DNA of 45,967 bases from Candidatus Diapherotrites archaeon LH_S9. Lineage in GTDB: Archaea; B1Sed10-29; WALL01; JAGXON01. The stretch's first letter is position 1. Every line of letters begins with the position of its first letter. The notes beneath the pieces are model-generated. The model worked only from the letters and a program-made list of their open reading frames with translations, ran no database searches and had not been told where the DNA came from. A program made the translations under genes and the position numbers. The stretch spans positions 1-45,967 of the forward strand of contig JAGXON010000001.1 of the NCBI GenBank assembly GCA_023659865.1, read 5' to 3'. Of this stretch, positions 1 to 45,967 are shown piece by piece.

Positions 1-1854
1 GTAAGTATGATCTACTACTGCTCCTGAAGAAGAGCTTCCGTCTTCGAACTCCCATGAAAACTGTAGTGCGCCTGGAGTCGGGCAGTTCTCGCTTCCTTCG
101 CAGAATGTTTTGAAGTTCATGTCCCAGTCCTGCTCATCGTTGAATTGACCGTCTGAGTAAGAATTGCTTTGATCTACCTCAACGTCCAGAGGATTCAACG
201 CGCTGTTTTCAGGGATACATTTTACTTTCTCGAGATCCTCATCTGCCGTGAAGTGGTAATCACCAGTTGATATACAATTCGAGCTTAGATTATCCGTTTC
301 CCATTCATTTGCCCCGTAGTCAGTGAGTCCGTGATAGCAAGGGTTTTTGTTTTTGCTTACGGCTCCTATGTATCCCTTACACTTGCAGAAGTCGTCGATG
401 TCTGACCAGTTTCCTGTCTGAGAGCTGCAGTCTCCCCATCCTGAGTAGCCCCAGGCGTTTCCTGATACTGGGAAGTCAACTACTTCTCCTTTGTCTGAAG
501 GAGTGAGCACGATTTTGTAGGTTTCTCCTGGCGTAACATCTAGCGATGGAGAGAAAGTCCATGAAATCCATTGATAATCCGGGTTAGAGACTTCAACCAA
601 TCCTGAGCCTACTTCATTGCCTGAATTGTCAAGAACTTGTATGGTGACTTCCTGGTTTACTGGTGAAGCTACTTTTACTTTGATTCTCGAGATTTCTTCG
701 AGTTGGGGGACAAAAGTCTGCTTTTTCTGTGACACTCCAGCAAACTCCGCCGTGGAAGAGTTAACAGACTGATCTAAGCGATAGTAGTTGGAATCGTACG
801 AGTTGCTTCCGTCCAAAGTCACGGTTTCCCCAGCTTTTATGCTCTGATTTGATCCTGCTTCTGCTACTGGAGCGTTTCCAATGATTACTGTAAGACCGTC
901 AGTATCGTGGAATCCGTTGTCATCGGTAACAGTTAGCTCGACGTCGTAAGTTCCTTTCGAAGAATACTGATAACTTGGTGTGGCACCGATTGCAGTTCCT
1001 CCGTCTCCAAACTTCCATTTGTAGGATTCGATGGTTCCGTCTGGATCGTTCGAACCGCTTCCATTGAACTGAACGATTTCGTTTATGTCTGCAGACTGAT
1101 CTGGACCAGCCTCTGCTACTGGGTGGTAACCTATAGACACAGATGCTGTGTCTTCATCCGTGTAGCCATTGTTGTCGGTTACTTTAAGAGTAACAGTATG
1201 AGTACTGGCTGAAGTGTAAGTGTGGGAGATTGTTTCACAGGTTCCTGTTGAATTGTCTCCGAATTCCCAGTCGTAGGATTCGATGGTTCCGTCCGGATCG
1301 CTAGAACCACTTCCGTCAAATGTTATAGGGGTATCAACAGGCTCGGTTAAGTTTGGACCAGCGTCCGCGTTCGGGGAGGATCTTACTTCTACGTTGAATG
1401 TTTCGATTTCTGAAACTCCTCTGCTGTTGGTAACTTTCAGTCCTACTTTGTAGTTTCCGTGACTTGAGTAAGAGTGAGTGACAGTTTTTCCGCTTGCGTC
1501 AGTTTTAAAGCTGGTGTGGATGTCAAAATCCCATTCGTAGGATGTTATGCCGCCTTCCAGAAAACTGGATCCTTTGTCTTTGAAAGTAATTTCTTCACCG
1601 ATTTTTGCAATCTTGTCTGAAATTTCTTCATCGGTCCCGAGCTCGAAGAGCGTGATTGGTGTGCCTCCTTTGTTCGCTACGAGTACTTTTCCTTCTGCAG
1701 GATTAACAGGAGTAGCTTCAATAGTCATTGGTTCTTTTCTAACGCTTCTCTGTGATACTATCCCGCCTACCCAGTAGTAGATGCTTACTGCGGCTATAAC
1801 GGAGATCGCTATCAATAATACGACTGCGACCACGGAAGAAATTCCTTTCTTCAT
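1..1854 (-). CDS. Secreted/surface PKD-repeat protein with archaeal type IV pilin-like (class III) signal peptide; 3' end truncated by window edge
   Basis: Open minus-strand frame from ATG at 1854 to the window edge (absent from ORF track because it has no stop in window). N-term MKKGISSVVAVVLLIAISVIAAVSIYYWVGG; several PKD-type modules (ESYDWEFGDNSTG..HTYTSASTHTVTLKVTDNNG; ESYKWKFGDGG..YQYSSKGTYDVELTVTDDNG). Confidence 0.85.
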   Translation of the reverse strand, partial: MKKGISSVVAVVLLIAISVIAAVSIYYWVGGIVSQRSVRKEPMTIEATPVNPAEGKVLVANKGGTPITLFELGTDEEISDKIAKIGEEITFKDKGSSFLEGGITSYEWDFDIHTSFKTDASGKTVTHSYSSHGNYKVGLKVTNSRGVSEIETFNVEVRSSPNADAGPNLTEPVDTPITFDGSGSSDPDGTIESYDWEFGDNSTGTCETISHTYTSASTHTVTLKVTDNNGYTDEDTASVSIGYHPVAEAGPDQSADINEIVQFNGSGSNDPDGTIESYKWKFGDGGTAIGATPSYQYSSKGTYDVELTVTDDNGFHDTDGLTVIIGNAPVAEAGSNQSIKAGETVTLDGSNSYDSNYYRLDQSVNSSTAEFAGVSQKKQTFVPQLEEISRIKVKVASPVNQEVTIQVLDNSGNEVGSGLVEVSNPDYQWISWTFSPSLDVTPGETYKIVLTPSDKGEVVDFPVSGNAWGYSGWGDCSSQTGNWSDIDDFCKCKGYIGAVSKNKNPCYHGLTDYGANEWETDNLSSNCISTGDYHFTADEDLEKVKCIPENSALNPLDVEVDQSNSYSDGQFNDEQDWDMNFKTFCEGSENCPTPGALQFSWEFEDGSSSSGAVVDHTY

Positions 1855-1969
1855 TGTTTTAATCAACTTTTATCAAGCTTAAAAGGTTTTAGTTTAAAAG
1901 GTTTTACATGAACAGGTCTTCAGGAAGTTTATTTAAAAGAACAAAAAGCAAAACAATTAAGGAGATATT

Positions 1970-2290
1970 ATGACTGAAGAGAAAGCAATAATGCACTTAT
2001 TCACAAGCCCTAACTGCCCACACTGCCCGAAAGCAGAGAAAAAAGCAAAAAAAGTAGCTGAAGAAAGAGACGACGTTGAACTAAAAGAATACTCTACAGA
2101 CAATGAAGACGCGAGGAAGAAAGCAAGAGAATGGCAAATAAAAGTAGTTCCCACTTTCGTGATCATCGGAGACTCCGCAGACCAGCCACTAGGACTAAAA
2201 GGGGTCCAGGACAAAGAAACCTTGAACGACTTTATCGACGCAGCAGTAGGCAAAAAACCAGTTGACGAAGTCACAAACAAATACTCGTAA
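1970..2290 (+). CDS. Thioredoxin/glutaredoxin-like protein (CPHC motif)
   Basis: MHLFTSPNCPHCPKAEKKAKKVA...VVPTFVIIGD: thioredoxin-fold CxxC and cis-Pro motif. Confidence 0.8.
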   Translation: MTEEKAIMHLFTSPNCPHCPKAEKKAKKVAEERDDVELKEYSTDNEDARKKAREWQIKVVPTFVIIGDSADQPLGLKGVQDKETLNDFIDAAVGKKPVDEVTNKYS

Positions 2291-2299
2291 GGGAAGAAC

Positions 2300-2833
2300 A
2301 TGCCTGAAACAGGAGAAATAGAAAAATTTGTGTCAAAAGAAAAAGGCGTAACCCATCTAGACAAACTAATAAACAACTTCAGGCCAGAAAACAAGGAAAA
2401 ACTTCTTGAAAAAATAGAGGAATCAAGCAAACTAGCTTTAACAGAGCTCGAGCTCCCGAAAAGACCTGAAAAGCCCCCGACAACAACAAAAAAGTTCCTG
2501 AAAACAACTGAAAAGCCCCGGAAAACAACTGAAAAAATAGTTTCAGACAAAGAACTGCAAGAAATAGTGAAAATGGGAGAAAGCAAAACTCTCATAAGCG
2601 ACAGGGCCGGTCTATCCAAGCAAGCAGAAACGCTTCTGAACGCAGCAGAACAAATCGAAAAAAAAGGAAAAGTCAACCTAATCAAAGACAAAAACGCGTT
2701 AGACGAACTAGAAGAAAAAGGACTGCTGGAAAAAAACAAGAAAGGGTACTTCCTTCCCACAGAAAAGTTTGAATCATCCGTTGAAGCACTCAAAAAGACA
2801 CTGGAAGAAACAAGAAGAGAAGAAATGATTTAA
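2300..2833 (+). CDS. Hypothetical protein, Lys/Glu-rich
   Basis: 177 aa ORF, tightly packed between same-strand genes. Confidence 0.6.
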   Translation: MPETGEIEKFVSKEKGVTHLDKLINNFRPENKEKLLEKIEESSKLALTELELPKRPEKPPTTTKKFLKTTEKPRKTTEKIVSDKELQEIVKMGESKTLISDRAGLSKQAETLLNAAEQIEKKGKVNLIKDKNALDELEEKGLLEKNKKGYFLPTEKFESSVEALKKTLEETRREEMI

Positions 2834-3493
2834 ATGAAGGAAAAAGCAATCCAGAAACTGGAAAAAACCCAGAAAAACATCGTGTTCGGAAGCTTCCTGC
2901 ACGGAGCAGGCCGAAGCTTTCTAGCCAACTACTTCTCAGAAGAACTGGAGAAAGCCGGAATCGAAGTCAAAAGAATTTCTTCTGGAGACGTTTTCAAAGA
3001 ACTAGCCAGAAACTCAGAAAAATCCATAGAAGACTTCATTCAAGAAATAACTGAAGAAAAAAGAAAAGCAAAGCAAATTGACGTGAAAATAGATCAGAAA
3101 GTGAAACAAAAAATCAATGAAGAAAAAAATAAAATCCTGGTCATCGATTCATTACTCGCTCCATTCTACACTGAAGGCGTGAAAATCCTCGTGAAAACCG
3201 ATGCAGAAACCGCTGGAGAAAGAGTTTTCAAAGGAAAAAGAAAAGCTGACGAAGAATACGATTCTGCAGAAGAAGCAGCCAAGGAACTAAAGAAAAGAAC
3301 TGAGCGAGACCGACAGAGATACAAAGAGCTTTCTGAAGACAACGAAGTCCCAAAAGAATGGCGGGAAGTCTACAGAAAAGCTTTCATGAACTGGGGAAGC
3401 AAAGAAGAATTTGACGTAACCGTGGACAACTCCGGAACAAAACAAGAAAGCATGGAACAGCTTTACAAAGGCATTTCAGAGGTATTGCAATGA
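2834..3493 (+). CDS. Cytidylate kinase-like P-loop protein with degenerate Walker A
   Basis: GSFLHGAGRSFLANYFSEELEKAGIEVKRISSGDVFKELA...ILVIDSLLAPF...RTERDRQRYKEL aligns with archaeal CMP kinase pattern, but P-loop Lys is Arg. Confidence 0.6.
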   Translation: MKEKAIQKLEKTQKNIVFGSFLHGAGRSFLANYFSEELEKAGIEVKRISSGDVFKELARNSEKSIEDFIQEITEEKRKAKQIDVKIDQKVKQKINEEKNKILVIDSLLAPFYTEGVKILVKTDAETAGERVFKGKRKADEEYDSAEEAAKELKKRTERDRQRYKELSEDNEVPKEWREVYRKAFMNWGSKEEFDVTVDNSGTKQESMEQLYKGISEVLQ

Positions 3494-3891
3494 CTATCGA
3501 AACCGAGGTAAAAAAAGCTTTTCCTCTAGGCGGAAAAGAAACCTGGAAAATTCTCGTCAAAGAAGACGGTAAGACTCGGAACAAATTAATCTACTCTTTC
3601 TTCGAAGAAAAAAACGAAAAGAAAAGTTACTTAGAGTACTGGAGAAGCAGCTGGCGCCATAAAGGAGAAAGATACGGGACCATAGGGCTGAAAAAAGCTT
3701 TGGAAGACATCAAGAAAGAAGATGTAGACAAAGTGAAGGTCACGATAACAAATAATGACGTGAAAGACTTCCTGGAAAGAGTTGGTTTCGAGGAAACGAA
3801 CACCAGAGTCGAACCATTTATCGGGAACGCTCACGAGTTAACAGGCTTGCAGGAAAAAAACATCGACGAGATGTTCGAAGAAGAGATATAA
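3490..3891 (+). CDS. Hypothetical protein, possibly GNAT-like C-terminus
   Basis: 133 aa ORF overlapping the upstream stop; FLERVGFEETN resembles the GNAT C-terminal motif only weakly. Confidence 0.45.
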   Translation: MTIETEVKKAFPLGGKETWKILVKEDGKTRNKLIYSFFEEKNEKKSYLEYWRSSWRHKGERYGTIGLKKALEDIKKEDVDKVKVTITNNDVKDFLERVGFEETNTRVEPFIGNAHELTGLQEKNIDEMFEEEI

Positions 3892-3926
3892 ACTATTAAT
3901 AACCTCCAACCAATAATATGTAATTA

Positions 3927-4997
3927 ATGGGTCCGATAACCTCTATCCTGGTACCTTTGTTCACGATCCTGGTGTTCGTGAGCATCCTCATTCTTGCAGC
4001 AGAGAAAACAGTTGATAAACTCATCGCTCTAGCTGACCATTACAACATCTCAAACACTTTCATTGGAATGACCCTTGTCGCCATGAGCACTAGCTTACCG
4101 GAAATTGGTTCACACCTCGTTTCATCAATAGGTATACTTCAAGGAACATTAAGCTATAACATTGCATCAGCAACAGTACTAGGAGGAAACATAGGATCCG
4201 ACGTAGTACAGCAAACACTCATCATAGGAGTAGTAGTTCTTCTGATGGGAGGAATAAAATTTAAAGAAGAATTCCTCTTCAAAGACTTCCTACCCATGAT
4301 CGGGACCACTCTCCTAACATTGCTCCTTGCATTCGACGGAATCATCTCAAGACTTGACGGACTCATCTTGTTCAGCGCGTTCATAGCGTATGTTTACTTC
4401 CTTATTCGAGACGAAGAGAACAGAAAAACTCATTCTGACACAAGTCAAGTACATCCGCTTCCGCACGTAAGAGGAAAAGCTAAAAAAATAGAAAAAAAAC
4501 ACTTAGGGAATAATTCTCACAAAAAAGGAAGCAATAACCCACGGAAAGACATAATCATTGCCTGCATAAGCATGGGAATCGTTCTCGGAAGCGCCCACAT
4601 AGTACTTCTTTCCACGGAAACACTAGTCACCATAACAGGCATAGGAGGATCCATGATCGGAGTAGTGATTCTAGGAATAGCTTCAGCATTACCAGAACTT
4701 TCAACCGCCTTGTCAGGACTGAAAAAAAACGCTAAAGGAATCTCTCTAGGAACTTTGATCGGGAGCAACATAACAAACCCACTAGTAGCCATAGGTATGG
4801 GAGGAATGCTTTCCACTTACTGGGCGCCACCCTCTCTCTACCTTTACGACCTCCCCCTGGAAACCATTACCGCAGCCTTGCTACTCATCTACTTGGTAAC
4901 CCATGACAGAAAACTAGGAAAAGGCGGAGCAATCTACCTAATAGGTCTTTACATAGCTTACATAGTGGTCAGAGCAATATTTTTCGCAGCAGATTAA
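3927..4997 (+). CDS. Sodium/calcium exchanger family (CaCA) membrane protein
   Basis: Two inverted alpha repeats: GMTLVAMSTSLPEIGSHLVSSI..GGNIGSDVVQQT and GVVILGIASALPELSTALSGL..GTLIGSNITNPLVAIG. Confidence 0.9.
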   Translation: MGPITSILVPLFTILVFVSILILAAEKTVDKLIALADHYNISNTFIGMTLVAMSTSLPEIGSHLVSSIGILQGTLSYNIASATVLGGNIGSDVVQQTLIIGVVVLLMGGIKFKEEFLFKDFLPMIGTTLLTLLLAFDGIISRLDGLILFSAFIAYVYFLIRDEENRKTHSDTSQVHPLPHVRGKAKKIEKKHLGNNSHKKGSNNPRKDIIIACISMGIVLGSAHIVLLSTETLVTITGIGGSMIGVVILGIASALPELSTALSGLKKNAKGISLGTLIGSNITNPLVAIGMGGMLSTYWAPPSLYLYDLPLETITAALLLIYLVTHDRKLGKGGAIYLIGLYIAYIVVRAIFFAAD

Positions 4998-5002
4998 AAA
5001 AA

Positions 5003-5632
5003 CTAGAAAAGAGTTTCAGCGGATCCAACAGCCCTATCAACCATCTTGTCCACGTCCAGCTTCTTTTCTTCTTCCCTCGCTTCCTCAAGCATCGTCCGAG
5101 TGCTTGGCTTGCTTGGGAGCACTTCACACCCCACTGAAGGAACCGTAGACGCCTCGAAGGTGCCTATATCTCGAGCTATCCTGATTATCTCGTTCTTTTC
5201 CAAGCCAATTAACGGCCTGAGAATCGGGATGCTGGAAACATCGTTCTCTGTTTCAATGTTCTGAAGCGTTTGAGATGCTACTTGAGCCAGGTTGCTGCCG
5301 GTCACCAAAAAACCTGCTCCTGTCTTCTCGGCGAATCTGCTTCCGGCTCTGAGCATCATTCTCTTGCACAGAACGCATAGGTGCTTGTCCTCACAATTCT
5401 CGTGGATTTCTTTCAGGTTCGGACCATGATTCATCTTAACTAAGCCGTTTACCTTAGTTCTCTCCTGGATTTTTTTGAACACATTCACTGCTCTTTCAAT
5501 GTTTTCTTTACCGACGTAAGGAGAGTTATCGAAGTACAGTGACTTGACTTCCAGTTCCTTTGCTGCAAGAAAAGTTGCTACTGGCGAATCGATTCCTCCT
5601 GAGAACAGTGAAACGGCTTTCAATTCAATCAC
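5003..5632 (-). CDS. ThiI-like PP-loop ATPase core without THUMP domain
   Basis: SLFSGGIDSPVAT PP-loop (SGGxDS); CVLCKRMMLRAG..GFLVTGSNLAQVASQTLQNI is ThiI-type; only 209 aa. Confidence 0.8.
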   Translation of the reverse strand: MIELKAVSLFSGGIDSPVATFLAAKELEVKSLYFDNSPYVGKENIERAVNVFKKIQERTKVNGLVKMNHGPNLKEIHENCEDKHLCVLCKRMMLRAGSRFAEKTGAGFLVTGSNLAQVASQTLQNIETENDVSSIPILRPLIGLEKNEIIRIARDIGTFEASTVPSVGCEVLPSKPSTRTMLEEAREEEKKLDVDKMVDRAVGSAETLF

Positions 5633-6315
5633 TCTTTTTTTGGCATTGCGGGCAGTCTTTTCTCTTGCTCACTCCCGATCTTTCCAGCACATTTTCTTTG
5701 AAGTCCAGTGTTATTAAGCTTGGTTCAAAATCGTCTTCCGTCAAGTACTTGATGAACTCGTTAACTTGAACGCTTGAAGTCTCCTGCACGAACGATGGGA
5801 CCGCCCCCACTTCCCGAGAAAGCTCTTTTGCTTCTGGAAAAACGCATTTAAGGCAGGGTCTGCCAGGCAACACAGCTAGAACTTGACCTTGGTAATTGGA
5901 AACGGCTGCATGAAAGAAAGGAACTTCCTTTTCAATAGCTATCGAGTTAAGGAAGTATCTTGAGCTGAAGTTGTCTGTGGCATCAAACACTGTGCCCTTG
6001 ATTTCTTTTTTTGCTTCCTGAGCTTTTTTTGGACTGCCTTGATTTTCACGTCTGGGTTCAGTTTCTCTAGCTTCTTTTTCGCTACCTTGGCCTTTGGTTC
6101 TCCTAAATGCTTCTCAGAAAATAACGGTTGCCTGTGAAGGTTCGACGCCTCTACTTCATCGAAGTCAATCAAAGTGATTTCTTTAACCCCGAGAAGCGCT
6201 AGAGAAAGTGATGTAAAATTACCTAACCTCCAACTCCAACCACTACAGCGTGGATGTCTCTAAGTTCCTGCTGAACTTGTTTGCCAACAACCTTGACCTG
6301 TTTAAAGTAATCCAT
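5625..6315 (-). pseudogene. ThiF/MoeB/HesA-type E1-like adenylyltransferase, interrupted by two apparent 1-nt frameshifts
   Basis: Minus strand: MDYFKQVKVVGKQVQQELRDIHAVVVGVGG|(frameshift near 6223-6227)|GNFTSLSLALLGVKEITLIDFDEVEASNLHRQPLFSEKHLGEPKAKVAKKKLEKLNPDVKIKAVQKK|(frameshift at T7 run 6024-6030 or 6006-6012)|..KEIKGTVFDATDNFSSRYFLNS..CLKCVFPE..CPQCQKKSD. Confidence 0.8.
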
Positions 6316-8823
6316 TCACACCCCCCTGCTAGTGTAAACTTTTTTGAACACTTCCGCCGCTGTGAACACTATCAACCCAGCTCCAAACACTTTAAACCAG
6401 TCAAATATTCCTAGCGGGACAGTGCCAAAAGCTTGCTGTATCACCGGAGTATAAACCACTATAGCCTGAAGCACAAGCGATCCTATAACTGACATGAACA
6501 AGTACTTGTCCTTAAACCTGGCTGCAGTTGCAGGCTCCTTCATGGACTGACAGGAGAACGCAAAAAACAGTTCGGAAACCACTAGAGAGGTGAAGGCCAT
6601 GGTGGTACCTTTTTCGGGAGATGCAGTTAAGAAAAGCGTGAGTATGAGCACGGTTATCACAATACCTATAAGTACTATGAGTGCTGCTACTTCCTTGTTT
6701 ATTACTGGTTCGTCTCTCGAGCGCGGTTTTCGCTCCATTATACCCTTTTCTGCTGGGGATACGCCAAGAGCAAGTGCTGGAAGACCATCAGTCACCAGGT
6801 TAACCCAAAGCAGGTGTATTGGGAGTAAAGGCAGTCTTGCTAGTCCTGCAACAGATGCCGTGAACAGCACTAGGATTTCTCCTGCGTTAGCTGAAAGCAA
6901 GTAACTTACAAAGCTTCTTATGTTACTGAATATTATTCTTCCTCTTTTTACTGCTTTAACTATTGTTGCAAAATTGTCGTCCGTTAAAATCATCTCTGCA
7001 GCACCTTTGGAGACATCTGTCCCAGTTATTCCCATCGCTACTCCAATACTTGCTTTCTTCAGCGCTGGTGCGTCGTTAACTCCGTCTCCTGTAACTGCAA
7101 CTACCTCTCTTTCTTCTTCCAGCAGCTCGACTATCCTGAGCTTGTGTGACGGAGAGACTCTAGCGAAAACGCTGACTGTTTCCAGTGCTTCCTTTAGCTC
7201 GTCGTCACTTAACTCTTCGACCTCTTCTCCTTCAATCACCCCCTCTGTTTCTATTCCTGCTTTTTTTGCGATAGCTTTAGCTGTTAAAGCGTGGTCTCCG
7301 GTTATCACAATTGGTCTGATGCCTGCTTCCTCGCATTTTGCAACGGCTTCTTTTGCTTCAGGTCTCAGTGGATCCATTAAACCAGTTAAACCTAGGAAAA
7401 TCATTTCTTGTTCTGGTTCGTCTCCTTTATCCTCTTTGTATGCTGCCGCAAGAACTCTTTGCCCTTCAGAAGCCATTTCCTCTGCTTTATCAAGGAATTC
7501 TTGTTTTTCATCTAATTTTTTGACTCCGTCTTCCGTCAGAATCTTTGTACATTTCGAGAGGACCACTTCAGGAGCTCCTTTAGTATGACTTGATCCATCC
7601 TCGTGCATGGTGGTCATTATCTTCCTTTCGGAAGAGAAAGAAACTTCGTCGGTTCTTTCCAGGCCCATGCCTTCCTTCGTGAATCCTTTTTCTTTAGCTG
7701 CTTTTGATAAGGCTCTTTCAGTCATGTCACCTGTCTCAGCTTCTGGAGAAGTATCGTTACAGAGCGCGACCGTCCTGAACAACTGGTCTTCCGGACCCGG
7801 CACAAATGACTCCACCAACTCCATGTCATTCTTGGTTAAAGTTCCAGTCTTATCAGAACATATAACGGTTGTGGACCCAAGAGTTTCTACTGCAAGAAGT
7901 TTCCGTACTACCGCATTATCTTTCGCCATCTCTTTCATGCCTATGGCCAACGTCATGGTTATTACTGCTGGAAGTCCTTCCGGTACGGCTGCTACTGCTA
8001 GAGCTATTCCCGTTAACGCCATTCGAAGTAAGGGTTTCCCAGTAAGTACTCCCGCAACCACTATCACTGCTGCAATGGCCATCACTGCTATCCCTAGTTT
8101 TGTTCCAAGCGTTGACAGTCTTTTTTGCAGGGGTGTCTCTTGCTCGGTCACGGACTGAATGTCTTCAGCTATTTCTCCGAATTTTGTCTCCATTCCTGTT
8201 TCAGTTACTACTGCTCTGCCTCTTCCTTTCGTGACGGTTGTTCCAGCGTAGATCATGTTCTTCCGATCAGGGAGCGGTGTGTCTTCATCCATCTTTTTGG
8301 TTTGCTTGGATTGGGGTTCGGATTCTCCTGTGAGCGAGGCTTCGTTCACGCTCAAGTTGAATTCTGAGATCAGTCTCGCGTCTGCAGGTACTTCGTCTCC
8401 TTGCTTGAGAACAATGATGTCTCCTGGAACTATCTTATTGGAGGAAATTACTTTTTCTTTCCCGTTCCTCATAACCGTGGCTTTCGGTGCCGCTATTTTC
8501 TTCAATGCACGGACGGCTTTTTCCGCTCTGTACTCCTGGGTGAAACCAAGCACGGCATTGAGGAAGATTATAGCTGCGATAAAAATTGCGTCTATGGCGT
8601 GGCCTACTAATGCAGATATTATGGCTGCGAAGATAAGTAGGAATATTAGAAAGCTTTTGAATTGTTTTAAGAAGATGACTACGAGGGAGGTTTGTTCTTT
8701 TTCTCTTATCTCGTTCTTCCCGTATTTTTCGAGTCTTTGTTCTGCTTCCTGTTTTGAAAGTCCTTTCTCTGAGACTCCTTGTTCCTTGACTACTTCTTCC
8801 ACCGTCAGTGCGTGTGGCTTCAT
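6316..8823 (-). CDS. Cation-transporting P-type ATPase (P2A/Ca2+-ATPase-like)
   Basis: 835 aa; DKTGTLTKN phosphorylation motif, TGES, VPEGLPAVITMTLA, GDGVNDAPALKKASIGVAMG. Confidence 0.95.
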   Translation of the reverse strand: MKPHALTVEEVVKEQGVSEKGLSKQEAEQRLEKYGKNEIREKEQTSLVVIFLKQFKSFLIFLLIFAAIISALVGHAIDAIFIAAIIFLNAVLGFTQEYRAEKAVRALKKIAAPKATVMRNGKEKVISSNKIVPGDIIVLKQGDEVPADARLISEFNLSVNEASLTGESEPQSKQTKKMDEDTPLPDRKNMIYAGTTVTKGRGRAVVTETGMETKFGEIAEDIQSVTEQETPLQKRLSTLGTKLGIAVMAIAAVIVVAGVLTGKPLLRMALTGIALAVAAVPEGLPAVITMTLAIGMKEMAKDNAVVRKLLAVETLGSTTVICSDKTGTLTKNDMELVESFVPGPEDQLFRTVALCNDTSPEAETGDMTERALSKAAKEKGFTKEGMGLERTDEVSFSSERKIMTTMHEDGSSHTKGAPEVVLSKCTKILTEDGVKKLDEKQEFLDKAEEMASEGQRVLAAAYKEDKGDEPEQEMIFLGLTGLMDPLRPEAKEAVAKCEEAGIRPIVITGDHALTAKAIAKKAGIETEGVIEGEEVEELSDDELKEALETVSVFARVSPSHKLRIVELLEEEREVVAVTGDGVNDAPALKKASIGVAMGITGTDVSKGAAEMILTDDNFATIVKAVKRGRIIFSNIRSFVSYLLSANAGEILVLFTASVAGLARLPLLPIHLLWVNLVTDGLPALALGVSPAEKGIMERKPRSRDEPVINKEVAALIVLIGIVITVLILTLFLTASPEKGTTMAFTSLVVSELFFAFSCQSMKEPATAARFKDKYLFMSVIGSLVLQAIVVYTPVIQQAFGTVPLGIFDWFKVFGAGLIVFTAAEVFKKVYTSRGV

Positions 8824-8878
8824 GTTTAAGGTTAAGAAGAAATGGTTTAAATTATTAAGAAATTAGAAAGAAAAAAAG

Positions 8879-9157
8879 TTATTTTTTGGAGGGAAGTTTC
8901 TTTTTTGCTTTTTTCTTGGATTTGCCTGCTGAAACGTTTATGACTCTTTCTTCTCCGTCCTTGTTTGTGTAGATAACGTGAACTGCTCCAAACGCTTTTT
9001 TTTCGTCAACAAGGTCCTGAACTTGGTTAAGCGTGTCCATGTCGGTAACGCTAAGTCCTCCTTCGAAAACGATTTCTGCTACGTCGAATCCTTCTTCGTT
9101 CTTGAGCATTTCGAAAACTTTTTTGACTTCTTCGTTCATTTTGGTCATGTCCAACAC
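8879..9157 (-). CDS. Hypothetical protein with Lys-rich C-terminus
   Basis: 92 aa ORF ending KSKKKAKKKLPSKK; start could be internal. Confidence 0.55.
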   Translation of the reverse strand: MLDMTKMNEEVKKVFEMLKNEEGFDVAEIVFEGGLSVTDMDTLNQVQDLVDEKKAFGAVHVIYTNKDGEERVINVSAGKSKKKAKKKLPSKK

Positions 9158-9250
9158 CGTTTTAGATAAAACCTTCTTTATTTAAAATACTTTTTCAAGA
9201 CAATTCAAAGAATTATATAACTGCCTTCAGTTAACATCTAGGAAGGAAAA

Positions 9251-9712
9251 ATGAAAGTGTACCTCGATATCGAAACCACGGGCCTGAGCCCGAAAAGACA
9301 TGAAGTAACGATCGTAGGAGCTTTAGTCGACGGAGAAGTCATCCAGATGGTTAAAGGCCAGGACCTAACTCAGGAGAATATCGAGTCTCTTTTCTTCGGA
9401 CAAAAAACGGTTGTGACCTTTAACGGTAAGCGCTTTGACGTCCCGTTCCTGGAAAAACATTTTGAAGTACCTACTGTCGAGCACAAGGACTTGATGTATC
9501 ACTGCCATGATAACGACTTGTATGGTGGGCTCAAAAAAGTCGAGAAAGACCTGGAAATAAACCGTGATCTGGACTGTAACGGGTCTCAAGCGATCAGGCT
9601 ATGGCGAGAGTACGAGAAAGGAAGCGAGAAAGCTCTAAAAAAGCTTTTGAAGTACAACAGAGAAGATGTAGTGAACCTGGTTGAGCTAGAGGAAAAGCTC
9701 GAGAATTTCTAG
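9251..9712 (+). CDS. RNase H-like/DnaQ-type 3'-5' exonuclease (YprB-like ribonuclease H-like family)
   Basis: MKVYLDIETTGLSP..VVTFNGKRFDVPFLEKHF..KYNREDVVNLVEL. Confidence 0.85.
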   Translation: MKVYLDIETTGLSPKRHEVTIVGALVDGEVIQMVKGQDLTQENIESLFFGQKTVVTFNGKRFDVPFLEKHFEVPTVEHKDLMYHCHDNDLYGGLKKVEKDLEINRDLDCNGSQAIRLWREYEKGSEKALKKLLKYNREDVVNLVELEEKLENF

Positions 9713-9723
9713 GAAATCAAAAG

Positions 9724-10116
9724 TTAGAGATTTGTAGCTCTTTTCGCGAGCTTGTCCGCAACCCAGTTCTTCTCTCGAGGGATCCACTCGTACTCAACTT
9801 CATCGAACTTCTTTGAAACCTCTTGAACTTCTTCCCACAGCTCGATCAAGTGCGGTTGCTTTATCTTGTACTCGCCGTTCAATTGCTTGACGATCAGTTC
9901 ACTGTCGCTAAAAATCTTTACTTTATCTTCATTAAATTCAAGGGCTTTTTTCAACCCATTTATCACTGCTTTGTATTCCGCGGTGTTGTTAGTTCCTTCT
10001 CCAGCGTTCTTGCTTACTTTTGCTTTTGTTTCACCGTCTTTTTTCACGACCACGCCTACCCCAGTGTCTCCGTAGGTGCTGGCGTTGCATGAACCGTCAA
10101 CAAAAATTTTGAGCAT
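9724..10116 (-). CDS. rnhA: Ribonuclease HI
   Basis: LKIFVDGSCN..GVGVVVKKDG..NTAEYKAVINGLKKAL..IFSDSELIVKQLNGEYK..WIPREKNWVADKLAKRA. Confidence 0.9.
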   Translation of the reverse strand: MLKIFVDGSCNASTYGDTGVGVVVKKDGETKAKVSKNAGEGTNNTAEYKAVINGLKKALEFNEDKVKIFSDSELIVKQLNGEYKIKQPHLIELWEEVQEVSKKFDEVEYEWIPREKNWVADKLAKRATNL

Positions 10117-10151
10117 GATTAATTTAAACGAGGATTGCTATAAAAAGAATT

Positions 10152-10778
10152 GTGAAACCCGTAAAAATCATTTACAGGAAACTGAAAAAAAACTACTCGT
10201 CTCCCGCTGAAGTCAGTGACAAAGACCCGTTCAAGGTACTAATCTCAACAGTGCTATCGCAGAGAACGAGAGACGAAAAAACCATTAAAGCAACCAAAGC
10301 CCTTTTTGACAAGTTCGGCACGGCTCAAGAAATCGCGGGAGCTGAAGAAGACGAGATCCGTGAACTGATCGAACCCGCTGGCTTCTACAATGTGAAAGCA
10401 AAACGAATAAAAAAGATAGCTAACAAGATCTTGAACGAATACAACGGCTCTGTTCCCAAAGAAATAAATAAGCTGCTTAAACTGCCTGGAGTTGGAAGAA
10501 AAACAGCTAATTGCGTGATAGCATACGGTTTTAAGGAACCTGCAATCCCTGTAGACACTCACGTGTACAGAATAAGTAACAGAATCGGTTTAGTGGACAC
10601 TGAAAAACCTGAAGAGACGGAGAAAGCTCTTACAGACAAAATCCCGAGAAAGATGTGGGGAGAGATAAACAGACTGATGGTCAAATTCGGTCAAGACATC
10701 TGCAGGCCAATAAGTCCTCGTTGCGATAGTTGTTTCCTGAAAGAATACTGTGACTACTACGAAAAAAATTATAAGTAA
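10152..10778 (+). CDS. nth: Endonuclease III (HhH-GPD, 4Fe-4S)
   Basis: [38 protein letters not shown]-terminal [17 protein letters not shown] cluster; GTG start. Confidence 0.92.
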
Positions 10779-10891
10779 CAATAACCTCTTTAAAATGATT
10801 TTAGGGTCTTTAACGTCCTCTCGATGAATTTTGGAGAATGCTTGTTTTCGGCAAATCCTTTTATTGTATGAAGGTCATAACTATTATTGCA

Positions 10892-11026
10892 ATGAGTGAA
10901 GATGCCCCTTCTGTCTGTAAGAACTGTGGTAGTTCCAACTTAAGAAGTTTCACAACTTCGAAGAGAGGAAATAAGAAAACGTACCACATCTGTGAAGAAT
11001 GCAAGCAAGTTCACAGACCTAAGTAG
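10892..11026 (+). CDS. Small zinc-ribbon protein
   Basis: MSEDAPSVCKNCGSSNLRSFTTSKRGNKKTYHICEECKQVHRPK: CxxC..CxxC. ORF track starts at 10838 but the internal ATG looks more likely. Confidence 0.6.
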   Translation: MSEDAPSVCKNCGSSNLRSFTTSKRGNKKTYHICEECKQVHRPK

Positions 11027-11128
11027 AACAAACTCTATTTTATCCAACCCACCAGACAATGGAACTACTCAATCGATAGTGTATTCACTTAATTACATTT
11101 ATTAATGGTAAAGGATTAAGTTCTTCAG

Positions 11129-11371
11129 GTGAACGAATTGAAAGTTACTGTCTACACTACCCCAGAATGCCCTTACTGTAAAATGGTGGAAAAACTCCTG
11201 GACGACAAAGGAATAAACTACGAGGAAAAGAATGTAGCTGAAGACGATAAAGCAGCTAAAGAAATGATGAAAAAAAGCAGTCAAATGGGTGTTCCAGTGA
11301 CTGACCTAGACGGAGAAATAATAGTGGGCTTCAACAAGCCCAAGATAAAAAAAGCCTTAGGAAAAAAGTGA
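11129..11371 (+). CDS. Glutaredoxin (CPYC)
   Basis: VTVYTTPECPYCKMVEKLLDDKGINYEEKNVAED..GVPVTDLDGEIIVGFNKPKIKKAL; GTG start. Confidence 0.9.
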   Translation: MNELKVTVYTTPECPYCKMVEKLLDDKGINYEEKNVAEDDKAAKEMMKKSSQMGVPVTDLDGEIIVGFNKPKIKKALGKK

Positions 11372-12349
11372 ACTAATTCTGTTCCTGGCCTTGTTCTCTT
11401 CTCCTGGCTCGAAAGCAGACCAGTAAACCGATCCACCTTCTTTACAGAACAAACTAGTCTTCCCGTTCGTTGTTTTCTTGCACTGGTTTCCGGCAACTAA
11501 AACAGATTCTCCTTCCTCGGGATACGGAACCATCTGAGTCAGAATCGAGTCCGCTCTCGTGAAGGTCATTACACCGCTTCCTCCTGAGAACACTGATCCT
11601 CTTACCGCTCCTGACACGACCATTAAATCAACGTTCATCGCAAAGAACCCTGAAAGGCTTTTACCGCTCAAAGAATCGTAAAGTCTTGCATCATTTTCTC
11701 CAGACACAACAAAGCTCTCGAAATCACTTTCATCGTTCTCCTGCAAGAAGTCCTCTACCTTTTCTTTGTCAAAATCCCCAACAAGCTCTTTTGGGTTGTC
11801 AAGGCTCTGAATCTGTTCAGGTGAAAGACTTATCGAACCAGTTAACAAGATTAAGTCGGATCCTTTAACGTACACTAGTTGCTTCAGACCTTCCTGTTTA
11901 ACGAGAAACGCTTTATTTCCCATGAAAGTAGTTTCCTCGGCATCCGGGAACCCTTGTTTTATTATTGAGATATCCAGAGGCTGATCAAAATCAATAACAG
12001 TCATCACGCCCACTGGCTTGTTGAAAAAAATTCCTACACCGATTCCTTCCGGTTTAGTCATTGCGGCGGCCATTCCAGTGACTCCGCTGGATTCGCCGTC
12101 TTGAGATTCTATTATCATAGGCATTGCCATGTGCTTGATTCCTTCCATCCCCTCTGGTTTAATGTAACCTAATGCTAGAAGCCCGTCACTCGGTATTTGC
12201 TGAAGTGCATTAGATTCAAGCATTGCTTTAAGCTTTGAATTGTAATTCACTTCCTTTTCCGTTCCTCCTCCGATGCACCCTAAAGAAGCTATCAGTACCA
12301 CGATGATGGCAAAGGGTGCTATCTTATCTCTGTAGTTCATCTTCATCAA
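11357..12349 (-). CDS. Predicted lipoprotein of unknown function
   Basis: 330 aa; FAIIVVLIASLGCIGGG lipobox-like signal; 15 bp convergent overlap with the glutaredoxin. Confidence 0.75.
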   Translation of the reverse strand: MMKMNYRDKIAPFAIIVVLIASLGCIGGGTEKEVNYNSKLKAMLESNALQQIPSDGLLALGYIKPEGMEGIKHMAMPMIIESQDGESSGVTGMAAAMTKPEGIGVGIFFNKPVGVMTVIDFDQPLDISIIKQGFPDAEETTFMGNKAFLVKQEGLKQLVYVKGSDLILLTGSISLSPEQIQSLDNPKELVGDFDKEKVEDFLQENDESDFESFVVSGENDARLYDSLSGKSLSGFFAMNVDLMVVSGAVRGSVFSGGSGVMTFTRADSILTQMVPYPEEGESVLVAGNQCKKTTNGKTSLFCKEGGSVYWSAFEPGEENKARNRISSLFS

Positions 12350-12443
12350 TTAAGTATACTTGGTCCTAACTTAAAATACTTTCTGAAAAAAGAGAAATAG
12401 TTGAACACAAACTTTTTTGCCAGCTTTTTTCAAAAAAACTGAG

Positions 12444-12584
12444 TGCAGGGGAAGGGGTTCGAACCCTTGGAGGCATTGCTCAAACGCTAGCGGGATTGCT
12501 TGGGCGTCTTCTAAGCCAATGGATCTTGAGTCCATCCCGTTTAGCCGTTCGCGGCGAGAACTTTGGCCGCTTCGGTACCCCTGC
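12444..12584 (-). tRNA. tRNA-Leu(CAA), 141 nt precursor with probably two introns outside the anticodon loop
   Basis: Acceptor GCAGGGG/CCCCTGC + A73; D arm CCG-AAGCGGCCAAAG-[~21 nt TTCTCGCCGCGAACGGCTAAA]-CGG; anticodon arm ATGGA-CTCAAGA-TCCAT; ~50 nt variable region (expected ~15-17); T arm AAGGG-TTCGAAC-CCCTT. Confidence 0.75.
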
Positions 12585-12593
12585 AGAATTTTT

Positions 12594-12896
12594 TTATCCG
12601 AAGATGGATCCTACGCCTGAAGCGACGTTTTCTTCGTCTTTTTCGAATAGTTCCTGGATTTCTTTTTTGTCGGAGCCTTCTAATTCCTCAAAATCCGTGA
12701 GTTTTTCTTCTTGTTCTTCAAAGAAGTTTTCTGGTCCTTCGATGTACAGGTATTTCTCGTCTCCGTCTATGCCGAGAGATTGAGAGTCTCTTAGGATGTA
12801 ACCGTTTCTTGCGAAAGCGTCTTCTCTGGTTACTTGGTTGGCTTTCTGGGAATCTTCTGATTTTATCTTGTAAACTTTTACTGGCATTGAAATCAC
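12594..12896 (-). CDS. Hypothetical protein
   Basis: 100 aa: VKVYKIKSEDSQKANQVTREDAFARNGYILRDSQSLGIDGDEKYLYIEGPENFF... Confidence 0.6.
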   Translation of the reverse strand: MISMPVKVYKIKSEDSQKANQVTREDAFARNGYILRDSQSLGIDGDEKYLYIEGPENFFEEQEEKLTDFEELEGSDKKEIQELFEKDEENVASGVGSIFG

Positions 12897-13029
12897 CTTT
12901 TTTCCACGATATTATGATGACTTCAGGTTTATAAGCGTTCCACAAACTCTTTTAAACTAGTGTCGCGTTGTTTGTAGTCGTCTTCAGCAACTTCAAGGGA
13001 AAGAATTTCTTCAGGAAAAAAGTACTAAC

Positions 13030-13509
13030 ATGAATAAAAAAGAGTTTTCAGTAATCTTGTTCAACGGAAGCCAGGACATATGGGAAGAAGTAAGCAAAAT
13101 CACGGGACTTAACTTCAAGCTCGATATAGATAACTTACCGGAGTGTAGAACACGAGAAAACGGAGTCAAGCAATACTCGGCCCACGACTTGCTCGACTAT
13201 GTTTCAAAAAACAGTGAACGCGGAATCGGTGTAGTGGACGTGGACTTGTTCATACCGGAACTGAACTTCGTTTTCGGTTTATCTTCTCCATCAAAACAAG
13301 CTTCAGTCGTTTCAACAGCTAGACTAGGAAACAAAAGAAGCAGAATAATTAAAGAAGCTGTTCACGAACTAGGTCATCTGGTGGGACTAAGCCACTGCTA
13401 TAACTCGGACTGCGTAATGCATTTCTCCAACAGAGTGGAACACACTGACAAAAAAGGAAAAGAGTTCTGCAAGAGCTGCAGAAATCACCTGAAATCGAAA
13501 AGTCTTTAA
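13030..13509 (+). CDS. amzA: Archaemetzincin metallopeptidase
   Basis: HELGHLVGLSHCYNSDCVMHFSN...FCKSCRNHL matches HExxHxxGxxHC..CxM..CxxC. Confidence 0.93.
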   Translation: MNKKEFSVILFNGSQDIWEEVSKITGLNFKLDIDNLPECRTRENGVKQYSAHDLLDYVSKNSERGIGVVDVDLFIPELNFVFGLSSPSKQASVVSTARLGNKRSRIIKEAVHELGHLVGLSHCYNSDCVMHFSNRVEHTDKKGKEFCKSCRNHLKSKSL

Positions 13510-13533
13510 GTAAAAAAAACACTATTTTTACCG

Positions 13534-14025
13534 ATGCCAGAAAAAGAAGAGGAAGAGATGGGGTATTACGAGAAGCGTAATCAAGGTGCTGACTACGTCA
13601 CCAAAGGGATTCAGGAGAATAAGGGAAAGAAAGAAGAAAACTTCAGAAAAGCTATCAAGTATCTAGATGACGCTATTTCTATAAACCCTTACGACCACCT
13701 TTCTCACTTTAACAAAGGAGTTGCTTTCTATAACTTAGGAGAGTACAAGGAAGCAGAAGACTGTTTTTCAAGAAGCGAAGCCCTAAACGAGAGCGTTGCA
13801 GGACGTTATTATGAGGGATTGAACAAAATGGAGCTAGGAAAGCTCGAGGAAGCGAAAGAAATTCTTGAAAGAAGTCTTGAACTAACTTCAGAGAAACATG
13901 TCCTCAGAAAAGACATCGAGGAAAAGTATTCAGAGGTAGAAAAAAGACTGGAAGAAGAAAAAGAAAGCAAAAAAGAACTAGATGAGGAACTGGAAGAGCT
14001 CGAAGAAGAATCAGAAGAAATCTAG
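13534..14025 (+). CDS. TPR-repeat protein (copy A of tandem duplicate)
   Basis: AISINPYDHLSHFNKGVAFYNLGEYKEAEDCFSRS..GRYYEGLNKMELGKLEEAKEILERSLEL, acidic coiled tail. Confidence 0.85.
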   Translation: MPEKEEEEMGYYEKRNQGADYVTKGIQENKGKKEENFRKAIKYLDDAISINPYDHLSHFNKGVAFYNLGEYKEAEDCFSRSEALNESVAGRYYEGLNKMELGKLEEAKEILERSLELTSEKHVLRKDIEEKYSEVEKRLEEEKESKKELDEELEELEEESEEI

Positions 14026-14282
14026 TCCTCCGGAACGAACTGGAAATCAGCTCTGTCCACGACAAGTTCACTGAACGCAGCAAAAGGAATTGCAACGACC
14101 GTAACTATCAAAAGAACGTCTATTGTTAAGGAAGCTCCAGTAGATACCTTAACTGCAATCAAGTCCTCGATAACCCCCATCACAACCCCAATAACGAGTA
14201 ATGCATTTCTCCAACAGAGTGGAACACACTGACAAAAAAGGAAAAGAGTTCCGCAAGAACTGCAGAAATCACCTGAAATCAA
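14022..14282 (-). pseudogene. Copy of the small membrane protein gene, N-terminus replaced at the duplication junction
   Basis: VIGVVMGVIEDLIAVKVSTGASLTIDVLLIVTVVAIPFAAFSELVVDRADFQFVPED identical to 14797-15009, but upstream codons are antisense of duplicated amzA 3' end. Confidence 0.65.
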
Positions 14283-14317
14283 AAAGTCTTTAAGTTAAAA
14301 AAACACTATTTTTACCG

Positions 14318-14800
14318 ATGCCAGTAAAAGAAGAGGAAAAGAAGAGACATTCAAAGAACGTTAATCAAGCTCTTAAACACATCCGGAAAGGGGTTCAGGA
14401 GAACGAGGACGAAAACTTCAGAAAAGCTATCAATCATCTAGATAACGCTATTTTCATAGACCCTTACGACCACCTTCTTCAGTTTTACAAAGGATTTGCC
14501 CTCTATAACTTAGGAGAGCGCAAGAAAGCAGAAGAATGTTTTTCAAAAAGCACATCCATAAAGGAGAGCATTTCAGGACGTTATTATGGGGGATTGAACA
14601 AGATGGAGCTAGGAAAGCTCGAGGAAGCGAAAGAAAGTCTTGAAAGAAGTCTTGAACTAAGTTCAAAGCAACATGTCCTCAGAAAAGACATCGAGGAAAA
14701 GTATTCAGAGGTAGAAAAAAGACTGGAAGAAGAAAAAGAAAGCAAAAAAGAACTAGATGAGGAACTGGAAGAGCTCGAAGAAGAATCAGAAGAAATCTAG
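14318..14800 (+). CDS. TPR-repeat protein (copy B of tandem duplicate)
   Basis: 160 aa paralogue of 13534-14025; last ~60 residues nearly identical, N-terminal ~100 residues diverged. Confidence 0.85.
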   Translation: MPVKEEEKKRHSKNVNQALKHIRKGVQENEDENFRKAINHLDNAIFIDPYDHLLQFYKGFALYNLGERKKAEECFSKSTSIKESISGRYYGGLNKMELGKLEEAKESLERSLELSSKQHVLRKDIEEKYSEVEKRLEEEKESKKELDEELEELEEESEEI

Positions 14801-15009
14801 TCCTCCGGAACGAACTGGAAATCAGCTCTGTCCACGACAAGTTCACTGAACGCAGCAAAAGGAATTGCAACGACCGTAACTATCAAAAGAACGTCTATTG
14901 TTAAGGAAGCTCCAGTAGATACCTTAACTGCAATCAAGTCCTCGATAACTCCCATCACAACTCCAATAACGAGAAACTCCAGGAACATGTTTATCCTTCT
15001 TCGGTTCAT
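14797..15009 (-). CDS. Small membrane protein
   Basis: MNRRRINMFLEFLVIGVVMGVIEDLIAVKVSTGASLTIDVLLIVTVVAIPFAAFSELVVDRADFQFVPED. Confidence 0.65.
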   Translation of the reverse strand: MNRRRINMFLEFLVIGVVMGVIEDLIAVKVSTGASLTIDVLLIVTVVAIPFAAFSELVVDRADFQFVPED

Positions 15010-15129
15010 ATTCCTCCTTAAGGAACCAGTTAATTAAAAAGTTTAAAGGAATTTCCTTGAGTAAAAAAAAAATTGTGTACCACATTTTGCGGGTTTCATC
15101 ATTCCCTCAATAATTTTGTGCTCGTTCTT

Positions 15130-15357
15130 TCAAAGTTCTCCTTGTTTAGCTCTTTTTTCAACGATTTCTTTCAGCGTCTCAGCGTCTTCTAACGCGTTTT
15201 CCCTGAGTTCTTCCATTGCTTTCTTGCACTCGTCGTGTCCTGCTTTTTCAGCGTCTTCGATGTACGTGTTAACGTTCCAGAGAAATTGCTCTCGTTCAAC
15301 AAGTTGTTTGAGGATGTTATAAGAGCAGTTTTTGCGGACAGCGGACTTTTTTCTCAT
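15130..15357 (-). CDS. Hypothetical protein, helical
   Basis: 75 aa ORF just upstream (same strand) of nothing overlapping; plausible coding composition. Confidence 0.5.
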   Translation of the reverse strand: MRKKSAVRKNCSYNILKQLVEREQFLWNVNTYIEDAEKAGHDECKKAMEELRENALEDAETLKEIVEKRAKQGEL

Positions 15358-15405
15358 AATCTCACCGTTTTTGTGGATACATTGAAGGTATAAAAAGTTG
15401 GTTGA

Positions 15406-17577
15406 CTAGTACTCGATTACTGATTCTCCTGCTTCTTTACGCACATTTATCACGTTTTCAACGTAGCTTTCGACTTTTAGTTCGTGAGAAACAAGAATCA
15501 TTTGACTGATGTCAAGGTCACGGATTATGTCTCTAACTTTGTCCAGCTGGCTTGTGCTGAAACCATCGGTTGGTTCGTCAAGTATTATTAAGTCTTTCGT
15601 GTTTATTCCTTCTACAAGGAAGTTCACGACCTCGTTCAACGCTAGCCTGTACGCTAGAGCAACTGAAGTTCTTTCTCCTCCTGAGAGCCGGTGGTAACTG
15701 GTTTGATAGCCTTCTCTCTCGATTATTGGTGAGAATTTTTCGTTCACTCGCACGTCTAGCTCGTCGTTCTCGACCAAGACGTCGAACCATTCGTTAAATA
15801 GGTTGTTGAACCTTTTCTGCAGGTTGAGCATGAATTGTTCTTCGATCGTGCTTGAGAGTTCTCCCAGGCCTTCGAGCCAGTTCTTGTGTTTTTCTATTTT
15901 TTGATTGAGTTTTTTGGCTTCTTTCTTTTTCCTTATTTCTTTTTTGAGGTCTTCCAGGTTCTTTTGAGTGTCTTTTAACTGGGTTTTTTTGGATGCGAGT
16001 TTCTCTTTTGTGTTGCTTAGTTTTTTTCTTGCTTGCTCGAGTTTTTTCTCGATTTCTTGTTCTTTTTGCTTGACGTGTTTGACTTTCTCTAGCTCTTGCC
16101 GGGTTCTTTGCAGGGTTTTTCTTGTTTCCTGTATTCTTTTCCTGGTCTCCTGGATTTTTTCCTGCTTTTTTTCTAGGTCTTGCTCTAATTCTTTTTTCTT
16201 TTCTTGTTTTTCAGTGTATTCTTTCACTTTCTTCCTGAGTTTCTTTCTTTCCTTGATTTTTTTGTTTACTTTCTGGATTTCTTTGTCTTTCTTTTGTTTG
16301 ATTTTGTCTTTCAGTTCCTTCTTGTCTTTCTTTGCTTGTTCCTCCTGGTTTTCGTGTTCCTTTATTTGTTTTTCGAGTTCCTGGATTCTCTTTCTTTTTT
16401 TCTCGAGTTCTTTTCTCCTGTGTTCTTCGGTAAGCTCGTGGCCGCACACCGGGCACTCTGAACCAGCTTCTTCAAGGTCTTGAGTGGTTTTTTCAATGGT
16501 TTTCTTTCCTGCTTTCTTGTTACTGAGTTGTTTATCGAGTTCTTTCTGCTTTTGTTCGATGTCTTCTTTTTTGTTCAGAAGTTCGTCTATTTCTTTGGTT
16601 ATCCCTTTGTTTTCCTGTAAGTACTTTTCTTTCTTTTGCTGCAGTTCCTGGGTTTCTTCTTTGATCTTAGAAAGCTGTTTGTCTGAAGGTTTTTCGAGTT
16701 CTTTTATCCCCTGGATTTTCTGCTCTAGCTCTTTTTTCTTGTTCTCTTTTTCTTTAAGCTGGTTCTTATGGTTCTTTAAGTCGTTCTCTTGGTTGCTTTC
16801 TTTCTTGTCTAGCTCGTGGAACTTCTGAACTTTTTCTTGGATGTCTTGCTTTCGTTTCCTGTGCTTCTCGAGCTCTTGTTTCCTGTTCTTCTTTTTTTCT
16901 TTGAGTCCAGCGATTGATTTCTCGAGTTCGCTTGTCTTTTCCTCGAGTTGTTTCTTGTCTTCTTTTTTCTCGTCTAAATCAGAGTAAATACCTTGTAAAG
17001 TGTTCTGATAGTGTTTTGAAGCTCTTCTAACCGTGACCACGTTGTCCCTGATCTCCTTGTACTTATTTATGCCTAGAACTTTCCTCAAGGTATCTAAACG
17101 TGACTCGTCGCTTGCTTCAAGGATTTCCTTCATCTTTTCCTGCGGAGTGTAAACCGTGTAACGGTAGATGAGTGACTTGCGTTTCGAGAGCATTTCCATC
17201 GGGTAACCAAGGATCTTGAAGACCCTTGCCTTTAGTTCTCGAGGTGAAAGCTCTTGCCTGGCACTGTTTTTGATCAAGTAACCTGATTCTTGTCTTACTG
17301 AGTCTCCGTGTCTCTTCAGATTCCTTTCTATCTCGTAATTCTTTTTGTTCACCGTGAACTCGAGTCTGACGGAACCTTCGTTCGTTCCTTCGCGCAGCAA
17401 GTCTTCTCCTGAAAGCTGGGATCCTCTTAAACCAAATAACGCGAATTCAACTGCCATCAAAAGCGTTGATTTCCCGTGACCTACGTCTCCAGAGAGCAGT
17501 ACAGTACCGCTCGGGAATTCTATTTGGCCTTGAGTGTAGCTGCGGATGCTCTCGAGTTCGACGGAGTTGATTTTCAC
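15406..17577 (-). CDS. rad50: DNA double-strand break repair ATPase Rad50
   Basis: Walker A GDVGHGKSTLLMA, zinc hook CPVCGHEL in long coiled coil, signature LSGGERTSVALAYRLAL, Walker B LIILDEPTDGF. Confidence 0.96.
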   Translation of the reverse strand: MKINSVELESIRSYTQGQIEFPSGTVLLSGDVGHGKSTLLMAVEFALFGLRGSQLSGEDLLREGTNEGSVRLEFTVNKKNYEIERNLKRHGDSVRQESGYLIKNSARQELSPRELKARVFKILGYPMEMLSKRKSLIYRYTVYTPQEKMKEILEASDESRLDTLRKVLGINKYKEIRDNVVTVRRASKHYQNTLQGIYSDLDEKKEDKKQLEEKTSELEKSIAGLKEKKKNRKQELEKHRKRKQDIQEKVQKFHELDKKESNQENDLKNHKNQLKEKENKKKELEQKIQGIKELEKPSDKQLSKIKEETQELQQKKEKYLQENKGITKEIDELLNKKEDIEQKQKELDKQLSNKKAGKKTIEKTTQDLEEAGSECPVCGHELTEEHRRKELEKKRKRIQELEKQIKEHENQEEQAKKDKKELKDKIKQKKDKEIQKVNKKIKERKKLRKKVKEYTEKQEKKKELEQDLEKKQEKIQETRKRIQETRKTLQRTRQELEKVKHVKQKEQEIEKKLEQARKKLSNTKEKLASKKTQLKDTQKNLEDLKKEIRKKKEAKKLNQKIEKHKNWLEGLGELSSTIEEQFMLNLQKRFNNLFNEWFDVLVENDELDVRVNEKFSPIIEREGYQTSYHRLSGGERTSVALAYRLALNEVVNFLVEGINTKDLIILDEPTDGFSTSQLDKVRDIIRDLDISQMILVSHELKVESYVENVINVRKEAGESVIEY

Positions 17578-18818
17578 AGGTATTCCTCCAGCTCTTCTTT
17601 AAGGCCGAGTGTCTTGAGCGTGTTTTCCACTATTTTTTGGTCGTATTCGTTGTTGGTTTCTTCTTCTCCTTTTTCTTCTGAGAGTACTTGGAAGATGTTT
17701 TGCGCTAGTTCCATTTTTTGTTGTTTCGAGTATTTTTCGAGCTCGAATTGCTGTATGTTGTTTTCCATAACTTTTTGCTCGAGTTCTGTTCTGTTTCCTG
17801 CTTCTACTTTAACTTCCTCGTATTCTTTGGTTGATAGTTCTCTGGAGTTGATTTTTATGGCTCTTGCTCCTTTTTCTTTCAGGTCTTCTTTTATTTTGTT
17901 AAAACTTATTTGAGTTGTTTTTCCTTTCCTGAGCGTTCCTTCGACTCGGATGAGCACTAAGTTCTTTTCAGCATCTATCTTGGATGTTTTTTGCCTTATT
18001 TCTTTTTCTACTTCTTGCGGTGTCTTGTTCTCCGCGTTTATTTTGAGTGGGAATACGTCACACAGTTTTATTGGTCTCCAATCAGGTTTTGCTTCTCCGT
18101 CTTCGACTTCAACTATGTAGAACCCGCCTTTCTTGAATTTCTCTAGCTCACGGTAGTTCGTGGGAAATGTTGAGCCTGTGAAGACTATGGGCCCGCGATC
18201 TCGTTCGTTGTAAACCCCTTTCTTGTGCACGTGACCTCCTGCATAGTAATCGAAGTTCTTCGGAAGCAAGGATACTGGTACTCCGGCCATCTGGCTGTAT
18301 ATCTCTGGCTTGTATTTCTGAAGTGCCGAGTGGAACATGAAGATCTTGAATCCTGGTTCTTGCTCCAGGCTCTGTCGGTCGAGTTCTTTGTAGTCGTGTA
18401 TTTCGAGTGCTCCGGTTCTTCCTGGCATGCCAGTGATCTTGGTTCCTGAATCGTCTTGAGTGAACTTGAGTTTCAGTTTTCCTTGTTCCTTGGTTGCTTT
18501 TGCAACGTTTTGAGTTAATCCAGCTGCTTCAAGGACTTTGAGCATTGTCTTACCTGTCGGAGAGTAGTCGTGAGATCCGGGGATCGTGTAAATCCTGATG
18601 CCTTTCTGCTTGGCTTCTCGAAGTTTCTGCACTGCTGGTGCAAGCACGTCTGTAGACGGTCGGCTCGTGTCCATCAAGTCTCCTGAAATAAGTATGAAGT
18701 CAACGTCTTCTTCGATACTCTCGTCTATGGCTTTGCTAAATGCTTTTAGCACTAGTTCACTGAGTTCTGGTTCGCTCCATGCTCCTATGTGGCAGTCGGC
18801 TATGTGCGCGAATTTCAT
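17574..18818 (-). CDS. mre11: DNA double-strand break repair nuclease Mre11
   Basis: MKFAHIADCHIGAW, ILISGDLMDTSRPS, IPGSHDYSPTGK, YYAGGHVHKKG phosphoesterase motifs. Confidence 0.95.
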   Translation of the reverse strand: MKFAHIADCHIGAWSEPELSELVLKAFSKAIDESIEEDVDFILISGDLMDTSRPSTDVLAPAVQKLREAKQKGIRIYTIPGSHDYSPTGKTMLKVLEAAGLTQNVAKATKEQGKLKLKFTQDDSGTKITGMPGRTGALEIHDYKELDRQSLEQEPGFKIFMFHSALQKYKPEIYSQMAGVPVSLLPKNFDYYAGGHVHKKGVYNERDRGPIVFTGSTFPTNYRELEKFKKGGFYIVEVEDGEAKPDWRPIKLCDVFPLKINAENKTPQEVEKEIRQKTSKIDAEKNLVLIRVEGTLRKGKTTQISFNKIKEDLKEKGARAIKINSRELSTKEYEEVKVEAGNRTELEQKVMENNIQQFELEKYSKQQKMELAQNIFQVLSEEKGEEETNNEYDQKIVENTLKTLGLKEELEEYL

Positions 18819-18821
18819 TTT

Positions 18822-20384
18822 TCACTCCATTTCGAGGCCTGTGTACGATTTCTGTGTTTTTTCTTTTTGTTTTTCGTCGACTATGTTTTCGAACAAAGGG
18901 ATCGTGGTGGGTACTGCGAATTTTGTGAAGGTGGATGTGACTACTGCTTCTCCTATGTCGAGACTGGCAATGCTTTTATCGTCTTTTGAGAGGTCTTGAG
19001 GTGCTGACTCGACCAAGGATTTTCTTTCAGTGTCCATTTCCGTGCCTAGAATTATTTTGGTGTTCATGTTAGCAAGTATTTCTTTTGGTATAACACTTGG
19101 AAGTTGCGTGATGGCCGTTAGACCTATCTTGAATTTTCTTCCTTCTCTCGCGATTTTTTCGAACGTGTTGCCTGACCTGATGGAAGAGTTGACGCCTATG
19201 ACTCTTGGTGCTTCTTCGAGCACGATGGAGATAACTGGTTTTTCGGAGAGTTCTCCTCTTCCTTTGTAGTTCCGGTATTTACTGAACGCTCTTCCAGCAA
19301 TCATGGATCCAACCAATAGTTCTACTTTGTTTTCGAGGTTCGAGGTGTCGATAACAACTGTTTTCCCGTTCTCCAGTGAGTTAACTATGTTCCTGATCGT
19401 GGATTCCCCAGCCTGGGTTTTGAATATGCTTCTGCAGGAGAGCCTGCCGTTGTTTTCTTCGATGCCTAAGTAAGCTCTTATTTTTCTTTGGAGCACGGAA
19501 ATTGTTTTCGCCTGCACTTCTCCCTTGAACTCGTCTTCTCCAATATCCTTCATGTCTTCTTTCACGAGGTTCTCGAGCCATTTCTTCTTGTCTTTGTTGT
19601 GGTAAGCGTAAAGCGCTTCGTTCTGAGCGTCTGAAAGGTCCATGACTTCCGTGAGATTCCGTGGCTTCAGCTGGCTTAAGTGAACGACTAGAGTGTTCTC
19701 TCCTGGAGGAGGGTTCGTTGAGTACATCTCGAGCTTTTTATCTGCTTTCGGGTGATCTGAAAGGCCTTTGCTTGTTTTTCCGTAGTACTCGTCGTGCGGA
19801 TCGAGCACGAGGAAGCCGCAATAGTCTTTGTCCAAGAGCTCGTAGGCGATAACTTTCACTAGATTGGATTTTCCTTTTCCTGTTGACGCTGGTATAAGCA
19901 CGTGATGTCTCAAGGTTTCTTCTCCTGGAAGCTGGACGTCTGCTTCAAGTGTTTTGGATCCTGATCTGATTTTTCCTATCCTGAGCTGGTTTTTTTTCTT
20001 TTCTTCGGACTCAAGGAACTCCAGGTCTTTTTCTTGGATGCGCCTTAACTCTGAGAAGAATTGAGGAAGTTTTTTTGGGGAAACCGCTTTGTTACTTTCC
20101 TTGTTAACGGTCACGAGGTTCTTGAGTTTAGCTGTAATGTAGTTACTTATCTCCGGGTCCGTGAACTCAAGGTCTTTACCGTATCCTTCGAGCTTCATCC
20201 CGGCCATGAGCGTCTTAACTTTTTCGGGGATTTGGGACCCGTAGAACAAGTTAAAAGCCTGTAAAATCGAGTACTCGTCCTTTTTTTCTGCTACGAGCAA
20301 GTCTCCTATCTCGATTTCTTTTCCTTCTTTTTGTCTTACGTATATTTCGTCGAATTCTCCTTTGAATATTCTTCCTACAGTCAT
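18822..20384 (-). CDS. herA: HerA-type DNA helicase/translocase
   Basis: [23 protein letters not shown] Walker [43 protein letters not shown]. Confidence 0.95.
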
Positions 20385-20393
20385 TTTTTCACC

Positions 20394-21488
20394 TTATTTT
20401 AGTTCGTCTAGTCTATCGTGAGCGTTAGTTGCTGTCACGTTGGTTTTTATCTGATTCCATACATCGTTTTCGACCGCGAGGGCTTTCAGTTTCGCTTGAT
20501 GCTGTTCTGCTTCGTGTTCGGAAACGCTTGCAAAGTAATCCGCGTCAACTAAGCCGTACGGGTATCCTGGGAACCTCAGGTCTTTCGAGTTCTGCGCCAA
20601 GGTAGCAAGAGTTGATTCTGTTTTGTTCGCGCTCTGGTCGTGGATCTCGTGCCTGAAAGCGTAACTGGACTCCGGATGCAGTTTGACGAAAGAAAGTTCT
20701 GCTTCGTGTTCTGGATTACTGTTTTTGACCACTGGGTTATAGAACCAGTTTTTTCCTGGCATTGAAGAAGCTCCAAGATCTTTCACAATTTTCACGAGAC
20801 TTTGGCCTGTGGTTGTGTACAGTCGAGTGGTTTTTGAGAGTCCTGTGAACACTACGTTGTTTTCGCTGGCTTTTGCTAGAGCTTTTTTCGCGTATTCTTC
20901 TTCTCCTGTTAGCGATGGTCTTAGTGATCCGTCTCGCACTATCAAGTCGTTTTCTTCGAGTTCTTTTTCGACTATTTTTCCTGCTATCTTCCATTCTGCG
21001 AATCTTCTTGCTGCGGCGCACACTTTGTTTATGTCTCCTCTGAATTCTCCGCCTGTAAGCGTTTTGTCCCAGGAGCTGAAGTCAAAAACTTTTCCTGGTA
21101 GGTATTCAGCGTTTTGTTGCTTCACGGGATAGGTTCGTCCCTCGTAATGTATTTCGTTGTCTTTCGTGAATGCTTCGGCGAGTGCGTAGAAATCTATTTG
21201 CTGTGGTATAGTTGAGGGGTTCTTTCGTTTCTTGTTCTTGAACAAGTTGAAGTAAGCGCGAACTAGGTGAACTGAGAAGGACGGGCACGAGTACAGAGGT
21301 ATGTTCCCTCCGTCAATGAAAGCTGTTTTCCGATCTTCTGGATCTGTTTCAGGTATCTCGTGAAAGTTTTCTTCAGTTAAAGGGATTGCTTCGTAGTTTT
21401 CGTCCTGGAATTGAGGTTGTCCAGGTTCTTTTTCAGAGTTTCTTTCCCTTAACTCGTTCAGCAGTTGATTTAAAGCGTGTTCAGGCAT
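20394..21488 (-). CDS. nurA: NurA 5'-3' nuclease
   Basis: AFIDGGNIPLY N-terminal acidic motif, DLIVRDGSL, context directly upstream of herA. Confidence 0.85.
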   Translation of the reverse strand: MPEHALNQLLNELRERNSEKEPGQPQFQDENYEAIPLTEENFHEIPETDPEDRKTAFIDGGNIPLYSCPSFSVHLVRAYFNLFKNKKRKNPSTIPQQIDFYALAEAFTKDNEIHYEGRTYPVKQQNAEYLPGKVFDFSSWDKTLTGGEFRGDINKVCAAARRFAEWKIAGKIVEKELEENDLIVRDGSLRPSLTGEEEYAKKALAKASENNVVFTGLSKTTRLYTTTGQSLVKIVKDLGASSMPGKNWFYNPVVKNSNPEHEAELSFVKLHPESSYAFRHEIHDQSANKTESTLATLAQNSKDLRFPGYPYGLVDADYFASVSEHEAEQHQAKLKALAVENDVWNQIKTNVTATNAHDRLDELK

Positions 21489-21705
21489 TAAGATCTTCCT
21501 CAGAAATTCCTGGGTTATTAACTAGTTTTAATGCTCAGGGAATATTTAAGTTTTGGCCGGGTTTTCCCGAAGTATTCTAATACTAAGAACTCCTCTAGCT
21601 AGCTTCTTCAAAAGCCTTGTTCACTTTCGTATTCGTTCTCGTGTTCCTAGAAGAAACACTGACTCTTAGGAAAATTCGATCTCGGAACTGGGACCTGCCT
21701 GCAGC

Positions 21706-22101
21706 CTAGAGACCTTCAATAACGCTCTTGACCTGTGAAGTAAAGTTCTGAAGACCATCACGCAAAATACTTTTCAGTTTGTCCCTGTCAACAATTCGAT
21801 AAAAAAACTCGTATCCTCCTTTCTCCTTGTTCTTCTGAGTTCTTTTAACAATTCCTTTCTCCAAAAACTTCTTCGAATGCCTTTGAGCAACAGAACGATC
21901 TCTTTCAAGGTACTCAGATAAATCAGTAACAGTGAAAGGTTCCTCTATCTCTAAAACAGATTTGAAAGTGTTGATTTCTGCCTCAGAAAGATCAAGAGAG
22001 CACTTTAAAACGTCTTCAAGCGAAACTTCTTTGCACAATCGCATGCAAAAGTTAATGGTTGTGCGACTTAAAAACATTACCTGCACTTCTTCACAACACA
22101 T
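21706..22101 (-). CDS. Winged-helix transcriptional regulator (TrmB/MarR-like)
   Basis: LSEAEINTFKSVLEIEEPFTVTDLSEYLERDRSVAQRHSKKFLEKGIVKRTQKN wHTH pattern; Cys-rich N-terminus. Confidence 0.75.
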   Translation of the reverse strand: MCCEEVQVMFLSRTTINFCMRLCKEVSLEDVLKCSLDLSEAEINTFKSVLEIEEPFTVTDLSEYLERDRSVAQRHSKKFLEKGIVKRTQKNKEKGGYEFFYRIVDRDKLKSILRDGLQNFTSQVKSVIEGL

Positions 22102-22130
22102 AAAAACCTGGAAAGAAAAATAAACCTGTA

Positions 22131-22430
22131 ATGAACGAACTGAAAAAAATTCGAGAAAACAAAAAGAAGGAAATCATGGAAGAACAAACAAAAAAAAGCC
22201 AGAACAAAGTAATAGTTTACTCCACATCAACGTGCCCGTACTGCGATCGAGCGAAAAAATACTTGAAGAAAAAAGGAGTAGAATACGAGGACCACAACGT
22301 AGCGCAAGACAGAGAAAAAGCCAAAGAAATGATCAAAAAAAGCAATCAAAGAGGCGTGCCAGTACTAGACGTGAACGGAAAAATAATCATAGGATTCAAC
22401 AAACCAGAAATAGAAAAAGCCCTGAACTAA
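22131..22430 (+). CDS. Glutaredoxin (CPYC), paralogue of 11129-11371
   Basis: VIVYSTSTCPYCDRAKKYLKKKGVEYEDHNVAQD..GVPVLDVNGKIIIGFNKPEIEKALN. Confidence 0.9.
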   Translation: MNELKKIRENKKKEIMEEQTKKSQNKVIVYSTSTCPYCDRAKKYLKKKGVEYEDHNVAQDREKAKEMIKKSNQRGVPVLDVNGKIIIGFNKPEIEKALN

Positions 22431-22538
22431 CAGCCAAAGACAAACCAACTTTCCCCATTCTTTATCTATGGCCCCCCTCTACCTTCCTCTGGAAAGATTT
22501 TTATAGAAAAAACCACTACTTTTAGACAGTGAAAGAAA

Positions 22539-24833
22539 ATGAAGAAAACCTTAATAGCATCGGTACTGCTGACAACTCTTTTGCTAAGCGGATGTATCAC
22601 ACCAACAGAACAAAACAAAACCTCAAACGTCACGAACGAAACCCAAATAACCGAGGAAAAAGGAATTAACTTAAGCAGCCCGCCAGAAAAAACAGAGCTA
22701 TCTAGCTTCTACTCAGAAGTAGAAACAGAAGTGGTGCCCAGCACAGCACAGTACGAGCTACCGTTAAACAAAAACGAGATAGGTAACTACCAGAACTTCT
22801 CCAAAAAAATCAGTTTAAGCGAGGAAGAAGAACAAACGCTTCTCGAGAACGGTTTCGTGGTGCTAGAAACCAGGACAGAAGAAAATAAGATAACAGGACC
22901 ATACGATTCACTGAAACAGAAAGGCGTTCCCATATTCATCACCACCGACTCACTGCTTCATCTTTACCACATCCAGTTCGATGAAACCCTCAGGAGAATA
23001 GAGGAAGAAAAGTTTTATCCCATGGCCTGGAACATGAGTGAAGAAATGGTCGAGCACTCGAAAAAAGTGTACGAAAGCTCTGACGGAGAACTAAAGGAAG
23101 CAGCCAAGAAGAACCTTGCATTCTACTCCACGGCCCTAGAGCTTCTGGAGCCCGAGCAAGACCAGGTCTGCGAAGAAGGCGACGAGAAATGCCTGTGGAA
23201 AGAAAAGAAATTCAGTCCAGAAGAAGCAGAGAAGTACTCTTTCCAGGTCCCGGAAGAAGTCAAGGAAGAAGTCAACCAAGAACTCGAGTTAATCAAAGCA
23301 CACCAAGGATTCAATAAATCTCCGTTATTCACGTACAAAGAAGATTACTCGCAGTATGTCCCAAGAGGACATTACACGAGATCAGAAAGACTGAAGAACT
23401 ACTTCAAAGGCTTCATGTGGTTCGGGAGAATGACCTTTCTCCTGAAAGGAGGTTGCAAAAAGTGCTTGGTCACTGAAGAAGAAGCAAGAATCCAAACCAA
23501 GAGCGCAGCAATTACCGCAACTCACTTTTCAAACAACAAAGAGCTTGCAAAAGACTGGAACAAAATATACGAGGTCACTTCATTCTACGTAGGTTTGTCA
23601 GACGACCTCGAACCGTACGAGTACCTGGAAGCCATGAACAAAGTTTTCGGAAACCAGGTAGACCTAGGAGAAATCGAGGGAAAAGATATTGGGGAACTAA
23701 AAGCCGAGTTAGCCAGCTACAGGAACCCGAAGATATACGGAGGGACTGGAGACTGCGTGATAAATCCACCATTCAATCCCGAGCAAGCAGACGAATGTCT
23801 TGAAGCCACAAAAGGAATGCGCTTCATGGGCCAAAGATTCGTCCCAGATTCATACATGTTCAGCCAGCTCGTGTTCCCTCGCGTCGGAGGCTTCACAGGA
23901 GAAAAATCAAGCGCATTCACAGAATCTGGGGGAGTAAGAGTTTTTCCAAGAGGTCTTGACGTCATGAGCCTGCTAGGATCAGAAAGAGCTGGTTACTGGC
24001 TTGAAGAACTTCAGGACAATTCATACGATGGATACAACGAGCAACATGACTCGCTAGAGAAAGAATTCAGTTCATTCAGCGAAAAAGAGTGGAACAAAAA
24101 CCTTTACTGGGCGTGGCTTTACTCTCTGAAACCGCTTCTGAAAGATTTCGATGAAGGTTACCCGACTTTCATGCAAACCAGCGCCTGGAAAGACAAGGAA
24201 CTGAACACTGCACTAGCTTCATGGACGGAACTACGGCACGATACCATACTTTACGCAAAACAAAGCTACACCATGAGGGTGGGTGCTGCGATACCTCCGC
24301 AGCCGGAAAAAGTTGTTGGGTACACAGAACCAACACCAGAATTCTATTCTCGACTGCTATCTCTAACTAAAATGACTCGAACCGGTCTGAACGAGATGGA
24401 AGTTCTGGATGAAACATCTGAGTCCCGGTTGGAGTCAATGGAAACCATACTAGAGCGACTGAAAGATATATCGGAAAAAGAACTCAGGAACAAAGAACTC
24501 TCCGAAGAAGACTACAACTTCATAAATAACTTCGACGAAGCCCTGGAAGGAACAATACGAGACGTAGACGAAAAAGCACAAAAAACCACTATAGTTGCAG
24601 ACGTCCACACCGACTCAAACACAGGACAAGTGCTGGAAGAAGGAGTAGGATACGTGAAAATAATGGCTGTGGCATACAAGCTGCCTAACGGAGACGTGCT
24701 AGTCGGAGCCGGCCCAGTATTATCTCACTACGAGTTCAAGCAACCGATGAGAAACAGGCTTACCGACGAAAAATGGAGAGAAACACTAAGACAAGAAAAA
24801 GCTCCAGGAACACCTGCATGGCACCCCGGATAA
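22539..24833 (+). CDS. DUF3160-like lipoprotein
   Basis: LLTTLLLSGCITP lipobox; GVPIFITTDSLLHLYHIQFDETLRRIEEE; C-terminal VADVHTDSNTGQVLEEGVGYVKIMAV typical of DUF3160. Confidence 0.8.
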   Translation: MKKTLIASVLLTTLLLSGCITPTEQNKTSNVTNETQITEEKGINLSSPPEKTELSSFYSEVETEVVPSTAQYELPLNKNEIGNYQNFSKKISLSEEEEQTLLENGFVVLETRTEENKITGPYDSLKQKGVPIFITTDSLLHLYHIQFDETLRRIEEEKFYPMAWNMSEEMVEHSKKVYESSDGELKEAAKKNLAFYSTALELLEPEQDQVCEEGDEKCLWKEKKFSPEEAEKYSFQVPEEVKEEVNQELELIKAHQGFNKSPLFTYKEDYSQYVPRGHYTRSERLKNYFKGFMWFGRMTFLLKGGCKKCLVTEEEARIQTKSAAITATHFSNNKELAKDWNKIYEVTSFYVGLSDDLEPYEYLEAMNKVFGNQVDLGEIEGKDIGELKAELASYRNPKIYGGTGDCVINPPFNPEQADECLEATKGMRFMGQRFVPDSYMFSQLVFPRVGGFTGEKSSAFTESGGVRVFPRGLDVMSLLGSERAGYWLEELQDNSYDGYNEQHDSLEKEFSSFSEKEWNKNLYWAWLYSLKPLLKDFDEGYPTFMQTSAWKDKELNTALASWTELRHDTILYAKQSYTMRVGAAIPPQPEKVVGYTEPTPEFYSRLLSLTKMTRTGLNEMEVLDETSESRLESMETILERLKDISEKELRNKELSEEDYNFINNFDEALEGTIRDVDEKAQKTTIVADVHTDSNTGQVLEEGVGYVKIMAVAYKLPNGDVLVGAGPVLSHYEFKQPMRNRLTDEKWRETLRQEKAPGTPAWHPG

Positions 24834-24851
24834 ACTTCAGGAGCTGAAATC

Positions 24852-25373
24852 ATGAAAAAAACGTTTTTACTGCTCACGATCTTACTTGCTGCCGGATGCT
24901 TACAGCAACCAAAGGAGAAAGAAAAAATGACTGAAAAAATAAATTTAGAGAGCCCTGCCTTCTCGCAAGGCGGAAACATTCCCTCAAAATACACCTGCGA
25001 CCAAGAAGACATTAACCCTGCCCTGAACATCGGGGAAGTGCCAGAAAAAACCAAGTCACTTGCCATGATAGTCGACGACCCTGACGCGCCACGAGGAACG
25101 TTCGTCCACTGGGTTATCTGGAACATTCCAGTAACAAACAAGATAAACGAAGACAGTGTTCCAAGAAACGTGCGACAAGGAACCAACGGATTCAAGAAAA
25201 CTAAGTACAGAGGACCTTGCCCACCCGGAGGAACACACAGATACTTCTTCAAAGTGTACGCGCTCGACAAAAAACTCGATCTAGCTGAAGGTGCTAGCAA
25301 ACAAGAACTGAAGAACGCTATGAAGGGAAATATCCTAGCTCAAGGCGAACTGATGGGAAAATACAGTCGCTGA
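24852..25373 (+). CDS. PEBP/YbhB-YbcL family lipoprotein (Raf kinase inhibitor-like)
   Basis: LAAGCLQQP lipobox; SMIVDDPDAPRGTFVHWVIWNIP..YRGPCPPGGTHRYFFKVYALD (sequence: LAMIVDDPDAP..). Confidence 0.93.
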   Translation: MKKTFLLLTILLAAGCLQQPKEKEKMTEKINLESPAFSQGGNIPSKYTCDQEDINPALNIGEVPEKTKSLAMIVDDPDAPRGTFVHWVIWNIPVTNKINEDSVPRNVRQGTNGFKKTKYRGPCPPGGTHRYFFKVYALDKKLDLAEGASKQELKNAMKGNILAQGELMGKYSR

Positions 25374-25419
25374 AAGAAGTTTTTTAAGCCAGGTTTCACT
25401 CAAACCAGCAGGTGAACAT

Positions 25420-26778
25420 ATGAGTCTTTCGGAATACATTTTCAGAGCGTACGATATACGAGGAAAGTACGGAAAAGACTTTACTGAACAAGGAATGGAA
25501 AAAATCGGGAAAGCTATCGGTAGCTTCATGAAACAAAAATCTTTAAAGTCCTGCGTTATCGGTAGAGACGTCCGAAAATCCAGCGAGCCCTTATCAAACG
25601 CTCTAAAACAAGGACTGATAGAAACAGGAGTGGAAGTTTCCGACGCCGGTGAAACACCGATAGGAGTAGCAGTTTTCACGGCAAAAAAAGGAAGAAAAGA
25701 CGTTTGCGCTTACGTGACCGCTTCTCACCTGCCGCCAGAGTGGAACGGGCTGAAACTGTTCCACGAAGACGGACTAGCTTTTTCAGAAGAACAAATACAG
25801 GAAATCGGAAGAAAAACTATCAACAAAAACTTTGTAAAGACAGAAAAAGGAGTAGACAAAGGCAAAATAGACCTCATAGACGACTACATCAAGTTCAACA
25901 AAAAGAATTTCGACTGCGATGGCGTGAAATGCGTTATCGATTGCGGGGGTGGAAGCACCCACAAAATAGTTCCAAAAGTCTTTGATTCAATGGGAATGGA
26001 AACACACACCCTATTCTGCGAAAAAGACGTGAACTTCTCGAAAAGACCTAGCAAGCCAACAGAAAAATCCCTGACAAAACTAAAAGAAAAAGTGATCGAA
26101 GAAAACGCTGACTTCGGAGCAGGATTCGACGGAGACGGGGACAGAGTCCTGATACTGAACGAGAAAGGCGGAACAGTCTCTGCAGACGAACTAGCAATCA
26201 TTATCGGAAGAAAAATGCTGGAAAACAAAAAAGGAAAAATTATCGCGACAGTAGAATCCTCTCAACTGACTGAAGACGTGCTCAGGAAAAAAGGAGCAGA
26301 AATAATCAGAGTGCCTGTAGGACACACCCATATGACAAAAGAAGGAAAAAACCACAACGCAATCCTAGGATACGAACCATCTAACCACATGGTTCAACCG
26401 CAAATATCTTTGTTCGATGATGCAACATTAACCGTCATGAAGCTCGCGGAAGTTCTTAAAAAAGAAGAAAAAACTTTATCGGAACTCGCGAGCAATATAC
26501 CTTCTTACGACAAGGAAAAAACTTTTTTGAAGTGCCCTGATAAAGTGAAATTCGAGGTACTGGAAGAACTTAAAGAAGAAATAGAAGGAAAGTACGGTAA
26601 AGTCGATTTAATGGATGGAATTAGAGTAGATTTCGATAAATCGTGGGTACTGACCCGTTGCTCGAACACATCGCCTGAAATCCGAATCGCTGCCGAAGCA
26701 AAAACTGAAACAAAAGCAAAAAAACTGCTCGAAGAATTCAAGGAAAAAACAAGCAAAAAAATAGAAGAAAAAACATAA
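25420..26778 (+). CDS. Phosphomannomutase/phosphoglucomutase
   Basis: FRAYDIRGKYG; active-site loop TASHLPPEWNGLK; metal loop GFDGDGDRVLIL; C-term RCSNTSPEIRIAAEA. Confidence 0.93.
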   Translation: MSLSEYIFRAYDIRGKYGKDFTEQGMEKIGKAIGSFMKQKSLKSCVIGRDVRKSSEPLSNALKQGLIETGVEVSDAGETPIGVAVFTAKKGRKDVCAYVTASHLPPEWNGLKLFHEDGLAFSEEQIQEIGRKTINKNFVKTEKGVDKGKIDLIDDYIKFNKKNFDCDGVKCVIDCGGGSTHKIVPKVFDSMGMETHTLFCEKDVNFSKRPSKPTEKSLTKLKEKVIEENADFGAGFDGDGDRVLILNEKGGTVSADELAIIIGRKMLENKKGKIIATVESSQLTEDVLRKKGAEIIRVPVGHTHMTKEGKNHNAILGYEPSNHMVQPQISLFDDATLTVMKLAEVLKKEEKTLSELASNIPSYDKEKTFLKCPDKVKFEVLEELKEEIEGKYGKVDLMDGIRVDFDKSWVLTRCSNTSPEIRIAAEAKTETKAKKLLEEFKEKTSKKIEEKT

Positions 26779-26861
26779 AAGAGAAAGAACCCTATAGAAA
26801 CAAAGAATTTCAAGAAGAATTAATAAGCCTGAAACAACACAATTAAAACAGAGGTGAGAAA

Positions 26862-27158
26862 ATGGTAATGGACGCAGAAGAATTTGATGTTGAAGGCGAA
26901 TCAGAAACAGGAGGGGATATACGCGAGAGCATAATAGGCAAGGGCACAAAAATACACAAAATTGGAAGCCAAGAAGAACTCTTAGAAAAAATAAGTGAAT
27001 CAGGACCAAGAGAGGGCAGAATAGGACTGAGTAAAAAAGAAGAAGGGAAAACAAAAGTAGTAGAGAAAAGAAAAGAAAAAAAAGATGATATTATATCACA
27101 AAACCTTACAGGAGAATCAGAATCAGATATAATAAAAGAATTAAAATCCCACTACTAA
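26862..27158 (+). CDS. Small charged hypothetical protein
   Basis: 98 aa, Glu/Lys-rich, AT-rich region. Confidence 0.55.
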   Translation: MVMDAEEFDVEGESETGGDIRESIIGKGTKIHKIGSQEELLEKISESGPREGRIGLSKKEEGKTKVVEKRKEKKDDIISQNLTGESESDIIKELKSHY

Positions 27159-27161
27159 AAC

Positions 27162-27487
27162 ATGGAAACTGAAAACAGCACCTCTCAAAAGGTTGACAGC
27201 AGTGACAAAGAAACAGAGATAGATTACGGGAAAACAAAAAGAAGCAAGCGTCCACACCCCAACAAAGTACAAACAACCAAGCACTTATCCCTTTCTTCTT
27301 TACCTTAACAGATATTATAAACATTCAAGCTAGGTACATAGCTTCTTCCAGTCTCACTGCAATAACCTTGATAGCTTTAGGTGCTTTACTGGTATCGAAA
27401 ACAAGCAAGATAAAATACGCTTTCCTAATGCTTTTAGCGGGCGTGACAACCACTCCAGCCAACACGATAATCGTTTTCTTCAAGTAA
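27162..27487 (+). pseudogene. Small membrane protein interrupted by an apparent 1-nt frameshift
   Basis: ATG 27162: METENSTSQKVDSSDKETEIDYGKTKRSKRPHPNKVQTTKHL.. then stop; adjacent frame continues IPFFFTLTDIINIQARYIASSSLTAITLIALGALLVSKTSKIKYAFLMLLAGVTTTPANTIIVFFK*. Total 326 nt (not divisible by 3). Confidence 0.5.
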
Positions 27488-27523
27488 TAAAAATTTTGGA
27501 AAACAAAAGAGTAATGAATCAAA

Positions 27524-28522
27524 ATGAGAAAAAAAGTAGACGGGAAAGGAACAAAACTAGAGGAAGGAGGAGACTCCTTCGAAGTCCTTCATCCGCACGC
27601 CCTTACGCAAAAAGAAACTCTTAGCGAAAAAGATAAAAGAGAACTAGGGCACGCGATAGGCGTGAGAGACACAGGGTTTCACATACCTGGAACAGAAGTG
27701 AATAAAAACAAAGGTGAAGACATCTATGAGCTCCCGATATACGGTTCTCCGGAAGGAAGCATAAGAAAAGTCATTGGGGTAAATAAAAAAGGAGAAACCC
27801 CGCGAGTTTACAAAATAGAAAGATCTTTATACACTTACACAAACGAAAGAGAAGTAAGAAAAGCAGAAAAAGTGCACGAAAAAATAAATGAATTACTGCC
27901 AGAAAACTCGGCAAAAAGCATGGGAGGAATATGGATAGAAAACATAGAGTTCCCGGAAAAAATAGAATCACTTTTCGGAAAATCTAAAGGCAAACTATAT
28001 ATCCCTATACAAGAATTAGTGGACCAAAAAAACTTTGCGGAAACAAGTTTTGTAGGAGAAAAAGGCGAAAGAAAAATCAGGAACGTAAGCAAAAAAGTAG
28101 GAAAGATAGTTGGAAAATTATTTGAAAACAACATAATGCTAGACGACTTGAAACCACAAGACTTCTGTCCAGGAAAAGAAGACCAACCAGTACTGGTAGA
28201 CGAACAAAACGCTCACTTCAGAACAAAATACAGGAAAGCAAAAACAAAGAAGGTAGGCAACGGACTAGCAAAATTTGTTGAAGACCTAAAACAATTCAAC
28301 CCAAACCTCTTCTACGAAAAACAAGAAAAAGGAAGAAAACTAAACAAGAAACTAGTCAAAGACGTAGGAAAAGCAATAAAGAAAGGAGTAAACAAAGAAG
28401 TGAGCAGCAGAAAAGAAAAAGGATACATAATGAAAGAGTTCGACAACAGATTCGCCAGAATGCTCAGAGAAGGAGAGAAAGGACTACCTGAATTCCATGA
28501 AGAGACAGAACGAGAGATATGA
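27524..28522 (+). CDS. Hypothetical protein with degenerate protein-kinase-like segment
   Basis: 332 aa; VGKIVGKLFENNIMLDDLKPQDFCPGKEDQPVLVDEQNAHF resembles kinase catalytic/DFG region. Confidence 0.65.
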   Translation: MRKKVDGKGTKLEEGGDSFEVLHPHALTQKETLSEKDKRELGHAIGVRDTGFHIPGTEVNKNKGEDIYELPIYGSPEGSIRKVIGVNKKGETPRVYKIERSLYTYTNEREVRKAEKVHEKINELLPENSAKSMGGIWIENIEFPEKIESLFGKSKGKLYIPIQELVDQKNFAETSFVGEKGERKIRNVSKKVGKIVGKLFENNIMLDDLKPQDFCPGKEDQPVLVDEQNAHFRTKYRKAKTKKVGNGLAKFVEDLKQFNPNLFYEKQEKGRKLNKKLVKDVGKAIKKGVNKEVSSRKEKGYIMKEFDNRFARMLREGEKGLPEFHEETEREI

Positions 28523-28621
28523 AAATAAAACAAATAATTCAAGCACTAGCAGCAATAATTGGATGCAAAGCAGTAGGAATACCTGCCGAGCAAAAAAACC
28601 TGAAAAAAGAGTCCTGTAACA

Positions 28622-29644
28622 CTATCCTTTCCGAGCCTTATACGCATAAACGATAATGAAGACAAGTAACGCTAAAAGAACTATCAGCGCAGGAATTACC
28701 AGCAGACCTAGTTCAAAACCCGCTTTTTCAGGTCCTTCCGCTGGTCCTTTAGTCTTGTTCTCCTCCAGTTCCACAGGCTTCTCGGGTTCAGCAGCCGTTG
28801 GATTAATCCTCACGTCAATGGTTCTCCGACCTGCTTCGCCTTCTTCATCAGTAACAATCAAGGTAACTTCATAATCTCCTGGTCTCGAGTAACTGTGAGT
28901 GACGGTTTCTCCTTCAGCAGTCTCTCCGTCTCCAAAATACCATTCGTAACTTACTATTCTCCCGTCGATATCAATGCTTTCAGACGCATCAAACTCTATA
29001 GGGCTTCCTGCCTTAGTTTCTTGTTCAGATGCAGTAAAATCGGCTGTAGGGGATTCGTTTTCTACTGGCCCTGAAGGCTTTTCGGTCTCTTCTGGAGTAA
29101 CAGTTTTGTTTTCTTTTGGTGTAACAGTTTCGGGAGTTACTGATCCGTATCCACCCCCACCTCCTCCTTCTTCGACAGTGCGTGTTATCCTGAAGTTCTG
29201 CACTTCCCCACCACTCCCATAGCTGAAAGAAAAGCCTATTTCTCCTGAAGAATTAGTGTCACGCGTGAAATCAGTGTCCAACGGAGAAACATGAATCGTG
29301 TGACTAGTTGAAGCAGGTAAATTTGATAAAGCGAAATTCATTTCTTGCCCGTCCACACCGCTCTTGGCGGAAAATTCCTTGTACGTCGAATTCAGTTCAA
29401 CGATGTTTACAGCAGCTTCTCCGGAATCCGTAACTAAAGAGAAATTGTTTTCCCCCATCTTCGCCCAGGCCCCACCAACAGTTAAATTGCTGTAGCTTTG
29501 CTGGCCGTCAAAAGAAACATTGCAGTAATCAAGGTTTAGAACAGTGTCGTTCACGACGACTTGAGCACCAGCTACGGAGAAAAGAAATAAGACCAAGGGA
29601 AGGAACATCAATGACTTTACAGAGTTCTTTGCCAAATTAATCAC
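28622..29644 (-). CDS. Secreted PKD-domain protein with C-terminal transmembrane anchor
   Basis: Signal SLMFLPLVLFLFSVAGAQ; SPTADFTASEQ..YEWYFGDGETAEGETVTHSYSRPGDYEVTLIVTDEEG; C-term LLVIPALIVLLALLVFIIVYAYKARKG. Confidence 0.85.
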   Translation of the reverse strand: MINLAKNSVKSLMFLPLVLFLFSVAGAQVVVNDTVLNLDYCNVSFDGQQSYSNLTVGGAWAKMGENNFSLVTDSGEAAVNIVELNSTYKEFSAKSGVDGQEMNFALSNLPASTSHTIHVSPLDTDFTRDTNSSGEIGFSFSYGSGGEVQNFRITRTVEEGGGGGGYGSVTPETVTPKENKTVTPEETEKPSGPVENESPTADFTASEQETKAGSPIEFDASESIDIDGRIVSYEWYFGDGETAEGETVTHSYSRPGDYEVTLIVTDEEGEAGRRTIDVRINPTAAEPEKPVELEENKTKGPAEGPEKAGFELGLLVIPALIVLLALLVFIIVYAYKARKG

Positions 29645-30611
29645 TTATCTTATAAAGTTGAATATCTGCAGCAATAGGATCATCAAAAGTGGTGCTTCCG
29701 TTTAAATCTAAACTACTATTAGTAACTTTGAACTCTACAGAAACATTGTATCCCTCATCCAATTTCATCGTACCGCTATACGGGTGAACGAAGTAATCTC
29801 CGTCGTCCATACTTCGGTAAGTATAGGATTGAGTGCCTCTCTTTCCCTTTGCAGCATTGTTCACAGTAACACGACTAGCAAGTCCAACAATCCTTGTAGT
29901 GTTATGATAGTGACCATTTATCGATCCTGAAACCATGTAAACTCCTGGTTGACCAACTTCGATTGTTTCATTACCATTAGTTCTTGTGAAAGAGCAGGAA
30001 GTCACATCAGATACCGGCGTATCCCACGATACATTCTCCCAAGTTGCTGTTGTTGTAGTATCAACGGAGTCATTCCTGTAGAATTGAGCTGTGCATGCCT
30101 TTCTCTTTCCTTTAAGGAACTCGCCTGCAGTAACGTTTCCCGTTGCATCGACGTCCCCAGTACCCGTTACACTAACGCTCCCAGTACCCGTTACATTGAC
30201 GTTAGCCGCATTAAACACATCATTCCCACCTAAGTCCAGGTTACCAGTCATCGAGTCTCCAGTTTCATTCACCCAGCTATCAGGAAGATTTATTAACTGA
30301 CTCCCATCACCCTTAAAATAATCAGCAGTAACGTTGTAGGCAGTAACATTAGTTGAATTAACAACGTCAGTCGCATAAAAATTAGTTGAATTCACGTTAG
30401 CCGCATTAAACACATCATTCCCACCCACGTCCAGGTTCGAACTCAATTGAACTTCTTCCAAAAACTCTATAGCGCCTGAAAGAGACGTTATTTTATTTGT
30501 TTTAGTTAAATTTGTTTGCACGCTCGTATCATTCAAGTAAGTGGTGGCCACTCCCGTGGATAAGAGCATTACCGAAAAAACAGCTATCAGGATTCCATTC
30601 AAATAATTCAT
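29637..30611 (-). CDS. Secreted stalk-plus-head protein: tail-fibre-like repeats and C-terminal C1q/TNF-like domain
   Basis: Repeats LDxGGNDVFNAANVN (x2), VNSTN.., YFKGDGSQLINLPDSWVNETGDSMTGNLDLGG; C-term GQPGVYMVSGSINGHY..VRVTVNNAAKG-type beta sandwich; N-terminal signal. Confidence 0.7.
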   Translation of the reverse strand: MNYLNGILIAVFSVMLLSTGVATTYLNDTSVQTNLTKTNKITSLSGAIEFLEEVQLSSNLDVGGNDVFNAANVNSTNFYATDVVNSTNVTAYNVTADYFKGDGSQLINLPDSWVNETGDSMTGNLDLGGNDVFNAANVNVTGTGSVSVTGTGDVDATGNVTAGEFLKGKRKACTAQFYRNDSVDTTTTATWENVSWDTPVSDVTSCSFTRTNGNETIEVGQPGVYMVSGSINGHYHNTTRIVGLASRVTVNNAAKGKRGTQSYTYRSMDDGDYFVHPYSGTMKLDEGYNVSVEFKVTNSSLDLNGSTTFDDPIAADIQLYKISD

Positions 30612-30799
30612 GTTAAAACACTCAAATAATTCACACTAAAAAGAAGAACATTAAGCCTTTTTAATACTTTCGAAAAACAAGAACCGAGGTCTCGAAGGAT
30701 AAACATGGCAAACCTCAAGCTAGCTTAATCAAAAATTAAACAATTAATTATTTATAGATCAAATTCTTAAGTTAAAAAGCTAAATCAAGAGGTATATTC

Positions 30800-31555
30800 A
30801 TGAGTTTTGAAAACAAAGTCGTTCTTGTTACCGGTTCTTCTCGAGGAATAGGAAAAGCTACTGCTCTAGAACTCGCTGAAAGAGGCGCCGACGTAGCTAT
30901 TGATTACGTTAGCTCTGAGGATAAAGCGAAAAAAGTTGTAGATAAAATAAAAGACATGGGCAGAAATTCAGTAGCTGTTCAAGCCGATGTCTCGTCTCCA
31001 GAAAAAGTAAAAAGAATGATGGAAGAAGTAAACACTAAACTTGGTGGACTGGACGTACTCGTAAACAATGCAGGAGTCCTGATGCCTTCCCCGCTTCAAA
31101 ATTTTGACAAAAAAAAGGCTATGAAAACCCTGGAAATAAATCTTATTGGAAACTTACTCTGTTCAAAAGAAGCTGTTCCGTACCTGAAAAAAAGCAATGA
31201 CCCAGTTATAGTGAACGTAGCTTCCATGATGGGGGAGTTACCGTCTGTAGGAATACCTGTTTACGGAGCCTCAAAAGCAGGAGTCATAAACGTCACCAAA
31301 ACACTTGCAAAAAGTCTTGCTCCAAAGATAAGAGTTAACGCAGTTGCACCTGGTGTAACAAAAACAGATATGACTGCAAAAAGTACTGCAGGATACGATC
31401 AAGAACAAGTAGAACCAATTATAGAGAAAACACCGTTGAACAGGCTGGACGAACCTGAAAACGTAGCTGAAGTAATAGCTTTCCTTGCTTCAGACAAAGC
31501 TTGCTTTATCACGGGAAACGTAATATTTTGCGATGGTGGCTACTTCCTGAAGTAA
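30800..31555 (+). CDS. SDR-family oxidoreductase (FabG-like)
   Basis: VVLVTGSSRGIGKATA, VNNAGVL, YGASKAGV, RVNAVAPGVTKTDM, FITGNVIFCDGGYFLK. Confidence 0.93.
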   Translation: MSFENKVVLVTGSSRGIGKATALELAERGADVAIDYVSSEDKAKKVVDKIKDMGRNSVAVQADVSSPEKVKRMMEEVNTKLGGLDVLVNNAGVLMPSPLQNFDKKKAMKTLEINLIGNLLCSKEAVPYLKKSNDPVIVNVASMMGELPSVGIPVYGASKAGVINVTKTLAKSLAPKIRVNAVAPGVTKTDMTAKSTAGYDQEQVEPIIEKTPLNRLDEPENVAEVIAFLASDKACFITGNVIFCDGGYFLK

Positions 31556-31623
31556 ACTATCGCAACATCAACCAATAGCTCGAGAATTCTTCCCTATTCT
31601 CTAATCTTTTTGTTGTAATAGCA

Positions 31624-31696
31624 AGCCTCGGAGGGGATTCGAACCCCTGACCTGCTGCTTACGAGGCAGCCGCTCCACCAGCTGAGCTACCGAGGC
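31624..31696 (-). tRNA. tRNA-Thr(CGT)
   Basis: GCCTCGG acceptor, TAGCTCAGCTGGTGGAGCGGC D arm, GCTGC-CTCGTAA-GCAGC anticodon arm, GGGGTTCGAATCCCC T arm, U73. Confidence 0.93.
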
Positions 31697-31706
31697 AAAA
31701 AAGAGT

Positions 31707-32180
31707 TCAGTGCTCGTGTACTTCCCTGTCTTTATAGTTCTTTATTGATTTTGAAGACGGTGGGGACACTGGTTCAGGCAGGTTGTCTGGCGGGAACCAA
31801 TCCCATTCAACGATTTGCTCTGGCTCACGAGCTTCAGGCTCTCCTCCAAATTCTTTGCAGAGAAACCTGGTGGTCACGAAATGAGCGTCAGGAACCTTGT
31901 CGTTCGTCATCGAAACCAGCTCGAGATTTCCGGCCTCTATTCCTGTTTCTTCTTTCAGTTCTCTTTTAGCTGATTCTTTTATGTCTTCATGGGGATTTGT
32001 TTTTCTTTCTGGAAGCGCCGAAGTACCTTTTTCTTTCAGTAAAGGCTCTGCTTTCTTTTGATTTCCGTGTCTTCGGCCTGGAAGTGCTTTCCTGTTGTTT
32101 AGGAGGGGTACTTCTACTCCTGCTCTAACGTAACTCATATTAAGATTTGGGGGAAAAAAGTATAAAACAAGTAGGGTCAA
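31707..32180 (-). CDS. Nudix-type protein with altered Nudix box (start probably internal at [10 protein letters not shown])
   Basis: [40 protein letters not shown]; first Nudix Gly replaced by Arg (ALPERK instead of ALPGGK). Confidence 0.7.
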
Positions 32181-32195
32181 ACAAATAGGTGGAAC

Positions 32196-32531
32196 ATGAC
32201 CAAGTGCGATTACTGCAATAAAGAAATAAGCAGGATGCCTTACAAGTGCAAGTACTGCGGTGGAAGATTCTGCTCAGACCACAGGTTACCGGAAAACCAT
32301 GATTGCTCGAGCGTGAACAAAAACAAAAAATGGTTCACAGAAAAAAAAGCCAAGAAAGAAATAAGCGCGTCAGAAATAGCTTCAGAACCAGCCGCAGAAA
32401 CAATTAAAGAAAGAGGGCTTAACTGGAGCCTGGAAAACATTTTAAAAGACAAGAAAAAACTGGCGGCCGTCGCATTAATTGTTTTACTGTTTTTCTCAGT
32501 CCTTGGCCTTGCTCTGGCCGGGATCATCTAG
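32196..32531 (+). CDS. AN1-type zinc finger protein with C-terminal TM helix
   Basis: [35 protein letters not shown]-term [23 protein letters not shown]. Confidence 0.88.
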
Positions 32532-32629
32532 ATGGAAAAGATTTAAACTCGGAGAACAAAAAAGTAGTTAGGGAAGAGGAAAAGCGTTTGTAGTAGCGAT
32601 CTCTGCCCCCTAAAGAAACGGAGGAAAAG

Positions 32630-33853
32630 ATGAAAGCATTCGTTCTCGCAGCAGGAAAAGGAACTCGAATGAGACCCTTAACCGTGAACACGCCTAAGCC
32701 AATGCTTCCAGTGGCCGGAAAACCAGTGATCCAGCACGCGATAGACGCTCTAGCTTCAGAAGTTGATGAAGTGATCGTTTTAACTGGTTTTAACGGAAAA
32801 AAGATACGGGAAGGACTGGATTCCAGTGAAGTGGACGTGAGTTTCGCTGAGCAAGAAAAGCAGTTAGGAACCGCTCACGCGATCTCTAAAGCAGAGCCGT
32901 ACGTTAACAAGAAATTTGTTTGCTTGAACGGAGACACTTTACTGCCTGAAGACTTTCTGAAGTCTTTTGCAAAAAAGTTCTCGAAAGCCAGTAAATCATT
33001 TATTGCTATGGCAGAAGTGGAGAACCCGAGCAGTTACGGAGTGCTGAAAACCGATGAAAACAACATCGTGAAAGAAATGATCGAGAAACCTGAGAACCCT
33101 CCGTCAAACCTCGTGAACGCAGGAGTATACGGCTTTAATCAAGACGTGTTCAGCGCAATCAAGAAAACAGAAAAATCCTCGAGAGGAGAGTACGAAATAA
33201 CTGATTCAATGAAGTTCCTGATGCAAAAAAACAAGCTGAAAGGACAGAAAATAAAGAAAGGGAAATGGATAGAGTTAAGCAGGCCATGGGAACTGCTTTC
33301 AGCTAACAATAAACTGCTCAAGAAACATAAAGGAAGCGAGAGAAGAAAGGGAAGAGTCGAATCCGGCGTCAAGCTAGATGGTTGGATCAGCATCGGTGAA
33401 GGAACCGTTGTAAAACAAGGAACTTACATCAAGGGCCCGGTCTCGATGGGAAAAAACTGTGAAATCGGTCCGAACGCTTACATCCGAGGCTGCACAAGCA
33501 TTTCAGACAACTGTAAAATTGGTGCTGCTTCTGAAGTCAAGAACAGTATCGTGATGAATGGAACGAACTTGCCTCGCCACAACTACGTTGGAGACAGCGT
33601 CATAGGCAAAAATTGTAACCTAGGATCAGGAACTAAAGTAGCTAACCTGCGCCTGGATAAAAAAGAAGTTAAAGTAACTCAGAAAGGAAAAAAGATAGGC
33701 ACTGGCAGACAAAAACTCGGATCAATTATCGGCGATAACGTGAAAACCGGAGCGAACAGCACGATCAATCCTGGAACAGTTATCTGGAACGATTTATTTA
33801 TTGGTCCAGGAGCCAAGGCCAGTGGAGAAGTTAAAAAACACGTTTTTCAGTGA
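32630..33853 (+). CDS. Bifunctional sugar-1-phosphate nucleotidylyltransferase/acetyltransferase (GlmU-like)
   Basis: AFVLAAGKGTRMRPLTVNTPKPMLPVAGKPVIQHAI; left-handed beta-helix hexapeptides (GKNCEIGPNAYIRG, GDNVKTGANSTINPGTVI). Confidence 0.93.
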   Translation: MKAFVLAAGKGTRMRPLTVNTPKPMLPVAGKPVIQHAIDALASEVDEVIVLTGFNGKKIREGLDSSEVDVSFAEQEKQLGTAHAISKAEPYVNKKFVCLNGDTLLPEDFLKSFAKKFSKASKSFIAMAEVENPSSYGVLKTDENNIVKEMIEKPENPPSNLVNAGVYGFNQDVFSAIKKTEKSSRGEYEITDSMKFLMQKNKLKGQKIKKGKWIELSRPWELLSANNKLLKKHKGSERRKGRVESGVKLDGWISIGEGTVVKQGTYIKGPVSMGKNCEIGPNAYIRGCTSISDNCKIGAASEVKNSIVMNGTNLPRHNYVGDSVIGKNCNLGSGTKVANLRLDKKEVKVTQKGKKIGTGRQKLGSIIGDNVKTGANSTINPGTVIWNDLFIGPGAKASGEVKKHVFQ

Positions 33854-33857
33854 TTAG

Positions 33858-34256
33858 ATGACGAAAGTGGATGTTGTTGGTTTGATAATCCTGAAGAATG
33901 GGGAAGTGTTGGCTGAAAAAAGAACTGGCGATCGAAAAGTTGCCCCAGGTCAAAAAATAATTCCTGGAGGTCACGTGGAACCGGACGAAACTTTCGAACA
34001 AGCTTGCGAAAGAGAACTGGAGGAAGAACTGGGCTTGAAGTGCTCAGAGTTCGAGCCTGTCGGTGAAAGAGTTTACTTACTGGAAGCTGAAGACCAGCTG
34101 GTCCACTACTTTGTTTGCCGAGACTGGAACGGAGAAATAGGTTGCAAAGAAGCTGAAGAAGTTTTCTGGATCGATTCAAGCGAACTGGACGAGCTGGATC
34201 ATCCTGAAGAAAAAGAGGTAGTGAAAGAGTTCTTGAAAAAAGAGAGAGAAGAGTGA
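33858..34256 (+). CDS. Nudix hydrolase (intact Nudix box)
   Basis: GGHVEPDETFEQACERELEEELGL. Confidence 0.9.
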   Translation: MTKVDVVGLIILKNGEVLAEKRTGDRKVAPGQKIIPGGHVEPDETFEQACERELEEELGLKCSEFEPVGERVYLLEAEDQLVHYFVCRDWNGEIGCKEAEEVFWIDSSELDELDHPEEKEVVKEFLKKEREE

Positions 34257-34266
34257 AGGAAAAAAC

Positions 34267-34500
34267 CTATTTTTTCCAGAGGCCGCGGATGCTACAGTAC
34301 TCTCTTGCACTAACTGATTTTGCTTTCACGCAGAATCCTGCTTCCGGTGTCAAGAACTTCTTGTAGGATTTTCCTCTGTAATCAAACCCGTTCAATGTAG
34401 TGTTTGTCGTTCATCAGGTGTTCTCTTGAACCTACTTTTACTTTGTAGCCTTTCTTCTATTACAGGACTTCGTTTTCAGTGCTTGGTTCCGTTAACTTCA
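34267..34500 (-). pseudogene. Decayed superoxide reductase/desulfoferrodoxin
   Basis: Minus strand: [36 protein letters not shown](frameshift)[39 protein letters not shown]; matches Dfx/SOR patterns EHPMxxxHYIEWI and REYCNxHGLW. Confidence 0.8.
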
Positions 34501-34512
34501 GGAGGAATTAAG

Positions 34513-34598
34513 CGCTGGAGGCAGGATTTGAACCTGCGTAGGGCGAACCCTACTCGCTCTCGAAGCGAGCGCGTTAGTCCGAACTCCGCCACTCCAGC
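34513..34598 (-). tRNA. tRNA-Ser(CGA)
   Basis: GCTGGAG/CTCCAGC acceptor, G73, CTCGC-TTCGAGA-GCGAG anticodon arm, long variable arm TAGGGTTCGCCCTA, CAGGTTCAAATCCTG. Confidence 0.93.
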
Positions 34599-35690
34599 TT
34601 ACTGACCGTGCTTGACTTTAAGAGCCTGGTAAACGTGATTCAAATCATCTTTGAACACGCAACCAATAACTTTATCGTCCTTCTCAACTAAAAGAACTTC
34701 TTCTCCAGTCTCAACCATCTCCCTCATCGCCTCGTTCGCAGTCAAATCAGGAGAAATAGTTTCCATCTCTCGCGCAATATCCATGAAAATTTTTTCCCCC
34801 CACTCCACCCTAGGAACCTCTTTAATGTCATAGATGCTAGCCATATTCATACCTAAATCTGTTCTAGAGAACGCTACCAGCGACTTGCTCTGTATCATGT
34901 CGGAAAGAACTTCGGCAAGAGTCTCGTCTCCACCTACTTTAAGAAAATTGTTCCTCAAAAGCCTTTTTATAGGAAAATCAGACAGCATCTTGTCAGTCAT
35001 CGCGTACTCAAGCTCTGAACTGGCTCCGAAGTAAATGAAAATCGAGATAGCTATCAAAATAATGTTGAAAGAGAGTACAGCGTAAATGAAAAGCAGGAAC
35101 GTGATGATCGTGCTAACCTTTGTCGCTATCTGCGTGGCCTCCAAGTAATCTTTTTTCATCGCTAAAAAAGATCTGAAGACTCTTCCTCCGTCCAACGGGA
35201 TTGCTGGCACGAACAAATTAAATATCGCGAGCAAGTAATTCATCCAAAAAACCGATGAGATAAACAGAGTTGAGTAAGCGAAAGGTACAGCCATCTTAGA
35301 AATTTCTCCTATTACCGCGTACTGCCAGCTCGCCCAATTGTATATAGGTAGTCCTAGAGCAGTCACTGCAGCAAGCACGAGCGTGCAAACCACGAGGTTG
35401 AACAAAGGACCTGCTACCGACATCTGGAACTCGGAAACTGGCTTCATCTTAGCTTTTTTTATAGACGCCATTCCCCCTATGGGAAGCAAAGTTATTTTTT
35501 CAACTGAAATGCCCTCGCCCTTAGCTACAAAAGAGTGAGACAACTCGTGCAAAATTACTGTAGTGAAAAGAACTAGCAAAAGAATAGCGTAGTTTATGCT
35601 GACGAAGAAAAGGGCTACAAGAAGTAAAGTAGTAATGTGAAGTTCTATGTCGACTCCTTTCACTGAAAAAAGTTTCCAAGACGTTTTCAT
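34599..35690 (-). CDS. Site-2 protease family (M50) membrane metalloprotease with C-terminal CBS-like region
   Basis: TTVILHELSHSFVAKGEGI (HExxH), NLFVPAIPLDGGRVFRSF; MSVAGPLFNL. Confidence 0.92.
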   Translation of the reverse strand: MKTSWKLFSVKGVDIELHITTLLLVALFFVSINYAILLLVLFTTVILHELSHSFVAKGEGISVEKITLLPIGGMASIKKAKMKPVSEFQMSVAGPLFNLVVCTLVLAAVTALGLPIYNWASWQYAVIGEISKMAVPFAYSTLFISSVFWMNYLLAIFNLFVPAIPLDGGRVFRSFLAMKKDYLEATQIATKVSTIITFLLFIYAVLSFNIILIAISIFIYFGASSELEYAMTDKMLSDFPIKRLLRNNFLKVGGDETLAEVLSDMIQSKSLVAFSRTDLGMNMASIYDIKEVPRVEWGEKIFMDIAREMETISPDLTANEAMREMVETGEEVLLVEKDDKVIGCVFKDDLNHVYQALKVKHGQ

Positions 35691-35722
35691 AACCTTTTTA
35701 TTTAGTCGCTAGGTATAAAAAA

Positions 35723-35935
35723 ATGATGCCAGAAGAATGCCAGATCTGTGGGAAAAAAACAAAAAAGTTATACTCCTGTAGAAGATGTGGCAGAAAAGTC
35801 TGCAAAAAATGCTTCCACGACTCAGAAAAACTCTGCGAAATATGCTACAACCGAGGAGAACAAGGAAAAAACGAGCTAAACATCCCTGAAAGCGCTAAAC
35901 CAATGTCAGTAAGCCCAAAAGACATAAAAAAGTAA
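35723..35935 (+). CDS. Small multi-CxxC zinc-finger protein
   Basis: CQICGKKTKKLYSCRRCGRKVCKKCFHDSEKLCEICYNRGEQGK. Confidence 0.75.
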   Translation: MMPEECQICGKKTKKLYSCRRCGRKVCKKCFHDSEKLCEICYNRGEQGKNELNIPESAKPMSVSPKDIKK

Positions 35936-35945
35936 AAAAAAAATC

Positions 35946-36869
35946 ATGAAAAAAATCAATAAAGCAGCAGAAAACGCTGTAAGCCTAGCGAAAGTGAAAC
36001 CGGAAGAAAAAATCTTGATAGTCACGGATCCGCCAACCTACGAGGTCGGAGAAGCATTATTCAAAGCAGCCAAGAAAAAAGCTGGGCAAGCCCTGCTTGT
36101 CTTAACGGAACCGACCGGCCAGGACAGTTCGGAACCGCCGGAAGAAGTTTCAGAACTAATGCTAGAGCACGATATAATTTTTGCTCCAACAAAGTACTCT
36201 TTAACGCACACGAACGCGGTTCGATCCGTCTCAAAAAAAGGTGGAAGAGTCGGGACGTTGCCCGGGATTACAAGAGAATTGTTCAAAAGAGGTTTGACCG
36301 CTGATTACCAAAAGATCCAGGAGATAAACAACAAGTTAAAAAAAGAGTACGATAAAGCTGACTGGACTAAAGTCAAGGCAAACGGAACAGACATCCGTAT
36401 CCCAATTCACGGAAGAGAAGCTCTCACTATGGACGCTGAGCTCGACAAAAAAGGGGTAATAACCAACTTGCCTGACGGAGAATGCGGTTTAAGCCCTCCA
36501 GAAGGAAAGACAAGCGGTTTCTTTACTGCAAAAGACACTAATTACTCTGGAAAGACCGTGAAATTCGTTGTGGACAAAGGAAAAGTCCAGGACGTTGAAG
36601 GAAGCAAGAAATTGAAGGAAAAGCTCTGGTCCACTGAAAACGCGAGGAACATAGCCGAGTTCTCTATTGGAACGAACCCGAACGCCAGGTTAAGCGGGAA
36701 CATCCTCGAAGACGAGAAAGTTCTAGGAACATGCCACATCGCGGTCGGTGACTCTCAGAGCATGGGCGGAGAAATCGAGGCTCCAATCCACTGGGATTTC
36801 GTTATCCTGGAACCATCGATCTGGTTCGATGAAAAAAAAGTAATGGAGAAAGGAAAGCTATTGGTATAG
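35946..36869 (+). CDS. Aminopeptidase, M29-like family
   Basis: NLPDGECGLSPPEGKTSGFF..ENARNIAEFSIGTNPNARLSGNILEDEKVLGTCHIAVGDSQSMGGEIEAPIHWDFVI. Confidence 0.85.
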   Translation: MKKINKAAENAVSLAKVKPEEKILIVTDPPTYEVGEALFKAAKKKAGQALLVLTEPTGQDSSEPPEEVSELMLEHDIIFAPTKYSLTHTNAVRSVSKKGGRVGTLPGITRELFKRGLTADYQKIQEINNKLKKEYDKADWTKVKANGTDIRIPIHGREALTMDAELDKKGVITNLPDGECGLSPPEGKTSGFFTAKDTNYSGKTVKFVVDKGKVQDVEGSKKLKEKLWSTENARNIAEFSIGTNPNARLSGNILEDEKVLGTCHIAVGDSQSMGGEIEAPIHWDFVILEPSIWFDEKKVMEKGKLLV

Positions 36870-36917
36870 TCCTCGAAAAGTTTAAATACTGTGATTGCTT
36901 ACAGTACCCTAGATAGT

Positions 36918-37073
36918 ATGAGCATTTTCAGACCCTCCTGCCCAACTTGTTTCATGGAGAAAGGATACAGCACAAAACTAAAAAAGAAAGGAAAGTACAT
37001 GATCTGCGAAAAAAACCCGAATCACAAGTTCACGTCAAATAAAAAAGGCGAGCTGATTCCAGCCAATGGCTAA
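36918..37073 (+). CDS. Small Cys-containing protein
   Basis: MSIFRPSCPTCFMEKGYSTKLKKKGKYMICEKNPNHKFTSNKKGELIPANG; TATA-like TTTAAATA at 36881. Confidence 0.6.
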   Translation: MSIFRPSCPTCFMEKGYSTKLKKKGKYMICEKNPNHKFTSNKKGELIPANG

Positions 37074-37079
37074 AAAACC

Positions 37080-38108
37080 ATGAACAAAGGAAAAAAAGTC
37101 AGAGAAGAGATAGCAGACAAATGCAATTCTTTGCTCATAACAAGCTCCAGCGACTCGCCAGACATGAATTTGGAGTACTACTCAGGCGTTGACGCTTTAA
37201 CAACGTCAGGAACTTTTTTCTGGAACCTTGAAACCGAGCCAGTTCTGTCCATCAGCGACATTGAGCAACCTAACGACATGAAAAGAGTCAAAGAAAGGGA
37301 AGGAAGAAAACAAGTTTACGAACAGATCAAAGAAGAAAGCAGAACCAATAAAATTGGTGTTAACGGTCGTTACGTGAGCATGAACCAGAAGAAGAGGTTG
37401 GAGAAAGAACTGGAAGCAGAATTGGTTGACGTAAGCGACGAGCTGCAGGAGCAGCGATCTGTGAAAGACGAAGAAGAAATAAAGAACATAAAGAAAGCTT
37501 GTGATGTAACGCGGAAAGCGCTGGACAAAGCCAAGGAAGGCGTTGAGCAAGGAAAGAAAGAGAACGAGGTTTTCATCGACTTGCATGAACTGTATTACAA
37601 TGAACCGGTGAAATTGAGTTTCACTCCAATAGTTGCTTCAGGAAAGAACTCGGTTTACATCCACGTTTTCCCTGAAAACAAGAAAATCAGGAGGAACGAT
37701 ACTGTAATTGTTGACACGGGTTGCAGGGTGAACAATTACTGTTCAGACATGACGAGAACATTTTGTCTTAACCCAAGCAAGCAACAGGAAAAAATAATCA
37801 ATTTAACGGAAAGAGCTGTCGAAAAGGCTTTGAGCGAAGTCCGGCCAGGAATGACTGGAGCAGAAGCTTACAGGTTAGTTGAACAGTTTTTTGAGGACGA
37901 AAGCGTCCTGGATAACTGGAAGTACAGTTTAGGTCATGGTGTTGGCTTAAATATTCATGAGAGCCCGAGTTTGTCTCTGGAGAGTGAAGACGTTTTGAAG
38001 GAAGGGATGGTTTTCACGCTCGAGCCAGGTTTGTCGGTTCCTGGAGTTGGTGGTACTCGGATCGAGTTCACTGGAGTGCTTCAAAAGAACGGTTTTAAAA
38101 AACTTTAA
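37080..38108 (+). CDS. Xaa-Pro aminopeptidase/dipeptidase (M24 family)
   Basis: VIVDTGCRVNNYCSDMTRTF, YSLGHGVGLNIHESPSL, GMVFTLEPGL, GGTRIEFTGVL metal-ligand motifs. Confidence 0.93.
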   Translation: MNKGKKVREEIADKCNSLLITSSSDSPDMNLEYYSGVDALTTSGTFFWNLETEPVLSISDIEQPNDMKRVKEREGRKQVYEQIKEESRTNKIGVNGRYVSMNQKKRLEKELEAELVDVSDELQEQRSVKDEEEIKNIKKACDVTRKALDKAKEGVEQGKKENEVFIDLHELYYNEPVKLSFTPIVASGKNSVYIHVFPENKKIRRNDTVIVDTGCRVNNYCSDMTRTFCLNPSKQQEKIINLTERAVEKALSEVRPGMTGAEAYRLVEQFFEDESVLDNWKYSLGHGVGLNIHESPSLSLESEDVLKEGMVFTLEPGLSVPGVGGTRIEFTGVLQKNGFKKL

Positions 38109-38129
38109 AACCTGTAGAGACACAATCAG

Positions 38130-39506
38130 ATGGTGGTTGAAATGCCTGAAGAATCACCTAAAGAAAGAGTGAAGAGAATCGGAAAACAAGTCGTTAACGG
38201 CTTGAGAACGCTTAAACAAGATGTTAATGTTCCTATAGATGAAGAAGCTATAAATCAGTTCGAGCGAGAGATCGAAAGCGAGGAACTGAACGTTTTTACT
38301 GAAAGCGGAAGAAACATCAGTGAAAACATGGGAACAGAAGTTAAAGGACTTTTCACTCGAAGAGGGGGAGAAGACATAATTCAATTGCCTGACCTGCAGG
38401 AAACGAACGACTTGACCATAATGCATGAAATGGTCCATGCTGTAAGGCAAAAAGAAAAGGATTTGGATCCGTTCAGAGAAGAACTGCCCGAAGAAATCGA
38501 TGAATCGGCCACGAACTGGCTCGCGACACACATCGCCGTGGTCAACGGCTACAATCCTGAACACGTCAAAAAATTCGAGAAAGAACAAGTTTATCCAGGA
38601 AGAACTTTAAGCAACATCATGGAAGGCTACGAAGGCAAGTTAAAGAAAGAAATAAGCAAAAGAACGCTCAGAAACATGCAGGAAGCAAGAAAAATAGTTA
38701 AAAAAAGGTATAAGACGCTTTCAGACAACTTCTTAAGAAAATCAATGACTTCAATAGCCAAATACTACAGGCCGGAAAGAACTCCTTATTACTTCGACGA
38801 TGTTTCAGAAGAAATAGCCGGAGTCTTGAGAGGGGACCTGGATTTTGAGGAGCAAGATTTCGAGGAACTGGAAGGCAGGCTCGAAGCAATCCATAAAATG
38901 AATGAGCACGTTCTGGAAAACGAGAACAGAGACGTAAGGTTAAGCGGTCTGAAAACGCTTTTAGACGCTCACGAAGAACTCAGGGGATTGAACGAGGAAC
39001 AAAGAGAAGAGAAGTTAAACGATCTTAACCTGGAAGAAAACATACAAGAAGACATAAAAGAAGCTATGGGAGAAGGATTCAATCCAAAAAAAGTAATGGA
39101 ATTCAAAAACAGAAGAGTGAACGAGATAGGTATTGGACCAGAAGAAGTTAACATACTCAAAAAATGGGAGCAAGAGCAAGAGCACTTCCAGGACAAGGGA
39201 TTAGAAGCAGCGGAAGACATTTTAGAAAGAGCTAAGCCCGAGGTACAGGAGGATACCGGAGAAAACTTGCTGAAAACCTATGAAGAGAACAGAGGCCCTC
39301 TACCAGGAAACGATGCACTGGAAGTCCTGAAGGACATTGGAGAAGAAGTAGGCATAGAAAGCAAGGACTGGACTGGAGAAGAAGGAGAAAAACATTGGGA
39401 ACCACCAGAACTAGGTGAAAGACCTGAAACAGGTCCAGAAGAAGCAGTAGAAGAAGCTGAACCTGAGTTCACTAAAGAAACGGAGGATGAGGAAGACGAG
39501 TATTGA
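38130..39506 (+). CDS. Predicted gluzincin-like metalloprotease with long helical acidic tail
   Basis: LTIMHEMVHAVRQKEKDLDPFREELPEEIDESATNWLATHI: HExxH plus downstream ESATNW. Confidence 0.65.
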   Translation: MVVEMPEESPKERVKRIGKQVVNGLRTLKQDVNVPIDEEAINQFEREIESEELNVFTESGRNISENMGTEVKGLFTRRGGEDIIQLPDLQETNDLTIMHEMVHAVRQKEKDLDPFREELPEEIDESATNWLATHIAVVNGYNPEHVKKFEKEQVYPGRTLSNIMEGYEGKLKKEISKRTLRNMQEARKIVKKRYKTLSDNFLRKSMTSIAKYYRPERTPYYFDDVSEEIAGVLRGDLDFEEQDFEELEGRLEAIHKMNEHVLENENRDVRLSGLKTLLDAHEELRGLNEEQREEKLNDLNLEENIQEDIKEAMGEGFNPKKVMEFKNRRVNEIGIGPEEVNILKKWEQEQEHFQDKGLEAAEDILERAKPEVQEDTGENLLKTYEENRGPLPGNDALEVLKDIGEEVGIESKDWTGEEGEKHWEPPELGERPETGPEEAVEEAEPEFTKETEDEEDEY

Positions 39507-39507
39507 A

Positions 39508-40161
39508 CTACTCTTCTTCGGATTTCATGAGGTAGGCTACAGAGACTTCGGAGTCTCTGCGTCCGATCATCTTTTTTTCGATTACTTCAAAGTCTTTTGA
39601 GAGTTTTTTTAGTTTCTTCAGAACTTTCTTTTTGGTGAACGCGTTGCAGAAGTGAGTTACTATCACGTGACCGCCTGGTTTCAGGACTCTTTTCATTTCT
39701 TGCATGGCTTTTTCTTCGTCTTTGGCTTTGTGGATTGTGTCCAGGCAGACGATTAGGTTGAAAGAGTTTTCTTCGAAAGGTAGTTCTGTTGCAACTCCTC
39801 TTTGGACTGGGAAACCTTTTTTTTCTGCTTTTTTAATCATTTCTTTATCCGGATCTATTCCTACTACGTCAACTTCTTTTCCTATTCCTTTCAAGTATTC
39901 TTCGAACAGTGCTGAGCCCATGCCGATGTCTAGGATTTTCTTGTCTAGACTGGTTTTTTCAAGCATTGGAAGCAAGTCCTCGTACTTCTTGTACTGTGCT
40001 TCCTTCATCCAGCTATCGTAGACCAGGTTTGATATCCCCATTGCAGTATACCTTCTAGTTTTTCTGATATAAAACTCTTCAGTAGTCACAAATATCGAGT
40101 GGGTTGGACCATAAAGAGCCGTAAGTCCTGTCTTTATCGGTCGTGAATAGCTCTGTTCCAA
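39508..40161 (-). CDS. Class I SAM-dependent methyltransferase (start possibly internal at MGISNLVYDSW)
   Basis: KKILDIGMGSALFEEYL, VVGIDPDKEMI, ATELPFEENSFNLIVCLDTIHK, EMKRVLKPGGHVIVTHF. Confidence 0.9.
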   Translation of the reverse strand: MEQSYSRPIKTGLTALYGPTHSIFVTTEEFYIRKTRRYTAMGISNLVYDSWMKEAQYKKYEDLLPMLEKTSLDKKILDIGMGSALFEEYLKGIGKEVDVVGIDPDKEMIKKAEKKGFPVQRGVATELPFEENSFNLIVCLDTIHKAKDEEKAMQEMKRVLKPGGHVIVTHFCNAFTKKKVLKKLKKLSKDFEVIEKKMIGRRDSEVSVAYLMKSEEE

Positions 40162-40390
40162 ATCCTACTTCTCCTAAAAGATTGACGAAGCCCCATCCAT
40201 TGAACTTGATTGACTTTCCTAACAGTATCTTATCGCCTTCCCTCAAGCCTTATTTTTTGTTAGTTCGTACGGTTCTTTCAGTAAAACGAATTCAATTCTT
40301 GTCTCCCAACAAAAGTAGTTCTCATTGCTGTTCCTGCAACTCCCATCACAATTGTTCCTGCGTTAAACATCTTGTCAAAAAATCCTATAG
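40140..40390 (-). pseudogene. Decayed gene fragment of unknown family, multiple frameshifts
   Basis: Successive minus frames: DIEISIGFFDKMFNAGTIVMGVAGTAMRTTFVGRQE / EFVLLKEPYELTKNKA / GLREGDKILLGKSIKFNGWGFVNLLGEVGFGTELF. Confidence 0.4.
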
Positions 40391-40544
40391 ATATTTCTAT
40401 GTCCTGGACTTATCATTTTTTAGTTGTGCCGAGAGTCTGTGGCATTTTTTCACGTATTGGGTGAAGAAGCAGCCGTTTAAAGTTGGAGAAGAGCAAGAAA
40501 AAAAAGATGAAAAGATAGATGAAAAGAAATGAACAAAAGGAAAG

Positions 40545-40682
40545 TGCGCCAGCCGGGATCTTCAAAATCTTTCAGTTAATTCTTTTTTTTGAACCCGGGT
40601 CGCAAGCTGTTCCCGTCCTTTTGCTCGAGCTTTTTCTAAAAGGTCGTGGGAAGCTTGAGTCCTACCACTAGACTACTGGCGC
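40545..40682 (-). tRNA. tRNA-Gly(CCC), 138 nt precursor with a canonical 37/38 intron (~38 nt) and a T-loop intron (~29 nt)
   Basis: GCGCCAG/CTGGCGC, A73; D stem GTC/GAC; anticodon CAAGC-TTCCCA[CGACCTTTTAGAAAAAGCTCGAGCAAAAGGACGGGAAC]A-GCTTG; T arm CCGGG-TTCAA[AAAAAAGAATTAACTGAAAGATTTTGAAG]AT-CCCGG. Excised length 71 nt. Confidence 0.88.
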
Positions 40683-40778
40683 TTTGTTTGAATTCATGGG
40701 GTTTTCAAGCGTTTTTTGGTGTTGTTAGTTAAGTGTGGTGGTATCTTTTTTAACTTTGTTTCCAACTAATTAAGTGAG

Positions 40779-41597
40779 GTGAACAAGATTAAAAAAAAGA
40801 TCGTTACCACAAGCTGGGATGACGGGCATCCCTTAGACATAAAATTAGCGAATCTCTTCAAGAAATATGATATTCCCGCAACTTTCTATATCTCACCAGA
40901 AAACAGGGAAGGAGAAACCATGACTGAATCTCAGATTAAAAATATCTCTGAAGATTTTGATGTGGGTGGACACACCTACACCCACCCTGATTTAACAAAA
41001 CTATCTGAGAAAAAAGCATTTAATGAAATAAAGAAAGGAAAAAAAAGATTAGAAGAGATAACCGGACAAGAAGTAACCTCTTTCTGCTATCCCAAAGGAA
41101 GATATAATAAAAAAATAATCGATCTAGTAAAAAAAGCTGGATTCAAAGGTGCAAGAACAACACATCCATTAAGAATAACTCCAAACCAAAAACTGTTTGA
41201 ATTAGGAGTCACGGTAGGATTTGCTCAGAGAAGAAACACAGGACTAATTGTTTTTATCAAAAATCCAACCTTTGAAAGGCGCAATCTCAAATTTCTTCTA
41301 GACGGAGAAAAGCGCAATCTGAAATTTTTTCTAGATAGATTATTCTCTAGTAATGGAAGTAGAAAAGAAGGAAAGGAGCTTGCTTATGATGCTCTTGATT
41401 ATTTGGTAAAAAATGAAGGTATCCTCCATATTTGGGGACATTCATGGGCAATAGAAGAGAATCAAAAATGGAAGGAACTAGAGAAACTTTTGGCTTATAT
41501 AAACAAAAAGTCAAAAAATACTGAATTAACCTTTTTAAACAATACTCAACTGATAAAACTATTAAGAGAAAATAAAGTAGGAGAGACACACGCTTAA
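40779..41597 (+). CDS. Polysaccharide deacetylase (NodB-type)
   Basis: VTTSWDDGHPLDIKLANLFKKYDIPATFYISPE..FDVGGHTYTHPDLTKLS..SFCYPKGRYNKKIIDLVKKAGFKGARTT; start GTG. Confidence 0.9.
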   Translation: MNKIKKKIVTTSWDDGHPLDIKLANLFKKYDIPATFYISPENREGETMTESQIKNISEDFDVGGHTYTHPDLTKLSEKKAFNEIKKGKKRLEEITGQEVTSFCYPKGRYNKKIIDLVKKAGFKGARTTHPLRITPNQKLFELGVTVGFAQRRNTGLIVFIKNPTFERRNLKFLLDGEKRNLKFFLDRLFSSNGSRKEGKELAYDALDYLVKNEGILHIWGHSWAIEENQKWKELEKLLAYINKKSKNTELTFLNNTQLIKLLRENKVGETHA

Positions 41598-41599
41598 TA

Positions 41600-41860
41600 G
41601 CAGGGAATCAAAAATAATAGAACCCTTATTTCAAAAATTACCTCTACTGAGATCAGCCTATGCTAAAATTTTACAGGCCTCAAGTAAAATTAGCAAAAGT
41701 CAGGGAATAGATGTAATGAAAAAAGATTGGGACTGCCTAATCGTTTTGGATGCATTGGTTTTGGCTTTTTTGAGGAAAAAATCTCTCAAGGATTTTTCCT
41801 TATTTTTCTTCAAGTCTTATTGCACTCGCCAAAACAGCTTAGTTTTTGAAATACATTAAG
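41600..41860 (+). pseudogene. Truncated sulfatase/alkaline-phosphatase-type N-terminal remnant
   Basis: SRESKIIEPLFQKLPLLRSAYAKILQASSKISKSQGIDVMKKDWDCLIVLDALVLAFLRKKSLKDFSLFFFKSYCTRQNSLVFEIH*: DWDxLIVLDA opening then loss of homology. Confidence 0.4.
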
Positions 41861-42090
41861 TTAAGGTTCCCAATAATAAAATTTCCGGGCTTTCCGAAAG
41901 TGTTTTGAACCTATCTTTTGAATATCCGTACATACCCCTAGATCTACTTTTGAAACCAGTAAATACTACATAACCCTCTTTGTAAACCTTAGTAGCCCCC
42001 TCAAGCTGTTTTTTACAGGTTATAATGGGTACCTTTATCTCCTATATACATTAAGAAATACTGTGTGAAGACGACTGAGATACAAATTTT

Positions 42091-42501
42091 TTAGGCGTTT
42101 CCCACTATTTTAGGCAGTTCACCTAGTTCTGGTAGGTCGTAATCCTTTATTTCTTTTTCCGAGTACTTTTTCTGGATGTAGGCTTTGCGTTCCGGCACCA
42201 TGTTCATCAAACAGTTTTTCACGTCTTTCAGAACATTTTCTTCTGCTTCTATCGTGACCTGGCCTCCCTCGTATTTGAGTCTGCCGCCTTTCCGTTGTTC
42301 GTCTATTTTTTCCGGAGTAAAAGTTGCTTTCTGGTCCTCTAGCTCGAGGAATACTTTTTTTCCATCTGATTTTGCTTTTGCGTTTTGCTCGAGCGATTCA
42401 GCCACGTTTTTGGCGAGCACTTCCGTGGTTTTCAACAGGTTTCTGTAGCCTATAACTGAAAGAGCTCTCACGGTTCCTGCGTCGAGCACTATCTTGTTCA
42501 T
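42091..42501 (-). CDS. Hypothetical protein
   Basis: 136 aa; MNKIVLDAGTVRALSVIGYRNLLKTTEVLAKNVAESLEQNAK. Confidence 0.65.
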   Translation of the reverse strand: MNKIVLDAGTVRALSVIGYRNLLKTTEVLAKNVAESLEQNAKAKSDGKKVFLELEDQKATFTPEKIDEQRKGGRLKYEGGQVTIEAEENVLKDVKNCLMNMVPERKAYIQKKYSEKEIKDYDLPELGELPKIVGNA

Positions 42502-42526
42502 CTCATTGAAAGAAAACCTCCAAAAC

Positions 42527-42534
42527 TTTAAATA
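42527..42534 (+). promoter_or_regulatory. Archaeal TATA box-like element
   Basis: TTTAAATA centred ~27 nt upstream of ATG 42558, spacing expected for a leaderless transcript. Confidence 0.4.
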
Positions 42535-42557
42535 CTTTTGCCGGCAACTTTTTGTGT

Positions 42558-42722
42558 ATGGAAGAAAAGATGTCTATTGGAGTGCTCCTGACTTTTTCCG
42601 GTGCCAGCCTATTTTACTTGCTGGAGAAAACATTTGAATCAGTCATCATATGCAGTGTCCCGCTAGTGGTTGGAGTAGTACTTCTTTTAAGCCATTATAA
42701 CGTGATAGAAGAGGAGTTGTAA
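42558..42722 (+). CDS. Small membrane protein (54 aa), not in ORF track
   Basis: MEEKMSIGVLLTFSGASLFYLLEKTFESVIICSVPLVVGVVLLLSHYNVIEEEL; TATA-like box upstream. Confidence 0.6.
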   Translation: MEEKMSIGVLLTFSGASLFYLLEKTFESVIICSVPLVVGVVLLLSHYNVIEEEL

Positions 42723-42724
42723 TC

Positions 42725-43207
42725 ATGAACGACTTAATGGATTTGCTGAAGGAAAGAAGATCGATCAGAGAATTCAAGGATAAGAAGGTTAGTAAAGAAG
42801 ACGTTCGAAAGATCTTGGAAGCCGGTCGGTGGGCGCCAAGCTCTTTCAACAGTCAGCCATGGAATTTCATAGTTATAAGAGACTGGAAGAAAGAAGTGGG
42901 AGAGAGCGGTAGCTGGTCTTCTCCTGTAAGCAGATCGGATTTCAGTATCGCGATCGTTTCAGATGAAGAAAACGAGTTGAACGCAGTTAACGCTGGAATT
43001 GCTGGTCAGAACATAGTTCTTGAAGCATGGTCTCTGGGAGTGGGCTCGTGCTGGATCAGGGGTTTTGACGAGAACAAAGTCAAGAAAATTCTTTCTGTTC
43101 CTAGCGACAAGCACGTGGTCGCGTTAATCGCTTTCGGTTACCCGGACGAAAATCCTTCGAGCTCAAGGAAGCGTTTAGAGAAACTGGTTCACTGGAGTGA
43201 TTGGTGA
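42725..43207 (+). CDS. Nitroreductase-family protein
   Basis: LMDLLKERRSIREFKDKKVSKEDVRKILEAGRWAPSSFNSQPWNFIVIRD..LGVGSCWIRGF..ALIAFGYPDE. Confidence 0.93.
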   Translation: MNDLMDLLKERRSIREFKDKKVSKEDVRKILEAGRWAPSSFNSQPWNFIVIRDWKKEVGESGSWSSPVSRSDFSIAIVSDEENELNAVNAGIAGQNIVLEAWSLGVGSCWIRGFDENKVKKILSVPSDKHVVALIAFGYPDENPSSSRKRLEKLVHWSDW

Positions 43208-43989
43208 TGGAAGCTTTCAAGTCTGAAAAAGTTCCGGAAGAAGATTTGAAGAAAGTTAAAAAGATAGAGCGTAAAGTCAGGAGAGAGCTGGGAGTGAAAG
43301 AAGTTCGTTTGCTTCTCGCTATCTCAGATGAGTTCAAGGAAACAGCTATCCAGACTTTGTTCAACGAAGAAGAGGAGCCTCTGATAATGTTCAATTACGA
43401 GTCGGACATAGTTCAACGGGTTTTGAAGGACGGAACTGCTTTGGAAGGCATTTTGCTTCATGAGAACATGCACATCCTGCAGGAAGAAAGCGAGAAGTAC
43501 GTTGAATTGATTGAAAAGATCAAGAAGTCAGCTAACAAGCACAAGAACGAGTTCAGAGAAAAGAAGAAGTTGCAGGAATTGCTTCAAACCGTTGTAATGG
43601 TCCTGAAGGACTTGATGGTTAACGACGAACTGCTGAAGAAAGGAGAAGGAAAAAAGTTGTTGAAGTACTACGAGAACTCCATTAGAATAAAGCCAAAAAC
43701 TCGGACAGAGATCGATGTAGATTACTGGAATGATTTGTTCGTTGCCGTGATCAGCTTGGTTCCTGCGTGGATACCTTTCTACAGGAATAACATGCGGAAA
43801 GAAGGAGCCAACATACGGAACTTGATTCATGACAAGTATTCAGAGGTACCGATAAAAGTTTCTCAGATCGGGAACCAGTTGATGGATGAACTCATGGAAA
43901 TGCACATGCCTCCAGAGCAAGAGGAAGCGGATGAATTGTTCGATGAACTGATAAGCCTTCACGACGAGCTTTCAGATACCTCAAAATAA
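43201..43989 (+). CDS. Putative metalloprotease-like hypothetical protein
   Basis: LEGILLHENMHILQEESEKY (HExxH) followed by VLKDLMVNDELLKKG. Confidence 0.6.
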   Translation: MVMEAFKSEKVPEEDLKKVKKIERKVRRELGVKEVRLLLAISDEFKETAIQTLFNEEEEPLIMFNYESDIVQRVLKDGTALEGILLHENMHILQEESEKYVELIEKIKKSANKHKNEFREKKKLQELLQTVVMVLKDLMVNDELLKKGEGKKLLKYYENSIRIKPKTRTEIDVDYWNDLFVAVISLVPAWIPFYRNNMRKEGANIRNLIHDKYSEVPIKVSQIGNQLMDELMEMHMPPEQEEADELFDELISLHDELSDTSK

Positions 43990-44822
43990 ACTCTAGAGAT
44001 GTAGATGGCTCCGAAAGGTACCTGGAAAACGAGCACGACTATCAAACTCAATATTCTTGAAACTATTTGTATTGGCGGGAACACTATTGACGCAAGAGTT
44101 AAAGGTAGCGAGACAACGCTTACTCCTACTCCTACTGCTATGTTAACTCCGATTATCAGAAGCCAGAAGAACACGAGCTCCCACGAAAGAAGTTCTTTCA
44201 AGTAACACAGTACTTGCTTGAATGTCTTGTCAGTGAAAGCTACTGCAGGCAAGCCCAGAAAGAAGTACAGACCCATAAAGATCGAGGCGATCACGAAGAC
44301 AGCGAAAGAAACTAAAGCAGACGCAATAAAGATTATAGCAGACGCAATAGAGATCAGGAAAAACTCTTTCAAAGCAAGAAAAACTGTGAGCAAGACAAAA
44401 GGTGCTGAAACAATTAAAATAGCAGCTACTGTCACTATCGTGAACCCTAACTGCATTTTGAGGAACCTGAACCATTTTTTTCTAGCGAGAGAAAAAGTTT
44501 CCTCTAAATCAAAACCTTTTTCCAGAACTATTTTCTTAGCTGAAATGAACAACCAGGCGCTGAAAAACCCTGACAGGAAAAGCAGTAAAGCAAAAAGAAC
44601 CAGTGAACCAACCAATGAAACGAATATAATGAAGAAAACTTCTACTCCAGTTCCCTTCAGCAAGAAGTATCCAGCACCTCCAAAAAGAACGAACAAGAGA
44701 AAGAAAGCAAATGAAACTAGTAGTGGAGTAAAGTAAGAAGCTAGAGATATTCCTGCAAGCCCAATATTTTCTTTCCATTCCTTCAGCGAGTCGAACAAAA
44801 CTTCTTCATACATAGAAACCAC
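43959..44822 (-). CDS. Multi-pass membrane protein
   Basis: Several hydrophobic segments (LLVSFAFFLLFVLFGGAGYF.., FIIFVSLVGSLVLFALLLFLSGFF..). Confidence 0.75.
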   Translation of the reverse strand: MVSMYEEVLFDSLKEWKENIGLAGISLASYFTPLLVSFAFFLLFVLFGGAGYFLLKGTGVEVFFIIFVSLVGSLVLFALLLFLSGFFSAWLFISAKKIVLEKGFDLEETFSLARKKWFRFLKMQLGFTIVTVAAILIVSAPFVLLTVFLALKEFFLISIASAIIFIASALVSFAVFVIASIFMGLYFFLGLPAVAFTDKTFKQVLCYLKELLSWELVFFWLLIIGVNIAVGVGVSVVSLPLTLASIVFPPIQIVSRILSLIVVLVFQVPFGAIYISRVYFEVSESSS

Positions 44823-45564
44823 CTAACGCAGCCAGGATAGCTATCGCGCCAAAAAACCAGCACACTTTAGAGAAGTCAAGTCTTGAAGACAGGCTGAGCA
44901 AGAAATGCATTGCGATTATGCCAGTGGAGAACGCGGCAACCAGTGAAAGCAAGTAAACTGGCTTGAAAACAAATGAATCGAGGTGCATGAACACCGCTGC
45001 TCCAAGCACTACGGGAACGCTCATCAAAAAACTTGTTTTGAGCGCTGTGTCCGGAGCGTATCCTGATGAAAACAAAGCAAATAACGTAACTCCTGATCGA
45101 GACAAGCCCGGAACTACTGCCAGTCCCTGAAGCGCTCCAGCGTAAACTGCGTCCTTGTAATCCATTTCTTCTTTTTGTTTGAACCCTTTCCTTCCTTTAA
45201 GCATTATTCCAGTAACCATCAAGCCTACGCCGAACAGCAAGAGCAATCCGAGGCCGGAAAAGCTTTTTGCAAAGAAGTACAAAGGAAAACCGACGATGAT
45301 CGAGCAAATCGTTGAAATCAGGATGAACCCTGTTAGTCCGGAGAAGTCTTTCGAGAAAATGTTTGAAACGATTTCTTTAACTTCTTCTCGTAAGTAAACC
45401 AGTACAGAGAAAGCTGTTCCTAAGTGGAAGTAGATTGCAAGGCTTACTGGGTTTGCTTCGGTTTCAAGGGATTGAAGTATTATCGAGATGAATCCTTCGC
45501 TGCTTACTGGGATCCATTCAAGTATTCCTTGAAGGAGTCCAAGAAGAAAGTAATCCAACATCAC
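44806..45564 (-). CDS. uppP: Undecaprenyl-diphosphatase-family (UppP/BacA)
   Basis: LLQGILEWIPVSSEGFISI and VVPGLSRSGVTLFALFSSGYAPDTALKTSFLMSVPVVLGA. Confidence 0.92.
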   Translation of the reverse strand: MMLDYFLLGLLQGILEWIPVSSEGFISIILQSLETEANPVSLAIYFHLGTAFSVLVYLREEVKEIVSNIFSKDFSGLTGFILISTICSIIVGFPLYFFAKSFSGLGLLLLFGVGLMVTGIMLKGRKGFKQKEEMDYKDAVYAGALQGLAVVPGLSRSGVTLFALFSSGYAPDTALKTSFLMSVPVVLGAAVFMHLDSFVFKPVYLLSLVAAFSTGIIAMHFLLSLSSRLDFSKVCWFFGAIAILAALGGFYV

Positions 45565-45592
45565 TTTAATTAGAGAGTGGTCATTAATATAA

Positions 45593-45724
45593 ATGATGCC
45601 AGTGGAAGGAACCGGAACCGAGATAGTGGCTGGAGCAGTAATTGCTCTAGTCGTGATATCAGTGATAGTCGCGATAATTATCTGGCTGAAATCAAGGAAA
45701 ACTTACCTGGATCAGTACAAGTAG
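45593..45724 (+). CDS. Single-TM small protein (43 aa), not in ORF track
   Basis: MMPVEGTGTEIVAGAVIALVVISVIVAIIIWLKSRKTYLDQYK*. Confidence 0.55.
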   Translation: MMPVEGTGTEIVAGAVIALVVISVIVAIIIWLKSRKTYLDQYK

Positions 45725-45733
45725 GAGGAAAAA

Positions 45734-45967
45734 ATGCCAACAGCTTTTGTTACAGGATGGCCTGACATCACGAACTCTGGGAAGATGACGATGGAGGAAG
45801 CAAAGAAAAAGTTTTCCGGAGTCCAGTACGTGCCGATCAATAAACCGTGCCTGGCGGTTGAGGACGACAAGACCAGAGTCAAGCACAAGGGAAACAATTT
45901 AGGTGATTACGATGCGATGTTTCCTAGGATAAGCATTTCTTACAAGGACTGGGGTTACAACATGTGC
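45734..45967 (+). CDS. Possible ATP-grasp/RimK-like N-terminus, truncated by window edge
   Basis: MPTAFVTGWPDITNSGKMTMEEAKKKF..NLGDYDAMFPRISISYKDWGYNMC; DYDAxxPRI is typical of RimK N-termini. Confidence 0.45.
   Translation, partial: MPTAFVTGWPDITNSGKMTMEEAKKKFSGVQYVPINKPCLAVEDDKTRVKHKGNNLGDYDAMFPRISISYKDWGYNMC

Follow-up and report, generated by a model that had tools for sequence, protein, structure and literature searches.

Position 59/60 belongs to the known intron sites of archaeal tRNA genes, and the splicing endonucleases (EndA) of the alpha4 and alpha2 types are said to accompany introns that occur singly and in the canonical place (PMC4090602). The alpha4 enzyme is also rated as narrow (PMC6379350). 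Several bulge-helix-bulge (BHB) introns are found in archaea such as Thermoproteales, Nanoarchaeum and ARMAN (PMC4090602, PMC4033280). The rule is that a homotetrameric EndA is accompanied by single canonical introns, and a heteromeric or three-unit EndA by many and odd ones. Methanothermobacter, a euryarchaeon, is listed among the multi-intron archaea as well (PMC4033280), and therefore the rule of the subunit types is not absolute.

The tRNA-Gly(CCC) gene described here shares with Thermoproteales, Nanoarchaeum and ARMAN the combination of a 37/38 intron and an intron at a non-canonical site, but it comes from another lineage and the EndA detected in its genome is a single-unit one, neither heteromeric nor three-unit. 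Since 59/60 has already been published as an intron site, the position and its motif are not new; with this gene, a disrupted tRNA of a known kind is recorded in one more lineage, in a setting that challenges the above rule. This lineage is a class, represented here by 19 species whose genomes measure roughly 0.3-1.3 Mb, on which no paper was found in the open-licence literature; nor did that literature yield a paper on splicing endonucleases and BHB introns in DPANN archaea. The genome bin that carries the gene (G000) is 66% complete and consists of 38 contigs.

The gene has a length of 138 nt and is located on the minus strand at positions 40545-40682 of the window, that is, the whole stretch of 45,967 nucleotides that was analysed. 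It is the best solution of an intron-aware scanner written for this analysis, which removes candidate BHB introns and rates the joined sequence for its likeness to a tRNA. Three exons were delimited by the scanner, all on the minus strand: exon 1 (36 nt, 40647-40682, tRNA positions 1-37), exon 2 (21 nt, 40588-40608, positions 38-59) and exon 3 (14 nt, 40545-40558, positions 60-73). The locus and its two BHB-like introns, a canonical one of 38 nt and one of about 29 nt in the T-loop, had been proposed in an earlier note made from the sequence alone, and they are backed by a paralogue, by recurrence in the same genome, by relatives and by covariation at base 57, all of which are presented below.

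Intron 1 (38 nt, position 37/38, 40609-40646, minus strand; scanner and helix-shuffle test) has a central helix of TTCC (40652-40649) with GGGA (40614-40611), including one U-G pair, and bulges CA^C and AC^A. Its outer helix is the anticodon stem, and its inner helix is broken by one A-A mismatch. The register initially suggested, TCCC/GGGA with ACG and ACA bulges, was dropped on grounds of geometry in favour of this one, in which the anticodon loop has 7 nt. Intron 2 has 29 nt and interrupts the T-loop at 59/60 (40559-40587, minus strand; scanner, shuffle test and covariation). In its central helix TTCA (40593-40590) is paired with TGAA (40564-40561); the bulges are AA^A and GA^T, and the T-stem serves as the outer helix. 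The junction had been placed around 58/59; either register leads to the identical product, but the 3-4-3 geometry (3-nt bulges around a 4-bp helix) fits 59/60 alone and 58/59 was abandoned.

Excision of both introns yields the previously proposed product of 71 nt, a count which includes A73; CCA is not encoded. According to the scanner, all stems of the spliced tRNA are perfect and the conserved bases are present, and the predicted fold is a complete cloverleaf of -31.8 kcal/mol. Structure modelling of the junctions was one of the checks put forward in the earlier note. Both 37/38 and 59/60 are able to form the 3-4-3 BHB, but in the minimum-energy fold of the T-arm UUCAAAA pairs with UUUUGAA, leaving a 3′ bulge only (-9.9 kcal/mol, vs -4.9 kcal/mol for the full 3-4-3 form with its 5′ bulge). 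The splicing form is not picked out by the energy model at the T-arm because the A-run can slip. Taken alone, the statistics of the gene are modest: at each site, about 4% of shuffled introns attain a complete central helix, and for the T-loop motif a shuffle test on this one gene gives a P of only about 0.045.

Genes such as this one, with an intron in the T-loop, are overlooked by tRNA finders at standard settings. At defaults, ARAGORN and Rfam reported only tRNA-Thr and tRNA-Ser in the window and missed tRNA-Gly(CCC), which appeared merely as a 14.8-bit fragment in a relaxed Rfam search. When introns were allowed, ARAGORN found those of the anticodon loop, missed those of the T-loop and mislabelled several genes. 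The scanner, applied to both strands of the whole window, returned four tRNAs (Gly, Leu(CAA), Thr and Ser) and zero false candidates above threshold. As first noticed, two of these four, tRNA-Gly(CCC) and tRNA-Leu(CAA), have double introns, and the Thr and Ser genes have none. In other genomes, some two-intron solutions in G002 (L113, L116) look like artefacts of adjacent repeated tRNA sequence and were left uncounted, as were pattern matches that lack a cloverleaf (e.g., L223, L231, and L243).

By an approximate tally of this 66%-complete bin, in which three genes were assigned by eye, about 24 of about 34 tRNA genes bear introns. These are distributed as 12 at 37/38, seven at 59/60, six in the D-loop and three in the variable arm, with two introns in four genes. 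After removal of its own 37/38 intron, the paralogue tRNA-Gly(GCC) is distinguished from tRNA-Gly(CCC) by four of 71 positions, and its T-loop is uninterrupted. The layout of tRNA-Gly(CCC) is repeated in tRNA-Ile(UAU) (L250, G000:C32 near 47198), with a 112-nt intron at 37/38 and a 13-nt intron at 59/60. Certain 59/60 introns of the bin have just 13-15 nt, too short for a true inner helix, and therefore represent relaxed bulge-helix-loop forms. Taken together, six 59/60 introns of this genome (all except that of tRNA-Ile(UAU), which was a later find) show 20 central-helix pairs vs 10.9 in shuffled introns (P=5e-5).

Within the class, glycine tRNA genes that fit the 59/60 pattern occur in three of the 19 species, and, by a wider pattern, complete tRNAs with 59/60 introns in nine genomes, this one counted. 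For instance, the Gly(CCC) gene of G010 is interrupted at 59/60 by an intron of 33 nt with the full 3-4-3 motif, and the Gly(TCC) gene of G012 has introns at both 37/38 and 59/60. Gly(CCC) is intronless in G006, G008, G013, and G014. The record "archaeon isolate CSMAG_438" carries a tRNA-Gly sequence identical to that of G010, and the record "archaeon isolate Dive96_bin3.463" agrees with G012 in the position of EndA.

A scan of 84,980 species for the glycine T-loop insert produced 66 stretches, and glycine 59/60 introns were confirmed in Aenigmatarchaeota, Woesearchaeota and other Nanoarchaeota, Micrarchaeota, Asgard archaea, and Thermoproteota. Those of the other phyla have the same insertion point and the same TTCR/YGAA central helix as the gene under study, but their intron sequences are mostly unrelated to it and most of the genes lack a 37/38 intron; the double 37/38 and 59/60 layout is present in L131, L132, and L153. 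Among matches picked by flanking sequence alone, xGAA faces TTCR in 33 of 43 archaeal inserts vs one of 19 bacterial chance matches. In matches picked the same way, base 57 and the facing intron base change together (A57:T 21, A57:C 0; G57:C 6, G57:T wobble 2; Fisher P=6e-5, uncorrected for phylogeny). The outcome for base 57 is the same in an enlarged collection of 52 distinct introns, which is partly scanner-selected (29/1 vs 3/11). Related sequences in it are not wholly independent, but 21/1 vs 3/11 is still obtained when one intron per cluster is retained. This covariation is comparative evidence for the predicted splicing helix of the T-loop. Two glycine tRNA genes of Aenigmatarchaeota isolate S140_133_esom (L163 and L183) have an identical 10-nt insert at 59/60, AATCCGGGAT, and these are the shortest T-loop introns among those found.

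The occurrence of the insert in so many genes bears on the idea that it belongs to a decaying, unspliced pseudogene and that GGG codons are read by tRNA-Gly(UCC) instead. The T-arm fold, which is not a clean 3-4-3, and the modest shuffle P of the single gene would suit this idea, but no stem is damaged, the place of the insert matches a published intron site in register, and six further tRNA genes of the same genome use 59/60, as do relatives and other phyla with covariation, so that decay is considered very improbable. An error of assembly or binning, conceivable for an incomplete genome in 38 contigs, has a negligible probability, given that same-site introns exist in other, separately recorded genomes and that the same contig holds tRNA-Leu(CAA) with its D-loop and variable-arm introns.

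The preferred interpretation is a functional tRNA-Gly(CCC) gene with two BHB introns, which would very probably be cut by EndA and ligated to a normal cloverleaf. In the predicted transcript, tRNA bases 32-35 and 54-57 would find their pairing partners in the 3′ part of the respective intron. At either site EndA would then cut in both of the flanking bulges, and the exons would be joined by a ligase, which in the relatives is RtcB. Against this account stand the minimum-energy fold of the T-arm, the failure to find RtcB in the bin, and the description of the EndA type as narrow (PMC6379350, PMC4090602).

Pfam and class-profile searches located one EndA gene in this genome (170 aa, C32:94874-95383), and the profile gave exactly one full-length EndA here and in each of 12 relatives, one of which is 98% complete. 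The heteromeric or three-unit endonuclease that the earlier note had expected was not found; the only enzyme detected is single-unit and Methanocaldococcus-like. It resembles the M. jannaschii alpha4 enzyme in length (170 vs 171 aa), in alignment (a single one-residue gap) and in fold (TM 0.91 over 170 columns between the monomer model and PDB 1a79), and it has the gene features of the alpha4 type, namely a single gene of 170 aa with N- and C-terminal domains and candidate catalytic Tyr, His, and Lys. Judged by position, Tyr106, His116, and Lys147, invariant in alignment A1, are likely the catalytic residues. There is no insertion relative to 1a79. When aligned with the alpha subunit of A. pernix, the enzyme matches it only from residue 47 of the latter onwards, past the Crenarchaea-specific loop (Lys44); the loop therefore appears to be absent from this EndA. 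Single EndA genes were also found in four Woesearchaeota/Nanoarchaeota records with 59/60 glycine introns (G067, G070, G071, and G074).

Reviews tie the alpha4 type to single canonical introns, whereas many non-canonical and double introns, rather than single introns at 37/38 only, are found in this genome and its class. An endonuclease restricted to canonical sites had been named in advance as an argument against the T-loop intron, and by homology the enzyme goes half of the way there; it is not taken as a refutation, because both introns can form the 3-4-3 structure and the whole class pairs such introns with this EndA. The mismatch between enzyme and introns could also be explained if the introns are real but a diverged second (beta) subunit turns EndA into a broad-specificity heterotetramer, as in Crenarchaeota. 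Such a gene might lie in the missing part of a bin just 66% complete, a beta subunit may be short and diverged in Crenarchaeota (by sequence, the short subunit of P. aerophilum reaches only E=0.009), and one class member outside the profiled set, G016, has two clear EndA genes in the Pfam search. On the contrary, the same search does detect weaker second copies of EndA in the genomes of other archaea. In the 13 profiled genomes (this bin 66% complete, the relatives up to 98%) neither a credible second subunit nor a three-unit chain was found, an 8.5-bit fragment in G013 being the only extra. A hidden subunit is accordingly regarded as unlikely, though less so than decay of the gene, and the single EndA, probably as a homotetramer, would do all the cutting.

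Either the alpha4-like EndA has a wider specificity than supposed, or a partner subunit has so far escaped detection. The chances seem evenly balanced that, throughout the small-genome class, a lone single-unit EndA of the alpha4 type, devoid of the known broad-specificity loops, takes care of the T-loop introns, the D-loop introns and the relaxed ones (bulge-helix-loop, 13-15 nt), in which case the subunit type would not set the diversity of introns, contrary to the reviews. The 59/60 introns of 10-40 nt offer small test substrates, and the EndAs of the class are candidate enzymes.

Past helix 2 in the N-domain of EndA, an EKRK-like basic stretch (L033:1276-1785, alignment A1) is nearly invariant in the class and not present in the M. 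jannaschii enzyme; a contact with RNA is possible. The RtcB ligase is present in 12 of the 13 relatives and was not found in the 66%-complete bin. Within reading frames of approximately 980-1016 aa in three genomes (G003:C43, G005:C4, and G009:C48), RtcB matches in two pieces, the pattern that an intein within this ligase would give.

Introns at further sites were observed in the leucine tRNA genes of the bin. In tRNA-Leu(CAA), at 12444-12584 of the window on the minus strand, a 22-nt intron is placed in the D-loop and a 35-nt intron in the variable arm. The genes for tRNA-Leu(UAA) and tRNA-Leu(UAG) (L030, G000:C22 near 91975, and L022, G000:C32 near 5252) have inserts of 35 nt in the variable arm that are identical to each other; this identity suggests gene conversion, a duplication or the transfer of an intron.
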